Part shown: positions 1 through 64,000 of the stretch, in pieces | How the letters are laid out: the number at the start of each line of letters is the position of its first letter | How positions within the stretch are numbered: the first letter of the stretch is position 1 | Assembly (NCBI GenBank): GCA_022827095.1 | Contig: JAJDTP010000005.1 | Location: 496,001 to 560,000, forward strand | Reading direction: 5' to 3' | DNA length: 64,000 bases | DNA from: Dehalococcoidia bacterium | GTDB taxonomy: Bacteria; Chloroflexota; Dehalococcoidia; Lucifugimonadales; UBA3495 | Translations under genes and position numbers: made by a program | The notes under the pieces: model-generated | What the model saw: only the letters and a program-made list of their open reading frames with translations | Told to the model about the DNA's origin: nothing | Database searches by the model: none

Positions 1-127
1 GAATGGCTAGTCCACTGAGGGCTCCCACCGGATTGCGCTGGGAAAAGTTTAGTATCGCCCATACCCAGGATCTGGTGCGGCGCTCTGCATCCTGTACGAT
101 GACGTCGGTAGCGGTTACCTGTGCCAC
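1..127 (-). CDS. ABC transporter permease, DppC/OppC-like (partial, runs off left edge)
   Basis: Only about 42 N-terminal codons are visible, reading leftward from a GTG at 127. A GGAG ribosome-binding site lies about 10 bases upstream. The translated start is polar and then reaches FSQRNPVGALSGLAI, the usual run into the first membrane helix of DppC/OppC-type permeases. It follows the DppB-like permease after about 35 bases, which is the standard permease 1 / permease 2 order of family 5 peptide or nickel importers. The gene is too short for the usual length cut-off, so the call rests on position and the N-terminal pattern. Confidence 0.72.
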   Translation of the reverse strand, partial: MAQVTATDVIVQDAERRTRSWVWAILNFSQRNPVGALSGLAI

Positions 128-162
128 GGGAATTCTCCAGACAAGTGTGTCCTGTTTCGAGG

Positions 163-1119
163 TTAGCTGTAGCGGATGCGTGGGTCGATCCAAGCGTAAG
201 AAATGTCAACCAGCAAATTGGTGAGAACGAACACGAGGCCGTAGATCAGCACCAGGTTTTGAATGACGACGTAGTCGCGCTCGAAGAACGCGGCTACCAG
301 CGTGCGTCCCAGTCCAGGCACACCGAACGCCTGCTCCACTGCCACCGAGCCTCCGATGAGGAACCCCAACAGCACGCCGGATAGGGTGATAACCGGCATG
401 ATGGCGTTCCGAAGCGCATGTCTCAAGATTACCAATCGTTCTGCCAGGCCTTTGGCTCGGGCGGTGCGGATGTAATCCTCATGGATCGTCTCCAGGAGCG
501 CCGAACGCGCCATGCGGCAGATGTATGCGGCCTGTCCTATGCCCAGCACTAACGCAGGTCCCCAAATGATTTGCAAGTTAGCCCACGGATCCTCCCACAG
601 GTTTATGACTCCCAGCGGAGCTTTCCATTCCAGCGTCAGCACCAGCGTCAACACGATAAGCGTGCCCAGCCAGAAATTCGGGATCGCCAGGAACAGGATG
701 GAGAAGAAACGCCCGGCATAATCGAATGGGGTGTTTCGCTTCATTGCGGCCAGTATCCCAACGGGCAACCCAATGAGCCACGACAGGATCACGGAAAAGA
801 CCGCGATCTCCAGGGTGATGGGACCCCGGTTTATGATCAAGTCCATCACCGTGTCAGAACGCCAGAACGACTGACCCAGTTTCAGGGTCACAATGTCCTT
901 GAGCCAGTCCACATACTGCAGGTAGATTGGCTTGTCCAAACCCAGGCTGGCGATGATTCGGGCTCGGTCCTCTTCGCTGAGCTGCAACGTACCCTCTTCC
1001 CCGAACATCACGGTAAGCACGTCGCCCGGCAGGATACGCATCACCAGGAAGATGATGATGGTAAGCCCGATAATGGCAGGAATCGCCAACAGTACTCGAC
1101 GGAGAATGTATTTTTGCAT
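163..1119 (-). CDS. ABC transporter permease, DppB/OppB-like
   Basis: This 318-residue inner-membrane permease has the length and pattern of the DppB/OppB family. It begins MQKYILRRVLLAIPAIIGL, the typical first helix, followed by a periplasmic loop with the RILPGD segment. The cytoplasmic coupling loop (EAA-type) is visible around residues 205-245 as RTARAKG followed by LRHALRNAIMPVIT, which docks onto the ATPase. With the lipoprotein encoded just upstream and the second permease just downstream it would import oligopeptides, nickel complexes or similar solutes. No ATPase gene is in the window; it may lie beyond the left edge. Family is certain, substrate is not. Confidence 0.93.
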   Translation of the reverse strand: MQKYILRRVLLAIPAIIGLTIIIFLVMRILPGDVLTVMFGEEGTLQLSEEDRARIIASLGLDKPIYLQYVDWLKDIVTLKLGQSFWRSDTVMDLIINRGPITLEIAVFSVILSWLIGLPVGILAAMKRNTPFDYAGRFFSILFLAIPNFWLGTLIVLTLVLTLEWKAPLGVINLWEDPWANLQIIWGPALVLGIGQAAYICRMARSALLETIHEDYIRTARAKGLAERLVILRHALRNAIMPVITLSGVLLGFLIGGSVAVEQAFGVPGLGRTLVAAFFERDYVVIQNLVLIYGLVFVLTNLLVDISYAWIDPRIRYS

Positions 1120-1162
1120 CAGAACATCCAGTGGAGTGAACGCGATCGGGTGAGTTGGGATA

Positions 1163-1193
1163 TGAGGCGGGCGGCGTTGCGTCGCCCGCCTCA
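1163..1193. other. 11-bp intercistronic hairpin between binding-protein and permease genes
   Basis: Bases 1163-1173 pair perfectly with 1183-1193 around a 9-base loop. There is no T-run on the minus-strand exit side, so it looks like an RNA-stabilising or partially attenuating hairpin rather than a strong terminator. Such hairpins commonly let the binding protein be made in excess over the permeases (inference). Confidence 0.6.
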
Positions 1194-1221
1194 GACAAGC
1201 TTGCTCCGATGATGAGGCCGG

Positions 1222-3144
1222 TTACTGGCCACAGCCTTCATCCATCCACACGGTGTCCATTCGGTCCAGGTTGTGAACCAAAGCGCCGTGCTTGCCCTCA
1301 ATGCCATGGACGCACTCCAGCCAACCGGCGAGGGTGCGGTTGTACCACCACTCCACCAATGGCGGGTCATCATCCAGGATGCTAGCCGCCTGTTGCACCA
1401 GTTCGTAGCGCTTCTCCAGGTCGGGTTCCGTGTCCACCTTCGCCATGACGGCGTCGAACTCCTCGTTGCAGTAGTTCGAGTGGTTCTCCCCGCCGCCGCA
1501 TCGGTAGAAGCTATTCATGTACGCTGACGGGTCAATGAACGGAGAGGCGATGGCGCCCACCGTGATGTCGAAGTTACGGTTAGCCAACTCTTCAAACCAC
1601 ACTGCCGAAGGAACCGGGCGAATGGTGGATTCAATGCCCAGGATGCTGCGATACTGCAACTCGGCCATTTGTGCGATGGCTGAATACCAGGGACTATCCG
1701 GCTGCCGTTGCAGTAGGTCAACATTTTTGATGCCGTCGGCGTAACCGGCTTCGACCATCAGTCGCTTGGCTTCGGCAATGGAGGCGTCTCGGTCGAATAC
1801 CAGCCGATCGTCAATCTCGGCCTGCGGCAACTGGTACGCTTGCTCAGGAAGGGTCCAGCCCATGCCACCAGGGTAACCATAGAGCCATTCGCTCACTACT
1901 TCGTGGGCCGACAGTCGGTCGAAGGCCAGCCACATGGCTTTGCGCACTCTGACATCGGCCCAAGGTTCGCGGTCGGTGTTGAACCAGATCCCGCCGAAAG
2001 AGTAAGACGAGAAGGGCTCGACCACGAACTTGGGATCGTCCTGCATGCGGTCGTAGGCGGCCGGGTCGATGGTCTGTGCATAATCGACGTTACCGGCCAA
2101 CAAGGCCGCCGAACGGTTGGTGCTGTTCTCCAGCGGATACGTCCAGACTTCGTCCAGGAAAGGAAGTCCTTTGTTCCAATAGTCGGGGAATTTTTCGTTC
2201 TTCCAGACCTCGCCCTGCTGATGTTCCAGATATCTAAAAGCGCCGGTGCTTGGGGCGTTTTGTCCCGCGACCTTCAGGTCGTAACTGTGCTCTTCCAGGT
2301 ACGCTTTAGGAAAAACTCCGTGCCATTCCAGCGCGAACGCATTGAGCCCGTATTTCAGCGGCGGCGGCGTCTCGAAATTGAACGCCACCGTCAGCGGGTC
2401 TATTACTTCGATGGTCGGTCCGAAGGGGGTATAAAGACCCCGCCGGGCGCTAACCACCCCGGCCGGAGGGTCGATAACCCGGGACCAGGACGCAGCTACG
2501 TCGTCGGCAGTTAAGATGGTACCGTCGTGGAAGTTGACCTCTTCACGTATGGGGAAGGTCCAAGTGCTTCCGTCCTCCGAAACTTCCCAACTGGTAGCCA
2601 GGTCCGGGATGATAGTCTTGCCAGCGTCGATGGGGTTGTAGCGCAGAATGTTGTTGTACAGCATCATCTGCTTGAAGGAATTAGTAACGCTGGACACTTG
2701 CAGCAGGTCGAAGTGCGCTGGATCGTAGTATCCACCCCGCCGCAGAATCCCGCCGTATACCAAATCAGGATATACGACCGTCAGGTTTTCCAGCGTTATC
2801 GGGTCGGCTACCACCTCGGTGGGCAACGCTGCCGCTTCAGGTGTGGGCGTGGCATCGGCCGATTGGGCCTGTTGCCGTCCTACCTGTTGAACGGCTGGGG
2901 TGGCACGTTCGGACTGGGCGGCGGGCGCCGACGTGGCTTGCTCGGATTGAGCGGCCGGCGCGGATGAAGCTGTTTGTTGAGCTTGGGTTCCGGTGGCGTT
3001 GGAGGCGGTGGTCTGGCTTGCTCCGGAATCAGCCGGCGTCGGAGCCGGCGCCTCAGCGCCACCGCATGCCACCGCCACCAACATAACCACCGCGAGCATT
3101 GCTCCTATGACCGGTATGGGGGATACGTTACATCGAAACGCCAT
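1222..3144 (-). CDS. ABC transporter substrate-binding lipoprotein, family 5 (peptide/nickel type)
   Basis: The 640-residue product starts with a lipoprotein signal: hydrophobic stretch residues 10-26 and a lipobox VAVAC with Cys27 as the predicted lipidated residue. Residues about 30-110 are a low-complexity Ala/Thr/Gln/Ser/Pro tether. The rest matches family 5 solute-binding proteins, including LATSWEVSEDGSTWTFPIR and FHDGTILTADDVAASWSRV, the conserved core of DppA/OppA/NikA proteins. The start is supported by AGGAGGGT a few bases upstream of the ATG. It is first in the minus-strand operon with the DppB-like gene. Ligand cannot be read from sequence. Confidence 0.93.
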   Translation of the reverse strand: MAFRCNVSPIPVIGAMLAVVMLVAVACGGAEAPAPTPADSGASQTTASNATGTQAQQTASSAPAAQSEQATSAPAAQSERATPAVQQVGRQQAQSADATPTPEAAALPTEVVADPITLENLTVVYPDLVYGGILRRGGYYDPAHFDLLQVSSVTNSFKQMMLYNNILRYNPIDAGKTIIPDLATSWEVSEDGSTWTFPIREEVNFHDGTILTADDVAASWSRVIDPPAGVVSARRGLYTPFGPTIEVIDPLTVAFNFETPPPLKYGLNAFALEWHGVFPKAYLEEHSYDLKVAGQNAPSTGAFRYLEHQQGEVWKNEKFPDYWNKGLPFLDEVWTYPLENSTNRSAALLAGNVDYAQTIDPAAYDRMQDDPKFVVEPFSSYSFGGIWFNTDREPWADVRVRKAMWLAFDRLSAHEVVSEWLYGYPGGMGWTLPEQAYQLPQAEIDDRLVFDRDASIAEAKRLMVEAGYADGIKNVDLLQRQPDSPWYSAIAQMAELQYRSILGIESTIRPVPSAVWFEELANRNFDITVGAIASPFIDPSAYMNSFYRCGGGENHSNYCNEEFDAVMAKVDTEPDLEKRYELVQQAASILDDDPPLVEWWYNRTLAGWLECVHGIEGKHGALVHNLDRMDTVWMDEGCGQ

Positions 3145-3514
3145 GGCTACCCTCCTCTCGTTTGTGCCAACCGCTCGGCAAGTCTGCTGTCCGACGGTTT
3201 TTCACCTTGTGGTCTTTGCGAGGAACGGTTAATCATAGAACTAAATTAAACGAATTCCGGCACTATTATGGCTTTTTGAATTCGATAACGAACTGATTTT
3301 TCGATTTGGCAGATGAGTTTCTTAACCTGCTGCCGGGCATTCTATGGCTAGTTATCGCGGCTGTCAATACAATATATTGACGGTGGCAGGACGAAATGTG
3401 ACGAATGGAATGCCGGTCGCGATCGTTTCGGAGTGCCCAGGCCATGGGTTCATACGGCCCTGTGCTATACTGCCGCCGTTGCCCGATACGACCTGAATCT
3501 TACGGAGTCGTCGC
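3145..3514. other. 370-base divergent intergenic region, AT-rich, with palindrome
   Basis: This gap separates the divergent transporter operon and Nudix gene. The part from about 3230 to 3385 is clearly more AT-rich than its surroundings. It contains an inverted repeat, 3363-3369 (GTCAATA) pairing with 3375-3381 (TATTGAC) around CAATA, which could be an operator. No reading frame in it looks like a gene. Confidence 0.55.
3463..3471 (+). promoter_or_regulatory. Extended -10 promoter of the Nudix gene
   Basis: TGCTATACT (3463-3471) is an extended -10 element of the sigma-70 type, about 44 bases before the ATG at 3515. There is no good -35 hexamer at the usual distance, which is normal for extended -10 promoters. 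A GGAG ribosome-binding site follows at about 3504-3507. Confidence 0.5.
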
Positions 3515-4279
3515 ATGGTTTCGCCCCTGCTCGCTACGCCCAATCCGTTCCGCGGAGTGGTTGTGAACACCGCCGAACTGCCGACCGATCCCGACGAATT
3601 CGCCGCGCGGTTGGACGCATCCATAGCGGATTGGCGGGACGCGGGTTACGAGGTGGCCTGGGTGGACATTCCCATCGGGCTGGCTTCACACGTTCCGATC
3701 GCCGTGCAGCGCGGATTCGGCTACCACCACGCGGACGACGACGGGATCACGGCAACCTTGACACTGATACCCGGCTCGTTCATCCCGCCATACGCGACGC
3801 ACTACGTGGGAGCCGGCGGGGTGGTGATTAACGGGAGAGACGAATTGCTGGTGGTTTGCGAACGTTACCGCATCGACAACCGCCCGCCCTTCTACAAGCT
3901 TCCCGGTGGGGCCCTGGAGCCGGGAGAGAACATCGTCGACTCCATCGTCCGCGAAGTATTCGAGGAGACCGGAATCGAGGCCGAGTTCCAGGCGCTGGCG
4001 TGTTTTCGCCACTGGCACGGGTATCGTTACGGCAAGTCGGACATCTACTTCGTTTGCCGCCTCAAAGCGATCACCGAGCAGATAAAGATGGGCGAGAAAG
4101 AGATCGAAGAATGCCTCTGGATGCCGGTCAAGGATTTCATGGCTGACGACGACATCAGCCCGTTCAACAAAGGCATCGTGCGCTCCGCCCTGGAAAGCGA
4201 CGGGGTGGTTCCGGCGGACATGCCCGGCATGCCCCATGACCCCACGCGAGAGTATTTCCTGCCGAATTTCATCAAGTAG
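3515..4279 (+). CDS. Nudix hydrolase with NUDT6-like pre-Nudix domain
   Basis: The 254-residue protein has a complete Nudix box, G132 to I154 (GX5EX7REVFEETGI), which binds Mg2+ and hydrolyses nucleoside-diphosphate-linked substrates. The N-terminal about 90 residues (DEFAARLDASIADWRDAGY, then FGYHHADDDGITATL) match the pre-Nudix domain of animal NUDT6 and plant Nudix 2/8-like proteins. The junction IPPYATHYVGAGGVVIN and the later GKSDIYFVCRLK are also hallmarks of that group. Start ATG 3515 has a GGAG site 8 bases upstream. It precedes the molybdenum hydroxylase by 90 bases on the same strand. Substrate unknown. Confidence 0.9.
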   Translation: MVSPLLATPNPFRGVVVNTAELPTDPDEFAARLDASIADWRDAGYEVAWVDIPIGLASHVPIAVQRGFGYHHADDDGITATLTLIPGSFIPPYATHYVGAGGVVINGRDELLVVCERYRIDNRPPFYKLPGGALEPGENIVDSIVREVFEETGIEAEFQALACFRHWHGYRYGKSDIYFVCRLKAITEQIKMGEKEIEECLWMPVKDFMADDDISPFNKGIVRSALESDGVVPADMPGMPHDPTREYFLPNFIK

Positions 4280-4369
4280 CCGGTGACGTTGGCCCGTGAC
4301 GCGCAGACGTTGGCGTGTCCTTGCGCGATACCGGAAGCCGCCTCATCGCCGAGACATTGGAGGAGTTCA

Positions 4370-6658
4370 ATGACCACCACCGCACAACCCCAACAGCAAT
4401 ACCGTGTCATCGGCACCCGGCCGGTTCGGCACGATGGCGTGGACAAGGTGACCGGTGCCGCCCGCTATGGCGCCGACATCAACCTGCCCGGGATGCTGTA
4501 CGCGAAGACCGTGCGCAGCCCCCATTCCCACGCGCGCATCCGCAGCATCGATACCAGCAAGGCTGAAGCATTGCCGGGCGTCGTCGCCGTGGCAACCTCG
4601 GCGGACTTTCCCATCATTGAAGACCGCATCCTGGACTTCGCTGAAGTGCAGGGCAACGCCCGTATGATCGCGGAAAACCTGATGGCGAAGGACAAGGTTC
4701 TCTACGTGGGCCACGCCGTCGCCGCAGTCTGCGCCACCAGCCCGCACATTGCCCAGGAGGCCCTGGCGCTGGTCGAGGTGGACTACGAAGTGCTGCCCAC
4801 GGTACTCACCTGGCGCGAGGCCATGGCCGAGGGAGCCGAACTGCTCCACGAGGACATGACCACCTACTTCCGGCAGGAGCGTTTCGCCCGCGGCGACGAC
4901 ACCGGCGTGAAGAGCAATGTCGCCGGACACATCCAGCACAAGGTGGGCGATGTCGATCAGGGGTTCGCCGAGTCGGACATCGTCATCGAGCGCGAGTTTG
5001 AGACCCAGACCGTGCACCAGGGCTACATTGAGCCCCACGTGTCCACGGCGATGTGGTCGGCGGATGGTCGGGTGACGGTTTGGACCAGCACCCAGGGGTT
5101 GTTCAACATCCGGGCCCAGACCGCGGCCATCATCGGCGTGCCGGAATCCCAGGTTAAGGTCGTCCCCATGGAGATCGGCGGCGGGTTCGGCGCCAAGGCC
5201 ATCGCTTACCTGGACCCGGTCGCGGCGGTGCTGTCGCGCAAAACCGGAAAGCCGGTGAAGGTGTCCATGGACCGCACCGAGGTGTTCGTGGGCAGCGGCC
5301 CGGCCTCTGCTACTTTCATGCGCTGCAAAATGGGCGTGAAGAACGACGGAACCATGATGGCCGGACAACTCTACATGGTGTATGAGGCCGGCGCGTTCCC
5401 CGGCTCACCGGTGGGCGGCGGCGCGCTGACCGGGTTCGGCCCCTACAAGATGGACCACATGCTGGTGGACGGGCTGGACGTGGTCTGCAACAAGCAGAAG
5501 GTTCAGGCGTATCGGGCCCCGGGCCAGCCGCAGGTTTCCTTCGCGGTTGAGGCCGTGGTGGACGAGTTGGCGGAGATGCTGGGCATTGAGCCCATGCAGT
5601 TCCGCCTGCAAAACGCCGTGGTGGAAGGCGACCGGATGCCCAACGGCGTCCCTCATCGCGTGTTCGGTTGCATCGAGATGGAAGAAGCGATGGTCAACAG
5701 CGACCACTTCCAGACCCCGTTGGAAGGGGAAAACCGAGGACGAGGCATCGCCGTGGGGTTCCGCTGGCAGGCGGGCCAGGCGTCGTCCGCCACCATCAAC
5801 GTCAATGCGGACGGCACCCTGAACCTGATCACGGGGTCGGTGGATATCGGGGGAACCCGTACCGCCGTTGCCATGCAGGTTGCAGAAGCCCTGGGGATCG
5901 ACGTTGACCGCATTGCACCCACGGTGGTCGACACCGACACCGTCGGTTGGACGGCCACGACTGGCGGCAGCAGGATCGCGTTCGACACCGGGCTCGCTGC
6001 CATCGCCGCGTCCGAGGATCTGCGTGACCAGATGGCCCAACGGTGTGCGCTGGTATGGGAGGTGGAGCCCGAAAACGTCGAATTCGCCGACGGGGTGTTC
6101 ACCTGCACCAGCACCGAGGAGAGCATGACTATCGCCGAGGTTGCCAGCCGCATGATGCGGACGGGCGGGCCGCTGACCGCGTCGGCGTCGGCGACTTCAA
6201 CTGGCGTTGGTCCGGTGATCGCCGGCAACATAATCGACGTTGAGGTCGATCCGGACACTGGCAAGGTGGACATCCTGCGCTGCACGGCGTTCATCGACTC
6301 CGGAACCTCGGTGCATCCGAGCTACGTTGAGGGCCAGATGCAGGGCGGCACCGTTCAGGGTCTCGGTTGGGCGATGACGGAGGACTACACCTACGCCGAC
6401 GACGGGCGGATGCTGAACTCCAGTTTCCTCGACTACCGCATGCCCACGGCGCTGGACCTGCCCATGATCGACACCGTGGTCGTGGAAGTGCCCAACCCCC
6501 GGCATCCTTACGGTTTGCGCGGTGTGGGCGAAGCTCCATTGATCCCACCGCTGGCCGCGCTGCACAACGCCATTTACCACGCTGCTGGCGTCCGGGTGAA
6601 CAAACTTCCGATGTCGCCTACGGCAGTGTTGGAAGCTTTGCAAGAGGCGAAGGAGTAG
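4370..6658 (+). CDS. Xanthine dehydrogenase/aldehyde oxidase family, molybdenum-binding large subunit
   Basis: This 762-residue subunit would hydroxylate an aldehyde or heterocycle at a molybdenum-cytosine-dinucleotide centre. It begins with the family hallmark VIGTRPVRHDGVDKVTG and has the glycine-rich cofactor loop EIGGGFGAKA and a C-terminal RGVGEAPLIPP containing the catalytic glutamate. The frame is open back to 4283, but GGAGGAG just upstream of ATG 4370 and the paralogue's N-terminus fix the start there. No FAD-binding or 2Fe-2S subunit gene is adjacent, so partners must be encoded elsewhere or the enzyme works differently. A close paralogue lies at 19438-21702. Confidence 0.92.
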   Translation: MTTTAQPQQQYRVIGTRPVRHDGVDKVTGAARYGADINLPGMLYAKTVRSPHSHARIRSIDTSKAEALPGVVAVATSADFPIIEDRILDFAEVQGNARMIAENLMAKDKVLYVGHAVAAVCATSPHIAQEALALVEVDYEVLPTVLTWREAMAEGAELLHEDMTTYFRQERFARGDDTGVKSNVAGHIQHKVGDVDQGFAESDIVIEREFETQTVHQGYIEPHVSTAMWSADGRVTVWTSTQGLFNIRAQTAAIIGVPESQVKVVPMEIGGGFGAKAIAYLDPVAAVLSRKTGKPVKVSMDRTEVFVGSGPASATFMRCKMGVKNDGTMMAGQLYMVYEAGAFPGSPVGGGALTGFGPYKMDHMLVDGLDVVCNKQKVQAYRAPGQPQVSFAVEAVVDELAEMLGIEPMQFRLQNAVVEGDRMPNGVPHRVFGCIEMEEAMVNSDHFQTPLEGENRGRGIAVGFRWQAGQASSATINVNADGTLNLITGSVDIGGTRTAVAMQVAEALGIDVDRIAPTVVDTDTVGWTATTGGSRIAFDTGLAAIAASEDLRDQMAQRCALVWEVEPENVEFADGVFTCTSTEESMTIAEVASRMMRTGGPLTASASATSTGVGPVIAGNIIDVEVDPDTGKVDILRCTAFIDSGTSVHPSYVEGQMQGGTVQGLGWAMTEDYTYADDGRMLNSSFLDYRMPTALDLPMIDTVVVEVPNPRHPYGLRGVGEAPLIPPLAALHNAIYHAAGVRVNKLPMSPTAVLEALQEAKE

Positions 6659-6687
6659 TCGGTCGCCGCGACGTTTGCGCAAAACTT

Positions 6688-6712
6688 GGGGGCCGGTCTT
6701 ATACCGGCCCCC
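6688..6712. terminator. 10-bp GC hairpin between convergent genes
   Basis: GGGGGCCGGT (6688-6697) pairs perfectly with ACCGGCCCCC (6703-6712) around CTTAT. It lies between the stop of the molybdenum hydroxylase and the convergent hypothetical gene. On the minus strand the stem is followed by AAGTTTT, so it may terminate in both directions. Confidence 0.65.
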
Positions 6713-6736
6713 TGAATTGTTGGCTGCCGACGAATC

Positions 6737-7279
6737 CTATTGTTCGCGAGGGGTCAGCACCTCGGTGAGCATGAGGAAGTTGACCTGGAGTTCCGGCGCT
6801 AGTGTGGTCCCACTGCGCGACAGGAGCAAGAGCAGACGCACTTGGGCCGCCAGGTCCGCGGCAAGCTTGCGCTTGGCCTCGGCTATGGTATCGGCGGACA
6901 CCGGCACCCGCAAGCCGTGCAGGGGCAAAGCGGCTCGCGATTCGCCAGCCCAATACTGATCCAGGCTGTCAATGATGACCACCGGAATGTCTTTGGAAAC
7001 CACGAAGGGCGCTTCCGGAGGACTGTCGTCTGCGGTCAGTACATCAGCGAAAGCCCGGGTCACGTCGCTGTGATTGATGTGAAACGTGGCCGAGTTGGGT
7101 TGGCTTGAAGAATTGCGCCGCCACCCCCACTCTTCCGGAAGAGCGGTGTTGTAGTTCGGGGTCACGCTGACGGGCAGCGAGATGTCCTCCGCCAACGGCT
7201 CTCCGTCGCCGGTGTCAGCAGGATCTCTCAAACCGTAGCGAGGCTCGGCGTCGCCTTCCGGTTGTTCGTGGGTGGTCAT
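6737..7279 (-). CDS. Hypothetical protein, 180 aa
   Basis: I do not recognise this 180-residue protein. The first about 40 residues are acidic and disordered-looking, then comes a mixed segment containing ATFHINHSDVTRAFADVL and the extended PFVVSKDIPVVIIDSLDQY. The C-terminal third is a predicted helix rich in Ala/Leu/Arg (residues about 128-165). There is no signal peptide or membrane segment. It starts 17 bases after the stop of the 132-residue gene upstream, so the two are probably co-transcribed and functionally linked. Confidence 0.7.
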   Translation of the reverse strand: MTTHEQPEGDAEPRYGLRDPADTGDGEPLAEDISLPVSVTPNYNTALPEEWGWRRNSSSQPNSATFHINHSDVTRAFADVLTADDSPPEAPFVVSKDIPVVIIDSLDQYWAGESRAALPLHGLRVPVSADTIAEAKRKLAADLAAQVRLLLLLSRSGTTLAPELQVNFLMLTEVLTPREQ

Positions 7280-7296
7280 TCGGATCTCCGAGGGGA

Positions 7297-7695
7297 TCAG
7301 TGACTGTGGCTGTCGGTATCAATTTCCCAGGCGGCGTACACCTGCTCGGGCAGGGTAATCGGCCCGACCGCTTCCTCGTATTCCCGAACGTGCTTCGCCG
7401 ACAGCACGGCGATGGCCTTCATCATCTGGGGACTGACCTTAATGCGAGCTCGCAGAATGGGCTCGCGTTCCTCGACCTGCTCCCCGAAAAACAGCACGGC
7501 CGAGTACAGGCTGCTGAAGATGTGGAACGAGTCACTGTAGAACGTGATCGGGTCGAGCGAACTGGGTCCTTCCGCCGGCGCTGCAGCCGGCGCCGTGTTC
7601 ACGTTCAACGCCGGGACCTCGCCCGGGTTGATGTAGGTGTCTTCCTGGGGCGGCTTGTCCTCCGGCGGCACGTAAGGACGTTGGATGATGGGCAT
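7297..7695 (-). CDS. DUF3467-like small protein
   Basis: This 132-residue cytoplasmic protein has a Pro-rich N-terminus (to about residue 45). The core SDSFHIFSSLYSAVLFFGEQ is followed by RARIKVSPQMMKAIAVLS and VREYEEAVGPITLPEQVY. That arrangement (short beta pair, then a SPQ-x-x-KA helix and a YE-x-x-G-x-I end) resembles DUF3467 proteins, whose function is unknown. The match is from memory and not a computed hit. It lies directly upstream of the 180-residue hypothetical and ends with a His/Asp/Ser tail. Confidence 0.72.
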   Translation of the reverse strand: MPIIQRPYVPPEDKPPQEDTYINPGEVPALNVNTAPAAAPAEGPSSLDPITFYSDSFHIFSSLYSAVLFFGEQVEEREPILRARIKVSPQMMKAIAVLSAKHVREYEEAVGPITLPEQVYAAWEIDTDSHSH

Positions 7696-7787
7696 GATAC
7701 CTCCGTCCCTGACCGCGGCGTTGACGCGGCAGGTCGATGCGGCGATTGGCCGCCATTATAACGAGTCTGGCGACGGGTTGCCGCCGG

Positions 7788-8300
7788 TCAGTCTTCGGGA
7801 AGCGATAGGCCCTCGATAAACTCAAGGCCCGGGAGCTTGGACAGTTCCTGGGGAGGCATTTTCACTTTGGCGGACCGGCTGCCGGCGCCGAGGATGATAT
7901 AGTCCATCTCCAGGAGGCGATGGTCCGCGTATATGGCCAGGTCCTCAGGCAAGGCCATTGCGGTGACGCCGCCGATCATCATGCCGGTCAACTCGCGGGT
8001 TTCTTTAGGCGTGGCGAAGGAGGCTCGGGACACGCCCATCAGCCGACGGACCCTCCGGTTCACGTCCAGCCGGTCACAGGCTCGGACAATACAGGCGGAG
8101 TACGCGGCGGCGCCACGCTTGCTGGCGACGATGATGGTGTTGGCGGAGTGGGGCAGATCGTACCCATACTGGGCGCAAAAGTCCGCGGTGTCCCCGTATT
8201 TCGGGTCGATGGAGATCCATTCCCAATCCGCGATTGCCAGGTCGTGCAGGACCGACCTGACACGGGTTTCCAGAACGTGGTTTTCATCTGATGAGGTCAT
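7788..8300 (-). CDS. YbaK/aminoacyl-tRNA-deacylase-domain protein
   Basis: The 170-residue product resembles the YbaK/ProX domain that removes wrongly attached amino acids from tRNA. Features in order are a helical N-terminus, NTIIVASKRGAAAYSACIV, RRVRRLMGVSRASFATPKE, and the glycine turn TGMMIGGVTAMALPEDLAIY, where family members have GxxxGGxxP-like loops. The lysine usually found in the catalytic pocket could correspond to K in VASKRG. The ATG at 8300 was chosen because it sits just after the stop of the upstream hydratase gene (8306); an ATG at 8339 would overlap it. tRNA substrate unknown. Confidence 0.75.
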   Translation of the reverse strand: MTSSDENHVLETRVRSVLHDLAIADWEWISIDPKYGDTADFCAQYGYDLPHSANTIIVASKRGAAAYSACIVRACDRLDVNRRVRRLMGVSRASFATPKETRELTGMMIGGVTAMALPEDLAIYADHRLLEMDYIILGAGSRSAKVKMPPQELSKLPGLEFIEGLSLPED

Positions 8301-8305
8301 GATAT

Positions 8306-9310
8306 CTATCCGAAACTCAGGGTGGCGTCGGACAGGCAAACGAGCTCATCGCGCTGGTTGACCCCCCGGATGCGGCACTGGACCTTACGCTGGCCGTACA
8401 GGTTGCCGCCCGTACCGGTCACTTCACCGGAGAAGGTGACCACGTCGCCGGCGCGGAACGGGGTGATGGCGCGCATCACGAGGTTGCCGCCGTTGTACAG
8501 GGCCTCAGGTGCGACGTTGAGCCCGATGAACCGGTCGACGTAGGACATGGTCGCTGGTCCGGCGTTTACCGCGCCGCCGAATATGTTCTGACGGGCGAAC
8601 TCCTCGTCGGTGTGGATGTTGCTTTCGCTAGGACGGCCAGCCAACCGTTGCGCGTTCTTGCGCAGGATGTTTGCAGTGGTTTCGCCGACCGACAGGGTGC
8701 GTGGCAGAGGTGTTCCGGCAAGGGCATTTTCCCAGGTGAGGAACTGCATCGGGTCCGGCACGGCGGACGCGTCAGCGGCAGGAGGCGCGCCGGAAGATGG
8801 CTCAGGAACCGAACGTTGCCCGGCGGAATACTCGAAGATACAGGTGTAGTCGTAGCTGGCTACTACCGCGCCCGCTTCGTCAAAAGCCGAGACCCGGAAG
8901 GTGACGAACTTACTGCCGCGTCGCTCGTATTTCTGATGCACCCGACGCGTGCCGGTAAGGGTTTCGCCGGACCGCACCGGGCGGTACCAGCGCATTTCGC
9001 ACTTGGCAAACGGAGTCTGGCGGCGGTTGGTCTGCGAACGTTCCTGGGCCACGAATCCGTTGGCCTCGGCGATTTCGTCCCGCAGCAAGGGCGCGTAGGT
9101 CAACGCCATGGTCGGCATGGCGAGCAAGGGGCCAGAATCCTGGCCGGGAGCCGGCATCGAGTATCGCGGGTCGGGGTTCTGGGCGCAGGCGGCATATTCG
9201 GCGATATTTTCCGCGGTCAGGGTCACCTGGGTTTCCCCGCCGGCCTGGCCGACGCGCACGGCATCGTACGTCCAAAGCCGCTCGGCTGTGGTCGCGTTGG
9301 TTTGGGTCAT
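8306..9310 (-). CDS. MaoC-like (double hot-dog) hydratase/dehydratase family protein
   Basis: This 334-residue protein has two hot-dog domains, as in MaoC-type enoyl-CoA hydratases with an N-terminal FAS1-like dehydratase half. The N-terminal half includes AEYAACAQNPDPRYSMPAP, where an active-site D/H pair is normally found. The C-terminal half includes HTDEEFARQNIFGGAVNAG and ends in the beta-rich FSGEVTGTGG strand region. The frame is open to 9481, but GGAGG before ATG 9310 and the domain boundary support the shorter start. It would hydrate an unsaturated acyl-CoA in a catabolic pathway (family knowledge); the actual substrate is unknown. Confidence 0.8.
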   Translation of the reverse strand: MTQTNATTAERLWTYDAVRVGQAGGETQVTLTAENIAEYAACAQNPDPRYSMPAPGQDSGPLLAMPTMALTYAPLLRDEIAEANGFVAQERSQTNRRQTPFAKCEMRWYRPVRSGETLTGTRRVHQKYERRGSKFVTFRVSAFDEAGAVVASYDYTCIFEYSAGQRSVPEPSSGAPPAADASAVPDPMQFLTWENALAGTPLPRTLSVGETTANILRKNAQRLAGRPSESNIHTDEEFARQNIFGGAVNAGPATMSYVDRFIGLNVAPEALYNGGNLVMRAITPFRAGDVVTFSGEVTGTGGNLYGQRKVQCRIRGVNQRDELVCLSDATLSFG

Positions 9311-9392
9311 GATGGCTGCCTCCTGGAAACTGCGGGGATTATAACCCGCATTGGCAGCCGGCCCCACAGCGCGCAGCCGGTGTGGCAATTCT

Positions 9393-10151
9393 CTAGGCGG
9401 GTTTGCGTGCCACGAACAGATTGCCACCGAAACCGCCTTCGTAGGAGTTGGTCTGCAAGTATTCCGCGCGCAGACCCACATCGCTCAACGCTTCCAGCCA
9501 CAACGCTTTGGGAAACAGCCCGCTGGTATGACGGTCGATTTCCACCTGGATATCGCCTTCGCGGTTTATGATGAACACGAACACGGATTCCACCGTGGTG
9601 GCTTCCGGAGATGGCTGAGCGACGTATTCTATGAATGTCACGTTGCTGTCTTCCGTTTCCCGGGTCCAGTCCACAACTCTTGCGCCGCCGAATGTATCCC
9701 GCAGGCAATCGGGAGCGAGCAAGACCAGCCCGCCGGGGTCCAGATGCGCCTGGGCCGTCTGGATGGCGGCCCGCAGGTCCTCTTCGGTCACCATGTAGTT
9801 GACGGCGTCGTGAATGGTGACCACGTCGAAGGTGCGACCCAGCCGGATGGTACGCATGTCGCCGAGGTGGTGGATGGTGTACGGGTTCAGGCTCCTGGAT
9901 ATTTCCAACATCTCCGGCGAGATGTCCACCGCCTCCGTCGTGAAATGGCGCGTGAAATGCGAAAGGAGGTGGCCGCCGCCGCATCCCAGGTCCAGCAGCC
10001 GGGCCCGTGGGTCCCAGGCCGGCTGATTTCCGGTCCATCCGAATTCCGACCAGATTAGATCCCGCCACTCCGCCGCTTCCACCGTGTATTCCTCGGGCGG
10101 GCTGATGATCGGCCAAAGGTGGGCCAGGTCGTGGTAGAGGCGCAGGGTCAC
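9393..10151 (-). CDS. Class I SAM-dependent methyltransferase
   Basis: The 252-residue product has the SAM-binding motif I LLDLGCGGGHLLSHF (about residues 51-65), followed by an acidic motif II region DISPEMLEISRSL and motif III FDVVTIHDAVNYM. This is the Rossmann-like class I fold; the acceptor is unknown. It appears to start at a GTG (10151), seven bases after the stop of the small gene upstream, and the N-terminus LRLYHDLAHLWPIISPPEEY is typical of small-molecule methyltransferases of this kind. Probably co-transcribed with the 79-residue gene. Confidence 0.87.
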   Translation of the reverse strand: MTLRLYHDLAHLWPIISPPEEYTVEAAEWRDLIWSEFGWTGNQPAWDPRARLLDLGCGGGHLLSHFTRHFTTEAVDISPEMLEISRSLNPYTIHHLGDMRTIRLGRTFDVVTIHDAVNYMVTEEDLRAAIQTAQAHLDPGGLVLLAPDCLRDTFGGARVVDWTRETEDSNVTFIEYVAQPSPEATTVESVFVFIINREGDIQVEIDRHTSGLFPKALWLEALSDVGLRAEYLQTNSYEGGFGGNLFVARKPA

Positions 10152-10158
10152 AACGAGT

Positions 10159-10398
10159 TCAGGCTACCTTGGCGGTGACGCCGAAAGTGTCGACGTACAG
10201 GAATTCCCGTATGCGGCCCAGGGCGGACGCCGAAGCCGGCGGATTGTTGTAGAGCCATCGCTCCAGATTGCTGACGATGACGCCGGGCTCCAGCTCAATT
10301 GCGGGACGCCCCAGTCGTTCCCACCTCGCGATCATGCGAGCGGTGTCGGCCGGAACTGCCAAGTCCGGGTTGACTCTTGCTGCAGAATAAACGCTCAT
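10159..10398 (-). CDS. Small hypothetical protein, 79 aa
   Basis: A 79-residue protein of unknown family. ATG 10398 is preferred over the in-frame ATG at 10446 because the upstream extension is unlike a folded N-terminus. The visible pattern is a helical half (ADTARMIARWERLGRPAIE) followed by NLERWLYNNPP and a C-terminal strand-rich end. It immediately precedes the methyltransferase gene. An 8-bp inverted repeat overlaps its start codon, which suggests control at this point. No catalytic motif is visible. Confidence 0.55.
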   Translation of the reverse strand: MSVYSAARVNPDLAVPADTARMIARWERLGRPAIELEPGVIVSNLERWLYNNPPASASALGRIREFLYVDTFGVTAKVA

Positions 10399-10429
10399 TG
10401 TTCGACCCCATGTTCTGATTACGAACAAT
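10397..10429. promoter_or_regulatory. Inverted repeat overlapping the start of the 79-aa gene (operator candidate)
   Basis: ATTGTTCG (10397-10404) and CGAACAAT (10422-10429) form a perfect 8-bp inverted repeat with a 17-base spacer. The arm-to-arm centre distance of 25 bases is longer than usual for a single dimer, so it could be an operator or an RNA stem that hides the start codon (inference). Confidence 0.4.
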
Positions 10430-10485
10430 TGTACGGTGTATAGCACATAAGCGCAAGGGTCGCCGACGAGCTAAACCGGCGCGAT

Positions 10486-11229
10486 TCACTCCGTTGACAA
10501 TTGGTTCAACCAGGACTCGATCAAGTCGACCCCTCGAGCTCCCGCGCTAACGTGGGCGATGCGGCCCTGTTTGTCGATGAACACGTAGCTCGGCACGCCG
10601 CGGATCCCGTAGGCTCCGGCCAGTTGCGCCTGCGCGTCGTACACGTTCGGGAAAGTGAGTTCATTGCGTTCCACGAATTCCACGGTGGCTCCCTCGGTGG
10701 TGTTGAACTGGGAGACGCCGATGACATCGATGCCGGCGGCATCCAGCTTTTCCCGGTAAAGGGAGGCGACGGCGGGCAACTCCCGCCCACAGTGGGGTCA
10801 CCAGGGCGCCCAGAACGCCAGTAGCGTGGGCGAACCGTAGGCGTCTGGCAGCGAGAACTCGGAGCCATCCAGCATCTGGGCGTTGAATAGTATCGCCGGT
10901 TGCCGGTCTTCGGTCGTGGCCCTGGTCGGCGCAGGCCAGGGTGTGTAGGTGGGCTGCGGTCGCGGCGTGTACGTTGGCGCCGGAGTGTCGGTGGGTGGAG
11001 CGAGAGTCGGCGTAAGTGCCGGCGTTGGCGGGATCGTGGGATCCGCGGTGGGCAAGAGCGCCTCGACAGTGGCGCTGTAGTCGCCGGCTTTGGTTTCGAC
11101 TGGCGTTTGGTTGCACCCAATCGTCGCCGCGCACAGGGCCAGTGCGGAGACAACGAACATAAGGCGTTGCAAAAAACGACGGTTCACTCGTCCCGCGATA
11201 TTGAGTGTAGCGGACGTCCGGTGGTTCAT
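10486..11229 (-). CDS. TlpA-like thioredoxin lipoprotein, candidate selenoprotein (in-frame UGA, UPHC motif)
   Basis: Read as one frame, this encodes 247 residues with a TGA codon at 10800-10798 (residue 144). Upstream are a lipoprotein-type signal ending ATIGC, a Pro/Thr-rich tether (about residues 55-105) and the start of a thioredoxin fold ending FWAPW. Downstream the same frame continues PHCGRELPAVASLYREKL and GVPSYVFIDKQG (cis-Pro loop). TlpA/ResA-type proteins read FWAxWCxxCxxELP, so UGA replaces exactly the first redox cysteine, giving U-P-H-C. A hairpin fitting a bacterial SECIS follows. The best explanation is selenocysteine; a nonsense mutation or sequencing error is the alternative. 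It would act as an extracytoplasmic thiol-selenol oxidoreductase. Confidence 0.82.
10771..10800 (-). promoter_or_regulatory. Candidate bacterial SECIS element after UGA of the TlpA-like gene
   Basis: After the UGA (10800-10798), GGCGGG pairs perfectly with CCCGCC around a loop AGTTG (10787-10771 on the minus strand). The stem is 6 bp, the apical loop 5 bases with G in its second position, and the loop begins 16 bases after the UGA. These agree with the published general bSECIS model (stem of at least 4 bp, G within the first two loop positions, loop 16-37 bases from UGA). Confidence 0.6.
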
Positions 11230-11486
11230 GACACATCTACCGTAGCATACTTTTCCGCCACGGGGGACGGGTCGTCGTCAGAAGTAGGGGCCGGCCGCCG
11301 CGCCCGACCCTGGAGAATTATTTGCTAAGCCCGGGCGCCAGGTCGCGGTCGTTCGCAGCCAACCCATGCTGGTGCGATATACTACCCGGAACAGCTTGTT
11401 ATTCACCGCTCTCACCGTTTTCGGTTACATGCTGCTTAGGAAGCCGATGGGAAACCGGAGCGGTCCCGCCTGTGCAGGAGCCACCA

Positions 11487-13163
11487 GTGGTTATACCGAA
11501 AGACGACGACACCATCCGCGAACGGACCGAGGCCTGGCAGCAACGCGCTGATGCGGCTCCCAAGCGCAAGGGCGCTTACAAGACCCTCAGCCAGCTTCCT
11601 GTCGCGCCGGTGTACGGCCCGTCAGATTTGGCCGATACCGAATACCTGGCGGACATCGGCCTGCCGGGGGAGTATCCGTACCTGCGGGGGGTGCATCCCT
11701 CCGGTTACCGCTCCCGCCTGTGGACGATGCGGATGTTCGCCGGATTCGGGCAGCCGGCCGAAACCAACGAGCGATTCCGTTTCCTGCTGGATCAGGGCGA
11801 GACCGGCCTCAGCGTCGCGTTCGACATGCCCACGCTCTACGGCTATGACCACGACGACGAGCGGGCCCGGGGCGAATTCGGCAAGTGCGGCGTGGCCGTG
11901 TCGTGTCTGGAGGACATGCAGACGGTCTTCGACGGCATACCTCTGGATCAGGTCACCACTTCGATGACCATCAACAGCCCGGCCGCGATCATCTGGGCGA
12001 TGTACATAGCCGCCGCCGAGCGACAGGGAGCGCAGATAGATTCCCTGGGCGGCACGCTACAGAACGATATCCTCAAGGAATACATCGCCCAGAATGAGTA
12101 CATCTTCCCCCCGCACCCGTCCATGAGGCTGGTGGTTGACACCGTTGAGTTCGCCACCGACCGGATGCCGCGGTTCAACCCGATCAGCATCAGCGGCTAC
12201 CACATACGTGAGGCAGGCAGCAACGCGGTGCAGGAACTGGCGTTCACGCTGGCCGACGGGTTTGAATACGTGCGCCACTGTATCGAGCGGGGGATGGCGG
12301 TGGATGATTTCGCGCCACGCCTGAGCTTCTTCTTCAACGTGCACAACGACTTCTTCGAGGAGATCGCGAAGTTCCGCTCGGCGAGGCGGATCTGGGCTCG
12401 GGAGATGAAGGAAACTTTCGGCGCCGAGTCGGAGCGCTCGGGCTGGATGCGGTTCCACGCCCAGACTTCCGGGGCGTCGCTGACCGCGCAACAACCTGAG
12501 AATAACGTGGTGCGAGTCTCGCTACAGGCTCTCGCCGCAGTGCTGGGCGGCTGCCAGTCGCTGCACACCAACAGCAAGGACGAGGCCTGGGCCTTGCCGT
12601 CCGCCGATGCCGCCCTACAGGCCCTGCGCACCCAGCAGATCATCGCCCACGAAACGGGCGTCACCGGCACCGTGGACCCGCTGGGCGGCAGCTACTTCGT
12701 GGAGGCGCTGACCAACCAGGTGGAGGCGCGCGCTTACGACTACTTCGAGCAGATCGACCGGCAGGGCGGTGTGATACCGGCGCTGGAGTCGGGCTACTTC
12801 CAACGTGAGATTGCCGACGCGGCCTACATCTACCAGCAGGAAGAGGACCGCAGGGAGCGCATCACGGTGGGCGTCAACGACTACGTGGATGCCGACGAGA
12901 GCCTGTCCATTCCTATCCTCCGAGTCGACGAGGCCGGCGAACAGCGCCACATCGCCCACCTGGATGAGGTCAAGCGGCGGCGCGATGACCGCGAGGTGGC
13001 GTCACGCCTGCGCGCGCTGGAGTCGGCCGCCCGTGGGTCCGGCAGCGAGGCCAACCTGATGTACCCGCTGATTGAAGCCGTCAAGGCGGAAGCGACGCTG
13101 GGCGAGATGATGGGCGTGTTCCGCGACGTGTTCGGCGAGTACCAGCCGACTTGGGGGTTTTAG
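11487..13163 (+). CDS. Cobalamin-dependent acyl-CoA mutase large subunit, isobutyryl-CoA-mutase-like
   Basis: This 558-residue TIM-barrel subunit of the methylmalonyl-CoA mutase family rearranges acyl-CoA carbon skeletons by a radical route with adenosylcobalamin. Family blocks seen include [44 protein letters not shown] and [13 protein letters not shown]. Aligning by eye to Propionibacterium MutB, Tyr89 corresponds to Phe84 (RMFAG) and Arg207 to Gln202 (YIAQN). Phe/Gln is the pair found in isobutyryl-CoA mutase, where no carboxylate is bound. GTG 11487 has AGGAG six bases upstream; an open frame back to 11322 looks untranslated. The B12-binding small subunit is not in the window. Confidence 0.88.
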
Positions 13164-13211
13164 GGACAGTATTCAGGCAATATATTGCCAATTCCGACAC
13201 GACTCGGGTGA

Positions 13212-13240
13212 TTGCGACAAAACCATGCCGATGATAAAAT
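13212..13240 (+). promoter_or_regulatory. Sigma-70-type promoter of the RT-associated RNA
   Basis: TTGCGA (13212-13217), a 17-base spacer and TAAAAT (13235-13240) form a good sigma-70 promoter. The predicted transcription start at about 13247 coincides with the first base before a perfect 7-bp hairpin, some 240 bases before the RT start codon. Confidence 0.6.
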
Positions 13241-13246
13241 TAAACT

Positions 13247-13480
13247 ATCCGACGTGTAGGCGTCGGAGTATGCGTTTATAGTACAATCGCGTCGCAGTCG
13301 TCAAGACGGCTATGATGAGTTTGGCTATCATCGTATGATCTCCATTATCGGAGTGCGGCACGACAGTTCAGCTGTCGGAATTGGCGTCGGAGCTTTAGAG
13401 TTAAGCCCCGAGGTCAGCAAAGCATACGGGGGAGAGGGAGACTGGCCGCGAGTCGCTTGACCTCGCTCCCGTTGGATAAA
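13247..13480 (+). ncRNA. Structured non-coding RNA candidate upstream of the reverse transcriptase
   Basis: The 322-base gap before the RT gene holds a promoter and several stems. Hairpin 1 pairs 13248-13254 with 13261-13267 (7 bp, loop TGTAGG). Hairpin 2 pairs CGACAG 13361-13366 with CTGTCG 13372-13377. A long-range 8-bp pairing joins CGAGGTCA 13409-13416 to TGACCTCG 13458-13465. DRT2-type systems carry an ncRNA of a few hundred bases exactly here that serves as RT template. Extent and function are inferred; no covariance was tested. Confidence 0.55.
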
Positions 13481-13485
13481 GTCGC

Positions 13486-14736
13486 ATGTCGCGGGTAACA
13501 ACATGGTACGACAGGAAGCCGTACCTTCACTTTGACTTACCTCTCAGCGAGCGCAAGGCGACTGAGTATGTTAGCGATCCGGAGCGGATAGCACGGCACC
13601 CATTTTATCCGTTCATCTCTTATACGTTAACCACTCCACGCATTAGAAAATCGCCTCCCGGTGGCTCTAAGCCGTTCGCCAATGAGCCTAAGGAGCGTCT
13701 CATCGCATATCCTGCCCACAAAGATGGGTACATATTTGCCTATTACAAGACAAAACTGGAGATCCCATACGAAGCATGGCTCAAGTCCAAAGGGTTGGAT
13801 AATACTGTGACGGCTTTCCGTCGTACTGGTGCGAACAATATCACTTTAGCGAAAAAGGCGTTTGGCTTTATTGCTGATAATCCCGGCTGCCAAATAGTTG
13901 TCACTGATGTCGAATCGTTCTTTGATAACATAAACCACCAGCAGCTCAAAGAGATATGGGCTCGGTTTCAGGATAGCGATTCGTTACCAAAAGACCACTA
14001 CGCTGTGTACAAGGCTATCACCAGATATAGCGTTGTAGAGCGTCATAAAATTTACAACCTGTTTGGCATAAGGATGTTCAGCGGTCGTAATCGCGACGAC
14101 CAACCGCTGCGGCTTTGCACACCGCAACAACTTCGTGACAAAGTCTTGGCCAGAAACCTTGTTAAGTCGAACCCGGGGCTACCGCAAGGTGTGGGTATAC
14201 CGCAGGGATCCCAGTTGAGCCCCCTACTGTCCAATATGTACATGGCGGACTTGGATGTGGCGATGCATGGATTCGTGAATCCAATTGGCGGAGCATATTG
14301 GAGGTATTGCGACGACATTTTACTGGTCATACCTGATAAGTATCGTAGTGATGAGCTGATGGGAAACCTAGACTCAGAGTTAGAATGCCTGTCGCTGAAA
14401 CGCAGTATCCCAAAAACGCAGATTATCGATCACGCTGAGCTATTTGCGGGGCGTCAACTACAATACCTAGGTTTTATGTTCAACGGCGTCGAAGCGGTCA
14501 TCCGCCCGTCATCAATCCATCGTTACCACCGGAAGGTGAAAAAGGCACTCCAAGCCGCCGTATCCGGCGCGACTGCGAGAGCGAGCGTTCCGGCCATGTT
14601 ACACCACTGCGCAAGAAAGCTCTGTACAATATGTACTCAAACCTGCCGGTACGCGGGAAAAAGATCAAATCCCGCAAGAAGCGGCAGAAATTCAGCGGCA
14701 ACTTCATTGATTACATGGCTAAATCTGCTAATGTGA
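13486..14736 (+). CDS. Defence-type reverse transcriptase, DRT2 (UG2)-like, frameshifted at C-terminus
   Basis: The frame encodes 416 residues. RT motifs in order are the N-terminal WYDRKPYLHFDLPLS, VVTDVESFFDNINHQQL (motif A, catalytic Asp), GIPQGSQLSPLLSNMYM (motif B), YCDDILLVIP (catalytic YCDD) and QLQYLGFMFNG. The YHFD-type start, YCDD centre, lack of a maturase/endonuclease domain and lack of retron-type VTG all favour the DRT2/UG2 antiviral group. That subgroup call is from memory of the family. After about residue 357 the frame turns into nonsense; the natural C-terminus continues in the -1 frame to 14813. Codon use and lower GC than neighbours indicate transfer. The start is the first ATG after the RNA region. 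Confidence 0.85.
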   Translation: MSRVTTWYDRKPYLHFDLPLSERKATEYVSDPERIARHPFYPFISYTLTTPRIRKSPPGGSKPFANEPKERLIAYPAHKDGYIFAYYKTKLEIPYEAWLKSKGLDNTVTAFRRTGANNITLAKKAFGFIADNPGCQIVVTDVESFFDNINHQQLKEIWARFQDSDSLPKDHYAVYKAITRYSVVERHKIYNLFGIRMFSGRNRDDQPLRLCTPQQLRDKVLARNLVKSNPGLPQGVGIPQGSQLSPLLSNMYMADLDVAMHGFVNPIGGAYWRYCDDILLVIPDKYRSDELMGNLDSELECLSLKRSIPKTQIIDHAELFAGRQLQYLGFMFNGVEAVIRPSSIHRYHRKVKKALQAAVSGATARASVPAMLHHCARKLCTICTQTCRYAGKRSNPARSGRNSAATSLITWLNLLM

Positions 14737-14813
14737 TGCACTCGCAGCGTATTGAACGGCAACGGAAGAGAACGTTGCGCAGATTGAGGGCATCGCTCAA
14801 CAAACGCCATTGA
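14558..14813 (+). pseudogene. Displaced C-terminal segment of the reverse transcriptase (-1 frame)
   Basis: From about 14558 the -1 frame reads RIRRDCESERSGH, TPLRKKALYNMYSNLPVRG and a very basic tail ending RRLRASLNKRH. This is the expected thumb/C-terminal end of the RT. A single missing base near 14551-14560 would restore a protein of about 442 residues. Alternatives are an assembly error or a -1 ribosomal slip at the upstream AAAAAG (about 14540-14545), which is not a perfect slippery heptamer. Confidence 0.7.
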
Positions 14814-14839
14814 CCATTAAGAATGGAGGTCGTCCTCTA

Positions 14840-15000
14840 GAACGGACGCCCTCCGGGTGTCGATCACCCGTTGCTCGATGTTCTGCGGCACCTGCTCGTG
14901 GTGGTCGAACTCGAACCGGCAGGAGCCGGGCCCGCTGGTCATCGAACAGAAATCCCGGGAGTTCTGTAGCACCTCGGCCCGAGGAACTTCATCCAGGGAA
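14840..15000 (-). pseudogene. Decayed fragment of the C-terminal end of EF-G
   Basis: On the minus strand this region reads EVPRAEVLQNSRDFCSMTS and then FEFDHHEQVPQNIEQRVID, clearly related to the last 45 or so residues of the intact EF-G at 15394-17421 (EVPQSEVQRYSQDLRSMTG and FEFGHYEQVPQNIEQRVID). DNA similarity is also obvious by eye over about 130 bases. The rest of the gene is missing and residues such as the conserved Gly-Gly-Arg are altered. It lies between the RT gene and a small membrane-protein gene. It may be a duplication remnant or the footprint of an insertion at the end of an EF-G gene. Confidence 0.8.
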
Positions 15001-15046
15001 TGCACACGGGCCACGAGGCGTTGCTCGTGCATTGGCGAGTGTCTCG

Positions 15047-15322
15047 TTAGCCAAGCACCCTAAGGATGATGCCGCCAACGATGATGGTGCCCATCAATCC
15101 TATAACCGTGAGGTAAACTCGGGTGAGGTTGGCTTCTACACGGCCCAGCCGGGCGTTGTTCTCCTGTCGAAACTCGCGCTGTTCGGCGCGCTGTTCTTCC
15201 CGGTACTGCCGCTGTTCCTCAATGAACAACGCCATCGTGGCTTCCAGTACGGCCAAGCGGGATTCGATGGCTGCCAAGCGTTGTTCCACGCCTGGTAACG
15301 GGGCTGCTGCTTGCGTTGTCAT
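15047..15322 (-). CDS. Small coiled-coil protein with C-terminal membrane anchor, 91 aa
   Basis: Residues about 10-65 form a strongly charged coiled coil (EQRLAAIESRLAVLEATMA, then a Glu/Gln/Arg-rich stretch). Residues about 68-90 are one hydrophobic helix (VYLTVIGLMGTIIVGGIIL). This layout resembles haemolysin XhlA-like and other small tail-anchored coiled-coil proteins of unknown role. It follows EF-G on the same strand after a 70-base gap that holds a strong hairpin. Function unknown; the clean domain pattern supports a real gene. Confidence 0.68.
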   Translation of the reverse strand: MTTQAAAPLPGVEQRLAAIESRLAVLEATMALFIEEQRQYREEQRAEQREFRQENNARLGRVEANLTRVYLTVIGLMGTIIVGGIILRVLG

Positions 15323-15343
15323 ACCATCCCTTGAGTACCAGTA

Positions 15344-15364
15344 GGGCGGGTTTCAAACCCGCCC
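15344..15364. other. 8-bp GC hairpin downstream of EF-G
   Basis: GGGCGGGT (15344-15351) pairs with ACCCGCCC (15357-15364) around TTCAA, between EF-G and the small coiled-coil gene. It could terminate EF-G transcription, but there is no clear T-run on the minus strand. Its core is very similar to the hairpin at 47339-47360. Confidence 0.5.
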
Positions 15365-15393
15365 CATTTGTCGCTCGGTTTCGCCGCTGACAG

Positions 15394-17421
15394 TTACGCC
15401 GTCGCCCCCTCCTTGGCCTGCTTGGCGGTGTCGATGACCCGCTGCTCGATGTTCTGCGGCACTTGCTCGTAGTGGCCGAACTCGAAGCGGTACGAGCCCC
15501 GTCCGCCGGTCATGGATCGCAGGTCCTGGGAGTACCGTTGCACCTCGGACTGGGGCACCTCCGCCTCGATCACGGTGTAACGGGTCTCCGGTACCATGCC
15601 CAGGATGCGGCCGCGTTTGCTGTTGATGTCGCTGATGATGTCGCCGGTGTAGGTCTCGGGTACCGTGACGTACAGCTTGACGATGGGTTCAAGCAGGACG
15701 GGAGACGCCTTGGTCATGCCCTGGCGCAGGGCCTGGCTACCGGCGATCTCGAAGGCGATGGGTTTGCCGTCAACCGGATGGGTGCTTCCGTCGTAGATTA
15801 CCGCTTTGAGGTCGACCACCGGGAAGCCGGCCAGCACGCCTTCTTTCAGCGTGTTGACGACGCCCTTCTCCACGGCCGGAATGAGTTCGCGCGGCACCCT
15901 GCCGCCCACGACCTCGTTGCCGAACTCGAACCCTTCGTCGCGGATCTTGGGTTCCAGCCGGAGCAGCACGTGGCCGTACTGGCCGCTGCCGCCGGTTTGC
16001 TTCTTGTGGCGGTATTCGGAGTTGGTGATCTGCGTGATGGTTTCCCGGTAAGGAACGACGGGCAGTTTGACGTTCAGGTTGGCGCCGAACTTGCGCTTGA
16101 TGCGATCGAGTGCGACCTCGATCTGCACCTCTCCCAGTCCGGTGAGTAGGCTTTCGCTGGTTTCCGGATTGCGGGTGAACTGCAGGCTCGGGTCGTCCTC
16201 GACGATGCGAGCCAGGGAAGTAGACATCTTGTCCAGGTCGGCCTGGGTGGCCGGCACCACAGCCAGCGAGTAGTAGCCCTTCGGGAACTCGATACCCGGT
16301 AGTGTAACCCGCGCATCGCTGGCGCAAAGGCTATCACCGGTCAACGTGGCCCCGAGTTTTCCGATGGCGCCGATGTCGCCGGCCACCACCTCGGGCACGT
16401 TGTCCTGGCTGTTGCCCTGGGGCAGGTAGAGTTGGCCGAGGCGCTCGGACTGGCTATGGTTGACGTTATAGGTTTCGCCGTTGGACTTCATTGTTCCACG
16501 GAATACGCGGAACATGGACAGCTTGCCCACGAACGGGTCCGACGTGGTCTTGAACACCAGCGCGGCAACCGGACCGGCCGCGTCGGCAGTCACTTCGTCG
16601 TCGCCCGAAGTCTGGGGGAGGTCAGCTGGGGACGGCAGGAAATCGCGAATGACGGCAACCAACTCGTTCACCCCGATGTCCTGGGTCGCTGAAGTGACGA
16701 GGATCGGTATCAGGTCGCTGTTGCGGATGGCTTCGCGGGCGCCGGCGGTCACCTCTGCGGCGGTGATTTCCTCGCCTTCTAGGTACTTGTCGGCCAAGGC
16801 ATCGTCCGACTCGGCCACCGCTTCGATGAGACGTTCGCGGGCCGCATCGAAATCTCCGATGAGGCCAGCCGGAATGTCGGCGGGCGGGTCGATCACGCTC
16901 ACCAGGCCGGTGAAGTCCTGCGCCTCGCCGATCGGCAGCTGGAACGGCACGCAGCGGCTGCCGAAGATGTCCTGCAACTCTTGGACGTTGCGCTCGAAGC
17001 TAGCGTTCTCGCGGTCCATCTTGTTCAGCACAAAGGCCACCGGGAGGCCCCGCTCCTGGGCCATGTTCCATGCCCGCTCCGTCCCGACGTCGACGCCCGT
17101 GGGGGCGGCAACCAGGATCACCGCCGATTCCACCACTCGCATCGCGGCGACCGCCTCGCCGAGGAACTCGTCATAGCCGGGGGTGTCCAGAATGTTGATC
17201 TTGCTGTCGCCCTCGCTGATGCGCAGCAGGCTGGTCTGGACGCTGGAAGACCGCCGGGTTTCTTCCGGTTCGTAGTCGGAAGTAGTGTTGCCGTCTTCCA
17301 CTCTGCCGATGCGGTTGATCACTTTGGCGTTGAACAGCATGGTCTCGGCGAGGGTAGTCTTGCCCGCGCCGCTGTGTGAGAGCAAAGCGACGTTACGGAT
17401 GGTACTGGCGGATACGGCCAT
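15394..17421 (-). CDS. fusA: Elongation factor G (EF-G-like translational GTPase)
   Basis: This 675-residue GTPase moves tRNAs and mRNA through the ribosome. The P-loop is SHSGAGKT (residues 15-22), G3 is LDTPGYDEF (about 77) and G4 is LNKMD (about 134). The C-terminal domains IV/V include GSGQYGHVLLRLEP and RGSYRFEFGHYEQVP. The SHSGAGKT loop (instead of AHIDAGKT) and shorter length place it with the EF-G2-type paralogues common in Chloroflexota and Actinobacteria. It may therefore be a second EF-G and not the main one. It sits 181 bases after RNase HI on the same strand. Confidence 0.93.
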   Translation of the reverse strand: MAVSASTIRNVALLSHSGAGKTTLAETMLFNAKVINRIGRVEDGNTTSDYEPEETRRSSSVQTSLLRISEGDSKINILDTPGYDEFLGEAVAAMRVVESAVILVAAPTGVDVGTERAWNMAQERGLPVAFVLNKMDRENASFERNVQELQDIFGSRCVPFQLPIGEAQDFTGLVSVIDPPADIPAGLIGDFDAARERLIEAVAESDDALADKYLEGEEITAAEVTAGAREAIRNSDLIPILVTSATQDIGVNELVAVIRDFLPSPADLPQTSGDDEVTADAAGPVAALVFKTTSDPFVGKLSMFRVFRGTMKSNGETYNVNHSQSERLGQLYLPQGNSQDNVPEVVAGDIGAIGKLGATLTGDSLCASDARVTLPGIEFPKGYYSLAVVPATQADLDKMSTSLARIVEDDPSLQFTRNPETSESLLTGLGEVQIEVALDRIKRKFGANLNVKLPVVPYRETITQITNSEYRHKKQTGGSGQYGHVLLRLEPKIRDEGFEFGNEVVGGRVPRELIPAVEKGVVNTLKEGVLAGFPVVDLKAVIYDGSTHPVDGKPIAFEIAGSQALRQGMTKASPVLLEPIVKLYVTVPETYTGDIISDINSKRGRILGMVPETRYTVIEAEVPQSEVQRYSQDLRSMTGGRGSYRFEFGHYEQVPQNIEQRVIDTAKQAKEGATA

Positions 17422-17602
17422 GGTGGTTCCCCTTTTGTTCCTGAAATGGGTTGCGATTGGCCGATTGTAGCGAAATTATGTAGCCCGTTGCAACCGAACG
17501 ATGACGAAGTTAGAATGGTAGACCAGCGACCGGTAGTGAGCCGCTCCTCCAGCGACTCCTCCTTCGGGACCGGCCGCTCCTTTTATTGCCCGCTGGGATG
17601 GA

Positions 17603-18094
17603 TTAAAGGGCGAGACGCCGACGATCCACCGGCGGATACCCTGGATCCGGTGCGAGGCCCGCTGCCCGAGCCGCCTCAGTGGCCAGGCGGTCGCAGCGCT
17701 CGTTGTCCGGGTTGCCGCTGTGGCCGCGTACCCACCGGAATTCCGTTGGGTACCTCTCTAGCAGATCCAGCAGGCGGGCCCATAGGTCAGGATTGACCGC
17801 CGCTTCCCGCTTGTTTCGCATCCAGCCGTTGCTGCGCCATTTCGCTGCCCAGCCCTTGCTGACGGCGTCGACCAAGTACCGCGAGTCGGAGTACAACGTA
17901 ACTTGGCACGGCCGCGTCAGGGCTTCCAGGCCGATGATCGCCGCCAACAACTCCATGCGGTTGTTGGTGGTCAACGAGTAGCCGCCCGACAATTCCTTGC
18001 GGCGCCCGCGGTGGTCCAGGATCACGCCGTAGCCGCCTGGCCCGGGGTTGCCCAGGCAGGCGCCGTCGGTGTGAATGGTTACACCCGTTGTCAA
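17603..18094 (-). CDS. rnhA: Ribonuclease HI
   Basis: The 163-residue enzyme cuts the RNA strand of RNA:DNA hybrids. The four catalytic carboxylates are all present: Asp10 (HTDGACLGNPG), Glu48 (NNRMELLAA), Asp70 (LYSDSRY) and Asp135 (NERCDRLA), with the catalytic loop His at WVRGHSGN. Length and order match E. coli RnhA. It begins four bases after the stop of the dimeric-barrel gene upstream, so it is likely in an operon with it and the AhpD-like gene. Confidence 0.97.
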   Translation of the reverse strand: MTTGVTIHTDGACLGNPGPGGYGVILDHRGRRKELSGGYSLTTNNRMELLAAIIGLEALTRPCQVTLYSDSRYLVDAVSKGWAAKWRSNGWMRNKREAAVNPDLWARLLDLLERYPTEFRWVRGHSGNPDNERCDRLATEAARAAGLAPDPGYPPVDRRRLAL

Positions 18095-18098
18095 CGGT

Positions 18099-18755
18099 TC
18101 AGGCTGCCGGATGTCGCGCCACCTGCCGCATCACCGCGCGCGTCAGGCCGATGCACTTGGGGCCGATCTTGGCCGCCCATTCGTCTTGGGCGGCTGCCTT
18201 CCATGGGTCAGATTCCATGACCGATGGACTTTCGATCTGGTAGACGGCGACATACTTCGGGAAGCCGTCGGCGTTGGTGGTTTCTACGCGGTAGCGCCGC
18301 GCTCCTAGGACACCGTCCACCGCGCACAGCCCGGGCAGGTGAACCGTATTGTACAGGTGATTGAAATCGTCCTCGACGTCGGCGGGGATGTCAGTGCGCA
18401 CCACGAAGATGTAGGGCGCCTCGGTGGTCTCGTCGCCGGCGTCGGCGATGCGATTCAGCATCGTGTGCGTGCGGTTCGTAGCATGGGGGCGGATCTTTGT
18501 GGCCCAGTCACCCTTTTCGCCCTCGATGCGCCAGCCCTCGGAGAACGGGACGCCGGGTTCGTCGATGGCGTAGAGAGCGGCATAGCGCGCGAACTGCGCC
18601 GCGTTGGTGGATTCAAGCTGGTACCGATTGCAGGTGTGAACCCCAGGAGCCTGGCACAGGTACTTTGCATGTTCCGTGTCGTAGACGCGGTTGAACTCGG
18701 CTTCCCAGTCGGCGGTGATATCCATCTGAACGAAGTAGGCGTAATCGGCTGGCAT
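18099..18755 (-). CDS. Two-repeat dimeric alpha/beta-barrel (EthD/DUF4286-like) protein
   Basis: The 218-residue protein consists of two similar halves. Each starts with a strand and a W/D-rich helix: ADWEAEFNRVYDTEHAKYL in the first and ADVEDDFNHLYNTVHLPGL in the second. Each is followed by GV and a Y-R/Q-LESTN or YRVETTN strand. The fold resembles EthD/DUF4286-type ferredoxin-like barrels, which bind or break down small organic molecules. GGAGGT before ATG 18755 fixes the start. A paralogue is at 36899-37558. No catalytic residue can be assigned beyond the conserved His in each EH/VH motif. Confidence 0.75.
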   Translation of the reverse strand: MPADYAYFVQMDITADWEAEFNRVYDTEHAKYLCQAPGVHTCNRYQLESTNAAQFARYAALYAIDEPGVPFSEGWRIEGEKGDWATKIRPHATNRTHTMLNRIADAGDETTEAPYIFVVRTDIPADVEDDFNHLYNTVHLPGLCAVDGVLGARRYRVETTNADGFPKYVAVYQIESPSVMESDPWKAAAQDEWAAKIGPKCIGLTRAVMRQVARHPAA

Positions 18756-18795
18756 GTCGTGACCTCCGTGTTCCGGATTCGTGAGATGAGTCAAT

Positions 18796-19344
18796 TCAGT
18801 AGGTCAACGCGTCGGCCGTGCCGTCGGGCAATTCGACAGCCAGGGCCTGTAGGGTGTGGGCCAGGCCGTGATAGTAAGAGACTACCACCAGCAGGTCGAC
18901 GATGCCGGCGTCGCCGATGATGCTCTGGACTGCGGCGAATGTGGCGTCGGAGACCCGGTGCTGACGCAGCAACTCGATGACGAAGCCCGAAACGGCAGCG
19001 TCGTCGCCGGACAGGCCGTTGGGCGCGCGGTATTCATGGATGGCCGAAATTTCGGTGTCGGTTAGGCCGGCGTTGCGCGCGGCCGGCTGGTTCACTGTCC
19101 AGACATAGTGGCCGCAGGCCTCGCGAGCCGCGGTCAGCACGGCCACAGCCTTGACCCGGGGATCCAGAGGCGTCTGGAAGCGGACGTAGCCGCCGAGGTG
19201 AGCGAAGTTGCTCGCCGCCTGCGGGTTGTTCAGTATGGCGGCGTAGTTGCGCTGCACACCTCCGCGGGAGGTTTCGATATCGTCCCAAACCGCCTGGCCG
19301 GCGGCGTCCATATTTTCCCTGGTAGCGAAGGGTACGCGAGCCAT
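18796..19344 (-). CDS. Carboxymuconolactone decarboxylase/AhpD-like family protein
   Basis: The 182-residue all-helical protein has the family core LDPRVKAVAVLTAAREACGHYVW, normally the active-site helix of AhpD-fold proteins. The second cysteine of AhpD's CxxC is absent, so peroxidase-reductase activity is unlikely; decarboxylase-type or unknown activity is more plausible. A second conserved block is DLLVVVSYYHGLAHTLQALA near the C-terminus. AGGAGG lies before ATG 19344. It is upstream of the dimeric-barrel and rnhA genes and probably co-transcribed with them. Confidence 0.85.
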   Translation of the reverse strand: MARVPFATRENMDAAGQAVWDDIETSRGGVQRNYAAILNNPQAASNFAHLGGYVRFQTPLDPRVKAVAVLTAAREACGHYVWTVNQPAARNAGLTDTEISAIHEYRAPNGLSGDDAAVSGFVIELLRQHRVSDATFAAVQSIIGDAGIVDLLVVVSYYHGLAHTLQALAVELPDGTADALTY

Positions 19345-19437
19345 GGTCCGTGGCCTCCTTGTGCGCGTGTCGGTTACGAATTCCGGCGGCGATTGGCAAC
19401 CGCCGCCGGATGGAAGACCTGGTAGTTTCGGCGAGCG

Positions 19438-21702
19438 TCAGCCGCCGTTCTCGCCCCAGAGCTGTTCCAGGATTGCGCCCGGGGACATGGGCAGGTTGTC
19501 CATGCGGACGCCGATGGCGTCGTGGATGGCGTTAGCGATGGCGGCCATGGGAGGCACGATGGGCACCTCGCCCACGCCGCGCACCCCGTAGGGATGGCCC
19601 GGGTTGGCCTTTTCCACGATTACAGTGTCAATCATGGGCAGGTCGAGGCTGGTCGGCATCCGGTAGTCCAGGAAGCTGGAGTTCACCATGTCGCCGGAGT
19701 CGTTCATGAAGTACTCTTCGTTGAGCGCCCAACCGATTCCCTGCACGGCGCCGCCCTGCATCTGGCCTTCGACGTAGCTGGGATGGATGGCCTTTCCGGC
19801 GTCCTGCACCACGGTGTACCGCAGGACGTCCACTTTGCCGGTATCGGGGTCGACTTCTACGTCCACCAGGTGGGTGCCAAAGGCTCCGCCCTCTCCGCCG
19901 GGGCTCACGCTGACCTGGGCGGAAATCGGGCCGCCGGTGCGCGCCAACTGGGACGACAGTTCCTTGAAGGACATCTGCAGGTCCTCGTCGGAATTGTGCT
20001 TGAAGATGCCGTCCGCCAGGTCAATTTCCGAGGGGTCTTTTTCCCAGATCTGGCCGGCCCGGTCAATCATTTTCCGCTTGATTTCCTCGGCGCACTCGTA
20101 TGCTGCCCAGCCGGTGGCGAAGGTTGTGCGGCTGCCTCCGGTGAGGAAGGTGTAGCCAACGGCGTCAGTGTCGCCGACACTAGGCCGGACGTCTTCAGCG
20201 GGGATGCCGAGCACCTCGGCCGCCTGCATGGCGATGGATGCGCGGGAGCCGCCGATGTCCGTTGACCCTTCCACCAGACCGATGGTGCCATCGGCGTTCA
20301 CGCTGATGCTGGCGCTGGACGCCAGGCCGATATTCATCCAGTAGCCACTGGCCACACCGCGCCCGCGGTTGGGACCGGAAATCTCGGATTTGTAATGGTC
20401 CGTGTCCTTCGCGGCCTCAAGAGTTTCAACGTTGCCGATCACGCGGAACTGCGGGCCGTCAACCCGGCGGTTGCCTTCCTTGCTGGCGTTCTTCAGGCGG
20501 AACTCCAGCGGGTCCATGCCGCATTTGGCGGCCAGTTCGTCAACGACCTGTTCGCCGCCAAATGCGGAGATGGGCGCGCCGGGAGCGCGGTAGGCGAAGG
20601 AACGCGGCTTATTGGTGACCACGTCGTAGCCCTCGACCCGCTGATTCTCCAAGGCATAGGGCGCAAACACGCACTGGGCGCCGGCGGTGACCGGGGAGGA
20701 ACCGGGAAAAGCGCCGGCCTCATACATGAGGACCGCGTCGGCGGCGACCAGGGTGCCATCTTGTTTGGCGCCCATCTTGATCTTGACATACGCGCCGGCG
20801 GTGGGGCCCGTCGCCTCAAAGGTCTCGGTGCGGCTCATCTGCATCTTGACCGGGCGGCCGGTCTTCTTCGAGAGCAGCGCCGCCACCGGCTCCAGGTACA
20901 GCGGAATCTTGCCGCCGAAACCGCCGCCGATTTCCATGGGAACGACCTTGATACGCGATACGGGCAATTCGAGCACGCCGGCCAGGGCGTCCCGCGCGAC
21001 GAATGCTCCCTGGGTGCTGGTCCACACCGTCAGGTACCCGTCGGCATTCCAGAATGCGGAGGCGTTCTGCGGCTCGATGTAGCCCTGGTGGACGGTTCGG
21101 GTGTTGAACTCGCGCTCGATGACGAAGTCGGCCCCGGCCAAGGCAGCTTCCACGTCGCCTTGTTCGTACACGAACCGATTGGAGACGTTGCTGTGCTTGT
21201 CGGTTTCCTCGCCGAACTCGGTGGTGGTCATGTCCTCGTGGAGCAGGTCGGCGTCGTCCTTCATGGCGTCGAGGACGTTGGTGCTGGCTTTCAGCACGTC
21301 GTAGTCGACCTTGATCAGATTCACCGCCTCCTCAGCGACGTGGGCCGAGTCGGCCGCGACGGCCGCTATGGGGTGGCCACGGAACAGGGCCTTGTCGGCA
21401 GCCAGGATGTTGTTGCTGGCCGCACGCGCCGACATCGGCGGATTCTCCTTGCCGGCGATTGGCAGATCGGCGCCGGTAACCACCCCACGCACACCGGGCA
21501 GCGCCTCGGCGGCCGAGGTGTCGATGGACTTGATCCGCGCGTGGGCGTGGGGGCTGCGCAGAACCTTGCCGAAGAGCATCCCGCTCATCTCGAAGTCCGC
21601 GCCGTACTTGGCCCGCCCCGTCACCTTGTCCGCGCCGTCGTGGCGAACAGGCCGCGTGCCGACGACATTATAGTTGGTGTTGGAGAGCACGATATTGGTC
21701 AT
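19438..21702 (-). CDS. Xanthine dehydrogenase/aldehyde oxidase family, molybdenum-binding large subunit
   Basis: This 754-residue subunit is a clear paralogue of the one at 4370-6658: VVGTRPVRHDGADKVTGRA at the N-terminus, EIGGGFGGKIPLYLEPVAAL around the cofactor, and RGVGEVPIVPP with the catalytic Glu near the C-terminus. It would hydroxylate an aldehyde or aromatic heterocycle. The frame is open far upstream to 23325, but that extension overlaps other genes; ATG 21702 matches the paralogue's start and has a GAGG site. No 2Fe-2S or FAD subunit is nearby. It follows the membrane redox trio on the same strand. Confidence 0.92.
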   Translation of the reverse strand: MTNIVLSNTNYNVVGTRPVRHDGADKVTGRAKYGADFEMSGMLFGKVLRSPHAHARIKSIDTSAAEALPGVRGVVTGADLPIAGKENPPMSARAASNNILAADKALFRGHPIAAVAADSAHVAEEAVNLIKVDYDVLKASTNVLDAMKDDADLLHEDMTTTEFGEETDKHSNVSNRFVYEQGDVEAALAGADFVIEREFNTRTVHQGYIEPQNASAFWNADGYLTVWTSTQGAFVARDALAGVLELPVSRIKVVPMEIGGGFGGKIPLYLEPVAALLSKKTGRPVKMQMSRTETFEATGPTAGAYVKIKMGAKQDGTLVAADAVLMYEAGAFPGSSPVTAGAQCVFAPYALENQRVEGYDVVTNKPRSFAYRAPGAPISAFGGEQVVDELAAKCGMDPLEFRLKNASKEGNRRVDGPQFRVIGNVETLEAAKDTDHYKSEISGPNRGRGVASGYWMNIGLASSASISVNADGTIGLVEGSTDIGGSRASIAMQAAEVLGIPAEDVRPSVGDTDAVGYTFLTGGSRTTFATGWAAYECAEEIKRKMIDRAGQIWEKDPSEIDLADGIFKHNSDEDLQMSFKELSSQLARTGGPISAQVSVSPGGEGGAFGTHLVDVEVDPDTGKVDVLRYTVVQDAGKAIHPSYVEGQMQGGAVQGIGWALNEEYFMNDSGDMVNSSFLDYRMPTSLDLPMIDTVIVEKANPGHPYGVRGVGEVPIVPPMAAIANAIHDAIGVRMDNLPMSPGAILEQLWGENGG

Positions 21703-21863
21703 AAGTCGCCTCGCTGCTGGTAGGAATTGCTGGCCGATTTTAGCACAGGCCCGACTGCCGCCCCAACCCCGGCCGCGGGAACCGCGCATATCCGAACGCA
21801 GGATCTCCGTGGGCGTCACGTCGTAAGGCGACCTGGAACATCGCGGATCGGCCGCCCGAGCGC

Positions 21864-22895
21864 TCAGGTCAGCGGCAACGGCGGCTGCCATAGTTTGCCA
21901 GTCTGGTTCACGGTGATCGAGTCGACCCACTTCACCCAGTCGTAACCGCGCTTGTGGGGCTCCACCATTCGGGCCGGGAAACCGTGCCCGGCTGAAAGCG
22001 GTTTGCCGTCCACGCCGCTGGCCAGCAGCGCGCGCTCGGCTTCTGCCAGGGAATACCGGCGGAAATATCCAGTGCGGGAACGAATCGTGATGCTGCCCGC
22101 GCCGGGCTTGGGTCGGGCGCGTTCCAACAATTGGGGCACCGGGATCCCGTGCCATTCGCGGGTGGTATGCCATCCTCCGGTGCAGTCCAGAGTGGCGGTG
22201 GCCTGAACATCCCAGGAGTTCAGCTCGCGCATGCTGATGCTGTAGGGAGACTCCACGTGACCGTCCACGGTCAGTTTCCACGTATCCGGGTTTATGGCGG
22301 GCACTTGGTCGTTCAACCACATGGTTACCGGAAAATCGGAGCCGTTTTCCGGGTAGGACCCGGTGAACCGGCGTTGGGCGCCCGGCCCGGTCGCCAACAC
22401 GTTTGCCAATTCCACCGTTCGCCAGGCCAGGAATCCGGCCATCGCCAAGCCGATCACCCGGAGGACGTGGCGACGGTCGACCACGTAGCGCGTTCGTAGG
22501 CTGATCCGATGCCGGAGCGAATGCCACAGCAAGAGTGGGATCAGCATCCACGCCAGGTTCATGTGGATGGTCGTGCCGGAGAAACCCATCCAATCGTATG
22601 GCCCGAGATGGCTCCACGCCAGCCCCAATCCAAGGACGATCAGCAGCCCCAGGAGCAGAACCGTTGACCACAGCATGGCGCTCATCGAGCGTCGCCAGTT
22701 GCTGGCCGTTCGCACCGAACTGAAAATGTTGCGCGACTTCCACACAAAAAGCGCCAGAATAGCGAAGCCGAAAATCCGGTGGAGGTGCATCGCGGCGATC
22801 CATTCGGCGTTTGAATGGGTCAGGCCCAGGTATCCGGTCAACAGCTCGGCGACGACCAGGACGATCAGGGCGATATTGGCCCACGGGAAGCGCAT
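21864..22895 (-). CDS. Membrane-anchored molybdopterin oxidoreductase (sulfite-oxidase/SoxC-like fold)
   Basis: The 343-residue protein joins an N-terminal membrane domain (helices around residues 8-25, 38-52, 72-93 and 108-125) to a C-terminal sulfite-oxidase-type domain. The expected Mo-ligand cysteine is in ATLDCTGGWHTTREWHG. Paired histidines in the helices (HLHRIFGF, IHMNL, WHSLRHRI) are consistent with a b-type haem domain, as in cytochrome b561-like anchors. It is thus like a YedY and YedZ fusion. It starts three bases after the 4-helix membrane protein gene, so the two probably work together. Substrate unknown. Confidence 0.82.
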   Translation of the reverse strand: MRFPWANIALIVLVVAELLTGYLGLTHSNAEWIAAMHLHRIFGFAILALFVWKSRNIFSSVRTASNWRRSMSAMLWSTVLLLGLLIVLGLGLAWSHLGPYDWMGFSGTTIHMNLAWMLIPLLLWHSLRHRISLRTRYVVDRRHVLRVIGLAMAGFLAWRTVELANVLATGPGAQRRFTGSYPENGSDFPVTMWLNDQVPAINPDTWKLTVDGHVESPYSISMRELNSWDVQATATLDCTGGWHTTREWHGIPVPQLLERARPKPGAGSITIRSRTGYFRRYSLAEAERALLASGVDGKPLSAGHGFPARMVEPHKRGYDWVKWVDSITVNQTGKLWQPPLPLT

Positions 22896-22898
22896 CGG

Positions 22899-23351
22899 CT
22901 ATCGAGTGTCCGCGGTGTGCGCGAGGCGATGCTGATGCCAGCCCCAGAGAATCACGATAACCGCCAGGTCCAAGTGCAGAACCGTCGAGATCCAGGCCGT
23001 GAACCATCCCGAGTCGTTGAGGGCGGTCAAGCCGAGCGCCAGACGGGCCAGCATGACGGCAAAATACCCGCATCCGATTACGATCACGCATCGGCTGGCG
23101 ATCGTCCCCATTACCGCGACCCGGTGGACCATAGTGCAAATCGCCGCGCCCATGAGGGCGAGGATCACGATCTGGCAGGCCAACAGCGCGGGATACGATA
23201 TGCCGCTGCCTTGCCAGACCTCGAACGGCGGGAGGAACTCCTGCGGCAACCACCGCTGGATGGCCTGTCCCGCAACTCGGACCAGGAACGCGAAGGAGAG
23301 CGCCGCGACCGCAGCGATGGCCCACAGGTCACGTCGACTGGTCGCACGCAT
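22899..23351 (-). CDS. Four-helix membrane protein of the redox trio, 150 aa
   Basis: The 150-residue protein is almost wholly hydrophobic, with four likely membrane helices (about residues 9-27, 50-70, 80-105 and 118-140). Histidines in MVHRVAVMG and HLDLAVIVILWGWHQHRL could be haem ligands, but this is an inference. Its ATG overlaps the stop of the FAD oxidase in TGATG, a translational coupling arrangement. The downstream molybdopterin enzyme starts three bases after its stop. I do not recognise a named family. Confidence 0.72.
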   Translation of the reverse strand: MRATSRRDLWAIAAVAALSFAFLVRVAGQAIQRWLPQEFLPPFEVWQGSGISYPALLACQIVILALMGAAICTMVHRVAVMGTIASRCVIVIGCGYFAVMLARLALGLTALNDSGWFTAWISTVLHLDLAVIVILWGWHQHRLAHTADTR

Positions 23352-24760
23352 CACGTCGTCTCGGTGTACGCGCGGTACCAGTTGCTGGAAAACACGTTGC
23401 AAGGATCGTAATGCCCCTTGCGGGACAGGAACTCTGGGAACTGGGGGTAGCCCGTGGTCAGCTGGTCCAGGGTGGCGAACTTGCTGTACGTGAGGAAATA
23501 GCTGCCGTCGCGCTCGATGGCTAGATCGATGAGTGTCCTCAACGCGTAGGCGGCTCTCTGTATACCGTCCGGGTTGTGGTCGACGTGGAGGTTGAAGACG
23601 ATGCACGCGAAGCGGTTTCGCGCCCAGTTCAGCACGGTCTCGTCGTCTTGCTCAATGAGGCGAATGGTGCCATAGATCACGTTGGCTCGCTGCCGCCGTA
23701 ATTCAACTGCCGCGGCAGCCATGAATTCCGGCAATCGCGGCAACGGCACGTATAGCTCGGAGATCATCTCCGATCCTGGCACTGGGCTGCCCAGCCTCGT
23801 GTCGAGCTCTTGGTGATAGTGGTCGATGTATTGGCTCAATTGGAACGTGTCGCTGTCGTAGACCTGCCCGTCGGTGCTCCGGTAGAAGCTGGCGTACTCG
23901 TCGAACGCGCGTGCCTTGTCCGCGTGGGACCAGTATAAAAGTTGCCGCCAGGCCGCTTCCGTCAGCAGGTTCTGTGGAGGCGAGGCAGCACACGCCTCGT
24001 CTTGAGCAACCGGAAGATAGCATGAAAGCACGCCGTCTTTGAGGAACCCGGATGAATGTTCGTCGGTGCGGTATTGAAAGTCCCCGTAGGTGAATCCGCA
24101 GCGGATTCGATCGGCGAACACCGCCGGCACCTCGTCTACGGTGGTGACTTCCACCACGCGACGCAAGTGGTGAGACGGCATGAGTCGGAGGTCAACCGTG
24201 GTGATTACGCCGAACAATCCGTAGCCGCCAATGGCCAGCCGGAACAGTTCGGCGTTGTTTTCGCGGTCGCATCGGATCAGTTCCCCGTCTGAGGTGATCA
24301 TCTCGAACGCGTCCACATCCTGCACGATGGGTCGGTAGGTGAGCCCGCGCCCGTGCCCATTGGCGGCCAACGCGCCGCCGATGCTGAGTCGGTCGGCTCC
24401 GGTCTGTTTCTGCACGATGCTCCAACGCCGGCCGGCCTCGGGAGGTTGCATCGCCCGCAATCCGGACACCAAATCGGACCACAAGATGCCGGCTTCCACG
24501 GTCACGATACCCCGTTCCGGGTCCAACGCGATAATGCGACGCAGTTCCCGCGTATCCAACAACGTTCCGCCGGAAAGGAACTGCTGGCCCCCCATTGCGT
24601 GCCTGCCGCCGGCGATGCTCAGGCTGCCGCCGCGATCACGGGCCCAGATCACCAGCCGCCGAGCTTCGTCGACAGAAGCAGGTAGTACGACCTCGGTAAC
24701 GTCGGCCGCGTTCAACTGGGAGTGAATGTCGTTAACGGTGATGGTCTTCGTGGTTCGCAT
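23351..24760 (-). CDS. FAD-linked oxidase (VAO/FAD_binding_4 family)
   Basis: The 469-residue flavoprotein has the VAO-type FAD domain: LPASVDEARRLVIWARDRG, the pyrophosphate loop SIAGGRHAMGGQQ and VTVEAGILWSDL, then a second motif SIGGALAANGHGRG. The C-terminal half carries the substrate cap and ends in LSRKGHYDPCNVFSSNWYR, typical of FAD/FMN alcohol or lactone oxidases. The His in GGRHAMGG is at the position used for covalent flavin in some relatives. It leads the minus-strand trio with the two membrane proteins, suggesting electrons pass on to a membrane carrier. Confidence 0.88.
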   Translation of the reverse strand: MRTTKTITVNDIHSQLNAADVTEVVLPASVDEARRLVIWARDRGGSLSIAGGRHAMGGQQFLSGGTLLDTRELRRIIALDPERGIVTVEAGILWSDLVSGLRAMQPPEAGRRWSIVQKQTGADRLSIGGALAANGHGRGLTYRPIVQDVDAFEMITSDGELIRCDRENNAELFRLAIGGYGLFGVITTVDLRLMPSHHLRRVVEVTTVDEVPAVFADRIRCGFTYGDFQYRTDEHSSGFLKDGVLSCYLPVAQDEACAASPPQNLLTEAAWRQLLYWSHADKARAFDEYASFYRSTDGQVYDSDTFQLSQYIDHYHQELDTRLGSPVPGSEMISELYVPLPRLPEFMAAAAVELRRQRANVIYGTIRLIEQDDETVLNWARNRFACIVFNLHVDHNPDGIQRAAYALRTLIDLAIERDGSYFLTYSKFATLDQLTTGYPQFPEFLSRKGHYDPCNVFSSNWYRAYTETT

Positions 24761-24913
24761 CGGCTTTATTTTCGGTCCTTCGTAATCTGGTTACTTGGCT
24801 GTAACTACGGGTTCACCACACGCGCGGATGCACGTGCGTGATACACTCCCGTCGCGCTGGACGAAGCTGTCATGAGTCGCCAGCCGGCACCATAGAATAG
24901 GCGGTTAGGAAGT

Positions 24914-26140
24914 ATGCAGCCACTATCGGACTTGCGAGTTTTGGCCGTCACCGTGTTTCTCGCTGGGCCGTTCTTGAGCATGACACTGGCGCGGCTGGGC
25001 GCCGAGGTGATCAAGATCGAGATACCCGGCCGGGGTGATCCGGTGCGCGGGAACGGACCCTTCGCCGGTCCCGACGGCATCGTCTCCGAGCAGTTAACTG
25101 AGAAGCACATCGCGACGCGGTTTCTGAAGAGAAGCCAGGGGGTTAAAAGCGTAACTTTGAACCTGAGGAACCCACGTGGGCGGGAATTGTTCCTGGAAAT
25201 GGCCAGGCAATGCGACGTGGTCCTGGAGAACCTGGCGCCCGGCTCCATGACGCGACTGGGCCTCGGCTACCAGGACGTGGCTGCCGTCAATCCCGGCGTC
25301 ATCTACGCCAGTATTTCCGGTTATGGTCAAACGGGTCCCTACGCTGATCAGCCGGCCCACGACCCGCAGATTCAAGGCATGAGCGGCCTGATGGACATCA
25401 ACGGCGAACCGGACGGCCCGCCGACGCGCGTGGGGTTCTACATCGGCGATCTGGTGACGCCGATGTTCGCGTCCACCGCCATCCTGTCGGCATTGCGTGA
25501 AAAGGACAAGACCGGCCGGGGCTGTTACCTGGACGTGTCGATGATGGACACCCTGGCGTCGCTGATGCTGATGGAAAACCTTGAGGAGGACATGGCGGCT
25601 GGCATCCCGTTGCGTACGGGCAACAACAGCCGGAGCGGACCCACCGGCCAGTACCAAGCCAGCGACGGCGCCATCATCATCACCGCGGCCAGCGACGACC
25701 AGTGGCGGCGATTGTGCAACGCCATCGGCACAACGGAACTCATCGAAGACGAGCGTTTCGCCCGGTACCAGGTCAGGTCGGAGAACGCCGCTGCCGCCCG
25801 CTCGGCAGTTCAGGCCCGTATAGGCACCATGACTCGCGCCGAAGCGCTGGAGCGGCTCTCGGCCGGGGATGTCCCCTGCGCGCCGGTCCGGACGGTGCCG
25901 GAGATCCTGGCCGACCGCCATTTTCGGGATCGCGGCGCGTTGCTACCGATGCAGAATGCAGCGTTCGGCGGAGAGGTTGACGGGGTCGTGGCCGGCTTCC
26001 CCGTGCTGTTTGACGGCCAGCCGCTGCCGGATGTTCCGGGCGCACCGTCCCTGGGTATGCACAACGCCGAGGTGTTGGGTGATCTCTGCGGCGTAGATGC
26101 GAGCGATTTGGTCCAACTGAAGCAGGATGGCGTGATCTAA
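24914..26140 (+). CDS. Family III CoA-transferase (CaiB/BaiF)
   Basis: The 408-residue enzyme moves CoA between carboxylic acids, or racemises acyl-CoAs. Family blocks are LRVLAVTVFLAGPFLSMTL with LGAEVIKIEIPGRGDP, the catalytic-region DVVLENLAPGSMTRLGLGY (Asp/Asn-containing), IYASISGYGQTGPYADQPA and GCYLDVSMMDTL. The C-terminal domain ends VLGDLCGVDASDLVQLKQDG. It is the first gene of a forward pair with the CitE-like gene 115 bases downstream, suggesting one acyl-CoA pathway in which this enzyme activates and the lyase cleaves. Confidence 0.93.
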   Translation: MQPLSDLRVLAVTVFLAGPFLSMTLARLGAEVIKIEIPGRGDPVRGNGPFAGPDGIVSEQLTEKHIATRFLKRSQGVKSVTLNLRNPRGRELFLEMARQCDVVLENLAPGSMTRLGLGYQDVAAVNPGVIYASISGYGQTGPYADQPAHDPQIQGMSGLMDINGEPDGPPTRVGFYIGDLVTPMFASTAILSALREKDKTGRGCYLDVSMMDTLASLMLMENLEEDMAAGIPLRTGNNSRSGPTGQYQASDGAIIITAASDDQWRRLCNAIGTTELIEDERFARYQVRSENAAAARSAVQARIGTMTRAEALERLSAGDVPCAPVRTVPEILADRHFRDRGALLPMQNAAFGGEVDGVVAGFPVLFDGQPLPDVPGAPSLGMHNAEVLGDLCGVDASDLVQLKQDGVI

Positions 26141-26255
26141 ACTTCCGATCATTGGCGCCGCTACCATTCGTGCGCGGCCGCTGAAATAGGTTGCTCCGCC
26201 CTGCCATCATCGCCAGGCCGTACCACTTTTCGAACTTTCCAGGAGATAACGAACT

Positions 26256-27158
26256 ATGCCCCGCATCACCACCAAGCCCCTGCGCTCCGTCATGTTCGTG
26301 CCCGGCAACAAGGAAGACTGGATGCGCAAAGCGCCGCAATACGGCCCGGATGCGCTCATTCTCGATCTTGAGGACTCGGTCCCGGAGTACGACAAGGACG
26401 CGGCCCGCCCGCTGGTCGCCGGAATGATCGACGAGCTTTCCGCGCGCGGGCAAACCCTTTTCGTCAGGGTGAACCGGCTGGAAACCGGGTTGACCGGGTT
26501 TGACCTGGAAGCCGTCACACGTCCCGGCCTCTACGGCATCCTCCTCCCCAAAGTGGAGACCCCCGCGGACGTGGTCGAGGCGGACGTGCTACTGCGCTAT
26601 TTCGAACGCAGGGCCGGCATGGAACTGAACACCGTCTGCATCGACCCGGGATTGGAAACGGCATCCGGCATTCGTATGGCGTACGACATTGCCATGGCGT
26701 CCGACCGAGTGGCACACATGGGCGGCAGCGGCGGCAAGGGCGGCGACACGGCACGCAGCGTAGGTTATCGCTGGACCCTGGAGGGCACGGAAACCCTTTA
26801 TCTGCGCAGCAAGGTCCTGATGGACAGCCGGGCGGCCGGAATTCAGTGGCCCATCAGCGGTGGCTGGTTCGATATCCGCGACCTCGACGGGCTGCGCTAC
26901 TGGGCAAATAACCTGAAAGCGCTGGGCTACACCGGGATGAATCTGATTCACCCATCTCACGTACCAATCGTGAACGAGATATTTACGCCCACGCCCGAGG
27001 AGATCGCCTTCTGGCAAGGTCTGTTGGACGCGATGGAAGAGAGCCGGAAGCAGGGAACCGCCGCGGTCACTTACGCCGGAGACATGGTTGACGTGGCGCA
27101 CGAGGAAACGGCCAAGGCCATGCTGGAGATGTGCCGCAGCCTGGGTCTGGTGGGCTAG
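26256..27158 (+). CDS. CitE-like HpcH/HpaI aldolase/citrate lyase family protein
   Basis: This 300-residue TIM-barrel lyase starts PLRSVMFVPGNKEDWMRKA and has DALILDLEDSVPEYDK, where Glu and Asp bind Mg2+. RVNRLETG is the substrate-phosphate region and LLPKVETPADV the next strand. Such proteins cleave malyl-CoA, methylmalyl-CoA, citramalyl-CoA or related compounds to an acyl-CoA and a small acid. Downstream of a family III CoA-transferase, citramalyl- or malyl-CoA type chemistry is plausible, but the substrate is inferred. An AGGAG site precedes the ATG. Confidence 0.9.
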   Translation: MPRITTKPLRSVMFVPGNKEDWMRKAPQYGPDALILDLEDSVPEYDKDAARPLVAGMIDELSARGQTLFVRVNRLETGLTGFDLEAVTRPGLYGILLPKVETPADVVEADVLLRYFERRAGMELNTVCIDPGLETASGIRMAYDIAMASDRVAHMGGSGGKGGDTARSVGYRWTLEGTETLYLRSKVLMDSRAAGIQWPISGGWFDIRDLDGLRYWANNLKALGYTGMNLIHPSHVPIVNEIFTPTPEEIAFWQGLLDAMEESRKQGTAAVTYAGDMVDVAHEETAKAMLEMCRSLGLVG

Positions 27159-27166
27159 ATCCGACC

Positions 27167-30100
27167 TTACCCGCCTTCGCCGGCGCGCAGTACTCTCTGG
27201 ACCTCCAGCCGGCTGGTCACGAACGCCAGCCACACCACGGTGACCATGCTCACGATGGCGAGCACCGCGTAGGCCAACGCCAGCATCCGCCAGTCGGTTT
27301 CAAAGGTCAGCGGAGGCGTGGCGCGGACGCCGCCTTCCGCGACTTCCAAGACCGGCAGCAGCGCCGCGCCGATCTGGGCGCCGGCCCAGGTGCCTACGGC
27401 AACTCCCGCGATCACTACAATGGCGAGGTTGAACCAGACCACCCCGTTGAGTTGCCCGCGGGTGCTGCCCAATGTCCGCAGCAGGGCGAACTCCGTCTGA
27501 CGCTCTCGGGTATCCAGCCAACTGTATAGTGCGATGCCGGTGGCGCTGGCGAGGGCCAGGGCCAGGAACATGATCACCAGCAGGCCACCCCAACCCGCGT
27601 TGGCCAGCGGCTGCTTGCCGCGCAGAGCCGCCTCCTCTTCCGCGACGAAGGTTCTGCCGGCGGTCACGCCCAATTCCTCCATGCTGGAAACCGCCGCCTG
27701 GCTTTCCGACATTGCATGATCCAGGTCGCCGACGGCGATGTCACGGTCCAGCCAGACCTCGCCGGAGCCGCCAAAGATGCGGCGGCTGTGCCGGTTGGCG
27801 TATTCGACGAAATCGCCAAGGTCGGTGATGACGAAAGGCTGCTCCCTGGGGTTCACCGTGGGGAAAAACTCGGCGACCCCTTCGATCTTGATGGGCAGTG
27901 CGAACGTGGACATACCGAGGCTGATTTGCTCGCCGACTTCGGCTCCGGTGGCATCCAGGATGCCCGGGCTGACGAGGGCCCTCACGGGCGGAGCGTCTTG
28001 ACCCGGCCACAAACCCGGCGCGCCAATGCCGCCGGGCGACCAGCTGAAAACGGTCGACCCAGTGGTCCCCGGACGGGCTACATTGCGGCTGGTTTCCACC
28101 GAGTAAAGCCCGGGACGCACGTAGTCTTCGATGACGCTCCAGCCGTCTGCGGTGTTCAGGGCGGCGATCACCACCTCGCCGGCCCCGGTGTGCGCCGTCA
28201 GCCCATCGACGAAGAGCACGCCGGGGCGATCACCACTGGTTCGACCCGAGATCTGCAAGTTGACCAGGGTGTGCGGAGGAACGTCGAGCCGGGGGGCGTC
28301 AGGGTCGTTGGTGGGCCGGCCGCCACGTCCGAGGCGAAGTTCGGTGGTTCCTTCCAACATCTGCCATTGGCGGGTCTCGCGGACGTCACCCAGTGGCACG
28401 TCGTAGTATCGGCCGGAGCCGTCGCGAAGCCGGGCGGTGACGCCCACCAGGGGCTCACGGGGAAACGGGCCGGTCTGGGTAGTCATCGCCCATAAAGACA
28501 GGGCGGTGGTGCCGTCGGGAAGCGGCAACCCTTCCGGAGCGTCCGAGTTTGGTGCGATCTGAGCCATCAGTTCAGATAAACCGTCGCCGTTGGCGAAATC
28601 GTTTCTCCACCAGGCGACGTCCGCGAGGCGTGGAGAATCGACGGCCAGGACCGAAACGCGTTGGGACCCGAACCCTTCGGTCAACAAGCTGCCCTCAGTA
28701 CGCATGGCTTCTGCGGAATTGGGCAGGACATCAGCCAGCCCGGCGAAGGCCCGCGCGATGCGGCTGTTGTCGTGCTGTACGCGGATATCTGCCCCTATGT
28801 CGTATCGAACGCGGTCGTCCAGGCTACGGTTCAAGGTGGCCGAGAACGCGCTGCCAACGACTCCCAGAGCGGTTGCCAGCATCAGCAACGCGACGAGGCT
28901 ACCCGGCGCGATGGGGTCGCGGGCGATGCGGCGCAGACCCTGCACCAACCAGCCGGGCCCCACCGGCCCCACGATGCGCGCCGATATGCCCAGAGCTAGC
29001 GGGAACAGCCGCATGACCAGCAGGCCGAGGGCGATCAGGCCCAGCGCCGGGCCCAGTAGCAGCGCGAAATCGATTTCCAGATCGCGGCTGCCCAGGCTCC
29101 GCGTCAAGACCGTTCCCCGGCTGGAAATCTGCCACCAGAGAAACGCGATGACCGCCAGGCCCAGGAGGTCCAGGTAATAGCGGTGGATGAACGGGGTGCG
29201 CGCCGGCCGGGCCCCGGACTGGCGAAATTCAACGATCCCTTTGTTGGCGGCGGCAAGGGTCGCCAGCGAGAGCACGATTACAGCTAACGCCGCCCCGGCG
29301 GCGCCCATGCCGAAGGCCTGCCAGGACAGGGAGACGGGAGCGCCCACGGATTCGACGTCGAATACCAGCCCGCCCAACGCTTTGGCCAGCAATGGGGAAA
29401 GGAGAGCGCCGGCGACCAGCGCCGGGCCGGCCAGGAGCAGTCCCTCGACCAGGGTCAGGATGCCGATCTGGATTGTGGTCGCGCCCCGGCTCTTCAGCAT
29501 GGCGATCTCGGCGGCACGGGCTCGAATGACCATTCCGGCGGTGATGGTCAGGTAATAGGCGAGGATCCCGGTGACCAGGAACACCATCAGGAAAAGCGGG
29601 ATGCGAGCCAGCAACAACTGCTCCTCGTGGTCTTCCAGGATGCGGATCAGCCCGGTGGACGTGCTGCCGTTGGGCAGGTTGTTCGTTACATCTCGACGCA
29701 CCCGCCGAAGTTCCCGCTGTAACTCATCCACTCGTTTGGCGGGGATGCCTTCCCGGTCGATCTGCACGAACCAGGCCGAACTGGTGTAGATGCCGGGATA
29801 ACGGCGGCCGATCTGCTGGCGCAATGCCTGTTCCGAGGTGAACAGTGGAACCAGCGTCCAATCGTCGTCCTGGTAAGCCAGCAGCTTGTGACGGCGGTAC
29901 CAGTACTCGTCCTCCAGGTCGACCGGCTCTATGACACCCACCACCACGACGTGGGTTGACGGTTGGTTGTCACCTCCGGTGGCCGGCACGATTTCGAACC
30001 CCTCCCCAATTTCTAGGTCCAGGAATTCCAGCCCCAGGGAATCTACAACGATTTCGACGACGATGCCGTCGGTGGCGCCCGTGGTGTCGTCGTACCCGCC

Positions 30101-30586
30101 GTCGCCGGCCACCCCGGGCCAGCGACCTTGCACAAGTTCTGCCTTGCCATCCATCAATCCGGATATGTACTGCATGCGGCCGCGTGGGCGCACGTCGTTG
30201 GGCAAGTCCAGGTTGGGCCGCCCAGTGAAGTAGAAGGTCGCGGTTTCAACCTGGAAAGAGACGGTGCCAACCGCATCGCCCAAAGGAGGCAGCACGCGCT
30301 GCGCGACGAACTGCCGGCTGGTGAGGTAGCGGTCGCTGGCCGGCGTGGCGGTGCGTGGATCGTCGAGGTCGTTGAACACCCGCACCCAGAAGTTTACGTC
30401 GCTGGATTCGGCGTCGGCCAGGGCGCGGCGCAGCGCGGTCTCGGCCAGCAGGTCGTTGAAAACCACCGCGCTGGAGAGCAGCACGACGGCCAGCGTGACA
30501 CCCAGGAGGACCGTCAGCTCCATGCGGAAGGACGACATCAGCCGTCGCCGCGCCAGCACATATCCCAGGTTGAGGATGGCAGTCAT
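27167..30586 (-). CDS. FtsX-like ABC transporter permease, 1139 aa
   Basis: This large membrane protein has an N-terminal helix (FRMELTVLLGVTLAVVLLSS), a roughly 280-residue extracytoplasmic domain, a central helix bundle (LFLMVFLVTGILAYYLTITAG and later), a second long extracytoplasmic domain and C-terminal helices with the FtsX pattern TEFALLRTLGSTRGQL. The two-repeat layout fits MacB/LolC-type transporters that move lipids or peptides by mechanotransmission. It begins seven bases before the stop-side of the paralogue (30593). No ABC ATPase is in the neighbourhood. Convergent with the CitE-like gene, 8 bases apart. Confidence 0.9.
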   Translation of the reverse strand: MTAILNLGYVLARRRLMSSFRMELTVLLGVTLAVVLLSSAVVFNDLLAETALRRALADAESSDVNFWVRVFNDLDDPRTATPASDRYLTSRQFVAQRVLPPLGDAVGTVSFQVETATFYFTGRPNLDLPNDVRPRGRMQYISGLMDGKAELVQGRWPGVAGDGGYDDTTGATDGIVVEIVVDSLGLEFLDLEIGEGFEIVPATGGDNQPSTHVVVVGVIEPVDLEDEYWYRRHKLLAYQDDDWTLVPLFTSEQALRQQIGRRYPGIYTSSAWFVQIDREGIPAKRVDELQRELRRVRRDVTNNLPNGSTSTGLIRILEDHEEQLLLARIPLFLMVFLVTGILAYYLTITAGMVIRARAAEIAMLKSRGATTIQIGILTLVEGLLLAGPALVAGALLSPLLAKALGGLVFDVESVGAPVSLSWQAFGMGAAGAALAVIVLSLATLAAANKGIVEFRQSGARPARTPFIHRYYLDLLGLAVIAFLWWQISSRGTVLTRSLGSRDLEIDFALLLGPALGLIALGLLVMRLFPLALGISARIVGPVGPGWLVQGLRRIARDPIAPGSLVALLMLATALGVVGSAFSATLNRSLDDRVRYDIGADIRVQHDNSRIARAFAGLADVLPNSAEAMRTEGSLLTEGFGSQRVSVLAVDSPRLADVAWWRNDFANGDGLSELMAQIAPNSDAPEGLPLPDGTTALSLWAMTTQTGPFPREPLVGVTARLRDGSGRYYDVPLGDVRETRQWQMLEGTTELRLGRGGRPTNDPDAPRLDVPPHTLVNLQISGRTSGDRPGVLFVDGLTAHTGAGEVVIAALNTADGWSVIEDYVRPGLYSVETSRNVARPGTTGSTVFSWSPGGIGAPGLWPGQDAPPVRALVSPGILDATGAEVGEQISLGMSTFALPIKIEGVAEFFPTVNPREQPFVITDLGDFVEYANRHSRRIFGGSGEVWLDRDIAVGDLDHAMSESQAAVSSMEELGVTAGRTFVAEEEAALRGKQPLANAGWGGLLVIMFLALALASATGIALYSWLDTRERQTEFALLRTLGSTRGQLNGVVWFNLAIVVIAGVAVGTWAGAQIGAALLPVLEVAEGGVRATPPLTFETDWRMLALAYAVLAIVSMVTVVWLAFVTSRLEVQRVLRAGEGG

Positions 30587-30592
30587 GCGGGA

Positions 30593-33500
30593 CTACTCCG
30601 CTTCTCGCAGCACTTCGGGCGGGCGCAAACGGCGCGCCACCGCGCCGGCGAGACCAATGGCCGCGATCGCGGCGACGACCAGGCAGATGAAGGTCGCGAC
30701 CAGCCACGGACCCTCCGCCACGAATATGATGGGCGGGGTGACGGCGCCTCCGGACGCGTTGCCGGCCAACTCGCCCAGGGTCCACCGAGCGAGTCCCCAA
30801 CCGGCGAGCCCGCCGACTACGATGCCCATGATCCCTATGACGACCCGTTCCAACGCCAGGCCGGCGATCCGCTGCCATTGAGGAATGCCCAGCGCCGCGC
30901 CGACCGACATATCGATCCGCTGCTCGCGTACTGCCACGGCGGCGTGAGCGCACAGGGCCAGGGCTACGGCCAACGCCAGGGCGGCCAGTCCGATTCCGGT
31001 CAGCGCGTCCCAGGCTCCGCCGGCCAGGGGATTGCGCGTCGCCAGGTCGACGGCGTCGTCGCGATCCCGCAGGAAGGACAGTCGATATCCTACGTCCAGG
31101 ATCTCACTGGCCACCCGCTCCCGGTCGGCGCCTTCGGCCACGTCGAACCACCACTCGTCCGGAGTGATCGGCTGGGCGCCGGGGGCCTGGTTCAGCCAGG
31201 CCCGCAACTCGTGCACCGACACCACCACGAACGAACGCCTGGTATTCAAAGTGGGAAAGTGGTTGACCGTGCCGGTGACCCGTGCGGGCACCAGGTATCC
31301 GTCCACGGTGATCCTTACCATCTGGTCGGGAGCAAACCCCGGCCCGGTGACGGCCGGCAACGGCAGCGGGGCGGGAGGGATGACGATTCCCCGGGGGGAT
31401 CGGCCCAATGGCTCTTCCCACTTGATTGATAGGCCGGTGTCGCCGGTGTGGGCGGCATCCGGGGATCGCTCGGTGCGATCGGGGACGTTTCCAGCCTGCG
31501 GCAACGGCACCCAGGGACCGATCTCTTCGAACCCCTCTATCACTTCGCCGGTCGCCGGTAGACCGGGCCCGTACACGGTGATTCCGTCAAAGGAAAGGCC
31601 ACCCGGCGGAGTCCGTGCGAAGGAGTCTCCGGAAATGAAAATTGAGACCACCCGCCATTGGTCGTCCGCCTGTACGATCGTACTCTCCTCGGGCAACGGC
31701 GCCGTCAGATGGTGCCAACCGATCTGGTGCTGGCTCAGCATGCCTAACTCAAGGTTGCGGTATCGGCCGCGATCGTTGCCGACGCGCAGCCAAAGGCGGT
31801 AGCTGGGCAGCGGCACTGAGGCGCCAACGGTCGGTGCGTCGTCGCGCCTGATCCAGACACCGATAGTCTCAGCGTCCTGCGGTATATCAACCCCGGCAGT
31901 CTCTGGAGACAAGGTTCTTCGCAGCGGAGCGACCAGGGTATCGAGGGGAGTTGGTACGCCATCTACGAAGTCGTCGCGCCACCACGAAACCTGACCGATG
32001 GTCAGTGGATCAACACCCATAACGGTCCCGCGCTGAAACGGTCCGTCGATAAACCCCACCGGCTCCCGGATAATCGGGGACACCGACTCAATCCCGTCGA
32101 TGGACTTGAGCTGGTTGATCCTCTCCTGCTCGGTGCGACCGATAAAGCTGGTACCACCCAGGGTGATGTCGCCTCCGACTCCGTAGTTGGCCTGGTCTGC
32201 TTCGCTGCGGGCCAGCGTGGTCTGGAAGGTTCCGGCGAACACGCCGAGGGCCGCGGCCAACGTCACGACTACGGTCAACGACGCGTAGGGGAGCGGATGA
32301 CGTGCCATCCTGCGCAACGACAGGCTGATCCACGCCGGCGCCAACTGCTGGGAGATCCACGCGGTGCCCGTCATCAACCACGGTAAAGCGCGGAGGAGCA
32401 GGAAGGCAAGGGTTAACAGGGCCGCAGACGGCGCCAACAGCAACGACGGGTCCAACGCTGGCCCCCGGCCGGTAAGCTCACTTTCGACGAATCCGCCCCG
32501 TTGTCGGATTTGCCAGACCAGGATGGCCAGGGCGACCACCGCGATGATGTCGATGTAATAACGTTGCAGCCAGGGCGCAGACGGCGGCCGGGCCCGGGCG
32601 CGCAGGAAATCGAGGATACCGAGACGGGCCAGGCTGCCGCCGGCGACGGTCAAAACTACCAGGCTCAGCAGCCCGCCAACCGCGCCCATAACGTACATTT
32701 GCCAGGACAGGGAAACATCCAGGGGAGCCTCTCCGGCGCCGGCCCGAGCCGCCGGGTTGATGGTCTCCACCAGCAGCAGACTACCGATGCCCCAGGCCAG
32801 CAGCGGACCGATTAACGTAGCCGCGACTACGATCAAGCCTTCGCCCACCGCCAGCAACCCTCCCACCTGCCCGACGCTGGCTCCCCGGCTGCGCAGCATG
32901 GATGACTCCGCAGAACGGGCGCTGGCCAGCAGGCCCACGGCCAGGGCCAGGAAGTAGAGGATCACGACTACCACTAGTGAAATGAACAGGATCAACGGCG
33001 CTCGGGCCAACGTGAGTTCACGTTGGTACGTGGCCAGCAAACCGGTGCCTCGACTGTTTTCCAGCCCGGTCAGGACGTAGGAACGGGGGAATCGGCTGTT
33101 GATGTCGGTTTCCAGCGCGGTGAGGTCGTCCCGGGTTTGCTGGACCGTCGAGGCGGTGATGACATCCGGGTTGATGTACAGGAACCAGCCGTAGTCGCCT
33201 ACCAGGGTGGGGAACGGTTCGCCGATACCGTCGAAAAACGCCTGCTCGTTCACGTAAATTGGCGCTACGGGTCGGCCTTCCCAATCGCCCATGCGGAAGT
33301 AGTCCGCGGAGCCCATCCAGTACTCTTCACGCGGATCGATGGCTTCGGCGATGCCAACGATTTCGACGCCGATGTACTCGGGAGGTTCTTCGTCGTTTCC
33401 GGGGAACACGACCAGCCAGGCTTCCTTGCCGACCCCCCATCCCATGAGGCGGGAAGTATCGAGACCGAGAACGCCCTCGATGCGCGGGCAACCGTCAGCG

Positions 33501-33988
33501 AGATTGACGCAGGTTCCCGGCTCGCTTCCCACGGTGGGCGACGGCCAGCGGCCATCGACCAGTCGCGAATGCTCGGCGAACTCCGTGACGAAAAATGGCC
33601 GTCCCAACGGAACGTCGGAAATCCCGAAGGGAGCGCCTACCTGGACGAAGGGCAAAGTGGGCAGCATCTTGGCGTAGCGTTCCTGGCCCCGCCGTAGATA
33701 GCTGACGTCGTTGTCGATGATCTGCTCAATGTCAGTGCGCAGCGATGTATAGTCTTCCGGACCCAGTGGACGGTTGCGCACCACAATCTGGGTGTTGATC
33801 ACGGTGGCGGAGCTGACGGCCAACGAGTGCCGCAAGCCAGCTTCGGCCAAACCCTGGGAATACATCGCACCCAGCGCCATGATGGTTACCGCCGCCAGGA
33901 CGCCGAAGGCGGTGACGGCCAGCAACCCCCACGCGGAACGTAACCGCCGGGGCAACAGCCAGAGCAGCAGGGCGAGATTACGGGTCAA
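30593..33988 (-). CDS. FtsX-like ABC transporter permease, 1131 aa
   Basis: A paralogue of the adjacent 1139-residue permease with the same plan: N-terminal helix, extracytoplasmic domain, helix bundle containing SAESSMLRSRGASVGQVGGL, a second extracytoplasmic domain and C-terminal helices ending VARRLRPPEVLREAE, the FtsX-like cytoplasmic tail. The intracellular loop MLRSRGAS is the coupling motif that contacts an ATPase in this family. The pair probably forms a heterodimer. The ATPase must be encoded elsewhere. Its stop is 6 bases before the next start, so the two are translated from one mRNA. Confidence 0.9.
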   Translation of the reverse strand: MTRNLALLLWLLPRRLRSAWGLLAVTAFGVLAAVTIMALGAMYSQGLAEAGLRHSLAVSSATVINTQIVVRNRPLGPEDYTSLRTDIEQIIDNDVSYLRRGQERYAKMLPTLPFVQVGAPFGISDVPLGRPFFVTEFAEHSRLVDGRWPSPTVGSEPGTCVNLADGCPRIEGVLGLDTSRLMGWGVGKEAWLVVFPGNDEEPPEYIGVEIVGIAEAIDPREEYWMGSADYFRMGDWEGRPVAPIYVNEQAFFDGIGEPFPTLVGDYGWFLYINPDVITASTVQQTRDDLTALETDINSRFPRSYVLTGLENSRGTGLLATYQRELTLARAPLILFISLVVVVILYFLALAVGLLASARSAESSMLRSRGASVGQVGGLLAVGEGLIVVAATLIGPLLAWGIGSLLLVETINPAARAGAGEAPLDVSLSWQMYVMGAVGGLLSLVVLTVAGGSLARLGILDFLRARARPPSAPWLQRYYIDIIAVVALAILVWQIRQRGGFVESELTGRGPALDPSLLLAPSAALLTLAFLLLRALPWLMTGTAWISQQLAPAWISLSLRRMARHPLPYASLTVVVTLAAALGVFAGTFQTTLARSEADQANYGVGGDITLGGTSFIGRTEQERINQLKSIDGIESVSPIIREPVGFIDGPFQRGTVMGVDPLTIGQVSWWRDDFVDGVPTPLDTLVAPLRRTLSPETAGVDIPQDAETIGVWIRRDDAPTVGASVPLPSYRLWLRVGNDRGRYRNLELGMLSQHQIGWHHLTAPLPEESTIVQADDQWRVVSIFISGDSFARTPPGGLSFDGITVYGPGLPATGEVIEGFEEIGPWVPLPQAGNVPDRTERSPDAAHTGDTGLSIKWEEPLGRSPRGIVIPPAPLPLPAVTGPGFAPDQMVRITVDGYLVPARVTGTVNHFPTLNTRRSFVVVSVHELRAWLNQAPGAQPITPDEWWFDVAEGADRERVASEILDVGYRLSFLRDRDDAVDLATRNPLAGGAWDALTGIGLAALALAVALALCAHAAVAVREQRIDMSVGAALGIPQWQRIAGLALERVVIGIMGIVVGGLAGWGLARWTLGELAGNASGGAVTPPIIFVAEGPWLVATFICLVVAAIAAIGLAGAVARRLRPPEVLREAE

Positions 33989-34034
33989 GGCGCGATGTTC
34001 CGGCGCGAACGCCAGCGCCTGCGGAAATCAGCGC

Positions 34035-35150
34035 TCACCGGGTTTCGGACGCCACCCGCTCGCGCACCAACGGCAACAGGTCTGCGGCCGCCCGCTGGCA
34101 CTCTTCGACGTGGGGAAAGCCACTCAGGATGAACTCATCGATGCCCAGGCGCCAGTAGTCCAGCAACTCGTCGGCCACCTGCTCCGGAGTGCCCACCAGG
34201 GCGCTGCCGCAGTTGACCCGTACCTCGGACAGGCCATTCCACAGGTGCGGCCCGAGCCGGTGGTCCTCGGCTTCGCGGGCCTGGGCTTGCTGGCCCACCA
34301 TTGGAGTGCCGACGATGGCGGACTGACGCTGAGCCTTGACCTCCGGAGCGGCGTCGGCGATGAGGCGCCGCGCTGCTTGCCAGGCGTCGTCCTCATCGTC
34401 TCTTATGACGAGGTGAGTTCGGAGGCCCAGGGTGAGCGGCCGGCCGGTCCCGGCGAATTGCTGTTTCAAATCGGTGACACGCTGGGCGGTGTCCTCCAAC
34501 GGCTCGATCCAGCCCAGGTGCACATCTGCCTGGCGGGCGGAGAGCCCCAGCGCCCGCGGGGACGCTCCGCCGAGATAGAACCTGGGGCCGTCCTGGCCCG
34601 GAGCGGGAGCGCAATAGGCGTCGGCCAGCCGGTAGAAATCGCCCGAGTACGTCACCGGCTGCGGATCCTGCCACAGGGCCCGGCAGGCTTGGATGAACTC
34701 TTCCGCCCTTTCGTAACGTGTCGCATGATCGCTGACTTCGCCAACGCGCTCGAAGTCATTCTGGATGCCGCCGGGCACGATGTTGATGTCCAGGCGTCCA
34801 CCGGATATCTGGTGCAGCGCGGCGGCCATCTGGGCGAACAACCCGAGAGCGATGAACCCGGGCCGCACTGCTACCAGAAAGCGGATTTTGGAGGTTACCG
34901 CCGCCAATGCGGTGGCCGTGGTCCAAGTCTCCGCCAGGGGCGCGTCTTCCGAAAACAGGCCGTTGGCGAAGCGCGTGGGAATGAGCATGGAGTAGAAGCC
35001 GCACTGCTCCGCGGTTTCCGCTACCTGCCGCAGGTACTCGAAAGTTGGCGGGCGGTCTGCCCGGACCGTGCCGGCCCGCGCGCCATCACCGTCAATGGGT
35101 ATAAACCAGTCGAAACGCGGTTCCGGACGGAGTCCGTTGCTAATGCCCAT
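34035..35150 (-). CDS. LLM class flavin-dependent oxidoreductase (alkanesulfonate monooxygenase-like)
   Basis: The 371-residue TIM-barrel enzyme of the bacterial luciferase family would use reduced FMN (or F420) and O2 to oxidise a substrate. Visible blocks are FDWFIPIDGDGARAG at the start, EQCGFYSMLIPTRFANG, SKIRFLVAVRPGFIALGLF and GRLDINIVPGGIQNDFERVG, which closely match SsuD-type monooxygenases. The C-terminus has GTPEQVADELLDYWRLGIDEFILSG, typical of LLM enzymes, split here only in quotation. It stands alone upstream of the FtsX genes on the minus strand. The sulfonate role is plausible but unproven. Confidence 0.92.
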   Translation of the reverse strand: MGISNGLRPEPRFDWFIPIDGDGARAGTVRADRPPTFEYLRQVAETAEQCGFYSMLIPTRFANGLFSEDAPLAETWTTATALAAVTSKIRFLVAVRPGFIALGLFAQMAAALHQISGGRLDINIVPGGIQNDFERVGEVSDHATRYERAEEFIQACRALWQDPQPVTYSGDFYRLADAYCAPAPGQDGPRFYLGGASPRALGLSARQADVHLGWIEPLEDTAQRVTDLKQQFAGTGRPLTLGLRTHLVIRDDEDDAWQAARRLIADAAPEVKAQRQSAIVGTPMVGQQAQAREAEDHRLGPHLWNGLSEVRVNCGSALVGTPEQVADELLDYWRLGIDEFILSGFPHVEECQRAAADLLPLVRERVASETR

Positions 35151-35232
35151 ACTTCACCGTTTGATTCGAGGGATTCATCAAACAACGGGCCACATCGTAC
35201 AAGTACGTTCGTTGGAGGTCAATTTGGAATGA

Positions 35233-36258
35233 CTATTGAGAGTTTGACCGCTCCGGCGGTTCGGGTTCCGCGCTCTCGTCGCCTTCGCCTTCCATCGCCG
35301 GCTGAGGCATAGGCGGGTTCGGGTTGGCTTCCATCTCCCGTTGGTACCACATGAACATCACGATGCCAGCGGAGAGGATGCTCATCATGTCGCCGGGGAC
35401 CCAGAGTATGAGCCCGCCCAGACGTTGGTCGGACAGATGAGAGAAGCCCTCCCACGGGCGCGGGAGTTCCTGGTATGCCGAGTAAATCAGACCTTCCTGG
35501 AACGTGATACCGGCTCCCAGCAGCGTGTTTGGCAGGACGATGAGGCCGAGGTAGAGCACGCGCAGACCGTAGTGGAGCCTCGAACGGTGCGGCTTGGGGT
35601 CGATCACGATCCACCAGAACAGGAACCCGCTGGTCAGCATGGTTCCGTGCATCAGCTCGTGGACCCAGTCGTTGTGCACCGCGAGGTCGTGCGGGCCCGG
35701 CGCCTGCCAGATGAAGAGCAGAGCGAGGAACGTAACGGTGGTGAACACCGGGTTGGTGGCCTTGCCGTAGGCCCAGCGGGCCAGAGGGGAACGCACGAGC
35801 GGGCGGATGATGTTCTTGCGGGCCCAGGTTGGCATCCCGCGCAGCATGGGCGTCAGCGGCGCGCCGAGCAGGATCAGCAAGGGGCCGACCATGCGAACCA
35901 TCAGGTGCTGCACCTGGTGGATTGAAAAATAATGCTCTGCCAGGGGCTCAATCGGGGATTGCAGCGCAGCGAACAGCACCAGAATTCCCGCGAAAAAGCA
36001 CGCCTTCTGCCACCCGTTGACGCGATGGGTTGGGTTGGGCCAGTTGTTGAGCCCGTTGACATAAAGGTAGACCGCGCCGAGCAGAAACAGGCTGGGTATT
36101 GGATTGGTAATGAAACCCCAAGCCGTCGCCGGGGTCTGCCCGGGTGGGATGCCCTGGTGAGCGGAGGCGATACCCGCGCTCAGCGCCGCGCCGGCCACTG
36201 CTGCGGCAACGGCGCCCGATACCCAGAGACACCAACGGGGGTTGAAAGTGGCGATCAT
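35233..36258 (-). CDS. ctaG: Cytochrome c oxidase assembly factor CtaG (caa3 type)
   Basis: The 341-residue membrane protein has about eight helices. The first (WVSGAVAAAVAGAALSAG) is followed by a loop with GIPPGQTPATAWG. HYFSIHQVQHLMVRMVGPLL and the motif HDLAVHNDWVHELMH carry the conserved histidines of the caa3-type CtaG family, which delivers copper to cytochrome c oxidase subunits. The tail is polar and acidic. Its ATG overlaps the stop of the upstream gene (ATGA), so the pair is translationally coupled, consistent with an assembly role for both. No oxidase subunits are in the window. Confidence 0.93.
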   Translation of the reverse strand: MIATFNPRWCLWVSGAVAAAVAGAALSAGIASAHQGIPPGQTPATAWGFITNPIPSLFLLGAVYLYVNGLNNWPNPTHRVNGWQKACFFAGILVLFAALQSPIEPLAEHYFSIHQVQHLMVRMVGPLLILLGAPLTPMLRGMPTWARKNIIRPLVRSPLARWAYGKATNPVFTTVTFLALLFIWQAPGPHDLAVHNDWVHELMHGTMLTSGFLFWWIVIDPKPHRSRLHYGLRVLYLGLIVLPNTLLGAGITFQEGLIYSAYQELPRPWEGFSHLSDQRLGGLILWVPGDMMSILSAGIVMFMWYQREMEANPNPPMPQPAMEGEGDESAEPEPPERSNSQ

Positions 36259-36827
36259 TGCGGCGCGTCTCCACGAGCGACGGCGCGGGCTTTCTGGTTC
36301 TGGCGAATCCGCCAGGTGAGGTAGCCGGCGCCGGCAATCAGGACGATCGCCACGGCGATGAACACGAAGCCCGCCGCCGAGTCGCTTGTCGGTATCGGAA
36401 CATCAAACACGAACCCGTCTGCGCCGTAGGAGCCCCCGGTGGGCGGTTCGATCAAGATGGTCGTCTCCCACCTGCCGGGGTCAAACTGCAGGGTGGCGGT
36501 GTAGAGCCCGGGAACGTTGGGGCTCAGGGCGATGTTTTCTCCGGCTTCGTCGCTTTCGCTCCAGGTGGTGAGCACTGACACCGTCAGATCATCCGCGGGC
36601 GCCCCCGTCGAGGTCTCGCTAATACGGATGAAGAACTGCACCGACTGAAGCGACGGCAGGGTTTGGGCGTCGACCACCACGGTGTAGGGCCCGGTATTCG
36701 TCTCGACTCGCCGGGAGTCCTGTCCCACTATGTCCTGTCCCTGCGCTACGGGCGTTAGCGCCCACCATACCGTGACGAAAAAGGCCAGGGGCCAAACCGG
36801 AGATTTCAAGCGACGAGCTGAAGTCAT
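36255..36827 (-). CDS. Secreted/anchored FixH- or YtkA-like protein, 190 aa
   Basis: The 190-residue protein has an N-terminal signal (PVWPLAFFVTVWWALTPVAQG), an Ig-like beta domain (residues about 35-135: GPYTVVVDAQTLPSLQ, FFIRISETSTGAPADDLTV, GLYTATLQFDPGRWETTIL) and a C-terminal membrane helix (FVFIAVAIVLIAGAGYL). The beta domain resembles YtkA/FixH-type domains found next to copper and oxidase assembly genes. Its stop overlaps the ctaG start, which supports a part in oxidase assembly. The family match is by pattern, not a computed hit. Confidence 0.75.
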   Translation of the reverse strand: MTSARRLKSPVWPLAFFVTVWWALTPVAQGQDIVGQDSRRVETNTGPYTVVVDAQTLPSLQSVQFFIRISETSTGAPADDLTVSVLTTWSESDEAGENIALSPNVPGLYTATLQFDPGRWETTILIEPPTGGSYGADGFVFDVPIPTSDSAAGFVFIAVAIVLIAGAGYLTWRIRQNQKARAVARGDAPQ

Positions 36828-36898
36828 AGGTCACCAATGATTAGAGGAGCGAACCTGCGTCCGCTCCTCCATTTTACGCTACTTGCCGTCGGGCTTCG

Positions 36899-37558
36899 TT
36901 ACGGCTGGAAAGTCTTGCGCCAGATTCCTGGGGATCCAGCAGCGTGGGTCATGACGTCACGCATGCGGCCGTTGTCGGGGTGGGCCTCCCGCTGCTCCAG
37001 CCACGCCGCGGTCGACGATACCTCGGGGTTTTCGAACTCGTAGACCGTGGCGTAAGCCGGCTCGCCGCGCACCGACTTCCAACGGCGACCGCGGATGCAG
37101 CCCGGCACCTTCTCATAGTTGGGGACGTAAACGGTGGAGTACCAGTTGTTCCACTCGGCGTCGCTGGCCTCCGGCACATCCATGCGCCCGATTTGCAACG
37201 CCGGGGACATGTCCGCATTCGCTAGCTCGTCACTCAAATCTGTGGGGTGGATCAGCTGGTAGACGTTGTTGATGACGTTGGTCGCGACCGCGCGCGGGCC
37301 GACGCGCTGGCCCCAGGGGGTGGGTGGCCGGTTTTTGAACGCATCGGTGTTGATCACGTCGGCGGAATCCAGCTCGTACATCGCCAGGTGCTTGGGGCCA
37401 CTGCTGGTGGCCTCGTACCGGGCGGCGTTGAGAACGCCGGGCACGGAAAGTAGCTCCTGCAGGTGCTCGGTGTTGTACCACTGGTTGAATTCTTCCTCGA
37501 CATCGGCGGGAACTTCGCACCAGACCATCATCAGGCCGGTGCCGCGCTTCTTGGGCAT
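36899..37558 (-). CDS. Two-repeat dimeric alpha/beta-barrel (EthD/DUF4286-like) protein
   Basis: A 219-residue paralogue of the protein at 18099-18755. The first half reads ADVEEEFNQWYNTEHLQEL and GVLNAARYEATSSGPKHLA; the second half reads SDAEWNNWYSTVYVPNYEK. The frame is open to 38167, but GGAGG before ATG 37558 and the paralogue's N-terminus (start of the first strand) set the start. The EH residues of the first repeat are kept; in the second repeat the matching position is a VY pair, so only one half may hold a functional site. Function unknown. Confidence 0.74.
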   Translation of the reverse strand: MPKKRGTGLMMVWCEVPADVEEEFNQWYNTEHLQELLSVPGVLNAARYEATSSGPKHLAMYELDSADVINTDAFKNRPPTPWGQRVGPRAVATNVINNVYQLIHPTDLSDELANADMSPALQIGRMDVPEASDAEWNNWYSTVYVPNYEKVPGCIRGRRWKSVRGEPAYATVYEFENPEVSSTAAWLEQREAHPDNGRMRDVMTHAAGSPGIWRKTFQP

Positions 37559-37804
37559 CGTGGGCCTCCTTCTGTTCGGATTAGTGGGTTCGTCTCGCAC
37601 GCCCAAGTCTAACATAGGGATCGTTGATGGTCTGTATGTGCGCACGGTATCGGACGAACTCGTCTCCCGATGGCGAACGCGCAATCCCTCGCCGCGATAC
37701 GCAGTCACCGAAGGCCCGACATCGCGAAAGTTTCGCGTCCCAGCGGAGCACCCTCCGGCCTGTGATAACATTGCGACCACCACTATCGTTTGCTCCGTAT
37801 AGCC

Positions 37805-39010
37805 ATGACCTATCCCCTGCTCTCCGGCCTGCGCGTCCTGGAAATCGGCTCCATGATCTCTGCGCCGTACTGCGGCAAGCTGCTTGCTGATGCCGGCGCC
37901 AGCGTGGTCAAAGTCGAACCACCGGGAGCGGGCGAGGAAGCCCGGCGATACGGGCCGTGGCCTGACGATGTTCCCCACCCAGAGCGCAGCGGGTTGTACC
38001 TGTACCTCAACTCCAACAAGGCGGGGATCACCGCCAATCTGGAGACACCCACGGGCCGCTCCATTATGCGTCGGTTGGCGGCGAAGTCGGACGCGGTGGT
38101 GCACAACGTGCCCCCGGCCGACATGGAACGCCTGGGGCTGGACTATGACGCGCTCTCCGCCGAACATCCTGGACTGGTCATGGCTAGTATCAGTCCCTGG
38201 GGCTTGTCCGGCCCGTGGCGGGACTACAAGGCCTACGATATCAACCTGGCCGCCGCCGGAGGAATTTGCGAGGGACTGGGCGAGGCTGACCGGGAACCGC
38301 TCACCTTCGGCACGCCGGAAGTCGGCTACTTCGCCGGCATGGCCGCCGCTTCGTCAATCGTCATGGCGCTGTTGGGCCGAGATACGCACGGCGGTCAGCA
38401 CATCGACATCGCGGAAGCGGAGACGATGGCCGGGCTCTACAACGGCCCGGAAGCTCTGATGGCGGTTTACGAATGGCGCGTCACCCGGCGTACGGGGCAC
38501 CACGCTCTGGACTTCCCGTATCCCAACTGCATTCTGCGCTGCAAGGACGGCCATATCTTCGTGGGGTCACCGGAGGGACGGCAGTGGCGACGCCTGCTGG
38601 AGATCATGGGCAACCCGGAATGGTCGCAGGAACAGAGGTTCCGCAACCGCACCGCGATGAACAACCTGTACGCTGACGAGGTGGATGGTTACGTAGAGGC
38701 GTGGCTGGCCGACTATACCAAGGCCGAATTGTTGGAGATCGCCCTGGAGAACCGAATTCCGCTTGCGCCGGTGCGCACCTACGAGGAAGTGCGTTCCGAT
38801 CCATCGCTTGAGGATTTGTTCGTAGTGATAGAACGCGATGACACCGGGCCGGTGGCCTACCCGGGGGCGCCCTACCGGCTGCCCGAAGCTGAAGCATCCG
38901 CGCCGAAGCCGGCGCCAACTTTGGGCCAGCACAATCGGGCCGTGCTCTGTGATGAATTGGGCTACACTGGCGCAGATCTGGTGAAGCTGTACCAGATCGG
39001 GATCATCTGA
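37805..39010 (+). CDS. Family III CoA-transferase (CaiB/BaiF)
   Basis: The 401-residue enzyme begins LLSGLRVLEIGSMISAPYCG with AGASVVKVEPPGAGEEARR, the N-terminal Rossmann block of the family. Later come SDAVVHNVPPADMERLGLDY, the catalytic-loop region, and GGQHIDIAEAETMAGLY. The C-terminal end is ALCDELGYTGADLVKLYQIG-like. An in-frame TTG at 37790 is possible, but the ATG at 37805 starts directly at the conserved domain. It is the second of three paralogues in the window. Acyl substrate unknown. Confidence 0.93.
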   Translation: MTYPLLSGLRVLEIGSMISAPYCGKLLADAGASVVKVEPPGAGEEARRYGPWPDDVPHPERSGLYLYLNSNKAGITANLETPTGRSIMRRLAAKSDAVVHNVPPADMERLGLDYDALSAEHPGLVMASISPWGLSGPWRDYKAYDINLAAAGGICEGLGEADREPLTFGTPEVGYFAGMAAASSIVMALLGRDTHGGQHIDIAEAETMAGLYNGPEALMAVYEWRVTRRTGHHALDFPYPNCILRCKDGHIFVGSPEGRQWRRLLEIMGNPEWSQEQRFRNRTAMNNLYADEVDGYVEAWLADYTKAELLEIALENRIPLAPVRTYEEVRSDPSLEDLFVVIERDDTGPVAYPGAPYRLPEAEASAPKPAPTLGQHNRAVLCDELGYTGADLVKLYQIGII

Positions 39011-39073
39011 CCGCCAACGCCGACCTGGCGTCCGGCCCATTCAGCGATCGCCGCTTTCTGTCATCCATCCGCC

Positions 39074-39376
39074 ATGCTGATCCGGATCGCGATAGCTTGT
39101 GTGGTAGCGTTCGTAGGCAGCTGCCTGATTGCCCGGCAACTGGCGATCAGGAAAAACCACCGTCCCGAGGTCATCATTATCGCCGGTATCATAGTGGGCG
39201 CGATCTGCTTCGGACTGCTCTGGACACTGAGCCTGGTCTACGGCGGCGGGTATACCAAGATTGCGGCGGCGGCGCTGCTGGCGGCAATGCCGGCCCTGGC
39301 TGCCTGGATCGTTCCGCCACGAGAGATGGCCAGGACCCGCGGCGACAGGGACATGAATGACAACCACCGAGAATGA
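39074..39376 (+). CDS. Small membrane protein, 100 aa
   Basis: The 100-residue protein has three likely membrane helices (about residues 3-22, 33-53 and 63-80) and a short basic-acidic tail. No known family is evident. Its stop lies 20 bases inside the start region of the next CoA-transferase gene, which indicates coupled expression. It may be a small membrane partner or a spurious but well-preserved frame; the hydrophobic pattern favours a real gene. Confidence 0.55.
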   Translation: MLIRIAIACVVAFVGSCLIARQLAIRKNHRPEVIIIAGIIVGAICFGLLWTLSLVYGGGYTKIAAAALLAAMPALAAWIVPPREMARTRGDRDMNDNHRE

Positions 39377-40598
39377 CATGCGAACCAATCCTGGCGTGCT
39401 GAGTGGCTATCGGGTCCTGGACTTCGGGTGGGTGCTGGCCGGCGCGCTTCCAGGCATGGTCCTGGCGGACATGGGCGCGGAGGTGATCAAGGTCGAGACC
39501 CGGCAACGCCTGGACTACATGCGGATGGGGCGACCCATCGTTGGTGATCAGCCGGATCCGGAGCAGAACCCGATGTTTCACAACGTGAACCGGGGCAAGC
39601 TCAGTGTCACCCTGAACATAGCCGAGCCCGAGGCCGTGGAGTTGGCCAAGGGCCTGGCATCGCGATGCGACGTGGTGATCGAAAACTTCTCTCCCGGCGT
39701 GATGGATCGATTGGGCCTGGGTTACGAGGCGTTGCGGGGCGTCAAGCCGGACATCATAATGGCCTCGATCTCGTCCACGGGGCAGGAGGGGCCGCTGCGA
39801 GATCTGCGCGCTTACGCTCCGTCCATCGGGTCGCTGTCCGGTCTGGATAGCACCATGGGCTACGAAGGCGGTGGCCCCCTGGGTCTGAAGCATGCTTTCG
39901 GCGACATCTGTGGGGCCCTGCACGCGGTGTTCGCGATCTCGTCCGCGCTGTTTCACCGGAACCGAACCGGGCAGGGTCAGTACATCGACGTGTCCATGCT
40001 ACGGGCAACTGTGGTCACCCAGGGCGTGGGCCTGATGGAACAGGCATTGACCGGGCGTTCGCTCCAACCCCGTGGCAACCATGATCCGACGATGGCCCCT
40101 TACGGCAACTACCCGTGCGCCGGAGAGGACAAATGGGTGTCCATCGCCGTCAAGTCGGAGGAGGAGTGGGAGTCGCTGGTCCGGGCCATGGCCTCGCCGG
40201 CCTGGGCTGCGGACGACCGGTTCACCAGCCAGTTCCGCCGCCAGCGCCATCGCCGCGAACTGGACGCGCTCCTGTCACGATGGACGGCACAAAAGGATGC
40301 CGAGGCCGTCACCGAGCTTTTGCAATCACACGGGGTCGCGGCGGCTCCGGTGTTGGGAGCTGAGGAACGTCTCTTTCACCCGCACTTCATGGAACGCGGA
40401 CTGTACAGTGACACGGAGCACCCGGCGCTGGGCGCAGAGCCGGTGTTCAACTTGATGTGGAACCTGAGCAAATCGCCGTCGCGGGTGCGCCGACACGCTC
40501 CGCTGTTGGGAGAACACAACCGGGAAGTTTTGTGCGGGCATCTGGGGCTGAGCGAAGAGAGGTTGGCCGAGTTGGAGGAACGGCGGGTGGTATATTAG
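39357..40598 (+). CDS. Family III CoA-transferase (CaiB/BaiF)
   Basis: The 413-residue third paralogue has GYRVLDFGWVLAGALPGMVL with MGAEVIKVETRQRLDYM, CDVVIENFSPGVMDRLGLGY (catalytic region), SISSTGQEGPLRD and GQYIDVSMLRATVVTQG. The C-terminus is EVLCGHLGLSEERLAELEE. Two starts are possible, ATG 39357 and ATG 39378; the latter begins closer to the conserved domain. Its first codons overlap the small membrane-protein gene. The acyl-CoA hydratase gene follows after 32 bases, so the two probably act on the same acyl-CoA. Confidence 0.93.
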   Translation: MTTTENDMRTNPGVLSGYRVLDFGWVLAGALPGMVLADMGAEVIKVETRQRLDYMRMGRPIVGDQPDPEQNPMFHNVNRGKLSVTLNIAEPEAVELAKGLASRCDVVIENFSPGVMDRLGLGYEALRGVKPDIIMASISSTGQEGPLRDLRAYAPSIGSLSGLDSTMGYEGGGPLGLKHAFGDICGALHAVFAISSALFHRNRTGQGQYIDVSMLRATVVTQGVGLMEQALTGRSLQPRGNHDPTMAPYGNYPCAGEDKWVSIAVKSEEEWESLVRAMASPAWAADDRFTSQFRRQRHRRELDALLSRWTAQKDAEAVTELLQSHGVAAAPVLGAEERLFHPHFMERGLYSDTEHPALGAEPVFNLMWNLSKSPSRVRRHAPLLGEHNREVLCGHLGLSEERLAELEERRVVY

Positions 40599-40630
40599 CC
40601 TGGCACAGTGCGAACGACGAGGAACCAGCC

Positions 40631-41866
40631 ATGACCCAGGAACAGTCCCAGCAACAAGTTGTCGAAACCCTTCCCGAAGTGGAGGGCGGCATTTCCGACG
40701 ATGCCCTGGCCGCTGCGCGGGCCATGATCGGCGTGCGGATGCGCACCGAGCAGTACGTGCGCCAGGCCACGCCGGATACGATGCTCAACTTCGTAAATGG
40801 GATCGGCGACGCCAACCCGCTGTTTCGGGACCAGGAATACGCTGCTTATTCCAAGTACGGCAGCATTGTCGGCCATCCGTGCGCTCCCTACATGCGCCAT
40901 TGGTCGGGCCGCACCCGCTGGGGTTTGCCGGGGGTTCATGGCTTTTTCGCCGGGAACGACTGGGAGTTTTTCCGCGTGCTGCGTCCCGGAGATGCGGTGA
41001 ACTGCGTCGAGCGCGTCCTGGACGTGCAGGAAAAACAAAGCGCCTACTCCGGGCGGCTGGTCATCCAGTATGTCGAGACCACCTACTCAAACCAGCGGGA
41101 CGAAGTTGTAGCCCGGGTGGTCGGCTGGTGCACGCGGCACCAGCGGCGCGCCTCCCGCGAGCGGGGCAAGTACGCCGACGTGCCCAAGCGCCATGAATAC
41201 ACCGAGGAAGAACTGACGCAGATCGACGAGCAGGTGCTCAACGAAACGGCGCGTGGCGGGCAGCCTCGCTATTGGGAGGACACCGAAATCGGCGAAGAGC
41301 TACCGACGGTGGTGCGTGGGCCGCTATCGTTGCAGGACGTGAGCGCTTTCCTGGTCGGCACGGGCCGATCCAGCGCTCACGGTGTGCTGCTCCGGGAGGC
41401 CATGCGCCATCCCAACCATTTCTTCAGGAACCCCGAGTCCGGCGGTGGCCTGGAGTACACGGGCATCGGACACCTGCGCGATTCAGTTGCAGAGGCGGTG
41501 GGAGTGCCCGGCGCCTACGATTACGGGCCACAGCGCGTGTCCTGGCTGGGAACCCTGATGACGAATTGGATGGGCGACGACGCCTTCCTCAAACGGCTCC
41601 GGGTAGAGACGCGGCGGTTCAACGTCTACGGCGACACGCAGTTCTGCAAAGGACGCGTCGCCCGCAAGTACATCCACCAGGGCAACGCGCTGGTGGACGT
41701 GGACATCTGGGCGGAAAATCAGCGCGGCGAGGTCACCGCCCCCGGTACAGCCACCGTGCTGTTGCCTTCCCGCAACCCCAGGAACCCCTGGTTCACCGAC
41801 GGCAGCCAACTGTCGCTCCGGGACGTCACCCTGCCGGAAGGGGCACCACCCATCCTGCCCGTGTGA
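40631..41866 (+). CDS. Acyl dehydratase with FAS1-like dehydratase N-terminal domain (MaoC superfamily)
   Basis: The 411-residue protein has an N-terminal hot-dog domain (residues about 45-190: FVNGIGDANPLFRDQEYAAY, with the D-x-N and H-rich active-site-like region, then GNDWEFFRVLRPGDAVNCVE) and a C-terminal second hot-dog domain (residues about 230-400, including FNVYGDTQFCKGRVARKYI). Such enzymes hydrate enoyl-CoAs. The frame is open to 40457, but GAGGA before ATG 40631 decides the start. It directly follows a CoA-transferase and is probably part of the same unit. Confidence 0.85.
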   Translation: MTQEQSQQQVVETLPEVEGGISDDALAAARAMIGVRMRTEQYVRQATPDTMLNFVNGIGDANPLFRDQEYAAYSKYGSIVGHPCAPYMRHWSGRTRWGLPGVHGFFAGNDWEFFRVLRPGDAVNCVERVLDVQEKQSAYSGRLVIQYVETTYSNQRDEVVARVVGWCTRHQRRASRERGKYADVPKRHEYTEEELTQIDEQVLNETARGGQPRYWEDTEIGEELPTVVRGPLSLQDVSAFLVGTGRSSAHGVLLREAMRHPNHFFRNPESGGGLEYTGIGHLRDSVAEAVGVPGAYDYGPQRVSWLGTLMTNWMGDDAFLKRLRVETRRFNVYGDTQFCKGRVARKYIHQGNALVDVDIWAENQRGEVTAPGTATVLLPSRNPRNPWFTDGSQLSLRDVTLPEGAPPILPV

Positions 41867-41871
41867 GGGCT

Positions 41872-41955
41872 CTTCAGTAAGCGAATATCTCGTCTACGGA
41901 ACAGGCGAAACCCGGCAGGACCGGTTCGCAGGTCAGCGTGTCGCCGGGGCCAAAT
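41872..41955. repeat. Direct repeat copy A at the 3' ends of the two Uma2 genes
   Basis: About 84 bases at 41872-41955 match 42462-42545 with three visible mismatches. The repeat covers the last 28 codons and a few bases after the stop, whereas the upstream coding parts are much less alike. Recent gene conversion or a late tandem duplication restricted to the end would explain it. Confidence 0.8.
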
Positions 41956-42428
41956 CGTTTCACGGTGCCGTCATCGTGGTGCGCGTATACCTCTTGCGGG
42001 ACGGGATAGACGACCATAACCAGACGGACGCCGGCATCGAGCCACAGCCGTATCTTGCGGTCCACCTGAGGTTGGCGGTCATTGGGCGAGAAAACTTCCA
42101 TGACTAGGTCGGGAATAACTTGTGCATAGCCTCGGGACTGCGGCCGGGTTGGCATGCGCTCGTAGGAGATAAAAGCGTAATCGGGCGCCAGGACGGTGTC
42201 CGGAGCGACCTCAATCCAGAACCCGGTTTCCGCCATGCGGCCTCGACCGAGGCCATGCTGGTGGATGAAAGAACTCATTCGCCAGGACGCCTCGTTCCCG
42301 ACGAAACCGTGGTCATCTCCGGCCGGCGGCATTTCGACAAGCTCCCCTCTAATAAGCTCGCGTCGCATGCCGTCGTCTGGGATCGCCAGCAGATCGTCGG
42401 CCGTCAGCAGTTTTTTGGCGGTGGTCAT
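41874..42428 (-). CDS. Uma2/DUF820 family endonuclease-like protein
   Basis: The 184-residue protein has the Uma2 restriction-endonuclease-like fold. Key elements are the start KKLLTADDLLAIPDDGMR with ELIRGELVEM, the PDYAFIS strand-turn with the active-site Asp, and LVMEVFSPND, where E is the usual catalytic residue. The Lys in VDRKIRLWLDAGV completes a PD-(D/E)XK-type site. Uma2 genes are often carried in many copies with unclear roles. The paralogue at 42464-43018 has the same length and a nearly identical C-terminus. Confidence 0.88.
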   Translation of the reverse strand: MTTAKKLLTADDLLAIPDDGMRRELIRGELVEMPPAGDDHGFVGNEASWRMSSFIHQHGLGRGRMAETGFWIEVAPDTVLAPDYAFISYERMPTRPQSRGYAQVIPDLVMEVFSPNDRQPQVDRKIRLWLDAGVRLVMVVYPVPQEVYAHHDDGTVKRFGPGDTLTCEPVLPGFACSVDEIFAY

Positions 42429-42461
42429 AGCGTGCCACTCCCATTCAAAATACCCGGTGAC

Positions 42462-42545
42462 CTTCAGTAAGCGAATATCTCGTCTACGGAACAGGCGAAA
42501 CCGGGCAGGACCGGTTCGCAGGTCAGGGTATCGCCGGGGCCAAAT
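42462..42545. repeat. Direct repeat copy B at the 3' ends of the two Uma2 genes
   Basis: This is the second copy of the roughly 84-base repeat; see 41872-41955. The offset between copies is 590 bases. Confidence 0.8.
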
Positions 42546-43018
42546 CTCTGCACCGTGCCGTCGTCATGGTGAGCAATTACCTCGCGGGTATCGACAAATG
42601 CCACCAGCGCCAACCTCACGCCGGCATCCAGCCACATCTGTGCCTTGGAGTCCACCATCGGCTGTCGATATTCGCCGGCTACCACTTCCACCACGAGGTC
42701 AGGGATGATCTCCGCGTAACCGCTGGCGGAGCGTGCACCTACCATTCTTTCCGTTGATGTGAAAGCATAGTCGGGAGCTCGCACCGTATCAGGATCGCGT
42801 CCGATGTAAACGCCGGTTTCGGCGGCGTAAGTTGCTCCCAGATTGCCCGCTTCAACGAAATTGCCAATGCGCCGGCCGATGCGGTCGGTAACTCCGCCGT
42901 GCGGAGCGCTGGCTGCCGCCATGGTGATCAATTCCCCCCGGATCAATTCGTAGCGCTTGCCGTCATCGGGCAAGGCAAGCAGTTCGGCCGCGGTTAACAG
43001 TTTTTTGGCGGTGGTCAT
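42464..43018 (-). CDS. Uma2/DUF820 family endonuclease-like protein
   Basis: A 184-residue paralogue of its downstream neighbour. It has KRYELIRGELITM, RAPDYAFTS and LVVEVVAGEYRQP, with the catalytic Asp/Glu and Lys of PD-(D/E)XK-like Uma2 proteins (the Lys is in VDSKAQMWLDAGV). GGAGG lies 9 bases before ATG 43018, and the equal length of the paralogue supports this start over an in-frame ATG at 43138. The C-terminal last 40 or so residues are nearly the same as the paralogue's, down to the DNA level. Confidence 0.88.
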   Translation of the reverse strand: MTTAKKLLTAAELLALPDDGKRYELIRGELITMAAASAPHGGVTDRIGRRIGNFVEAGNLGATYAAETGVYIGRDPDTVRAPDYAFTSTERMVGARSASGYAEIIPDLVVEVVAGEYRQPMVDSKAQMWLDAGVRLALVAFVDTREVIAHHDDGTVQRFGPGDTLTCEPVLPGFACSVDEIFAY

Positions 43019-43091
43019 GGCCGGTGCCTCCGGTGCGGGCATGGACATGGGTTGTACCGTGCCCCACAGTGTATCGAATCCGCGGCCTTGG

Positions 43092-44312
43092 TTAGTGGAC
43101 AAGTCGCACAAACCGCCGCCGCCCCGCCCGCACCACATCTCCAGCGTTCAGGTTGGGTTCGTCGCCCATGGATGCGGCCGTCCTATGGCCGTCAGCCCGG
43201 ATCAGTTCTACGGCTCCCTGAGTGAGAAGCCGGCGTGCTTCTCCATTGCTGCTGACCAGGCCGGTTTGCACCAGCAACCGGTGGATCGGCAACCCGGACA
43301 CTTCGGCCAAGGCCACCTCCGGTATGTCGTTCGGAAGATCCCGCCGCTGTACCACTTGCTCGAAATGGTATTGGGCAGAGTCGGCGGCGTCGCCGTCGTG
43401 GAACGTGGTGGTTATCCGGTGGGCCAAACCCTTCTTGAAATCCATGGGGTTGGCAGTCTCGGATTCCATCGCGTGCGTCATCTCGGCGATGTCGGCGTCT
43501 GGTACGTCGGTCAGGTACTCGTAGTAGGACGAGATCAGCTCGTCGGGCAGGGACATCAGCTTGCCGTACATTTCCTCGGGCGGCTCTTCCAGGGCTACGT
43601 AGTTGCCGAGGCTCTTGCTCATCTTCTGCACGCCGTCGGTTCCCACCAGGATGGGCATCATGAAACACTGCTGCGGGGTTTGTCCCATCATCCCCTGCAG
43701 TTCTCGGCCCACGAGCAGGTTGAACATCTGGTCCGTGCCGCCGAATTCCACGTCCGACTCGATGACCACAGAGTCGTACGCCTGCATCAGCGGGTACAAC
43801 ATCTCAGTAATGGCGATGGGCTGGTTCTGCGAGTAGCGGTTGGCGAAATCCTCGCGGTGCAGGAATTGATTGATGGTGAACCGGCTAGTGAGTTCAATGA
43901 CGTTGCCCAGGGTGAATTCGCCGAACCACTGGCTCTGCCATTCCACCTGGGTGCGGTCACGGTCCACGACTTTAAAGAATTGGCGCATGTACGATTCGGC
44001 GTTCTCCAGCACCTCGGCATGAGTGAGCATGGTGCGCGTTGCCGAACGGCCTGATGGATCGCCGATCTGGGCGGTCCAATCGCCCACGATCAGAATGACC
44101 TGATGCCCGAGATCCTGAAGCTGCCGGAGCTTACGGAGCCCGACGACGTGACCCAGGTGGATGTCCGGCCGGCTGGGGTCGAATCCCATCTTCAGGCGCA
44201 GCGGTGTGCCCCGCTGCAGCATGTCGGTGAACTCTTCTTCGGAGATAATCCGACTCACGCCCCGCCGCGTGATGGTGGAAAGGTTTTCGGGGATCTGGAC
44301 TTGGCTGGTCAA
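43092..44312 (-). CDS. tyrS: Tyrosyl-tRNA synthetase
   Basis: The 406-residue class I synthetase attaches tyrosine to its tRNA. The HIGH-type motif is RPDIHLGHVVGLRKL, followed by DWTAQIGDPSGRSATR (tyrosine pocket), and the KMSKS loop is present (VQKMSKSLGNYV). A C-terminal S4-like RNA-binding domain is seen in LPIHRLLVQTGLVSSNGEARR. The overall form is the TyrZ-type (TyrRS 2) subclass. It lies 39 bases before the end of ribF on the same strand. Confidence 0.96.
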   Translation of the reverse strand: MTSQVQIPENLSTITRRGVSRIISEEEFTDMLQRGTPLRLKMGFDPSRPDIHLGHVVGLRKLRQLQDLGHQVILIVGDWTAQIGDPSGRSATRTMLTHAEVLENAESYMRQFFKVVDRDRTQVEWQSQWFGEFTLGNVIELTSRFTINQFLHREDFANRYSQNQPIAITEMLYPLMQAYDSVVIESDVEFGGTDQMFNLLVGRELQGMMGQTPQQCFMMPILVGTDGVQKMSKSLGNYVALEEPPEEMYGKLMSLPDELISSYYEYLTDVPDADIAEMTHAMESETANPMDFKKGLAHRITTTFHDGDAADSAQYHFEQVVQRRDLPNDIPEVALAEVSGLPIHRLLVQTGLVSSNGEARRLLTQGAVELIRADGHRTAASMGDEPNLNAGDVVRAGRRRFVRLVH

Positions 44313-44351
44313 CGCTCACCTCGCCTCTGTTGGTCAACTCTGACCGGCGGA

Positions 44352-45338
44352 TCAGGCGTTTTCCTGCCGGTCGTGCTGCTCGAGCACCAAGCGGGCGTTG
44401 GCCACGTCCCGGTTCATCTGGGAGATGAGGGCATCGATGCCATCAAAGGTTTCCTGGCCGCGCAGCCGGGAAACGAACTCGAGCTTCAGGTTTTCGTCGT
44501 AGATGTCGTCCGAGAAATCCAGCAGGTGCGCTTCGATCAGGCGCTGGCTGAGGCCGAAGGTGGGCCTCACGCCGATGCTGGTGGCCGCCATGTGTCGCAC
44601 TCCGTTTACGGTGGCGTAGGTGGCGTACACGCCGTCGGCCGGGATCACGAAGTTCTCGATGGGAATGATGTTGGCGGTGGGGAAGCCCAACTGGCGGCCC
44701 ATCTTGGCGCCGTGCACAACGATACCGTCGGTGGCGTAGGGCCGTCCCAACAGGAATTCGGCGCCATCGACGTTGCCGTCGGCCAGGGCGTTGCGTACCC
44801 GTCGGCTGCGGACGGTGCTGCCTTCCAGTTCCAGGGGAGGTACCGTTTCCACCCAGAAGCCGAGGGCCGCCCCCCGGCGCCGCAGGTAGTCCAGGTTGCC
44901 GCTGCGGTTCCGCCCCAAGGCGAAGTCCGGGCCGGTAACGATGCCGCGCATGTGGAGGCAATCGACCAGCATGTGTGTGAATTCGTTAGCGTCGAGGTTG
45001 GCGATGTCGTTGGTGAACTCGACGCAGATCACGCTCTCGATCCCGGCGTCGTGTAGCAATCGGATCTTTTCTTCGGGGGTGATGATCTTGGTTACGGTGC
45101 GTTCCGGGTTCACCACTTCGGCGGGATGATTGCTGAAAGTGATGACGGTAGGGATCAACGGCGGTTCAGCCAACTCCAACATGCGACTCAGCAGATGGCG
45201 GTGTCCCCGATGCACCCCGTCGAACACGCCAATGGTGACGACCGTGCCTTCGCCAGGCTGAGGAGATGCATCGGCCAGTGCCTGACGAAAGGCTCCCCGG
45301 CCCGGAGTTCCGGAAGTTGCATTGTCCGAGGAGAGCAT
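44352..45338 (-). CDS. ribF: Bifunctional riboflavin kinase/FAD synthetase
   Basis: The 328-residue enzyme makes FMN then FAD. The N-terminal nucleotidyltransferase domain has VVTIGVFDGVHRGHRHLL (the GxH-x-GH-like site), ITFSNHPAEVV and the later GPDFALGRNRSGN. The C-terminal kinase domain contains MGRQLGFPTANI, YATYATVNGVRHMAATSIG and EAHLLDFSDDIYDENL. The frame is open to 45614, but ATG 45338 is close to where RibF proteins begin and is preferred; ATGs at 45425 and 45419 cannot be excluded. Downstream is tyrS. Confidence 0.93.
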   Translation of the reverse strand: MLSSDNATSGTPGRGAFRQALADASPQPGEGTVVTIGVFDGVHRGHRHLLSRMLELAEPPLIPTVITFSNHPAEVVNPERTVTKIITPEEKIRLLHDAGIESVICVEFTNDIANLDANEFTHMLVDCLHMRGIVTGPDFALGRNRSGNLDYLRRRGAALGFWVETVPPLELEGSTVRSRRVRNALADGNVDGAEFLLGRPYATDGIVVHGAKMGRQLGFPTANIIPIENFVIPADGVYATYATVNGVRHMAATSIGVRPTFGLSQRLIEAHLLDFSDDIYDENLKLEFVSRLRGQETFDGIDALISQMNRDVANARLVLEQHDRQENA

Positions 45339-45617
45339 GGCGTCCAAACGGCCGGTCGATATGGAAAAGTCGAGAATTGGCCGCACCTGAACGAGCGCCC
45401 AATTCGGGCAGCCCCTCATACTCATTGCGGCGTGAATTGGCGCAACCGATGGTAGCACAGGGCCCCAAACCGGGCAAGCAGAAATCGTTCTGTCGAACCG
45501 GCGATATACTGGACGCCGGCGGCGGGACCAGACGCAAAAGCCTCGAAATTGGTCGCTAAAGCATTCGTCAACTGCGGCATGGCCGGTTTTACAATGCCAC
45601 CACGCAAATCGCACTCA

Positions 45618-46193
45618 ATGAGAATATCCGGCGGCACGTCCCGAGGTCTCCCGTTGATTGGGGCAGCGGTGGCCGGAGTACGACCGACAACTGAGAGGGT
45701 TAGATCCGCGATCTTCAATATTCTGCAACCCGAGAAGGTGGAAGGGAGCCGGGTCCTTGACCTTTACGCTGGCACCGGCAGCCTGGGCATAGAAGCCCTC
45801 AGCCGTGGGGCGATGCAGGCCGACTTTGTCGAACGTAATCGACGACAGTGTCGGGTGATACAGGAGAACCTGGACTTCACGGGTTATAGCAACGTCAGTC
45901 GTGTCAATTGCGCCGATGTATTGGACTGGTTGAATCGATTCGCGGCCGACTCCGATGACAGGACACCTTACGATCTTGTCGTCCTGGACCCACCTTACGC
46001 AATGGGAGCGCCTACCCCAACCTTGGAACGACTTGCCCGGTCCACACTGCTCAACACGGACTCCACTGTAGTCGTGGGTTTCAGCAATCGTGTGACTCTG
46101 CCGGCCGAAATCCATTGCCTGCATGAGATTGACCGACGCAGCTACGGGGATAATGCGGTAGGATTCTACGCGGTTCGCACCGCCGCGAATTGA
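45618..46193 (+). CDS. rsmD: 16S rRNA (guanine(966)-N2)-methyltransferase
   Basis: The 191-residue methyltransferase modifies 16S rRNA. The N-terminal MRISGGTSRGLPL is the family start, then VRPTTERVRSAIFNILQ. SAM-binding motif I is VLDLYAGTGSLGIEALSRG, and the catalytic motif is VVLDPPYAMG (the DPPY form of NPPY). The ATG at 45618 begins directly at the conserved start. The coaD gene follows after 32 bases, the usual rsmD-coaD pair. Confidence 0.94.
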   Translation: MRISGGTSRGLPLIGAAVAGVRPTTERVRSAIFNILQPEKVEGSRVLDLYAGTGSLGIEALSRGAMQADFVERNRRQCRVIQENLDFTGYSNVSRVNCADVLDWLNRFAADSDDRTPYDLVVLDPPYAMGAPTPTLERLARSTLLNTDSTVVVGFSNRVTLPAEIHCLHEIDRRSYGDNAVGFYAVRTAAN

Positions 46194-46225
46194 CTGACCC
46201 CAACAACTAAACGGAGTAGCCCCGA

Positions 46226-46714
46226 ATGGTAACCGCTCTTTATCCCGGCACATTCGACCCAGTGACCATGGGACACCTGAACGTGGCTCAACGCGCCGCA
46301 CGGCTGTTCGACAGCCTGATCGTCGCCGTGTATGACACCCCTTCCAAGAGCCTGATGTTCAACACCGAAGAGCGCGTCGGGTTGATGCGGGAGGCGGTAG
46401 CCGACATGTCAAACGTGACGGTTCGCCCGTTCAACGGTCTGGTGGTTAACACCGCCCGTGACGCCGGCGCGGCGGCCATCATTCGGGGCCTTCGCAGCGG
46501 TCCCGATTTCGAGTACGAGTCGCAGATGTTCTTCATGAACCGCCGTCTGGAGCCCGAAGTCGACATGGTGTCGCTGATGAGCGATCAAGAGCACATGTTC
46601 ATCAGTTCAAGCCTGCTCAAAGAAGTCGCTCAATTGGGCGGCGATATCTCCGGCATGGTCCCGGACCACGTGGCTCGGGCCCTGGCGGAAAAATACCAAT
46701 TGCCGCAGCGGTAG
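46226..46714 (+). CDS. coaD: Phosphopantetheine adenylyltransferase
   Basis: The 162-residue enzyme performs the penultimate step of CoA synthesis. It begins ALYPGTFDPVTMGHLNVAQRA with the TxGH nucleotide-binding motif, has the mid-chain IIRGLRSGPDFEYESQM and the C-terminal ISSSLLKEVAQLGGDISGMV, both diagnostic for CoaD. It begins 32 bases after rsmD with a GGAG site. The coiled-coil gene lies immediately downstream. Confidence 0.96.
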   Translation: MVTALYPGTFDPVTMGHLNVAQRAARLFDSLIVAVYDTPSKSLMFNTEERVGLMREAVADMSNVTVRPFNGLVVNTARDAGAAAIIRGLRSGPDFEYESQMFFMNRRLEPEVDMVSLMSDQEHMFISSSLLKEVAQLGGDISGMVPDHVARALAEKYQLPQR

Positions 46715-46788
46715 CCGTTCACGCGCAATCTGAACCGCCGGCCAAGGGGGTCATCATAGATATCAACAGCATTATCGACCGGATCGAA

Positions 46789-47313
46789 TTGTTGGTGGAC
46801 TCGAGTAAATCCGTGCCGCTCAGCAACAATGTAATGGTCGACCGGAGCAAGATAGGCGAGCTCGTAGCGCAACTGCGCATGGCTGTGCCCCAGGAGATAA
46901 GGCAGGCTGAGGAAATGCTGTCCCGCAAGGATGACATAATGTCGTCCGCCGTCTCCGAGGCTCACCAGGCGCGCCAGCAACTGGAGCAGGATTTCCGGAC
47001 GCGTCTCAGCGAGCATGAACTGGGACGAAAGGCGGAGGAAATGCTGAGGGAAGCGGAAGCCACCTCCCGCCGGATGATTGACCAGGCCGAGGGTGAGGCG
47101 GAAAACCGTAGGAACCAGGCCGATGCATACGCTCTGCGCACCCTGCGGGACCTGGAGCGGGAACTGACCGCCGCCACCGGCTCGGTTCGCAAGGGCATTG
47201 ACGCGCTTGCTGGCGCAACGCTGGCGGCCGCCCCCAGCCCGAGTATCCCGTCGCCAAGTGACTTCGCTCCGAGCGATGAGCGCGAAACGGCCGACTTCGG
47301 GCGCTTTCGGTAA
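46789..47313 (+). CDS. DivIVA/F-ATPase-b-like coiled-coil protein (start uncertain, may begin near 46756)
   Basis: The 174-residue protein (from the first standard start codon, TTG 46789) is mostly a long charged coiled coil: PQEIRQAEEMLSRKDDIMS, HQARQQLEQDF and AEGEAENRRNQADAYA, ending in a Pro/Ser-rich tail. The likely true start is earlier, because AAGGGGG (46744-46750) is a fine ribosome-binding site and the frame continues upstream as DINSIIDRIELLVDSSKSV, which looks like the start of such proteins. No ATG, GTG or TTG exists there, so an ATA (46756) or ATC (46753) start is suspected. Role unknown. Confidence 0.7.
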   Translation: MLVDSSKSVPLSNNVMVDRSKIGELVAQLRMAVPQEIRQAEEMLSRKDDIMSSAVSEAHQARQQLEQDFRTRLSEHELGRKAEEMLREAEATSRRMIDQAEGEAENRRNQADAYALRTLRDLERELTAATGSVRKGIDALAGATLAAAPSPSIPSPSDFAPSDERETADFGRFR

Positions 47314-47338
47314 CCGGCCCGCCCGTACCGGATGAAAT

Positions 47339-47368
47339 GGGGCGGGAAAATACCCGCCCCTTCGTCTT
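47339..47368 (+). terminator. Rho-independent terminator after the coiled-coil gene
   Basis: GGGGCGGG (47339-47346) pairs perfectly with CCCGCCCC (47353-47360) around AAAATA and is followed by the pyrimidine-rich TTCGTCTT. It is 26 bases after the stop and ends the coaD/coiled-coil unit before the promoter at 47419. Confidence 0.75.
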
Positions 47369-47418
47369 GCGGCGGCTGGAGGCCTTCGCGACGACCGTTG
47401 TCCGGGCAATCTTCACGC

Positions 47419-47449
47419 TTGACATTGGCGACTCTCACGGGTGTACAAT
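47419..47449 (+). promoter_or_regulatory. Promoter of the bifunctional-nuclease gene
   Basis: A perfect -35 hexamer TTGACA (47419-47424) is followed, after a 19-base spacer, by TACAAT (47444-47449). The spacer is longer than the optimal 17, so the promoter may be weak or regulated. It lies 85 bases upstream of ATG 47534. Confidence 0.5.
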
Positions 47450-47533
47450 CCGGCGTGCCCGTTGGTTGGGAATGCGCTCGGGCGTGATCCGACCACACCA
47501 TCCCGGAAGCGTTGATTGGAGTGACGGAGCGAG

Positions 47534-48076
47534 ATGCGTGAACTGGTAATCGACAGCATCCGGATCAGCCAGATGAATTATCAACGGGTGGTGGTCCTCA
47601 AGGAGTTGGCCACCGAGCTTTTCCTGTTGATTTGGATCGGCCCCACCGAGGCCGAAGCGATCGCGGTGAAGATGCAGGGCATGTCGGTTCCGCGGCCGCT
47701 GACGCACGACCTTTTCGTTGACCTGGTGAAGTCGGTGGGCGGAACTTTCCAGCACATCCTGGTAAACGACCTACAAAACGAAACGTTTTACGCCAAGATC
47801 GTGGTCAGGATCGGTGATCACACCCACGAAATAGACTCCAGGCCCAGTGACGCCATGGCGGTTGCCGTGCGGGCCGAGGTTCCGATATACGTGGCTGATC
47901 AGGTCATGGACAAGGCAGCGATCTCGATGGATCAGGAAACCGGCCAACCCGCGGTGGCGCCGGAATCAGGCGGAGAGTCGGCTCCCGCCGAGGTCACGGA
48001 AGAGGAACTCCAGGGACTGTCGGCATTCACGGATCTGATCAACGAACTTGACATGGAAGACTTCGAGCGCAAGTAG
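47534..48076 (+). CDS. Bifunctional nuclease (BFN/DUF151) domain protein
   Basis: The 180-residue protein starts with a BFN domain: RVVVLKELATELFLLIWIGP, EAEAIAVKMQGMSVPRPLTHD and VRIGDHTHEIDSRPSDAMAVA, the family's core blocks. Relatives are annotated as bifunctional nucleases on the basis of plant/bacterial work; the activity here is inferred. The C-terminal 50 residues are acidic and disordered, ending LINELDMEDFERK. Its own promoter and terminator make it a single-gene unit. Confidence 0.9.
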   Translation: MRELVIDSIRISQMNYQRVVVLKELATELFLLIWIGPTEAEAIAVKMQGMSVPRPLTHDLFVDLVKSVGGTFQHILVNDLQNETFYAKIVVRIGDHTHEIDSRPSDAMAVAVRAEVPIYVADQVMDKAAISMDQETGQPAVAPESGGESAPAEVTEEELQGLSAFTDLINELDMEDFERK

Positions 48077-48113
48077 GTTCCAAATGCGTGCCACCGGCGT
48101 TACGATGAATGCT

Positions 48114-48140
48114 GCCCCGCCCGCGACGGTGGGGCGTTTT
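48114..48140 (+). terminator. Rho-independent terminator after the BFN gene
   Basis: GCCCCGCC (48114-48121) pairs with GGTGGGGC (48128-48135), one G-U pair included, around CGCGAC; GTTTT follows directly. It separates the BFN gene from the ATP synthase operon promoter. Confidence 0.8.
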
Positions 48141-48176
48141 CGTGAGCAGGGTTACGATTTCTCCAAACCTCTCCGA

Positions 48177-48205
48177 TTGACAGTTCGGAGTGCGGATGCT
48201 ACGAT
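48177..48205 (+). promoter_or_regulatory. ATP synthase operon promoter
   Basis: TTGACA (48177-48182), an exact 17-base spacer and TACGAT (48200-48205) with a TGC just before the -10 form a strong sigma-70 promoter. It lies 22 bases before the atpI-like start codon region, so the leader would be very short. Confidence 0.75.
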
Positions 48206-48226
48206 GCCTGCCGTTTGGAAACGGGT

Positions 48227-48501
48227 ATGCCGCAGTGGGTAGTTACCGCTTTGCGGCTAACCGGCTTGGGTTGGTTCGTTGCTGTATGCATCGTCCTGGG
48301 CATCCTTGGAGGGCTATGGCTGGGCAATCTGACCGGCCAGGTGGCGCTCCTGGTGTTGGTGGGAACGGTTCTGGGCAGCGTGGTAGCCTTCTACGGGGTC
48401 TACCGAATGATCCTCCCTGCGGTGTACGGAAGCAACAATCCCACCCGCACCGCCGACCGTTCCCAAAAACCGTGTTCTGACCGCGGAGGCAACGAACCGT
48501 C

Positions 48502-48505
<4 letters not shown>
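48227..48505 (+). CDS. atpI: AtpI/AtpZ-like small membrane protein at the head of the ATP synthase operon
   Basis: This 92-residue protein has two membrane helices (LTGLGWFVAVCIVLGILGG and VALLVLVGTVLGSVVAFYG) and a polar tail. Two-helix proteins of this type in front of atpB are AtpI/AtpZ, which help c-ring assembly or Mg/Ca handling. An alternative start is TTG 48215. Its stop overlaps the GTG start of atpB (GTGA), so the two are coupled. The name rests mainly on position and topology. Confidence 0.72.
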
Positions 48506-49909
<1,404 letters not shown>

Positions 49910-49913
49910 CAAC

Positions 49914-50417
49914 ATGGTAGAACTGGGACTGAACGTTCCGGCGTTGATCAGCTACCTGATCAACTATGTCGTCCTGCTGATCCTGCTGGGAGCATTAGCT
50001 TACCGGCCGCTGCTCAACGCTTTGGACAGTCGAGTCGACAGCATCCGGGAGAGCCTCGCGGCCGCCGATCGTGCCCGTGAGGAAGCGGCTAGCTCGCGCT
50101 CCGCCATTGAGGAGGAGCTCAACGAGGCTCGCCGTGAGGGACAGCGCCTTTTGGATCAAGCCCGTGAAGCTGCTGAGCGTTTCCGCGAAGAGGAGATGGA
50201 GCGCGCCCGTCAGTCGGCGGAGGAATTTTCCGAGCGCGCTCGCGCCGACATCGCAAGGGAGCGCGACGCCGCGGTCGACGAGGTCAGGGCTGCGTTCGGC
50301 GACCTGGCGATTTCGGCTGCCGAACGCATCATCCGACGCAGCGTGGACCGCCAGGCGCACCAGGAGTTGATCGATCAAGTCCTGGCCGAAGGCGAGCAGG
50401 CGCTGCGGCGCAACTGA
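49914..50417 (+). CDS. atpF: F0F1 ATP synthase subunit b
   Basis: The 167-residue peripheral stalk subunit has an N-terminal helix (LISYLINYVVLLILLGALA) and a long charged coiled coil (AADRAREEAASSRSAIEEEL, ERFREEEMERARQSAEEF). It starts four bases after atpE. The C-terminal part binds the delta subunit, encoded next but after a 107-base gap. Confidence 0.95.
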   Translation: MVELGLNVPALISYLINYVVLLILLGALAYRPLLNALDSRVDSIRESLAAADRAREEAASSRSAIEEELNEARREGQRLLDQAREAAERFREEEMERARQSAEEFSERARADIARERDAAVDEVRAAFGDLAISAAERIIRRSVDRQAHQELIDQVLAEGEQALRRN

Positions 50418-50524
50418 CCGTCCGTCCTGTCGGCGTTTCAGGCAATTTTCAGGCAATAAGGAATGCGTGGCCGGGCCGTATCACGGCGACCACGCAGTCG
50501 GAAGAGTTAGGGAGACAGCAACCC

Positions 50525-51064
50525 GTGGCAAACCGTTTGTCCGGTCAGCGCTACGCCCAGGCCATCTTTGAGTTGGCCGAGCAGGAAGAGCAGCTGGAAC
50601 CGTGGGATCAGGAACTACGATTGGCCGCCGACGTGCTTGGCGACGAGGAGTTCAGCCTGTTCCTGCGGCACGCCGAGGTGCCTTTGGAACGCAAGATCGC
50701 GGCTATCGACGAGGTGCTCTCCGAGACACATCAGATGGTTCGCAACCTGGTCGCGCTCCTGGTCAGCCGCAGCGGCGTGGACGCAATTCGTGAGGTTCAG
50801 GAGGCTTACACCAACCTGCTGGACGAACGGCTGGGCCGTCAACGAGTTGAAGTTACCGCCGCCGTGGAATTGGAACCGGCCGAGTTGGACCGTATTACGG
50901 ACCTGGTTGGGCGCATGGTAGGAAAGGAAGTGGTGGTCACCGCAAATGTGGATGAGTCCATCCTGGGAGGGCTCATCATCCAGATTGGCGATCAATTGCT
51001 GGACGGCAGCGCAAGTTCCGCCCTGGAACGGCTCCGCCAAACGGTCCGTGCGCAAGCGGCCTAA
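50525..51064 (+). CDS. atpH: F0F1 ATP synthase subunit delta
   Basis: The 179-residue protein links F1 to the peripheral stalk. It starts LSGQRYAQAIFELAEQEEQL, has VRNLVALLVSRSGVDAIREV and the C-terminal VDESILGGLIIQIGDQLLDGS, all typical of OSCP/delta. The start is GTG 50525 with GGGAGA upstream. The 107-base gap from atpF is the longest in the operon after atpE's leader. Confidence 0.95.
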   Translation: MANRLSGQRYAQAIFELAEQEEQLEPWDQELRLAADVLGDEEFSLFLRHAEVPLERKIAAIDEVLSETHQMVRNLVALLVSRSGVDAIREVQEAYTNLLDERLGRQRVEVTAAVELEPAELDRITDLVGRMVGKEVVVTANVDESILGGLIIQIGDQLLDGSASSALERLRQTVRAQAA

Positions 51065-51091
51065 CCAACGCAACATTGAGGAGACTCGCCG

Positions 51092-52600
51092 ATGGCAGTC
51101 AGGGGACAAGAGATAGTTTCTCTCATCAGGCGTCAGATCGAGGAGTTTGGCGGAGACCTCTCCCTCGTCGACGTGGGCACCGTCCTGCAAGTAGGTGACG
51201 GTATCGCCAGCATCCAGGGGTTGCAGAGTGTCCGCTCCAACGAATTGCTGGATTTCGGCAACGAGGTACTGGGCCTCGCGCTGAATCTGGAATCGGACAT
51301 TGTCGGCGCCGCCATCCTGGGCGATCCCAACGCGGTGAAAGAGGGCGACCGGGTCCGGGCAACCGGACAGATCATCGAGGTTCCCGTTGGGGACGCCCTA
51401 ATCGGCCGCGTGGTGGATCCGCTGGGTCGCCCGTTGGATGGCAAGGGCCCGGTAGCGACCGACCGTACGATGCCTGTGGAGCGCACCGCGCCCAACGTGG
51501 TGGTCAGGAAGTCGGTGGACACGCCGGTGCAGACCGGCATCAAGGCCATTGACGCGATGATCCCCATTGGCCGCGGCCAGCGCGAACTGATCATCGGCGA
51601 CCGATCTACCGGCAAGTCCGCGATTGCCATCGACACCATCATCAACCAGCGGGATACCGACCTGATCTGCATCTACGTGGCCATTGGCCAGAAGCAGGGC
51701 AAGGTCTCCCAGGTCGTTGGCATCCTCGAAGAGTACGGAGCCATGGACCACACTATCGTGGTCAACGCGGGGTCAGCAGACTCCGCCCCGCTGCAGTTCA
51801 TTGCCCCGTACGCCGGCTGCGCCATGGGCGAAGCGTTCATGGAGGAAGGCAGGGACGTGCTGATCGTCTATGACGATCTGACCAAGCATGCCTGGGCCTA
51901 TCGTCAGATGTCGCTTCTGCTGCGCCGTCCCGCCGGTCGTGAGGCCTATCCCGGCGACGTTTTCTACCTGCACAGCCGGTTGCTTGAACGCGCCGCCCGG
52001 CTCGACGACACATTGGGCGGCGGCTCGTTGACGGCCCTGCCCATCATCGAAACCCAGGCCGGTGACGTTTCGGCTTACATTCCGACCAATGTGATCTCCA
52101 TCACCGACGGGCAGATCTACCTGGAACCGGAACTTTTCAACGTCGGTATCCGTCCGGCCGTCAACGTGGGTTTGTCGGTCTCCCGCGTGGGTGGCGCCGC
52201 TCAAACGCGTGCCGTCCGCCAGGTGGCGGGCCGGCTTCGGTTGGACCTGGCCCAGTATCGTGAGCTGGCAACTTTCGCCCAGTTCGGTACTGCCGACCTG
52301 GACGCGGCAACGCGCGCACAGCTTGCCCGAGGCCAACTTGCCACCGAAGCTTTGAAGCAGGGTCAGTATCAGCCGCTCAACCTGGGCGACGAGGTGATAG
52401 TCCTCTTCGCGGTGAACTCCGGTCTGATGGAAGATGTCCCGCTGGAACGTGTGGGCGCATTCGAGGAACAGATGCTTCGCCACGTCAACGCGACGCATCC
52501 GGAATTCGGCCAGGCGATCCGTGACACCGGCAACCTGCCGGACGAATTGAGCGGGCAGCTCACCGCGGCCATCAACGATTTCAAGCCTACTTTCCAGTAG
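51092..52600 (+). CDS. atpA: F0F1 ATP synthase subunit alpha
   Basis: The 502-residue non-catalytic nucleotide-binding subunit has the Walker A loop [14 protein letters not shown] at about residue 170 and the signature [17 protein letters not shown] at about residue 360. [16 protein letters not shown] precedes the P-loop. Length and order match the family (E. coli 513). It is preceded by GGAG before ATG 51092. Confidence 0.98.
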
Positions 52601-52649
52601 GAAGCCTCGTAGGTAATTTCCCCAATCCAGGTGCAGCCAGGGTCAGCAA

Positions 52650-53510
52650 ATGCCTAGCGTTAGAGACATCCGCCGACGCATTCGCAGCGTCGAGAACACC
52701 GGCAAGGTCACCAACGCGATGTCGCTCATCGCGGCGTCGAAGATGCGCCGGGCGCAGCTAGCCGTTACCGACGGCCGCCCGTACGCCGAGAAGATCCATG
52801 AGGTGATCGCTACCTTGGCAGCGCAACCAACTGACGACGACACGGTCCACCCGCTGCTGGAAACCCGCCCGGTCAACACCGTGGGCATGGTGGTGATCAC
52901 CCCCGACCGTGGACTGGCCGGGGGCATGCACGCCAACATCAACCGCCAGGTGGCCCGCTTCATTCTGGGCAGCGACGCGACGGTCCGAAGTATTGTGGTC
53001 GGCCGCAAGGGCCGCGACTTCCTGGTGCGCTACACCGATACCGTCCAGGCAGTATTCACCGATCTGAGCGACCGCGTGTCCCTTGCCGATACCACCGCGA
53101 TCTCCCGCCTGGTCATCGACGGATACACTGACGGCGAGTTCGATGAGGTTCACCTGGCCTACATGCGTTTCGTGTCCACCGTTCAGCAGGAACCGGTGAT
53201 CGAACGCATACTGCCCGTGGAACCCGCGGCGCTGGAATCGGCCCAACGGGTGGGCTACATTTACGAGCCTGATCCGGCAACCGTGTTAAGCGCACTGCTG
53301 CCGCAGTTCGTTGAAATGCAGGTGTATCACGCCATCCTGGAAAGCATCGCCAGCGAACAATCCGCCCGCATGGTAGCGATGCGGAACGCGACCGACAATG
53401 CCAACCAACTGGCTTCCGACCTGACATTGGTCATGAACAAGCTGCGCCAGGACAGCATCACCAACGAGTTGCTGGACCTGGTGGGCGGCCAGGTGGCGCT
53501 GGAGGGATGA
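52650..53510 (+). CDS. atpG: F0F1 ATP synthase subunit gamma
   Basis: The 286-residue rotor shaft has the N-terminal helix RDIRRRIRSVENTGKVTNAM with AASKMRRAQ, and the C-terminal helix EQSARMVAMRNATDNANQLA with LRQDSITNELLDLVGG. These two form the coiled-coil shaft in F1. The rest includes VVITPDRGLAGGMHANI, the usual core strand. It follows atpA by 49 bases. Confidence 0.97.
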   Translation: MPSVRDIRRRIRSVENTGKVTNAMSLIAASKMRRAQLAVTDGRPYAEKIHEVIATLAAQPTDDDTVHPLLETRPVNTVGMVVITPDRGLAGGMHANINRQVARFILGSDATVRSIVVGRKGRDFLVRYTDTVQAVFTDLSDRVSLADTTAISRLVIDGYTDGEFDEVHLAYMRFVSTVQQEPVIERILPVEPAALESAQRVGYIYEPDPATVLSALLPQFVEMQVYHAILESIASEQSARMVAMRNATDNANQLASDLTLVMNKLRQDSITNELLDLVGGQVALEG

Positions 53511-53577
53511 TCGGCCGGGCTCATTTGGGGAGACCACGCTGCGGCGAGCCCGCGAACATCCGACCGTCTTCAGATAA

Positions 53578-54993
<1,416 letters not shown>

Positions 54994-55029
54994 TCTTCCC
55001 AGGCCACGGATTGACAGGAGCCCGCCCCG

Positions 55030-55470
55030 ATGCCGATGCAATTGCAGATCATCACCGCTGAACGCGAGGTATTTTCGGGTGAAGTGGACGCGCTGGTGGC
55101 GCCCGGCGTTGCCGGGCAGTTGGGGATCCTACCCAACCATGCCCCGTTGATGACCGTGCTGCAGCCGGGCGAGTTGCTCGTTCGCGCCGGCGGTGACGAG
55201 AGCTACCTGGCGCTTTCCGGCGGCTACCTGGAAGTGTTGGGCAACCTGGTTATCGTGCTTGCCGACGCCGCCGAAGACGTGGACGAAATCGACGAGGCGC
55301 GGGCCCAGGAAGCGTTGGCGCGAGCGCAGGAACGCATTGCCAGTCGAGAATCTGACATCGAACTGGAACAGGCGGTGGCTTCCCTCCGCCGAGCCCAGGT
55401 TCGCGTGACCGTCGCGCGCCGGCGGCGGTCCGCACCGCACCGCTCGCTGGCGCGGCAAGCGCCGCAATAG
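55030..55470 (+). CDS. atpC: F0F1 ATP synthase subunit epsilon
   Basis: The 146-residue subunit has the beta-sandwich domain (LQIITAEREVFSGEVDALV, GQLGILPNHAPLMTVLQPGE, YLALSGGYLEVLGNLVIVLA) and a C-terminal two-helix domain (DEARAQEALARAQERI and following). The last 25 residues are Arg-rich. It ends two bases before the stop of the convergent rex gene. Confidence 0.96.
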   Translation: MPMQLQIITAEREVFSGEVDALVAPGVAGQLGILPNHAPLMTVLQPGELLVRAGGDESYLALSGGYLEVLGNLVIVLADAAEDVDEIDEARAQEALARAQERIASRESDIELEQAVASLRRAQVRVTVARRRRSAPHRSLARQAPQ

Positions 55471-55472
55471 GG

Positions 55473-56177
55473 TTAGCCGCCTGGCGTCAAGCCGTTGACC
55501 GAAGAACCGGCGTCGGTGAGGTAATAGGTCATCGACTGCAGGGCCAGGACCGGGTCGATGCTGCGTACCCGGATACCATCCGGCACTTGGGCATTGATGG
55601 GCGCGTAGTTGAGGATCGCCCGTACTCCGCATTCCACCAACTGGTCGATCACCGTCTGGGTATGGGCGCTGGGCACGGCCACGATGGCAATGCTGATGTC
55701 CCGCTCGGCCACCGTCTCCGCCATTTCGCCCATGGGTTGCACCGACACCCCGCCCACCTGGCGCCCAACGTTGGCGAGGTTGTTATCGAATGCCGCCACC
55801 AGGTGGAACCCGTCAGGGTTGAAGCCGGGGTAGTTCAGGATCGCGTTTCCCAACCGGCCCACGCCGACCACCGCTACGTTCCATTCCGAGTTCAAGCCGA
55901 GGATCTGCTTGAGTTCGCGCAACAGGTCGCGCACCACGTATCCTCGGCCCTGCTTGCCGAACCGGCCGAAGTAGGACAGGTCCTTCCTGATCTGGGCCGG
56001 GGTTACCTGTAGCTGTTCGCCCAACTGCTGTGAGTTGGTAACCGATTCTCCGCTCTCCAGGAGCTGCGATAGGATGCGGACATACTGTGGCAACCTGGAA
56101 ATGACCACCTCGGGAACTTCGCCGGGGGATGTTGCCGTCATTGGGCTGATACCTGGTCCGCTGGAACGTGATGTCAT
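55473..56177 (-). CDS. rex: Redox-sensing transcriptional repressor Rex
   Basis: The 234-residue repressor senses the NADH/NAD+ ratio. The winged-helix DNA-binding part reads ISRLPQYVRILSQLLESG then TPAQIRKDLSYFGRFGKQG, and the Rossmann part starts NVAVVGVGRLGNAIL. The C-terminal AILNYAPINAQVPDGIRV is typical. It usually controls fermentation and respiration genes. It lies convergently against the ATP synthase operon and could coordinate respiratory genes; no clear Rex-box was seen here. The in-frame ATG 12 residues later is an alternative start. Confidence 0.96.
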   Translation of the reverse strand: MTSRSSGPGISPMTATSPGEVPEVVISRLPQYVRILSQLLESGESVTNSQQLGEQLQVTPAQIRKDLSYFGRFGKQGRGYVVRDLLRELKQILGLNSEWNVAVVGVGRLGNAILNYPGFNPDGFHLVAAFDNNLANVGRQVGGVSVQPMGEMAETVAERDISIAIVAVPSAHTQTVIDQLVECGVRAILNYAPINAQVPDGIRVRSIDPVLALQSMTYYLTDAGSSVNGLTPGG

Positions 56178-56464
56178 GCGCTCGTATGATGACCTTTGTT
56201 GAATGCGTCAAGTATTCCGACCAAAGTTACGTATGGTGGAAGAGATCGATAATCATACCAATGCCAATCGGCATCCAGTCATAATCTATCCCGACGCTTA
56301 TCCATCGTCAATACCGGCATTAATGGCCGAGTGCAATTGCCGAGTGCCGGCGAGTCTGAGGACGGGCCCAAGCGATCTTCGATGCGGACCCGTGCTACGC
56401 TTCGCGAGATACGTTAACCTCGGTAGACTCCTACGCGGTCCGGAAATGGCCCGGAAACAACCTC

Positions 56465-56764
56465 ATGCATGTAGCAATAGCGCACATCAATCTCCGCGTG
56501 CCTGAGAGTCGCAGCCTTAAGACCCGGAGGCAGACTGCCCGCAGCCTGATCCAGCGAATACGCGGGCGGTTCAACGTTTCGGTCGCCCAGGATGCCGGGG
56601 TCGATGGCAACGCGTGGCAGAGCGTAACCCTGGCCGTGTCCTGCGTTGGCGTCAGCGCGGACCACACCAGGTCGCTGATCGACGACGTAGTGGACTTCGT
56701 GATTGAGACCCGCCCCGACTTGGAAGTGCTTGATTACTCGATTGAGGTGATGGGTGGGTTTTAG
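56465..56764 (+). CDS. DUF503 (YlxP-like) family protein
   Basis: The 99-residue protein matches the DUF503 family: VAIAHINLRVPESRSLKTRR at the start (the SLK-x-KR block), RFNVSVAQDAGVDGNAWQS and a final VLDYSIEVMGGF. Members are often encoded with rbfA and infB, but here it stands alone. The function is unknown, possibly linked to ribosome assembly by gene context in other bacteria. The ATG is the first in the frame. Confidence 0.92.
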   Translation: MHVAIAHINLRVPESRSLKTRRQTARSLIQRIRGRFNVSVAQDAGVDGNAWQSVTLAVSCVGVSADHTRSLIDDVVDFVIETRPDLEVLDYSIEVMGGF

Positions 56765-56776
56765 AGACAAAAATGA

Positions 56777-56808
56777 CCCGGGTCTTCATGTTTGCACGAA
56801 AACCCGGG
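56777..56808. terminator. Hairpin between convergent DUF503 and SelW-like genes
   Basis: CCCGGGT (56777-56783) pairs with ACCCGGG (56802-56808) around an 18-base loop. It lies in the short gap between two convergent genes. The loop is long and no T-run follows, so termination is only probable. Confidence 0.45.
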
Positions 56809-56827
56809 CGTCAGCTAGAGCACCGGT

Positions 56828-57097
56828 TTAGATCCGGTCGTTAATGGCGGCCATCAGGTCCTGGAGGTCCGGGAACAGATGGGCGTCGGGCGTGTGCTTG
56901 TGCTCACCCACCAACTCGCCATCGATCAGGATGTCGAACTTGCCGTGATCGCCGGGGGTTAACTTGAACGTCGAAATGTTGTCGCCGGTGCGGGTCAATG
57001 CTTCGCTGGCCATCCAGGCCGCGCGTCCGGCGTGCCCTCAATCCCAGCAATAAATGATCTCAACTTCCATCCGTTTGACGTCAGGCCTCTGTGCCAT
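56828..57097 (-). CDS. SelW/Rdx-family protein, candidate selenoprotein (CWDU motif)
   Basis: Read through one in-frame TGA (57040-57038), this frame encodes 89 residues. The N-terminal strand MEVEIIYC is followed by WD, UGA (residue 20) and GHAGRAAWMASEAL; the rest is LTPGDHGKFDILIDGELVGE and FPDLQDLMAAINDRI. This is the complete thioredoxin-like SelW fold, in which homologues carry CxxC or CxxU at this point. A strong Shine-Dalgarno (GGAGGGAAGG) lies just before ATG 57097, showing that translation begins upstream of the UGA. A standard caller would only report the 61-residue part after it. The likely role is redox defence. Confidence 0.85.
57004..57040 (-). promoter_or_regulatory. Candidate bacterial SECIS element in the SelW-like gene
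   Basis: On the minus strand after the UGA (57040-57038), GGCC pairs with GGCC around the loop TGGAT (57016-57012). A single bulged A and three further pairs (CGC with GCG) lengthen the stem to 7 bp, down to 57004. The loop starts 21 bases after the UGA and has G in its second position, which fits the bacterial SECIS model. Confidence 0.6.
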
Positions 57098-57200
57098 GGT
57101 TTCCTTCCCTCCAATTCGCGTCGCGATTGCGCTCCTGGAGGCGGATGATAGGGCAATCCTGAGGTCCACGCAATCTCGCCGCCGCTGGCAGCGAGGTCTG

Positions 57201-58001
57201 TCAATGCCGGGCCGTGATGACAGGGTTGGCGTCGTTCACAACCACCTGGTCCAGCCAAGTGCAGAGGCCTTCCCAAAACTCTGGGTAATCGCCAACGTTC
57301 ATGTGGCCGGCCGAATCGACCGTGACCAACTGCTTGGGCTCCCGCGCGGCATCGTATAGCTTGTGTCCCTGTGACAGAGGGACCAATTCGTCGTCGGCGC
57401 CGTGCAGTATCAGCAGCGGACAGTCAATGCGGCCAACCAGAGCGGCCGAGTTGTAGCGACTACCAACCAACCGCCCGGACCAAGTCAGGGTGGGATAGAA
57501 CAACTTGCCCATGTCGCGCAACGAGGCGAACGGAGCGACCAGTGCCATCGCCCGCGGCGACCAGGACTCGGCCGCCAGCCTTATGGCAACGGCCGCGCCC
57601 ATGGAGATTCCCATGAACAGGGTGTGCGCTCGGTCGGTGCCGTACACCTGTTGCAGGTGAGCCAATGCCGCTCTCGCGTCGGCGGCAGTGTTGCTTACCG
57701 TCGCCTTGCCCCGGCTATTGCCGAATCCGCCATAATCGAATCCGAAGATATTCCCGCCGGTGTGCTTTCTGATCGCTGCGAATTCGCCGACGCGGAGACT
57801 CAGGTTGCCGCCCGCGCCCCCAAACCACATCCAGGTCAGATCAGGCCTGCGGTCGCCGGGGAGGTACCAGCACTGCAACCTGTGGCCGCGTTCCGACTCA
57901 CACCAGGTTTCTTCGAACTCTATGCCGAGGTCGGTTGGGACGGCATCGCATACGGGTCGGGGCTGGAAGAGCAACCGGCGTTCCAGTATGTCCATGAACA
58001 T
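57201..58001 (-). CDS. Alpha/beta hydrolase (Bem46/ABHD17-like)
   Basis: The 266-residue serine hydrolase has the nucleophile elbow FMGISMGAAVAIRLA (GISMG), the acidic residue in LILHGADDELVPL and the catalytic His in DSAGHMNVGDYPEFW. The lid segment and the phrase FGFDYGGFGNSRGKA are typical of Bem46-like hydrolases. It is upstream of the SelW-like gene on the same strand, with about 100 bases between, and may share its transcript. Substrate unknown. Confidence 0.9.
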   Translation of the reverse strand: MFMDILERRLLFQPRPVCDAVPTDLGIEFEETWCESERGHRLQCWYLPGDRRPDLTWMWFGGAGGNLSLRVGEFAAIRKHTGGNIFGFDYGGFGNSRGKATVSNTAADARAALAHLQQVYGTDRAHTLFMGISMGAAVAIRLAAESWSPRAMALVAPFASLRDMGKLFYPTLTWSGRLVGSRYNSAALVGRIDCPLLILHGADDELVPLSQGHKLYDAAREPKQLVTVDSAGHMNVGDYPEFWEGLCTWLDQVVVNDANPVITARH

Positions 58002-58165
58002 GGTTCAACATCCCCGTCAACGAGACATGAACTGACGCGATGGGTGCGTGGCGGCCGCTGGCCGCCCGGGTCCCATCACTCGATACGATCCACCGGACGA
58101 TGACGGACGTTCGCAGGAACAGCCCGGCGGGATTCGATCTTGTTTGATTCGATGGAGCGTTGCGC

Positions 58166-60223
58166 CTAATCGTCGGCCAGGCTGTCGGCCAGGATTTCGA
58201 GCACGTCGCGGGCGTCTTTGTTTTCGGAGTGTCCCTTGGACTGAATACCCTCGGTCATCATCTGGAGACAGAACGGGCACGAAACGCCAACCGTGTCGGC
58301 CTGGGTTTCAAGGAAGTGGTCAGTTCGTGCGTGGTTGATGCGCTCGCCTTGACTCTCCTCGATCCACATGTGTCCGCCGCCGGCGCCGCAACAGAACCCG
58401 CGCTCCCGACAATGGGGCTCCATCTCCACCAACTTCAGACCGGGAATGGCCCTGGCCACGTTGCGCGGCTCGTCGTAGACCCCGTTGTGGCGGCCCAGGT
58501 AGCAGGAGTCGTGGTAGGCCACCGACACGTCCATTATTTTCACGGGCTTGATCCTGCCGTCGCGGATCAGAGTGTCCACGAACTGGCTGTAATGCAGCAC
58601 CTCGAACTCGCCGCCGAACTGCGGGTATTCGTTCCTCATGGTGTTGAAGCAGTGCGGACAGATGGTGACGACGGTTTTGACGTTGTAGCTGTTCAAGACC
58701 TCGACGTTCTGTTGCGCCAGGATCTGGAACAGATACTCGTTGCCCATCCGCCGGGCCGGGTCGCCGGTGCAACTCTCCTCGTCGCCGAGGATGGCGAAGT
58801 CGACGCCGGCTGATTTCAGTACCTTGGCCATCGAACGTGCGACGCCCTGGCTGCGCTGTTCCAGGGCGCCGGTGCAGCCCACCCAGAACAGAACCTCGGC
58901 GTCGGGTTTTTCCGCCATGGTCGGGATGTCCAACCCTTCCGCCCAATCGGTGCGCGCGAAGGTCGTGCCTCGCCACGGGTGCCCGCGCTGCTCCATGCTC
59001 AACAAGGCGTTCATGCCGGTCTCGGGGATCCGGGATTCCTCCAGAACCAGGCCACGACGCATGTCGATGATGGTGGGCACGTGCTCAACCACCACCGGGC
59101 ATTCTTCCATGCAGGCGCCGCAGGACACGCAGTCCCATATCGCCTGTTCTGGAATGGCGCCGTCAATCAGCGGCATGGGCTCAACGTGCTCTGCGTCACG
59201 CGCGCCCTGGTGCCCGATCGCGATCATGTGCTCCTTGAGGTTCTCGACGATGTGCATCGGAGAGAGAACCTTGCCCGTGGTATGCGCCGGGCAGGCGTCG
59301 GTGCACCGGCCGCACACGGCGCAGGCGTAACCGTCCAGCAACTCCTTCCAGGTGAAGTCCTGCACCCGGGACGCTCCGAACCGCTCCACGTTTTCCAAGT
59401 CCATCGTTGCCAGCGTGCCGCGCGGCTCGAGGTTGCGGAAGAAGGCGTTCAGCGGAGCGGCCACCATGTGGATGTGCTTGGAAAACGGGATGTACAACCC
59501 GAACCCGAGCACAATCAACAGGTGGACCCACCAGAAGATCGCCTGCAAAACTCCGGCCGTCGCCTGGGACATGCCCATGCCACTGAGCCAGTTGCCGATG
59601 GCTGCGCCGATGAACACGCCGGCCTCGGGACCAGTGCCGCCGGCAGCCACATAGAAGGAATGGACCAGCAGCGTGGCAACCATCAACCCTGCGGTCAGTC
59701 CGACAATTATCACAGACTCGCCCTTTCGGGTCAGGTCGAAACTCAGACGGTGTGGCTGCGCGATCCACCGTCGGAACAGCGCCCAGATGAGCGCAACCAG
59801 GATGACCGCGGCGAATATGTCCAGGTAGATGCTGTAGACCAGGACGCCGGTTTTGGTCAGGATGGTTTCGCCCAGCGGGTGCCAGATTGATCCGCCGAAT
59901 ATGAAGATCAGGTAGGACAGGCTGAACGAGAGGAAGCCCCAAAAGATGGCCGCGTGTCCCAATCCGGCCAGGTCGATGCTGCGTGAACGCGGATCCAAAC
60001 GGCCAACCCGCTGGAGTACCTTGCGCTGCCCCAACACGATACTCGCCGCTCCCACCAGCCTGGTCATCGGCCGGTCGAACCTGGCTACAGGCATTCCCTG
60101 CAACACCAGCCGAAACACGCGGTGATAAACGACGTAGTTGGCCACGCCGAATGTCAACAGCGTGAGCACATAAACGCCGACCCAAACCGGAATGACGCCA
60201 AACAGGGAATCGGGGGGAACCAT
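58166..60223 (-). CDS. Membrane-anchored heterodisulfide-reductase-like iron-sulfur protein
   Basis: The 685-residue protein has an N-terminal membrane domain of about five helices (NarI-like) up to residue 255. Two 4Fe-4S motifs follow (CAVCGRCTDACP and CVSCGACMEECP), then two CCG domains, including FWVGCTGALE, TICPHCFNTM, YHDSCYLGRHNGVYDEPRN and FCCGAGGGHMWIEE. This is the HdrD/GlpC-type arrangement fused to a cytochrome b-like anchor, as in electron-transfer-flavoprotein:quinone type carriers of fatty-acid oxidation (FadF-like). It probably passes electrons from flavoproteins to menaquinone. Confidence 0.9.
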   Translation of the reverse strand: MVPPDSLFGVIPVWVGVYVLTLLTFGVANYVVYHRVFRLVLQGMPVARFDRPMTRLVGAASIVLGQRKVLQRVGRLDPRSRSIDLAGLGHAAIFWGFLSFSLSYLIFIFGGSIWHPLGETILTKTGVLVYSIYLDIFAAVILVALIWALFRRWIAQPHRLSFDLTRKGESVIIVGLTAGLMVATLLVHSFYVAAGGTGPEAGVFIGAAIGNWLSGMGMSQATAGVLQAIFWWVHLLIVLGFGLYIPFSKHIHMVAAPLNAFFRNLEPRGTLATMDLENVERFGASRVQDFTWKELLDGYACAVCGRCTDACPAHTTGKVLSPMHIVENLKEHMIAIGHQGARDAEHVEPMPLIDGAIPEQAIWDCVSCGACMEECPVVVEHVPTIIDMRRGLVLEESRIPETGMNALLSMEQRGHPWRGTTFARTDWAEGLDIPTMAEKPDAEVLFWVGCTGALEQRSQGVARSMAKVLKSAGVDFAILGDEESCTGDPARRMGNEYLFQILAQQNVEVLNSYNVKTVVTICPHCFNTMRNEYPQFGGEFEVLHYSQFVDTLIRDGRIKPVKIMDVSVAYHDSCYLGRHNGVYDEPRNVARAIPGLKLVEMEPHCRERGFCCGAGGGHMWIEESQGERINHARTDHFLETQADTVGVSCPFCLQMMTEGIQSKGHSENKDARDVLEILADSLADD

Positions 60224-60555
60224 GCTCGTTTTGTCCTGGAGCGTTGCGCGCCGGGTTGCAACGCCCTAGCCTAAAAATCGGCGGTTAGTTTATCACACGG
60301 AGGGCGCCGCCTCGTCTGGCCGGCCGGAAACGACGATAGGATGGTTAGGTGTGGATCGGGATGGCGTTGCGACGCGGTGGGAGGCGTGTTTTTCAGTATC
60401 ACTTGGCGCGCTTGGGATTGGAGTCTCGGCAAGGGCGACGGTAGCTGTGTCGGATTATGGAAATCGGCGTTATAATAGGTACAGCATTATCAACCACGAA
60501 TTATTGTTTCGGCACGACACGGCAGCGAATACGCTACCTGCATTGGGGTTGGCAG
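60224..60555. other. 332-base intergenic region before the HNH gene
   Basis: It separates the divergent iron-sulfur and HNH genes. The only clear signal is a perfect -10 TATAAT (60471-60476) that would drive the HNH gene; the -35 region is weak. The frame is open to ATG 60457, but this overlaps the promoter, so the region is taken as non-coding. Nothing else is supported. Confidence 0.5.
60471..60476 (+). promoter_or_regulatory. -10 element of the HNH gene promoter
   Basis: TATAAT is the exact consensus. It lies 80 bases before ATG 60556 and just after the earlier in-frame ATG 60457, which argues that the downstream start is used. Confidence 0.5.
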
Positions 60556-61287
60556 ATGGCAAGCCGGGGACGAACGGGTCGAAAAAAGGGTGCGACCAGG
60601 ACCAGGCAAAATGGTCGGCAACCCAAAGCCAACAGTTCGGGCGGAAAGCCCGGCAATGCGGATGTCTCCACGACGTTGGAGGAGGATCGACGCAACGGGA
60701 AGTCCCCGATACCGGGTCGGCTCACGGCGCCGGTTCTGGTCTTGAACCTCAACTACGTCCCGGTCAACGTCTGCACAGTGCGTCGCGCGATAGTCCTGGT
60801 GGCCAAGGGCAAGGCTGAGCTCCTGGAACAGCGAGCCGAAGCATCGCGCATCCGCACCTACAACGCTTCCCTGAACGCCCCGTCGATAATCCGGCTGGTT
60901 TATCTGGTCAAGCGTCCCTTCGCGCCGCGCCGCCTTTCCAAGAAGGAAGTGTTTCTGCGGGATCATTACACGTGCCAGTACTGCGGCAAGCGCTCGCAGC
61001 AGCTTACCCTGGACCACGTTGTTCCCCGACGACAACATGGCCCGCACACCTGGGACAACGTGGTGGCTGCCTGCGGTCGGTGCAATCTCAACAAGGCGGG
61101 GCGCACGCCCGAAGAAGCGAACATGAAGCTGCGCCGCCTGCCGACCGCTCCGCAACCTAATCCGTACCGCATCCTGGAGAACCGGACCATCCTGGAAGAG
61201 TGGAAGCAGTACATACCCTGGCAAACCGCCGCCAAGTCGCGGAACGGCAGCGAGAATGAGCCGGCCCTGATGGCGGTAGCCGACTGA
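60556..61287 (+). CDS. HNH endonuclease family protein
   Basis: The 243-residue protein has a basic, Gly-rich N-terminal tail and then VLVLNLNYVPVNVCTVRRA, the usual start of this HNH subfamily. The HNH core consists of CQYCGKRSQQLTLDHVVPR with DNVVAACGRCNLNKAGR, including the two CxxC zinc pairs and the catalytic DH. It nicks or cuts DNA; a housekeeping repair role is suggested by the wide distribution of this subfamily. The start at 60556 is chosen over 60457 because of the TATAAT between them. Confidence 0.85.
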   Translation: MASRGRTGRKKGATRTRQNGRQPKANSSGGKPGNADVSTTLEEDRRNGKSPIPGRLTAPVLVLNLNYVPVNVCTVRRAIVLVAKGKAELLEQRAEASRIRTYNASLNAPSIIRLVYLVKRPFAPRRLSKKEVFLRDHYTCQYCGKRSQQLTLDHVVPRRQHGPHTWDNVVAACGRCNLNKAGRTPEEANMKLRRLPTAPQPNPYRILENRTILEEWKQYIPWQTAAKSRNGSENEPALMAVAD

Positions 61288-61293
61288 CGCTCC

Positions 61294-61749
61294 ATGGCCA
61301 GCATCGACCTCCACGGAAGGACGTGGTCGGAAGCACTGACCGAACTGATCGCGACCTACAATCGGGTCCTGGCGGGCGGTTCGTCATCAGAAATTCTGGA
61401 GATCGTGCACGGGTACGGATCGACGGGCACCGGCGGATCCCTGCGCCGCCGCGTCCGCTCCTTCCTCACCGCCCATAGCGATCGCCTGGAATTTCAACCC
61501 GGAGAGGACGCCGACGGCAACCCAGGTCATACCCTCGTCATGCCCATTCGCGCCTTGCCCGAAGTGAGCGACCTGCTGGCCGAACAAGTTCTGGAGTACT
61601 GCGAGACCGCACGCACCCAGAGCAAGATCACCGGGAAGTTCCGTCGGTACGGCGATCCCAGCGTGATCCGGGCTATTCGCAGTCTTGAAAGGCAGGGACG
61701 GCTCCGCACGGTGACCAGGGGGCGCAACAAAGCCTACGAAGCGGCGTGA
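61294..61749 (+). CDS. Smr-domain protein
   Basis: The 151-residue protein begins with a Smr (small MutS-related) nuclease domain: IDLHGRTWSEALTELIATY and EIVHGYGSTGTGGSLRRRV, with the DLHG and HGxGxG catalytic/binding signature. The C-terminal 70 residues form a separate, helical domain of unknown kind. Smr domains nick branched or RNA substrates. It starts six bases after the HNH gene, so both nucleases are probably co-expressed. Confidence 0.88.
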   Translation: MASIDLHGRTWSEALTELIATYNRVLAGGSSSEILEIVHGYGSTGTGGSLRRRVRSFLTAHSDRLEFQPGEDADGNPGHTLVMPIRALPEVSDLLAEQVLEYCETARTQSKITGKFRRYGDPSVIRAIRSLERQGRLRTVTRGRNKAYEAA

Positions 61750-61770
61750 CTTTGCGGGGATCGGTCCGGG

Positions 61771-62826
61771 CTAGGCCTCTTCGGCCGGCACCGCGAGCAT
61801 CAGGCATTCCAGCGCCAGCCGTGGGTTGACGTTTGCGTCGAGCACGCTCAGCGTCTCCCGGACGCTTTCCAGGAAGGATACGATGTCCGTAGTACTCACC
61901 GCATCGGCGTGGGTGGTCAACTCGGCTAGCCAATCATCGTTGTGAACGCGCTCCGGCAGACGTTCTTTAATCAGGAGGACGTCCCGCCACCAGCGTTCCC
62001 AGAGGTACAGCTCCTGGCGGACGGCCTCCCGGTCGCCGGAGAAAGTTCCGGCGAGACTGTTCGCGTAGTTGAACCGGGCGTCCAGCGGCGACGATGCGAC
62101 GGAAGCAACTTGTGACAATTGTTCCCGATAGGCGTCAAGATGGTCCGGTTCGTCGAGAACATTGATGGCCCACCCGGGGCACCCGCGAGCTAACCTCGCC
62201 AGCCGGCGGGCCTGATCGGGCTCGACCTCTCGGTTGGATACGAGGTACTCGCTCAGCGCCTCGCCGGGCATTGGTCGCAGCGGCAGCATCCGGCAGCGCG
62301 ATCGTATGGTCGGCAGAATTGCGTCTTCGTTGGTGGTAAGCAGAAGCACCAGAACTTGGGGCGGCGGTTCCTCCAGGGTTTTCAACAGGGCGTTGGCCGG
62401 CTCGCTCTGTCCTGCGGCCAGAGTTTCGGCGCCGTCGAAGATCACTACCTTCCATGAGCCTTCCACCGGCGTGACGGCGAGGAAGCTCTCCGCTTCGCGC
62501 ACCTGCTCAATGCTGATTCGAGTGGCGACCCTGGGATCTCCGCCAACCGCTACGGTCTTGAGATCGGCGAACACACCACGACGTATCCGTTGGCAGGGTT
62601 CGCAATTGCCGCACGGTCCACTGGAGTCGCCAGGCTCCGCAAACATGGACCCCGCTTGTTGCCCGCCAAGTACCGCGCAATTGACAGCGGCGGCCATATC
62701 CAAAGCCAGCGTCATCTTGCCAACGTGCGGAGGACCCGACAGCAGGTAGGCGTGGGCCAGCCGTCCGGACTGCAAGCCAGTGTCCAACTGCCTCAGCAGG
62801 TGGTCCTGCCCGATGGTCGACCACAC
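61771..62826 (-). CDS. holB: DNA polymerase III subunit delta'
   Basis: The 351-residue clamp-loader subunit starts WSTIGQDHLLRQLDTGLQS with RLAHAYLLSGPPHVGKMTLA, the modified Walker A of delta'. The zinc-binding cysteines CGNCEPCQRI are present. EQVREAESFLAVTPVEGSW and VVIFDGAETLAAGQSEPANA cover the Walker B region; NALLKTLEEPPPQVL is the sensor region. The C-terminal helical part interacts with the polymerase. It lies between the Smr gene (convergent) and lysA. Confidence 0.93.
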   Translation of the reverse strand: MWSTIGQDHLLRQLDTGLQSGRLAHAYLLSGPPHVGKMTLALDMAAAVNCAVLGGQQAGSMFAEPGDSSGPCGNCEPCQRIRRGVFADLKTVAVGGDPRVATRISIEQVREAESFLAVTPVEGSWKVVIFDGAETLAAGQSEPANALLKTLEEPPPQVLVLLLTTNEDAILPTIRSRCRMLPLRPMPGEALSEYLVSNREVEPDQARRLARLARGCPGWAINVLDEPDHLDAYREQLSQVASVASSPLDARFNYANSLAGTFSGDREAVRQELYLWERWWRDVLLIKERLPERVHNDDWLAELTTHADAVSTTDIVSFLESVRETLSVLDANVNPRLALECLMLAVPAEEA

Positions 62827-62874
62827 GCTGCTTGCTTCGTTGCCTATCTGGCGGAGGTCTGCCGAGTGGCCGGC

Positions 62875-64000
62875 TTACAGGTCACACAGCATCATGTCCG
62901 CGTAGGACTCGCGCCGGCGGATCAGCCGGCTCTGGCCATCGTTGACCAGCACGATAGGCGGGCGCGGGTTCAGGTTGTAGTTGCTGGCCATGGAGGGGCA
63001 GTAGGCGCCGGCGGCTGGGATGGCGATCACGTCGCCCGCCGCCGGAGTGGGTAGCAGGATGTCCGAGGCCAGGACATCGCCCGATTCGCAATACTTGCCG
63101 GCGATGGTCACGGTGGCATCCGGTTCGGCAGCGGGACGGTTGGCCGACAGCACCTCGTAGGAAGCCTGGTACAGCGCCGGCCGAATGTTGTCCCCCATCC
63201 CACCATCGACGCTGACGTAGGTGCGCACGCCCGGTATCTCTTTGATCGCGCCGATGCGATACAGCGCGACCCCGGCCGGCCCGATGATGGAACGCCCCGG
63301 CTCGATTACCAGCGACGGCTGTTCCATGCCCAGCTCTTCGCAGGTTGCGGCCAGCGTGCTCACGATGGCCTCAGCGTAGTCGTCTGGGCTCGGCGGCTGG
63401 TCGTTCCGAGTGTACGCGATGGCGAATCCGCCGCCCGGGCTGAACTCCTGAAGATAGAGTCCTTGCTCGCGCATTCCGGCGGCGAACCGAAGCACCAAAT
63501 CCGTCGCCGCCTGGTACGGCTCCAGCTCGAAAATGGGCGAACCCAGGTGGAAATGGAGACCCTGGAGATTGAGGTGCGGTGCTGCGATAGCCTGGGTGAC
63601 CGCCTTTTCGGCATCACCGGTTTGGATGGAGAATCCAAACTTGGAGTCAATGATACCCGTGGTTGTGTAAGCGTGCGTGTGCGGGTCGATGCCCGGCGAC
63701 ACCCGCACCAGGATATCCTGGGTTTTGCCGGTCTCGGCGCAAATTCGTTCCAGCAGGTCCAGCTCGTGGAAGCTGTCCACCACGACGCGGCCGATGCCTG
63801 CGGCAACCGCTTCCTCCAACTCGGCCGGGGTCTTGTTGTTGCCGTGGAAATAGACCCTTTCCAACGGTACTTCGCCGGCCATCGCCACGGCCAGCTCTCC
63901 GCCCGATACCACGTCCAGTCCCAGGCCCTCCTCGGCGAAGATGCGCGCAAGCGCGGGGTTGATGTATGCCTTGGAGGCGTACACGGCCTGCGCGTTGGCG
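62875..64000 (-). CDS. lysA: Diaminopimelate decarboxylase (partial, N-terminus beyond right edge)
   Basis: The visible 375 or so residues cover nearly all of this PLP enzyme, which makes lysine from meso-diaminopimelate. The PLP-lysine motif is VYASKAYINPALARI at the right edge. Other blocks are GLHFHLGSPIFELEPYQ, FSPGGGFAIAY, VIEPGRSIIGPAG, VSVDGGMGDNIRPALY and KYCESGDVLASD (the C-terminal substrate site). The N-terminal about 55 residues are outside the window. It is upstream of holB on the same strand, 48 bases apart. Confidence 0.96.
   Translation of the reverse strand, partial: ANAQAVYASKAYINPALARIFAEEGLGLDVVSGGELAVAMAGEVPLERVYFHGNNKTPAELEEAVAAGIGRVVVDSFHELDLLERICAETGKTQDILVRVSPGIDPHTHAYTTTGIIDSKFGFSIQTGDAEKAVTQAIAAPHLNLQGLHFHLGSPIFELEPYQAATDLVLRFAAGMREQGLYLQEFSPGGGFAIAYTRNDQPPSPDDYAEAIVSTLAATCEELGMEQPSLVIEPGRSIIGPAGVALYRIGAIKEIPGVRTYVSVDGGMGDNIRPALYQASYEVLSANRPAAEPDATVTIAGKYCESGDVLASDILLPTPAAGDVIAIPAAGAYCPSMASNYNLNPRPPIVLVNDGQSRLIRRRESYADMMLCDL

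Follow-up and report, generated by a model that had tools for sequence, protein, structure and literature searches.

Bacterial selenoproteins of the UxxC type, annotated as thiol-disulfide isomerase-like proteins (cd02966), were first described from the Sargasso Sea (PMC1088965) and have since been tabulated alongside UGC-type TlpA and Prx-like UxxC families (PMC13188914). The published bacterial SECIS model has a loop of 3 to 9 nt, an upper stem of 4 to 16 bp, G in the first two loop positions, a spacing of 16 to 37 nt, and an MFE of at most -7.5 kcal/mol (PMC13188914). Related proteins are the ResA-like WAxxUGC motif protein (NF041054), the UGC-containing TlpA disulfide reductase family, and the cysteine-containing ResA of Bacillus (4nmu, 3c71) and StoA (3erw). 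TlpA-like UxxC selenoproteins are thus already catalogued, and the family described here is a genus-restricted addition to them that brings no new principle.

The window (the whole stretch of DNA analyzed, 64,000 nucleotides of one Dehalococcoidia contig) contains a gene whose product is almost certainly a functional selenoprotein of bacterial type. It is a thiol-disulfide oxidoreductase with the TlpA/ResA fold and with selenocysteine (Sec) as its nucleophilic active-site residue, and it is predicted to be exported and lipid-anchored. Its reading frame runs on the minus strand from an ATG at 11229 to a terminator TGA at 10488 to 10486. The sole internal stop, a TGA at 10800 to 10798, lies at residue 144 (context FWAPW-UGA-PHCGRELP), where a TlpA/ResA-like thioredoxin domain, here complete, has its first redox cysteine (UPHC). 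Frame, coordinates, internal TGA, and motif are all as described in the original prediction, whose proposal of Sec at residue 144 of a lipoprotein thiol oxidoreductase is supported by UGA conservation, Sec machinery, hairpin covariation, selection downstream of the UGA, and fold. Its further expectation, that standard gene callers would break the gene into two truncated pieces, is a reasonable one. The features are as follows.

10486..11229, minus strand: putative selenoprotein coding sequence (247 residues with Sec144 counted, then the TGA terminator) for a predicted lipoprotein, a TlpA/ResA-like thiol-disulfide oxidoreductase (Pfam matches).
11113..11229, minus strand: predicted signal peptide with probable lipobox, the putative lipid-attachment Cys being residue 39 (alignment and predicted N-terminal helix 17-37).
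10915..11112, minus strand: Thr/Pro-rich linker, TPTYTPRPxPTYTP, of low predicted confidence, presumably a flexible tether.
10489..10914, minus strand: thioredoxin/TlpA domain, complete predicted fold (pLDDT mostly 91-97; structural match to ResA 4nmu_D).
10798..10800, minus strand: UGA codon predicted to be read as selenocysteine, residue 144, first position of UPHC (homologue conservation and pattern scan).
10789..10791, minus strand: codon of the resolving cysteine of UPHC, residue 147, invariant in the homologue alignment.
10771..10787, minus strand: SECIS-like hairpin GGCGGG-AGUUG-CCCGCC, with the loop beginning after 16 nt (folding and covariation).

Cys39 is nearly invariant among homologues and follows a hydrophobic helix; the residue at -3 is non-canonical in some copies. 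Together, the N-terminal hydrophobic helix, Cys39, and the Pro/Thr linker suggest a lipoprotein located outside the membrane. When the frame is translated through the UGA, residues 110 to 232, a span that includes the UGA, match Pfam AhpC-TSA at 81.2 bits and Redoxin at 66.8 bits. An AlphaFold model (alignment of 21 homologues) predicts a complete thioredoxin fold with block pLDDT values of 91 to 97 from residue 111 to the end and a value of about 95 for the domain. The complete TlpA-type fold that had been proposed past the UGA is borne out by this Pfam span and predicted structure. A helix is predicted to start at residue 145, directly after the Sec. The best PDB match was ResA 4nmu_D (TM-score of 0.91 by target length; rmsd, 1.3 Å), and ResA also headed the profile search. 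No NCBIfam model cut-off was passed by the Sec protein, which scored 85.6 bits against the 170 required for the ResA model (NF002854) and 56.7 against the 300 required for the nearest Sec model (NF041054, WAxxUGC_long). As judged by Pfam, NCBIfam, and structure, the protein has a TlpA/ResA-type thioredoxin domain with Sec first in UxxC, which places it among the TlpA-like UxxC selenoproteins.

With the Sargasso Sea cd02966 proteins it shares a thioredoxin-like fold, Sec at the first position of UxxC, a downstream SECIS-like hairpin, and an origin in marine bacteria. It is set apart from them, by description, as a predicted lipoprotein of one SAR202 genus that has a Pro/Thr linker and is encoded one to three times in each genome. 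A ResA-like domain and Sec at the WAxxU position are common to NF041054, whose motif is UGC and whose model is longer (354 positions), whereas the window protein has UxxC (UPHC). In common with ResA and StoA, the window protein has the fold, the placement of the redox pair, a Glu behind the motif (aligned with that of ResA), a Pro ahead of the last strands, and a predicted extracytoplasmic anchoring; ResA has Cys where Sec is predicted here, and natural ResA has a different residue pair between its cysteines (3c71 is an engineered CPHC ResA). The Prx-like thiol:disulfide oxidoreductase selenoproteins resemble it in their PF00578 match and UxxC motif, but both sequence and fold bring the window protein closer to ResA than to the peroxiredoxins.

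All 14 genomes of the genus contain a match with exactly one internal TGA, at 1 to 3 copies each and 21 in total, and in every one of the 21 copies the TGA is at the same codon and the frame is intact afterwards (one copy, L028, ends at its contig edge). Protein identity to the window protein is 34 to 81% (full-length alignment). Among the relatives are bin87, which is a SAR202 bin, further bins from Chloroflexota/Dehalococcoidia, and one chromosome assembled as a single contig; nearly all of the genomes compared, if not all, are metagenome assemblies. Outside the genus, homologues in the same family and order have Cys at the UGA column. Homologues were found in 247 of 400 genomes sampled from Chloroflexota, and among the matches listed (down to an E value of about 1e-23) no TGA copy occurred outside the genus. 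One TAA case (G168) was seen among these listed homologues. At the DNA level, the pattern of UGA-xx-Cys plus the hairpin sequence occurred 20 times, spread over 14/14 genus genomes, and was found neither in 85 other genomes nor in a reversed control.

These counts bear on whether the gene is a pseudogene or a product of sequencing or assembly error, in which TGA stands for a former Cys codon (TGC or TGT) and the 3' half would be either nonfunctional or misread. A single base separates Cys from UGA, and the contamination of this assembly (3.79 Mb; 97.65% complete) is estimated at 4.24%. Against this, the same UGA recurs in all 21 copies, drawn from 14 genomes that were assembled separately and include single-contig ones, and sequencing error is practically excluded. 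Every genus homologue has UGA in place of TGC or TGT, and none has random stops elsewhere in the gene; a Cys codon at the site and random stops in homologues were what the original prediction had named as speaking against it. The sequence past the UGA is also under purifying selection. After the hairpin (codons +13 to +102), pN/pS was 0.17 among the five closest orthologues and 0.31 among 13 orthologues, similar to the part upstream of the UGA, so the downstream part behaves as translated sequence. With the covarying hairpin described below, these data make decay or error a vanishingly improbable explanation of the internal UGA.

The hairpin has 6 bp and a 5-nt loop with G in second place and U after it, and 16 nt separate the UGA from the loop; it agrees with the published bacterial SECIS model in loop, stem, spacing, and MFE (-11.3 kcal/mol for the hairpin alone). 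Compared with same-composition shuffles, the single hairpin has no extra stability (z, -0.4); single-sequence folding is thus uninformative, and covariation was used instead. In the 16 copies with a GAG codon, 96 of 96 stem cells are paired (100%), and pair 14-30 varies among GC (8 copies), AU (5), CG (2), and UA (1); this covariation score was reached by none of 500 shuffles. Column 14 is a second codon position, at which the residue after UxxC changes among Gly, Leu, Gln, and Ala, and column 30 is a third codon position that is silent in Ala codons. RNA pairing is the natural reason for a residue-changing column to be matched by a silent one, and it is this compensation of an amino acid-changing base by a synonymous one that makes the predicted SECIS unusually clear. 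Across all 21 copies, the outer stem is paired in 90.5% of cells; in CAG-type copies the register of the inner stem is shifted, mostly with a single base bulged out. The hairpin of the second-type copies (L075-L078) is shifted and mostly bulged. TTG is used for the loop Leu in 20 of 21 copies, compared with 20% elsewhere in these genes, a count taken over related copies and not over 21 independent events. The case for a SECIS element is thus made by covariation across 16 to 21 homologues and not by the single sequence. The 6-bp hairpin of the original prediction, with G second in the loop and 16 bases after the UGA, is present, with compensatory changes across homologues.

Machinery for Sec insertion, the lack of which would have counted against the prediction, is encoded in the genome in full: a tRNA-Sec with a UCA anticodon (ARAGORN), SelA at C5:779213, on the contig that contains the window (540.9 bits), SelB (355.5 bits), and SelD (376 bits; C20:25694-26614, minus strand). 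The selD gene likewise has an in-frame UGA, at the codon of its catalytic position, with a stable hairpin after it, and SelD itself is a predicted selenoprotein. Elsewhere in the genome (C14:1630-2139), a fragment of a SelB/EF-Tu-like GTPase with one in-frame TAG lies near a contig end. SelA was above the cut-off in 84 of 99 relatives, and the Sec trait is therefore probably older than the TlpA/ResA-like Sec gene family.

UGA readthrough as Trp is known in bacteria, and this general precedent is what would favor a reading of the internal UGA not as Sec but as Trp or Cys, whether a near-cognate tRNA or an altered genetic code were the cause. UGA nonetheless terminates the Sec gene itself and some of its neighbors, which speaks against a changed code; moreover, the genome has the UCA-anticodon tRNA-Sec, the site aligns with a catalytic Cys, and the hairpin covaries. 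We consider Trp or Cys decoding extremely improbable.

Under the favored reading, as a selenoprotein, we infer Sec insertion, export, and lipidation. Sec-tRNA-Sec would be made by SelA and SelD and brought by SelB to ribosomes at the UGA (10800-10798) through binding to the hairpin, whose stem starts 10 nt downstream; a UGA without such a hairpin would act as a stop, as at the end of the same gene. The protein would then be exported and lipidated at Cys39, with the Pro/Thr linker keeping the thioredoxin domain outside the membrane, where Sec144 would attack a substrate disulfide (or become oxidized) and Cys147 would resolve the intermediate. Any Sec gene can terminate at its UGA, and the upstream half of this one carries a predicted signal peptide along with a conserved linker, features that would suit a selenium-dependent switch, with a lipoprotein stub of 143 residues made under selenium shortage and the full enzyme under ample supply. 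Such a dual output is very improbable: in the predicted structure the upstream half stops in the middle of the thioredoxin core, so that no stable stub would be expected, and nothing indicates a function for one.

In a midpoint-rooted tree, the 20 full-length Sec copies form one clade (support, 99/96) once short, long-branch rows are removed, with a well-supported second type (L075-L078). The latter includes a tandem pair of divergent Sec paralogues (L077, 3942-5548, minus strand) with the motifs UERC and UGYC in place of UPHC. A first tree, which contained short, distant Cys rows, needed two changes; this was an artefact of one very long branch. The simplest reading, and a likely one from these sequences, is one Cys-to-Sec change in the ancestor of the genus followed by duplications. 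Taken further, a single such change in the ancestor of one SAR202 genus could stand at the origin of a growing family of surface seleno-oxidoreductases, with as many as three copies per genome and one tandem pair, that draws on an electron donor other than CcdA, DsbD, or VKOR, a scenario that we put forward only tentatively.

Thiol-disulfide oxidoreductase chemistry is established for the fold, and with its Sec144/Cys147 pair the protein is likely such an enzyme; that it reduces or isomerizes exported proteins, or deals with oxidative damage in that way, is a guess. Searches of the host genome for CcdA/DsbD (PF02683), DsbD_2, and VKOR found none (at 97.65% completeness, this absence is not proof), although the genome does encode ccm genes and several proteins of TlpA-like type. 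A selenocysteine form of ResA/CcmG that reduces the heme-binding cysteines of apocytochrome c would fit with ResA as best profile and fold match, with the aligned Glu after the motif, and with the CcmF and CcmH genes of the host. However, a Cys-containing TlpA paralogue (L105) adjoins CcmF/CcmH and is the obvious CcmG, the Sec gene lies away from the ccm genes, and the CcdA/DsbD search was negative. Because the Cys paralogue sits in the ccm cluster, a role of the Sec protein as the cytochrome c CcmG is unlikely.

The genes around the Sec gene (methylmalonyl-CoA mutase, methyltransferase, MaoC-like, and small protein) are syntenic in the closest relatives and give no clue to the function of the Sec protein; a PHROGs search gave no match. 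Just downstream, a 95-amino-acid protein (10159-10446, minus strand) without a Pfam match is syntenic in the four closest relatives, at 74 to 81% identity. A reverse transcriptase (13486-14736, plus strand), located between the genes for methylmalonyl-CoA mutase and EF-G, matches the anti-phage defense family Drt2 (376.5 bits). Beside it, a 71-amino-acid fragment (14817-15032, minus strand) is 65% identical over 49 residues to the C terminus of the EF-G-like gene at 15394-17421; it appears to be a partial duplicate of that gene, as if an insertion had duplicated or split the gene end.

A literature search found no publication that combined SAR202 with a selenoprotein. The genes described here add a well-supported selenoprotein family to SAR202, a major uncultured marine lineage, and offer a clear case of a Cys-to-Sec change retained through gene duplication, in an entire gene family that standard annotation would probably split in two.
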